A stretch of DNA of 10,596 nt. Origin: Paludibacteraceae bacterium. Its GTDB lineage: Bacteria > Bacteroidota > Bacteroidia > Bacteroidales > Paludibacteraceae. Within the stretch, counting starts at the first letter, position 1; every line of letters starts with the position of its first letter. Of the stretch, positions 1 to 10,596 are shown one piece after another. The notes beneath the pieces are model-generated. The model made no database searches. It was not told the DNA's origin and saw nothing but the letters and a program-made list of their open reading frames with translations. The stretch lies in the NCBI GenBank assembly GCA_017402895.1, contig JAFPLG010000120.1, positions 1-10,596 of the forward strand. The letters are read 5' to 3'. A program made the position numbers and the translations under genes.

Positions 1-485
1 ACTCCCAGGGATTCCCTGTCGGCAACTATACCGACCTTTATGCCGTAGGTGGCGTGTTCTATTTCCTGCTCACAGGTCAGAAACCGCCTGCCGCACCTGA
101 CCGCGCTATCCGTGACCAACTGATACCCCCTATTGCAATCCGTCAGGATGTAACACCGGCAGCGAATTATACAATCCTCAAGGCTCTCAATACAGACTCT
201 AAGGCGCGCTACCAGACTGCGCAGCAGCTGCTCTGCGACTTGCTGGGCGGAGACCCCGGTCCCGGTCCTGGTCCTGGTCCTGGTCATGATCCTGACCCTG
301 ACCCCACATCTACGGTGTTGGGCTTTATCCTCGCCTTTATCCCGTTCCTGTGTATAATAGGTCTGATTCTATCTGTTCAAGGCGTCAAGAAGAATCTGAA
401 ATACGAATTGGCAGTAGCAGGAACAGTCATCTCTTCGATGATGACATTTGCTTCGTTTATCATATTTATTAACGCTGTTAGTTAG
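1..485 (+). CDS. Ser/Thr protein kinase, C-terminal part, with two-TM tail (5' end outside window)
   Basis: This is the 3' end of a Hanks-type Ser/Thr kinase gene. The first complete codon is at position 3, and the frame is open to the window edge, so the true start lies upstream. The visible part begins just after the activation segment (GNYTDLYAVGG, the subdomain IX region) and covers the C-lobe up to the RYQTAQQLLCDLLGG end that all the kinases here share. A Gly-Pro linker follows (255-305), then two hydrophobic segments separated by a short basic loop (VKKNLKYE). The loop leads into ELAVAG, a layout that resembles DUF4190-type two-helix membrane domains; that match is an inference. The product would be a cytoplasmic kinase anchored to the inner membrane with almost no outer domain. 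Just before GNYTD it reads GFPV, where the other four have an S/T/G-rich stretch ending KKG, so it is the most divergent paralogue. The next gene begins 20 bases downstream. Confidence 0.88.
   Translation, partial: SQGFPVGNYTDLYAVGGVFYFLLTGQKPPAAPDRAIRDQLIPPIAIRQDVTPAANYTILKALNTDSKARYQTAQQLLCDLLGGDPGPGPGPGPGHDPDPDPTSTVLGFILAFIPFLCIIGLILSVQGVKKNLKYELAVAGTVISSMMTFASFIIFINAVS
255..305 (+). repeat. In-frame hexanucleotide repeat encoding a Gly-Pro/Asp-Pro linker
   Basis: About eight tandem 6-base units run through this stretch: CCYGGT several times, then CATGAT and CCTGAC variants. They encode alternating Pro-Gly, then His-Asp and Pro-Asp. The tract joins the kinase C-lobe to the two-TM tail. 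The unit is a multiple of three, so copy-number change by replication slippage would alter linker length without breaking the frame. Confidence 0.8.
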
Positions 486-505
486 TAAACACACATCTTT
501 TTACA

Positions 506-1936
506 ATGGCTTCACAAGAAGGTTCATTAGCAATTCATACTATTCTATCCGACCGCTATTCTATCGAACGTGTTATCGGTGAAGGCGGTTTTGGTATCAC
601 CTACGAGGCTCGTCATATCCAGATGGGAACCCATGTGGCCATCAAGGAGTTCTTTATCGCTGGCAAGTGTATTCGTCAGGCGGACGGCCAGACGGTGGCT
701 TTCCAGGGTATCAAACCCGAACTGTTTGAGAAGTATCGCAAGCGTTTCCACGATGAGGCACGCACCCTTTTCAAACTCAACAACCCCCACGTTGTGCACG
801 TTCACGATATCTTTGATGCGAACGGCACAACCTATATCGTGATGGACTTCGTGACGGGACGCACCCTCCAGGAGATTGTCGATGAGCGAGGCCCTCTGCC
901 CTATGAGGAAGCCGTCAACTATATCGCTCAGCTCTGCGAGGCCGTAGAGCATATCCATGCCAATCATATCCTCCATCGGGATATCAAACCCGAGAATATC
1001 ATCATCACGCCGCAAAGCAATGTGGTGCTGATCGATTTTGGCTCAGCTCGTAGCTTTGTCCACGACCAGGAGCAACGTCATACCGCAATGATTACGATGG
1101 GCTATGCACCTATCGAACAATATACATCCACAAGCAAAAAGGGTAACTATACCGACGTATATGCCGTAGGCGGTACGTTCTATTTCATCCTCACCGGACG
1201 CAAGCCCGAGGCGGCCACCGACCGTGTGCTCAACGACGAACTCGTTCCGCCGCGCGAGATCAATCCTAAGATTTCCGAGTCGGCCAACTATACCATCATG
1301 AAGGCGCTCAAGGTAAAACCCGAACTCCGCTACCAGAACGTATCGGACCTGATGAGCGACCTGCTGGGTGGCGTCACCGAGTCGCTGGATGAGCCTTCTA
1401 TCTCGGCCGAAGTGATGCCTGTCCCCGTATCGAATAAGAAGCCGAAAATGCTCGTCTGGATCCTGGTGGCAGCTGTCGTGATAATTGGTGTGGGTGTAGC
1501 TATCGGATTTAGTTTGTCCCACAAAGAGGTACCGGATAATGTGGGTGTCGAATATGCGGCCAAATATAATGGTATCTGTTCTAAGTGCGACGAGCATCTT
1601 CGTATGGTCAACGACGATCGCTTCTTCCTCAATTTTATTGAGATAGCACGAGACCTCCGCGAGATGCAAACCTACGAGGCGCAGCAGCCCTTCACGGATT
1701 TTGGACTCGAACCGCAGTCCGGAACCTACATGAATCAGTATTGCGAGAAGATTGCTGAAACCAAGGCTGTCCTGCTCGAAAAGCAAAAAGAACAACGCGA
1801 GGTCTTTGACTCGCCGGATAATATAGCTCTTGCCGATATTAATCGAAAACTCGAGATGCTGGATAAACTTCTTGAGCAGGCCCGGACAGGAGATGCTTCT
1901 AATATCATATTGCCGGAGGAGATGCGAAAAGAATAA
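506..1936 (+). CDS. Membrane-anchored Ser/Thr protein kinase with Cys-containing outer domain
   Basis: This 476-residue Hanks-type kinase has every catalytic element visible: glycine loop GEGGFG (25-30), ATP lysine K47 in VAIK, helix-C glutamate E84, HRDIKPEN with catalytic D159 and N164, and DFG with D177. The activation loop carries T193 and T197 and leads into GYAPIEQY, the P-x-E form of the APE motif. About 30 residues are inserted between beta-3 and helix C (KCIRQ type, with C55). A Ser/Pro-rich linker is followed by one TM helix (about 315-337) and a mostly helical, charged 140-residue outer domain that I do not recognise. That domain contains a CxxC pair (C358, C361) and C413. ATG 506 is chosen because it gives the same short N-terminus as the other kinases; no Shine-Dalgarno sequence is present. 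Its stop codon directly abuts the next gene, so coupled translation is likely. It probably phosphorylates cytoplasmic targets in response to an envelope signal. Confidence 0.93.
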   Translation: MASQEGSLAIHTILSDRYSIERVIGEGGFGITYEARHIQMGTHVAIKEFFIAGKCIRQADGQTVAFQGIKPELFEKYRKRFHDEARTLFKLNNPHVVHVHDIFDANGTTYIVMDFVTGRTLQEIVDERGPLPYEEAVNYIAQLCEAVEHIHANHILHRDIKPENIIITPQSNVVLIDFGSARSFVHDQEQRHTAMITMGYAPIEQYTSTSKKGNYTDVYAVGGTFYFILTGRKPEAATDRVLNDELVPPREINPKISESANYTIMKALKVKPELRYQNVSDLMSDLLGGVTESLDEPSISAEVMPVPVSNKKPKMLVWILVAAVVIIGVGVAIGFSLSHKEVPDNVGVEYAAKYNGICSKCDEHLRMVNDDRFFLNFIEIARDLREMQTYEAQQPFTDFGLEPQSGTYMNQYCEKIAETKAVLLEKQKEQREVFDSPDNIALADINRKLEMLDKLLEQARTGDASNIILPEEMRKE

Positions 1937-4006
1937 ATGATGAAGTGGCGTGTCCTAATAGTATTTTTATTGGTCTCTTTTCTCGCGTTTGCACAAGAGT
2001 CTCTCAACTATCAGAATGCGGAGAACCTCGTCAAGAAGGGACAGTATGAGACGGCATGGAAATGCCTGGGGCTGGCTATAAAAAACGATAATGCCAATTA
2101 TGCCAAGTACCCGCTCTACAAGGAGTGCCAGGCGGTACTCCAGGCCTATAACAGCGCCAATGCCGAACTCCAGAAGAAAAATAGCGATGCGCAGAAAGCT
2201 CTAAAAACCATCAACGACATCTATGCCAAGTATCCGCGGGCTAAGAAATTCGACCCGCTGTCGAATATATACCAGCGATGCAAAAGCCAGTTAGCTAAGG
2301 CGCAAAGTGCCGCTACTCAGAAAACGGAACAGGCAAGCAAATCGAAGACCCAGGTCCAAAAAGAAACTTATTCCCCTCCTGTGCCGCAGGAATATCTTCG
2401 GGCAGATCGAAGTTATATCCAGGATTACGGAAAGGAGACGCAACAAGTCGCTATTCAGAGTACTTCTGACTGGTACGTCCAGGAGTACCCGGACTGGATC
2501 GAGTGCTGGCGCGAGAAAAACAATACGCTCAGTTTCCTTTGCGAGAAGAATCTGGCGCGTTCCGTTCGTGAGGGCACTATCGTATTAGCCAATTACCAGA
2601 ACAAACAACTGACTATCCACGTCCGTCAGAACATGGACGCCGAATATTGGCGCGACCGTGTTTATACCGGCGAACTCTACTGGGGAGATGGAATCTATGT
2701 GGGTGAGATCATGAACGAAAAACCGCACGGAACAGGTACGCTAACCTACGACAAATACGCCGAATCCGGAGTCGTCTCGTACCAGGGCCAGTGGAAAGAA
2801 GGCTTGAAGTCCGGCTATGGCGTGATGACCTGGGCCAGCGGCGACCGATACGAGGGAGAGTTTTCCGGCGGCATGAAAGACGGTCAAGGCACCTACTACT
2901 ATGCCGATGGTGATCGCTATGAAGGCTCGTATGAGAATGACGTTATCTCCGGAACGGGCACCTATTACTATTCCGACGGCCGTAAGTATATCGGCCAGTG
3001 GCGTGACGGCGATATGTCGGGCCAGGGAACCTTCTATTTCGCTAACGGAGATCGCTACGAAGGCGCGTTCGCCGAGGATTATCGCAACGGCGCGGGCACC
3101 TATTACTATGCCGATGGTAAGATCTTCGAAGGAAATTGGAAGTACGGTATGCGCACCGGTCAGGGAGTACTCCGTTGGCCGGATGGTGACCGCTATGAGG
3201 GAGATTTCCTCAATGACTATATGCATGGCCGCGGCACCTACTTCTTCGCCAATGGCGATCGCTATGAAGGTCAGTGGGAGTACAACGAGATGTCTGGCCA
3301 AGGCACTCTATACATGAAGAGTGGCGCTCGCTATGAAGGCAGTTTCGAAAACAACAAGAAGCGTGGCCAAGGCACCTATCTATATGCCAATGGCAACCGA
3401 TATGTCGGAAATTGGGAGAACGGTGTAAGATCCGGTCACGGAACCTATATGTTGAAGAACGGTGACCGTTACGATGGCAATTTCCTCAACGACCAGCGCA
3501 ATGGGCAAGGCACCTACACCTACGCCAACGGCAACCGATATGTCGGCAATTGGGAAGATGGCAAAAAGTCCGGCTATGGCGTGATGACTATTGCCGGTGG
3601 TAATACATATGAGGGCTACTTCCTCAACGACCAGCGCAATGGTCAGGGCACGTATAGATACGCCGACGGCACCATCTATATCGGAAATTGGGAGGATGGC
3701 AAAATGTCCGGCCAGGGAAAGATGACGTGGCCCAATGGTTCTACGTACGAGGGCGAGTTCCTGGACGACCAGAAACATGGCCAGGGAACCTACACCTATA
3801 GCGACGGAACCAAGCACGTCAGCTCGTGGAAGAAAGGCATACAATCCGGGGAAACAACTATCTATTGGCCGGATGGAGACCGTGAGACAGGCCGCTATCA
3901 GAAGGGCAAGAAAGATGGCAAATGGAAACGCATCTGTGCCGATGGCCGCATCCTCTATGCCACCTATTCCGACGGTGAACTTACCCAGAAATGGCATCAA
4001 GAATAA
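1937..4006 (+). CDS. Secreted MORN-repeat protein with TPR-like and BACON-like N-terminal regions
   Basis: The 689-residue product begins with a signal peptide: Lys/Arg near the start, a hydrophobic run to residue 17, and a likely cut after AFA at residue 19. There is no lipobox Cys. Residues about 22-120 are helical and TPR-like (AENLVKKGQYETAWKCL). Residues about 168-231 resemble a BACON beta-sandwich: STSDW, PDW, R-x-G-x-I and a closing V-R-Q. From residue 254 to the end there is a run of about 18 MORN repeats, mostly exactly 23 residues, with the pattern Y-x-G-x-W/F-x-x-G/D-x-x-x-G-x-G. The last two decay towards YwqK-like form (KDGKWKR). ATG 1937 abuts the upstream stop; ATG 1940 would serve equally well and keeps the signal peptide. 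I infer a periplasmic or outer-surface scaffold, perhaps binding glycan, lipid or the outer domains of the kinases. It is not an enzyme by any motif I can see. Confidence 0.92.
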   Translation: MMKWRVLIVFLLVSFLAFAQESLNYQNAENLVKKGQYETAWKCLGLAIKNDNANYAKYPLYKECQAVLQAYNSANAELQKKNSDAQKALKTINDIYAKYPRAKKFDPLSNIYQRCKSQLAKAQSAATQKTEQASKSKTQVQKETYSPPVPQEYLRADRSYIQDYGKETQQVAIQSTSDWYVQEYPDWIECWREKNNTLSFLCEKNLARSVREGTIVLANYQNKQLTIHVRQNMDAEYWRDRVYTGELYWGDGIYVGEIMNEKPHGTGTLTYDKYAESGVVSYQGQWKEGLKSGYGVMTWASGDRYEGEFSGGMKDGQGTYYYADGDRYEGSYENDVISGTGTYYYSDGRKYIGQWRDGDMSGQGTFYFANGDRYEGAFAEDYRNGAGTYYYADGKIFEGNWKYGMRTGQGVLRWPDGDRYEGDFLNDYMHGRGTYFFANGDRYEGQWEYNEMSGQGTLYMKSGARYEGSFENNKKRGQGTYLYANGNRYVGNWENGVRSGHGTYMLKNGDRYDGNFLNDQRNGQGTYTYANGNRYVGNWEDGKKSGYGVMTIAGGNTYEGYFLNDQRNGQGTYRYADGTIYIGNWEDGKMSGQGKMTWPNGSTYEGEFLDDQKHGQGTYTYSDGTKHVSSWKKGIQSGETTIYWPDGDRETGRYQKGKKDGKWKRICADGRILYATYSDGELTQKWHQE
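2696..3952 (+). repeat. MORN repeat array, 69-base units with 138-base higher-order period
   Basis: From 2780 to 3952 there are 17 consecutive 69-base units with no insertion, preceded by one looser unit at 2696. From about the fifth unit, W-type units (Y-x-G-N/Q-W-x-x-G, then SG) alternate with F-type units (Y-E-G-x-F-x-x-D/N, then NG and GTY), giving a 46-residue double unit. DNA conservation is strongest in the later units: a 23-base block beginning TTCCTCAACGACC recurs at 3482 and 3620, exactly 138 bases apart. This pattern points to growth by duplication of unit pairs. Confidence 0.88.
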
Positions 4007-4026
4007 TATAAATACAAATATATACT

Positions 4027-5070
4027 ATGGAACCCAAAACAGCACTTGCAGTCAATACAATCCTTGCGGGCCGCTACCAGATTGAGCGCATCATCGGCCA
4101 GGGAGGCTTTGGCATCACCTATGCTGCGCGTCATGTCCAACTCGGTACCCTATATGCAATCAAGGAGTTCTTTATCTCCGGCAAGTGCATCCGCCAACAA
4201 GATGGCTGGACCGTCACTTTCCAGGATTTCAAGCCCGAACTCTTTGAAAAGTATCGCCAGCGCTTCCGCGAAGAAGCACTCACTCTCTCTAAACTGGATA
4301 ACCCGCACGTAGTGCGTGTTCATGATATATTCGACGAGAATGGTACCACCTATTTTGTGATGGACTTCGTGGCCGGCGAGACGCTCCAGAAGAAGGTGGA
4401 AAGCCATGGCGCATTGCCCTATGATGTGGCAGTCAACTATATGGCGCAACTGTGCGAGGCTATAGAGCATATCCATAGCCATAATATCCTCCATCGTGAT
4501 ATCAAACCCGACAATATCATCATCACCAAAAACAACAATGTGATGCTGATCGACTTCGGTTCGGCCCGTAGTTTTGTCCACGACCAGGAGCAACGCCACA
4601 CGGCCATGCTCACCGTAGGCTATGCACCAATCGAGCAATATACCGCAACCAGCAAGAAGGGCAACTATACCGACCTCTACGCCGTAGGCGGCACGTTCTA
4701 TTTCATCCTCACCGGACGCAAACCTATTGCTGCGGCCGACCGCATGCTCCACGACGAACTGGTCGAGCCACGTGCCTTCAATCCAGATATACCGGCTGCG
4801 GCCAGCGCTACTATCATGCGGGCACTCAACCTTCTGCCCGAGAATCGCTACCAGACGGTCGAGGAATTCCAGCGTGACTTGCTGGGCGGGGAAGCTGTCG
4901 AGCAAGAACGTACGGTTCGGAAACCGAAACCTGCGGTTCCTACGGCCGACAAGACGCAACTCGGACCTACGCCTACCGGCGATGCACCTCGCTTCTGCCG
5001 CCATTGCGGCGCACCGCTCCGCCCGGGTGCAAACTTCTGTAATAAATGTGGAGCAAAGATAATAAAGTAA
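4027..5070 (+). CDS. Soluble Ser/Thr protein kinase with C-terminal zinc ribbon
   Basis: This 347-residue Hanks-type kinase has no membrane segment, so it should be cytoplasmic. Catalytic elements are complete: G-loop GQGGFG (24-29), K46, helix-C E83, HRDIKPDN with D158, DFG with D176, and GYAPIEQY after activation-loop T192 and T197. The beta-3/helix-C insert is of the KCIRQ type, as in the kinase at 506. After the C-lobe (ends DLLGG, about 288) comes a short Pro/Thr/Lys-rich linker that includes DKTQLGPTPTG. The linker leads to a four-cysteine zinc ribbon: CRHCG (C324, C327) and CNKCG (C338, C341). The ribbon probably mediates protein or nucleic-acid contact. T310 in the linker is a plausible phosphothreonine docking site for the FHA proteins of the same operon; that is inference. 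The start gives MEPKTALAVNTIL, matching its paralogues. The leader is AT-rich without a Shine-Dalgarno sequence, and the next gene starts 14 bases after the stop. Confidence 0.93.
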   Translation: MEPKTALAVNTILAGRYQIERIIGQGGFGITYAARHVQLGTLYAIKEFFISGKCIRQQDGWTVTFQDFKPELFEKYRQRFREEALTLSKLDNPHVVRVHDIFDENGTTYFVMDFVAGETLQKKVESHGALPYDVAVNYMAQLCEAIEHIHSHNILHRDIKPDNIIITKNNNVMLIDFGSARSFVHDQEQRHTAMLTVGYAPIEQYTATSKKGNYTDLYAVGGTFYFILTGRKPIAAADRMLHDELVEPRAFNPDIPAAASATIMRALNLLPENRYQTVEEFQRDLLGGEAVEQERTVRKPKPAVPTADKTQLGPTPTGDAPRFCRHCGAPLRPGANFCNKCGAKIIK

Positions 5071-5084
5071 GAAAACACTAACCT

Positions 5085-6740
5085 ATGGCTCAAAAAAAAA
5101 ACGCATTACCTATCAATACAATCCTCGCCGGACGCTACCAGATTGAGCGTGTCATCGGCGAAGGCGGATTTGGTATCACCTACTATGCCCGCCATCTCCA
5201 GCTTGGTACCTATGTCGCTATCAAGGAGTTTTTCCTCTCTACCTATTGCCAACGCCGCAAAAACGGGAAGGTCACTTTCGTAGAGATCACACCGGATAAA
5301 TACGAGAAGCATCTCAAGCGTTTCCAGGACGAGGCTCGTACACTCTGCCGCCTCAACAACCCCCATGTCGTTTCGGTTCGTGATGTCTTCAACGAGAACG
5401 ATACCTCCTATATTGTTATGGACTTTGTGGCCGGCGAGACACTCCAACACAAGATCGAACGCGAGGGCGCTATGCCCTATGATGCTGCGGTCAACTATAT
5501 GGCCCAACTCTGCGAAGCCGTTGAGCATATCCATAGCCACCGTATCCTCCATCGCGATATCAAGCCCGAGAATATCATCATCACCCCGAGCAACAATGTC
5601 GTCCTGATTGATTTTGGCTCGGCGCGTAGTTTCGTCCATGACCAGGAACAGCGCCATACGGCTATGCTTACCGTCGGTTATGCACCTATCGAGCAATATA
5701 CCGCCACCGGCAAGAAGGGCAACTATACCGACCTCTATGCCGTAGGCGGTACGTTCTATTTCATCCTCACTGGCAAGAAACCTATCCCGGCTGCCGATCG
5801 TATTGTCAACGACGAACTCGTCGAGCCGCGTGCCATCAATCCCAATATCCCGGAGGCAGCTAACCGCACGATCATGAAGGCGCTCAATGTTAAGCCCGAA
5901 GACCGCTACCAGACGGTCCAAGAGTTCCGGGCCGACTTGCTGGGCATGAAAGCCCCGGATCCTATGGTAGATCCGCCTTCGCCTACCACCACACCCTACA
6001 CGCCGGATTCTACATCTTCCTCTTCTTCCGGATCGTTGGTATGGCTGTGGATACTCATCCCGGTCATCATTGTCGGCGCCGTCATACTGGCAGCCATAAT
6101 AGGCCACTCCCAATCCCGTTCCTATGAGAATCCCGATTCCTCTTCGTACGTAGAACCAGGCGAAGTGGAGGAGACCCGCGTCCTCCCCGACGGCTATCCT
6201 GCTATTATGAGCGAGCGCCAACTCGAGGAGTCCGACCTCGTTGATATGAGCGATTGGGACCTCAAGGTGATGCGCAATAGTGTGTATGCCCTCTATGGAT
6301 TCCGCTTTGGAAAAGACGACCTGAAAAACTATTTCTCCGGCTTCTCTTGGTACAATCCTACCTATACGGACCAGAACGTGGTTTTCGACCGGATGACCTC
6401 TATCGAGCAGTACAACGTCAAGTTCGTCCGCGAGTACGAGAAGAAACGCAAGCAAGAGGCCGAAGAGGAAGCTATGTACGATGAGTATGATGAATACGAA
6501 GACGAAGGTGGCTATTATGGCTACAACGACCCCATGCGTCGTGGCGTGATCTATGATAGCGATGGATGGTCCAATCTGCGAGAGACTCCCTCAACGAGTG
6601 CGGATATCGTCGGCCAGTTGTCCAACGGAGATGAGATCCTGTATATCCCCATGGAGTCCGGTTGGTGCGAGGTCTACGATTGGGATTCCCGCGAGTTTAT
6701 CGGCTATGTCCACGGAAGTCGCATCTCATCCCTTGATTAA
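5085..6740 (+). CDS. Transmembrane Ser/Thr protein kinase with outer YARHG and SH3 domains
   Basis: This 551-residue kinase has a complete catalytic domain: GEGGFG (25-30), K47, E83, HRDIKPEN with D158, DFG with D176, and GYAPIEQY. Its beta-3/helix-C insert is the YCQRRKNGKVT type, shared with the kinase at 8662. A linker rich in Thr, Ser and Pro (about 296-316) precedes one TM helix (about 318-340). Outside, residues about 370-452 match the YARHG domain pattern: SERQLEESDL, then W-D-L-x-x-M-R-N-x-x-Y-A, FSGFSWYNP, and I-E-Q-Y-N. An acidic, Tyr-rich hinge follows (about 458-482), then a bacterial SH3 domain (about 486-547) with DGWSNLRE at its start and W-C-E-V-Y and G-Y-V-H near its end. Both outer modules are typically found in envelope proteins and SH3b often contacts peptidoglycan, so an envelope sensor is the best reading. 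It lies 14 bases after the zinc-ribbon kinase. Confidence 0.94.
   Translation: MAQKKNALPINTILAGRYQIERVIGEGGFGITYYARHLQLGTYVAIKEFFLSTYCQRRKNGKVTFVEITPDKYEKHLKRFQDEARTLCRLNNPHVVSVRDVFNENDTSYIVMDFVAGETLQHKIEREGAMPYDAAVNYMAQLCEAVEHIHSHRILHRDIKPENIIITPSNNVVLIDFGSARSFVHDQEQRHTAMLTVGYAPIEQYTATGKKGNYTDLYAVGGTFYFILTGKKPIPAADRIVNDELVEPRAINPNIPEAANRTIMKALNVKPEDRYQTVQEFRADLLGMKAPDPMVDPPSPTTTPYTPDSTSSSSSGSLVWLWILIPVIIVGAVILAAIIGHSQSRSYENPDSSSYVEPGEVEETRVLPDGYPAIMSERQLEESDLVDMSDWDLKVMRNSVYALYGFRFGKDDLKNYFSGFSWYNPTYTDQNVVFDRMTSIEQYNVKFVREYEKKRKQEAEEEAMYDEYDEYEDEGGYYGYNDPMRRGVIYDSDGWSNLRETPSTSADIVGQLSNGDEILYIPMESGWCEVYDWDSREFIGYVHGSRISSLD
5721..5767 (+). repeat. 47-base perfect direct repeat with 9295-9341 (kinase C-lobe)
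   Basis: These 47 bases, encoding the N-Y-T-D-L-Y-A-V-G-G-T-F-Y-F-I-L region, are identical to 9295-9341 in the kinase at 8662. Near matches lie at about 1145 (kinase at 506) and 4665 (kinase at 4027), and a more divergent one near 24 in the first partial kinase. It is the strongest local part of the kinase paralogy that runs through the window, and a plausible substrate for homologous recombination or gene conversion. Confidence 0.85.
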
Positions 6741-6760
6741 TAACTAATACACCCAATACC

Positions 6761-7246
6761 ATGAGAGTAATCACCATAGGCCGTGCGCCGCAAAATGACA
6801 TCGTCATCAACGACCCCCGAGTTGGTCGTTCGCATCTGCAGATTATTGAGCACGATAACGGCCGTTTCAGCATTGTCGACCTCAATAGCACCAATGGCAC
6901 CTACGTCAATGGTCAGCGTATCCGAGGCGAAGAGATTCTTATGCTCGGAGATACCGTCACGTTAGGCAATACAGAGTTGCCATGGATGGAGTATCTCTGC
7001 TTGCCCGATGAGCAAGAGATGGAAGCAGTCGAAAAGAAGACATCTGGCCTTATATGGTCTGTGATAGCCGGCATCCTTGTTCTGATAATCGCTCTGGCGA
7101 TACATTTCCTCAAGCCGTCGAACAAGTATTCCGACGGCGGCTATATCCCTGCTCCCGGAACCTCCAATCTCCCCGGGCAGCGTGAACATGCGAAAGCTGT
7201 GTTCGAGTTGCCCTCAACGATTAGTTTTCAGGAATGTATAAGTTAG
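6761..7246 (+). CDS. Short FHA-domain membrane protein with altered phosphate-binding motif
   Basis: The 161-residue product begins directly with an FHA domain (about 1-78): I-T-I-G-R with R8, then RVGRSH with H25, then DLNSTNGTYVNG with T44 and N45. FHA domains bind phosphothreonine peptides. Here the usual SxxH serine position is G22 (G-R-S-H), so one phosphate contact is missing. A TM helix (about 96-117) follows a short acidic/basic stretch, placing the FHA domain in the cytoplasm. The outer tail is only about 44 residues, Pro/Gly-rich and unrecognised, ending in a lone Cys. It is a tandem paralogue of the gene at 7271, with closely matching DNA around the NGTYVNG motif. It may be a degenerate copy or a regulator that competes with the larger protein. 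ATG 6761 fits the FHA beginning; no Shine-Dalgarno sequence is seen. The gaps are 20 bases before and 24 after. Confidence 0.9.
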   Translation: MRVITIGRAPQNDIVINDPRVGRSHLQIIEHDNGRFSIVDLNSTNGTYVNGQRIRGEEILMLGDTVTLGNTELPWMEYLCLPDEQEMEAVEKKTSGLIWSVIAGILVLIIALAIHFLKPSNKYSDGGYIPAPGTSNLPGQREHAKAVFELPSTISFQECIS

Positions 7247-7270
7247 TAATTTTTTTGATTTAATTCTATT

Positions 7271-8632
7271 ATGAGAATAATTACCGTAGGACGTGATGCC
7301 GGAAACAATGTGGTTGTTCGTGACCCGAAAGTTAGCAACCGGCATCTGCAACTCAAACAAGATGATTCCGGTCGTTGTAGTATCGTCGACCTGAATAGTT
7401 CCAATGGCACCTACGTCAATGGTCGCCGTATCCAAGGCGAAGTCCCTCTCCGTCCGGGAGATCAGGTGCGTATAGGCAATACTATTTTGCCTTGGATGCA
7501 ATATTTCCAGAATATTCGTGAAGGCGGCATGAGTGCTTGGATGATAGTGCTGATTGTTGTTGGCGGATTGGTCGGACTGGTAGTGACTGTGGTTATTGCA
7601 CTCAGCCTGTTGAGAATGAATCGTCCGTCGGGGGGTGCTATTCGACACGATAAGGACCTCCAACTTGTGGATGTTCCTCAGCCGCGTGATATTATGGTTG
7701 CGCCGGGTCAGACACTCGAAGACGCCTTTAGTGCATACTATCCTTCGGAGTCGATGGACAAGAGTCGCAATATAGGCGGTGCTAAGTTCTTGGCCGAGCA
7801 AGCTGCAGATAAGCAGGATGTTACGTTCTCTCGCAACTATACCAACCGCTCTGTGCAAGTGCATGTTTGCCCGTTGCATGAGATGTACCTCGTTCCCGAT
7901 TGCAACCCGCAATCCGCTGTCGCTATGATCCGCAAGAATGAGATTGAGATAACGTCCGTCGAGGTTCATAGTATCGAGCACACGTCTATGGTTGTCCGCA
8001 ATCTAACACAGCAGACGCTCACGATTCTTATCCCGCAGGGACTTATATTCGAGATTGTGGACAATGGCGAGCAAAACCTGGTTGTCTCAGAGGAAGTCCT
8101 TATTACTCTATCAGCCTACGAGAGCCAATCGATTAGTTTGAGAACTTATTGCGCAGCACACCATCGTAGTTCTCCTTCCGGTCCGGCACGCGTCACGCCG
8201 TATGTCCTATATGCGCCCGCATCAATCTATCAGAGTCAGTCGAGCGTATGGCAGTATATCGAATCACGCTCTACCCATCGCGTGGTATTCTATGCCGGTA
8301 GCGGAGGAACATGTATCAATGTGCCTTCTGTTGGTTATGTCGGATATACCGAGCGTAGTTCGAGTATGATGCACGTGTCCACGTATAGCGAGATTACTAC
8401 CAGCAGTGTTGATAGTTGCGTGGTATATCTTAACGACTATCAGTATCGTTGTATACAGCAGAAAGTCGAATCACTCCAGCAAGTCTCGCGGTCGTTCTTT
8501 AGCCGCTATGATGGCACGGAATTTATGATCGATGTGGCAGAGGCAGGAGGAATCTACTATGGTCAGAGTACATCCTTCTCTAGCTCGATGCAGTTCGTCC
8601 GTGAGTTGAAGTCCTATAGTGAACACCGTTAA
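7271..8632 (+). CDS. FHA-domain membrane protein with large Cys-containing outer domain
   Basis: The 453-residue product has an N-terminal cytoplasmic FHA domain (about 1-78) with the full binding set: G7-R8, S22-N23-R24-H25 and S44-N45-G46-T47. It should therefore read phosphothreonine made by the neighbouring kinases. One TM helix follows (about 89-114), then an outer domain of about 340 residues. That domain contains a beta-rich block (about 225-296): S-V-E-V at the start, N-L-T-Q-Q-T-L-T-I-L-I-P-Q-G-L-I-F-E, then Q-N-L-V-V, and a closing Y-C. The form N-x-T ... I-P-x-G-x-x-F ... C recurs in predicted secreted beta-sandwich domains, but I cannot name the family with confidence. Six outer cysteines (200, 211, 294, 348, 383, 394) could pair as disulfides. 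The C-terminal third is Ser/Thr/Tyr-rich. It probably passes kinase signals to the envelope, or recruits phosphorylated partners to an outer structure. Confidence 0.9.
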   Translation: MRIITVGRDAGNNVVVRDPKVSNRHLQLKQDDSGRCSIVDLNSSNGTYVNGRRIQGEVPLRPGDQVRIGNTILPWMQYFQNIREGGMSAWMIVLIVVGGLVGLVVTVVIALSLLRMNRPSGGAIRHDKDLQLVDVPQPRDIMVAPGQTLEDAFSAYYPSESMDKSRNIGGAKFLAEQAADKQDVTFSRNYTNRSVQVHVCPLHEMYLVPDCNPQSAVAMIRKNEIEITSVEVHSIEHTSMVVRNLTQQTLTILIPQGLIFEIVDNGEQNLVVSEEVLITLSAYESQSISLRTYCAAHHRSSPSGPARVTPYVLYAPASIYQSQSSVWQYIESRSTHRVVFYAGSGGTCINVPSVGYVGYTERSSSMMHVSTYSEITTSSVDSCVVYLNDYQYRCIQQKVESLQQVSRSFFSRYDGTEFMIDVAEAGGIYYGQSTSFSSSMQFVRELKSYSEHR

Positions 8633-8661
8633 GAATAGATAATTTAGAAGCAGTATATTGT

Positions 8662-10239
8662 ATGGCAGTTAATAATGCATTAAAAACCGGTACTATCCTA
8701 TTTGATCACTACCAGATCGAACGCGTCATCGGCGAAGGTGGATTTGGTATTACCTATTATGCCCGCCACCTCCAACTCGGCAACTATGTGGCTATCAAGG
8801 AGTTCTTTCTTTCTAATTATTGCAAGCGGCGCAAAAATGGTAAAGTCACATACCAAGAGATCACTCCCGAGAAATTCGAGAAGTACCGCAAGCGTTTTCA
8901 GGATGAAGCACGAACCCTATGCAAACTGAGCAATCCGCATGTGGTGCATGTCCACGATATCTTCGACGAGAACGATACCACCTATATCGTCATGGACTAT
9001 ATTGCCGGTGAGACGCTTCAGAAGAAAGTAGAACGCGAAGGTGCTCTCCCTTACGACGAAGCGGTCAACTACATGGCACAACTATGCGAGGCAGTCGAGC
9101 ATATCCATGCCAATCATATCCTCCATCGCGATATCAAACCCGATAATATCATTATTACCCCGAGCAACAATGTCGTCCTCATCGACTTCGGCTCGGCACG
9201 TGGCTTTGTGCATGACAAGGAGCAGAAACATACGGCTATGCTTACCATGGGCTATGCCCCTATCGAGCAATATACGGTTTCTAGCAAGAAGGGTAACTAT
9301 ACCGACCTCTATGCCGTAGGCGGTACGTTCTATTTCATCCTTACCGGCCAGAAACCCATCCCCGCTGCCGACCGTATGCTCAATGACGAACTCCAACCCC
9401 CTCATGCTATCAATCCTTCTATTCCAGAGGTCGCTAGCCGCACAATCATGAAGGCGCTCAATGTCAAACCCGAAGAGCGTTACCAGACCGTTGCTGAGTT
9501 CCAGAATGACCTGCTCGGAAAAACAGAGTCTTTTTCCGCAACTCCCCAATCGTCATCCCAGACTCCTACACCAACTCAGCAGCCTGCTCTGTCTAAAATG
9601 CCTGCATGGGTTGGGATCCTCATTGGAATTCTCATTGTCATCGGTCTTACTGTCGCGCTATCTATTCAACTGTCCTCTTCCGTCCAGGAACCCCAGCCGG
9701 CGCAAGTTGATACGGTGGTGGTCAAAGAGGAATCTCAACCGGAACCTGCTCCACAGCCATCTCTGATCACTCAGGGTATGGTCTACGACGTAGTCGTGGC
9801 CTACTATGAGGATTATGACGACTATAATCAGAAGCTATCCGATATCCGGAGTCAAGGATATCCCGGAGCATTCCTGGTGTCTTTTGAGCAGAGCGTCGGT
9901 GGTGCTCGCGTCATAGCTCTTCGTACTCGCTCCAAGTCGGAAGCCGAGCGCACGCAGCAGGCCCTCAAGCGATTGGGTGAGAAGGCGTGGCTGTGGCATC
10001 ACGATTGCGACGACCTAAGCAATGCGCCGGAACTGGGACATAAGCGCGGAAGAATCCACGACAAAGACGGATGGTGCAATGTGCGTGCAGGTCAGTCAAA
10101 TAATGCTGAAATAATAGGTATCCTCTACGAGGGAGAGGAAATCCTTTTCGAACGCACAAATTCCAATTGGTATGAGATTTACGATCCCGATTCAGAGGAA
10201 TTCATTGGATATGTCCACAAAACCCGAATAAGACAATAA
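8662..10239 (+). CDS. Transmembrane Ser/Thr protein kinase with outer SPOR-like and SH3 domains
   Basis: This 525-residue kinase has a complete catalytic domain: GEGGFG (24-29), K46, E82, HRDIKPDN with D157, DFG with D175, and GYAPIEQY. Its beta-3/helix-C insert is YCKRRKNGKVT. A Ser/Thr/Pro/Gln linker (about 290-310) leads to one TM helix (about 314-336) and a Pro/Glu-rich outer hinge (about 342-367). Residues about 374-447 look like a SPOR domain: Y-D-V-V-V-A-Y-Y, a helix with L-S-D-I-R-S-Q-G-Y-P, then V-I-A-L-R-T-R-S, A-E-R-T-Q-Q-A-L, and a final A-W-L-W. SPOR domains bind denuded peptidoglycan, often at division sites. A terminal SH3 domain (about 461-523) is clearly related to that of the kinase at 5085: DGWCNVR, EEILF, DSEEFIGYVH. 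ATG 8662 matches the paralogues' N-terminus. It is the last kinase in the window, 29 bases after the FHA gene and followed by an AT-rich gap. Confidence 0.93.
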   Translation: MAVNNALKTGTILFDHYQIERVIGEGGFGITYYARHLQLGNYVAIKEFFLSNYCKRRKNGKVTYQEITPEKFEKYRKRFQDEARTLCKLSNPHVVHVHDIFDENDTTYIVMDYIAGETLQKKVEREGALPYDEAVNYMAQLCEAVEHIHANHILHRDIKPDNIIITPSNNVVLIDFGSARGFVHDKEQKHTAMLTMGYAPIEQYTVSSKKGNYTDLYAVGGTFYFILTGQKPIPAADRMLNDELQPPHAINPSIPEVASRTIMKALNVKPEERYQTVAEFQNDLLGKTESFSATPQSSSQTPTPTQQPALSKMPAWVGILIGILIVIGLTVALSIQLSSSVQEPQPAQVDTVVVKEESQPEPAPQPSLITQGMVYDVVVAYYEDYDDYNQKLSDIRSQGYPGAFLVSFEQSVGGARVIALRTRSKSEAERTQQALKRLGEKAWLWHHDCDDLSNAPELGHKRGRIHDKDGWCNVRAGQSNNAEIIGILYEGEEILFERTNSNWYEIYDPDSEEFIGYVHKTRIRQ

Positions 10240-10301
10240 TTGTTAAACAAAATAATTTATAGAATTATGTTTTGCCGAATAACCCATAATAAATACCGAG
10301 T
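10240..10301 (+). promoter_or_regulatory. AT-rich gap with imperfect inverted repeat; possible promoter or weak terminator
   Basis: This is the longest gap in the window and is very AT-rich. CAAAATAATT (10248-10257) and AATTATGTTTTG (10263-10274) are complementary apart from a 2-base bulge, with a 5-base loop. The near-palindrome TTGTTAAACAA overlaps its left edge (10240-10250). The right arm includes TATGTTTTG, one base longer than the TAnnTTTG minus-7 element of Bacteroidota promoters, and a possible TTG lies about 23 bases upstream. There is no GC-rich stem with a T run, so a classical terminator is unlikely. It could be an operator or promoter for the gene at 10302, or it could be chance in AT-rich DNA. 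Confidence 0.25.
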
Positions 10302-10596
10302 ATGGAAAAATTCACAAAAGCACGTTTCCAAGCACGTCTGATTTCATTCTGCTACGCGATCCTGGAAACACGTCAGTCCGATTTTGATCCGGAGAAGATC
10401 AAAAACCAGGCGCCTGTTCAGACTATTATGCAGGCGCTTGAGTACGCCAACAACGAGGAAACGAACGTCATTCGCAGCCTCCCGGATGTGGCTGGCAGAA
10501 AACCTACGCAACATGATCAGTTCAGCCATTTGATAGGTGCGCTCGAGGGCAAAAACGTTGTTTATCAGCGTATGCCGCCCAGCCTCCTGCTGACCG
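10302..10596 (+). CDS. Hypothetical protein, N-terminal part (3' end outside window)
   Basis: An open frame starts at ATG 10302 (MEKFTKARFQARLISFCYAI) and continues for 98 codons to the window edge without a stop. The visible part has no signal peptide and no clear membrane helix. It looks helical at first (ETRQSDFDPEKIKNQAPVQT, then ALEYANNEE) and then more mixed, ending near GKNVVYQRMPPSLLLT. I do not recognise the family. It differs from the genes before it in having no kinase or FHA module and in being set off by a 62-base AT-rich gap, so it may start a separate unit or be a more loosely linked member. The base composition and codon style look like those of the neighbours. The start is supported by the AT-rich leader and the absence of any other long frame on either strand here. 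Confidence 0.7.
   Translation, partial: MEKFTKARFQARLISFCYAILETRQSDFDPEKIKNQAPVQTIMQALEYANNEETNVIRSLPDVAGRKPTQHDQFSHLIGALEGKNVVYQRMPPSLLLT

Follow-up and report, generated by a model that had tools for sequence, protein, structure and literature searches.

The window, i.e., the whole stretch of DNA analysed (10,596 nucleotides, an entire contig of a Paludibacteraceae MAG with 59% completeness), most probably encodes a membrane phosphothreonine signalling hub, in which duplicated sensor kinases and FHA readers would switch a membrane machine; the probability of this reading is estimated at about 70%. Genes of four complete and one truncated Hanks-type kinases, two FHA-TM proteins and a TPR-BACON-MORN protein are located on one strand (+) with intergenic gaps of 0–29 bases along the array, in agreement with the first-pass annotation, which had placed five kinases, FHA-TM and MORN proteins in one apparent operon. 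Its proposal of a distinct signalling system holds as regards a phosphothreonine array with varied tails; judged from sequence, the window represents a local expansion of a kit present in other Bacteroidota, not a separate new system. The following genes were found:

3..485, + strand: K0, 3' part of a kinase gene cut by the contig start, with a GP-repeat linker and two hydrophobic segments (paralogue alignment)
506..1936, + strand: K1, Hanks-type kinase with one TM segment and a CxxC-bearing tail (PF00069, 7.5e-43; motifs)
1937..4006, + strand: TPR-BACON-MORN protein, probably secreted (MORN, 1.8e-97; BACON, residues 157–236; N-terminal hydrophobic segment)
4027..5070, + strand: K2, kinase with a C-terminal zinc ribbon, without TM (PF00069, 1.3e-42; PF13240, 1.3e-08)
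5085..6740, + strand: K3, kinase with TM, YARHG and SH3 (PF00069, 3e-43; PF13308, 2.6e-17; PF08239, 1.9e-09)
6761..7246, + strand: FHA1, FHA-TM protein (PF00498, 4.5e-21; motif check)
7271..8632, + strand: FHA2, FHA-TM protein with a tail of ~340 residues (PF00498, 1.5e-20)
8662..10239, + strand: K4, kinase with TM, SPOR-like and SH3 modules (PF00069, 2e-42; SH3_3, 3.7e-06; SPOR, 0.0037, below cut-off)

Promoter-like and terminator-like sites in the window showed no excess over shuffled sequences, and the Bacteroidetes-type promoter pattern gave zero matches there.

The Pfam Pkinase domain was found in the four complete kinases with E-values from 3e-43 to 2e-42, and the P-loop, Lys, HRDxKxxN and DFG are retained in all four; accordingly, the window contains a kinase with TM and an intact active site, as used to define T7SSc–j kinases. 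K0 retains only the C-terminal ~80 residues of its kinase domain, as shown by alignment to its paralogues; it has no match in Pfam, and its residues 5–80 match the NCBIfam PknB_PASTA_kin profile (6.4e-09). Thus, of the at least five kinases annotated initially, four are complete, while the fifth lies only partly inside the window. Their catalytic domains, described as near-constant, share 70–81% pairwise identity, so that the description is fair, although the domains are not identical.

The tails are represented by different modules. The two hydrophobic segments of K0, the Cys-bearing tail of K1, for which no Pfam family was matched, the zinc ribbon of K2 (above the Pfam cut-off, with no TM predicted in the protein) and the YARHG and SH3 domains of K3, both exceeding the Pfam cut-off, correspond to the modules listed in the first-pass annotation; the SPOR domain of K4 (PF05036), also listed there, is a nearly full-length match below the cut-off (E 0.0037; 18 bits vs. 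21). The SH3 domain of K4 exceeds the cut-off only if the tail is scanned alone (27.4 vs. 27). The layout of catalytic domain, single TM and C-terminal sensor is similar to that of the PASTA kinases PknB/Stk1, but a Pfam scan detected no PASTA repeats in the window kinases, and their NCBIfam scores are 197–214 against a cut-off of 450.

Both FHA-TM proteins annotated earlier were recovered by PF00498; in FHA1, Gly replaces the usual FHA Ser. Full-length relatives of FHA2 comprise two proteins with 59 and 57% identity and one 99% copy; a fold model of FHA2, obtained from a three-sequence alignment with a mean pLDDT of 36.9, was unusable and was discarded.

The open reading frame of the TPR-BACON-MORN protein begins at the base right after the K1 stop codon. 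The protein contains 15 MORN stretches; its BACON domain, below the cut-off in Pfam (E 0.0029), was found with E 2e-10 in a one-sequence search with a profile made from relatives only, without the window. The TPR score is not independent, since the seeds of the TPR profile included the window sequence itself. The protein is probably secreted, as suggested by its one N-terminal hydrophobic segment; of the secreted TPR/BACON/MORN protein proposed initially, MORN and BACON were found, and secretion and TPR stand with these reservations. A kinase domain is also present in 14 of 120 MORN relatives among the matches listed.

In a tree of 67 domains, the four complete window kinases form one clade with 100/100 support, and the array therefore grew by duplication with replacement of tails. 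The four-fold silent sites differ by 49–62% between the window kinases, so the copies are evidently old. Their age would also fit redundant paralogues without joint function, the tails of which diverge freely; this is hardly probable, since the active sites are retained in all four complete kinases and recognisable domains swap for one another rather than decay. A kinase pair of the genome G013 also speaks against free divergence: the catalytic domain is 94% shared with a silent difference of 15%, while the tails are unrelated, which shows a recent tail replacement. The zinc ribbon and YARHG tail types recur in kinases from separate clades. Kinases of the window type (E <1e-100) were found in 4 of 358 genomes of the family, namely, G000, G255, G013 and G083.

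The kit of the Bacteroidota was defined in this analysis from relatives as a kinase/PP2C/FHA/VWA set. In related Bacteroidota loci the recurrent order is zinc-ribbon-FHA, VWA-TM-FHA, PP2C-TM, FHA-TM, soluble kinase and TM kinase; the core set thus occurs together in relatives, the test proposed for the original annotation, and similar kit parts are also present in Bacillota. The window contains a TM kinase of the subfamily and an FHA-TM protein adjoining a kinase. Genes of the zinc-ribbon-FHA and VWA-TM-FHA proteins are located on another contig of the same MAG (C83), the ends of which do not overlap those of the window; four further C83 gene products (rpsO-like, pspC-like and two others) gave no tblastn match in the relatives' stretches used as subjects. 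PP2C was found neither in the window nor, with one query, in the MAG, which is 59% complete. The identical five-kinase array is present in no other locus examined.

With the VWA-FHA protein as bait, 13 matches (E ≤1e-26, covering all or part of the VWA half; the own one included) were found among 393 genomes of the order. The 12 other genomes belong to seven genera; PP2C adjoins the gene in 9/12 and a same-strand kinase in 8/12. In the loci L162 and L163 the VWA-FHA gene is present without the kit alongside, although L163 has a kinase 9 kb away in the opposite orientation; the stretch of L159 ends too early to judge the kit beside the gene. Within the genus, the VWA-FHA gene is present in 2 of 121 genomes, including the own one. 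Such a patchy distribution is consistent with an anti-phage or conflict system, the kinases of which would sense attack and phosphorylate host proteins, and the PADLOC models PD-T4-6 and mad6 match the window kinase domains. This is nevertheless quite improbable: the matches, for which no cut-off is given, cover only the kinase domain, which is also matched by the general Pfam kinase model, and were discounted as reflecting kinase similarity in general; a Pfam scan of the window detected neither toxin nor nuclease domains, and K3, K4 and the MORN protein suggest a link to the envelope. Partner genes of the PD-T4-6 and MADS defence kinases are absent from the window.

In 6 of 22 Bacteroidota loci, the gene immediately after that of a TM kinase encodes a TPR-BACON protein, similar to the order of K1 and the MORN protein; these six proteins are all seeds of the profiles that found them, and four of the six pass the N-terminal hydrophobicity cut-off. 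No literature on the kinase/TPR-BACON pair was found with queries lacking the word BACON. In the sister kinase of L045 a MORN repeat lies beyond the TM (23 bits vs. a cut-off of 22.5). In the kinase of L218, BACON (287–368) precedes the single TM (375–393), i.e., lies on the catalytic-domain side, which does not fit an outer role of BACON. Confidence in the hub was lowered because of this position and because two of the six TPR-BACON proteins miss the N-terminal cut-off. A gene some 3 kb downstream of the kinase in L045 codes for a protein bearing a T9SS sorting tail, and there are T6SS under the control of a kinase and an FHA protein (work cited in PMC11217815); control of type VI or type IX secretion by threonine phosphorylation is nonetheless considered very improbable for the window.

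As to the topology, secretion, ligands, substrates, linker phosphorylation and output of the hub, we infer the following. Four or five sensor kinases, copies of one kinase with different tails, would read different states of the envelope or cell, and the TPR-BACON-MORN protein, made with K1, would most likely be its envelope partner or ligand-binding subunit. Activated kinases would phosphorylate themselves and their neighbours, probably including the Thr/Pro-rich linker that joins the catalytic domain to the TM. FHA2, perhaps FHA1, and the VWA-FHA and zinc-ribbon-FHA proteins of C83 may dock onto the phosphothreonines and bring together a membrane complex, which would switch a membrane machine and be reset by the PP2C phosphatase seen in relatives and not in this MAG. 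Envelope integrity, surface assembly and contact sensing are candidate roles.

Several known systems have related parts. The accessory kit of T7SSc to T7SSj comprises the TsxD kinase, TsxF PPM phosphatase, TscE vWA and TseJ FHA proteins; these systems are described in PMC11217815 for Bacillota and Actinomycetota only. Similar to them, the window encodes a TM kinase with an N-terminal catalytic domain and a variable outer part, and relatives' clusters join phosphatase, vWA and FHA proteins; in contrast to them, TM and FHA are fused to the vWA protein, several kinases occur together with a TPR-BACON partner, and the window lacks ATPase and WXG100 genes, no ATPase being found in the MAG. Actinobacterial GAP1-N2 systems also combine a zinc-ribbon or TM kinase with PP2C and a standalone vWA protein (PMC7159879), but the window has no GTPase part, and its vWA partner is fused to TM and FHA. 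A footnote of 2012 (PMC3482391) reports a mobile T7SS of bacteroidetes and others, the ATPase of which is YueA-like with three domains, and bacteroidetes WXG proteins with a distinct ATPase; that system is absent from the window, and the footnote says nothing of an accompanying kinase/PP2C/FHA kit. In the comparison with the YueA-like ATPase, one case has a further match, at 412, to a looser pattern.

It is possible, though doubtful, that the window is the multi-kinase sensory and regulatory half of a phospho-regulated type VII-like system of Bacteroidales, in which swappable kinases and PP2C would set phosphorylation, FHA domains, including that of an FHA-EccC ATPase, would read it, and WXG100 export would be switched under control that includes TPR-BACON/MORN proteins. 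The kit is contiguous with genes of an EccC-like ATPase and WXG100-like proteins in L046, L051, L053/L215, L059 and L062; the best solved relatives of the ATPase are EccC-type and YukB, and one small L046 protein exceeds the Pfam WXG100 cut-off (34.3 vs. 27.3). In L213 (same genome as L058), PP2C and kinase genes come after that of the ATPase, and kinase, phosphatase, vWA and FHA parts are listed for T7SSc–j in PMC11217815. Kinase similarity led to 16 genomes, 8 of which have the ATPase; the 16 are related, non-independent and include three profile seeds. The background is at least 5/393 genomes of the order with two candidates scored per genome (a lower bound, with which rescoring of all candidates in 51 genomes agreed) and 1/36 with all candidates scored. 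In the five order genomes, profiles detected no kinase near the ATPase in the stretches taken, two of which are short contigs. In the window's genus, L218 contains a row of genes for FHA, PP2C, BACON-kinase, TPR-BACON, FHA-EccC and WXG100-like proteins, but its kinase is only 25–30% identical to its best matches in this set, and the Pfam WXG100 model does not match the WXG100-like protein of this locus. The ATPase is absent from the window, as is WXG100 among ORFs of ≥60 residues (profile made in this analysis); all four candidates scored in the 59% complete MAG are FHA matches only. Neither the genome of L045 nor any of the 12 order genomes with VWA-FHA contains the ATPase. Since, with all candidates scored, no EccC-like ATPase was found in any of the four genomes of the family that have kinases of the window type, the type VII link was downgraded for the window.

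To our knowledge, kinase-based signalling in Bacteroidota has been little worked on. The window, read as a phosphothreonine hub, illustrates how a sensor repertoire may grow by in-place duplication of one kinase, with copies taking different tails. A concrete hypothesis on partners follows from the recurrent pairing of a TM kinase with a TPR-BACON protein, and the loci that adjoin the EccC-like ATPase make control of a diderm type VII-like system by threonine phosphorylation testable.

The window, which spans all of contig C43 of a metagenome-assembled genome (1.25 Mb, 185 contigs, 59% complete), carries a compact array of genes:

3-10239, forward strand, eight genes separated by intergenic gaps of 20, 0, 20, 14, 20, 24 and 29 bases.

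An open frame without a family match, 62 bases past the last gene, occupies the contig end (10302-10596). The first-pass annotation had claimed at least five Hanks-type kinases with different tail modules, among which two FHA-TM proteins and a MORN protein are interleaved. The FHA and MORN parts are borne out by Pfam, which supports two FHA domains and MORN repeats, as well as four complete kinases (K1–K4) and, among the tail modules, the zinc ribbon, YARHG and SH3. The fifth kinase, K0, is only partial, being cut by the contig start, and the SPOR module of K4 was detected only under the Pfam cut-off (E 0.0037). The BACON domain of the MORN protein is also under the cut-off (E 0.0029) and was detected as well with a profile made from relatives only, the window sequence being excluded.

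The P-loop, the VAIK/YAIK lysine, HRDxKxxN, DFG and the GYAPIEQY segment are kept in all four complete kinases, and their activation segments contain threonine. K1, K3 and K4 have a single hydrophobic segment preceded by a Thr/Pro/Ser linker; K2 has none. FHA domains contact phosphothreonine through their usual Arg, Ser and His; FHA2 keeps all three, and FHA1 (6761-7246) has Gly in place of the Ser.

A kinase scan of genome contigs, with the best 80 loci retained, gave 22 best loci from Bacteroidota (L045-L066; 19 assemblies, three of which contribute two loci each), which were annotated with custom profiles. Kinase, FHA, PP2C and VWA genes, hereafter the kit, all lie inside the fetched stretch in seven of the 22. 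Typically these genes run in the order zinc-ribbon-FHA, VWA-TM-FHA, PP2C, FHA-TM, soluble kinase, FHA-TM, TM kinase. Among the remaining 58 of the best 80 loci, three of them also from Bacteroidota, a kinase is found with PP2C in 33 and all four parts in four. In L045 (4456-6687), PP2C carries InlB B-type repeats behind the TM segment, the phosphatase tail being variable too.

In the source genome, genes for the VWA-TM-FHA protein (VWA-FHA) and a zinc-ribbon-FHA protein lie side by side at one end of another contig, C83. Judged by gene order in relatives, they plausibly adjoin the window in the genome; no end overlap between the two contigs was found. Close to its end, within the first 60 bases, C83 (L043) loses the VWA-FHA reading frame, perhaps through a fault of assembly.

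With VWA-FHA as a second bait, 74 of 393 genomes of the order matched at E 0.001, many via the FHA part alone, and 13, the source included, matched at ≤1e-26 in alignments that take in some or all of the VWA half; of these, G642 and G582 match only from model positions 222 and 215, and a few weaker VWA-only matches (e.g., G521, G336, G484 and G625) lie outside the 13. At the 12 other loci, from seven genera, PP2C adjoins in nine and a same-strand kinase is present in eight, with L159 ending too early to judge and L128 ending after PP2C. The kit is absent around the VWA-FHA gene in L162 and L163, the kinase of the latter being 9 kb off on the opposite strand. Within the genus, VWA-FHA was found in only two of 121 genomes, including the source; accordingly, the kit is patchy. 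A triple-FHA ABC transporter is encoded immediately upstream of the kit in L160 (5103-7970), and an FHA protein of similar length occupies the same place in L161.

A TPR-BACON protein gene follows a same-strand TM kinase gene in six of the 22 Bacteroidota loci (L046, L049, L051, L052, L055 and L063), at distances from a 4-base overlap to about 200 bases; the window counterpart is the MORN protein, following K1 with zero gap. The six proteins were chosen by eye and Pfam and also served as profile seeds. Among the four scanned, Pfam BACON is above the cut-off in L046 and L051 and under it in L049 and L052; an N-terminal hydrophobic segment exceeds the custom cut-off in 4/6. The end of the protein is variable, with PEGA in L046 and L049 and MORN in the window. 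Database protein P0195 combines TPR-like, BACON and MORN parts, and a kinase domain likewise occurs in 14 of the 120 database relatives listed for the MORN protein. The TM kinase of L045 bears a MORN repeat past the TM segment (23 bits vs. a cut-off of 22.5), and in L121 a five-BACON protein immediately precedes the kinase. Another five-BACON protein adjoins the kinase of L218, a locus from the source genus; one of its BACON domains is 40% identical to that of the window over 72 residues. The L218 kinase itself has a BACON-like stretch (PF13004, 22.6 bits vs. a cut-off of 25), which precedes the TM segment, i.e., lies on the catalytic side, and thus does not support an outer role for BACON.

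Joint conservation, the check that the first-pass annotation had named, is borne out for a core gene set, with all four kit parts in seven and the TPR-BACON partner in six of the 22 loci; the multi-kinase expansion is not matched, with at most two kinases per annotated stretch in all 22 loci. Four kinases are reached in L053 once the upstream stretch L215 is counted, and up to three occur consecutively in Bacillota loci. Of 148 catalytic domains found, 67 entered a tree, with duplicates removed and the kinases of L067-L119 (mostly Bacillota and others, ≤42% identity) left out. All four window kinases group there as a single clade (100/100), with the TM kinase of L045 as its sister (96/95). The catalytic domains, earlier described as near-constant, are 70-81% identical, and the difference between tails holds (18-30% identity where aligned). 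Since four-fold silent sites differ by 49-62%, the copies are old, with selection preserving the catalytic part. In genome G013, two kinases (L040, 3530-5749 and 10383-12524) have catalytic domains 94% identical, a silent difference of 15% and unrelated tails, one of the FGE type, which indicates recent exchange. The zinc-ribbon kinase of L053 groups with its own TM neighbor and the YARHG kinase of L056 falls outside the window clade; thus, the same tail types were gained more than once.

An FHA-FtsK protein of 1103-1112 residues is encoded in three relatives; the best solved relatives of that of L051 are entry 4nh0 (Thermomonospora EccC), EccC5 and YukB. Behind these genes, proteins of 91-97 residues have WXG100 as the top or equal-top Pfam match, under the cut-off in 3/3; the score is over the cut-off in L046. 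In L046, L051, L053/L215, L059 and L062, the ATPase/WXG100 block forms one continuous stretch with the kit, their main genes sharing a strand, which would speak for a tie of the window to type VII-like secretion in this genome. An EccC-like ATPase is present in 8/16 genomes reached via kinase similarity (three being profile seeds; genomes of L047, L063 and L066 excluded), compared with at least 5/393 genomes of the order and at least 9/357 other family genomes, two candidates per genome being scored, and 1/36 order genomes with all candidates scored. The Fisher test of 8/16 against 5/393 gives p 8e-10, a value that takes no account of relatedness among the genomes or of the limit of two scored candidates. 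L218 unites FHA, PP2C, kinase, TPR-BACON, FHA-EccC and a WXG100-like gene; however, its kinase is distant from the window kinases and its small protein has no Pfam WXG100 match. Moreover, window-type kinases (E<1e-100) occur in 4/358 family genomes, and the ATPase was found in none of the four (all candidates scored), nor in the L045 genome or the 12 other VWA-FHA genomes. The tie to secretion is therefore considered unlikely for this genome.

Among EccC-like FtsK ATPase loci of Bacteroidales, L202, L203, L204, L215 and L046 are kit loci. The 17 others (L188-L192, L212-L214 and L217-L225) include a WXG100-like ORF in 12 (custom profile) and a kinase in the stretch in three (L213, L218 and L223); in L220, a MORN protein gene (7935-9815) lies directly before the ATPase gene. 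The Bacteroidales loci possibly represent diderm type VII-like systems.

PMC11217815 describes kinase, phosphatase, vWA and FHA parts in type VII subtypes of Bacillota and Actinomycetota and raises control by phosphorylation, and a 2012 footnote in PMC3482391 mentions WXG proteins and a distinct ATPase in bacteroidetes; taken singly, the kit idea and the Bacteroidota type VII-like genes are thus not new. A literature search, with BACON not among its terms, found in print neither the joining of the kit and type VII genes in Bacteroidales nor the TPR-BACON partner or a five-kinase expansion. The array is real and beyond chance, and its proposed general mechanism, phosphothreonine signaling at the membrane, is well supported; these three elements may be new.
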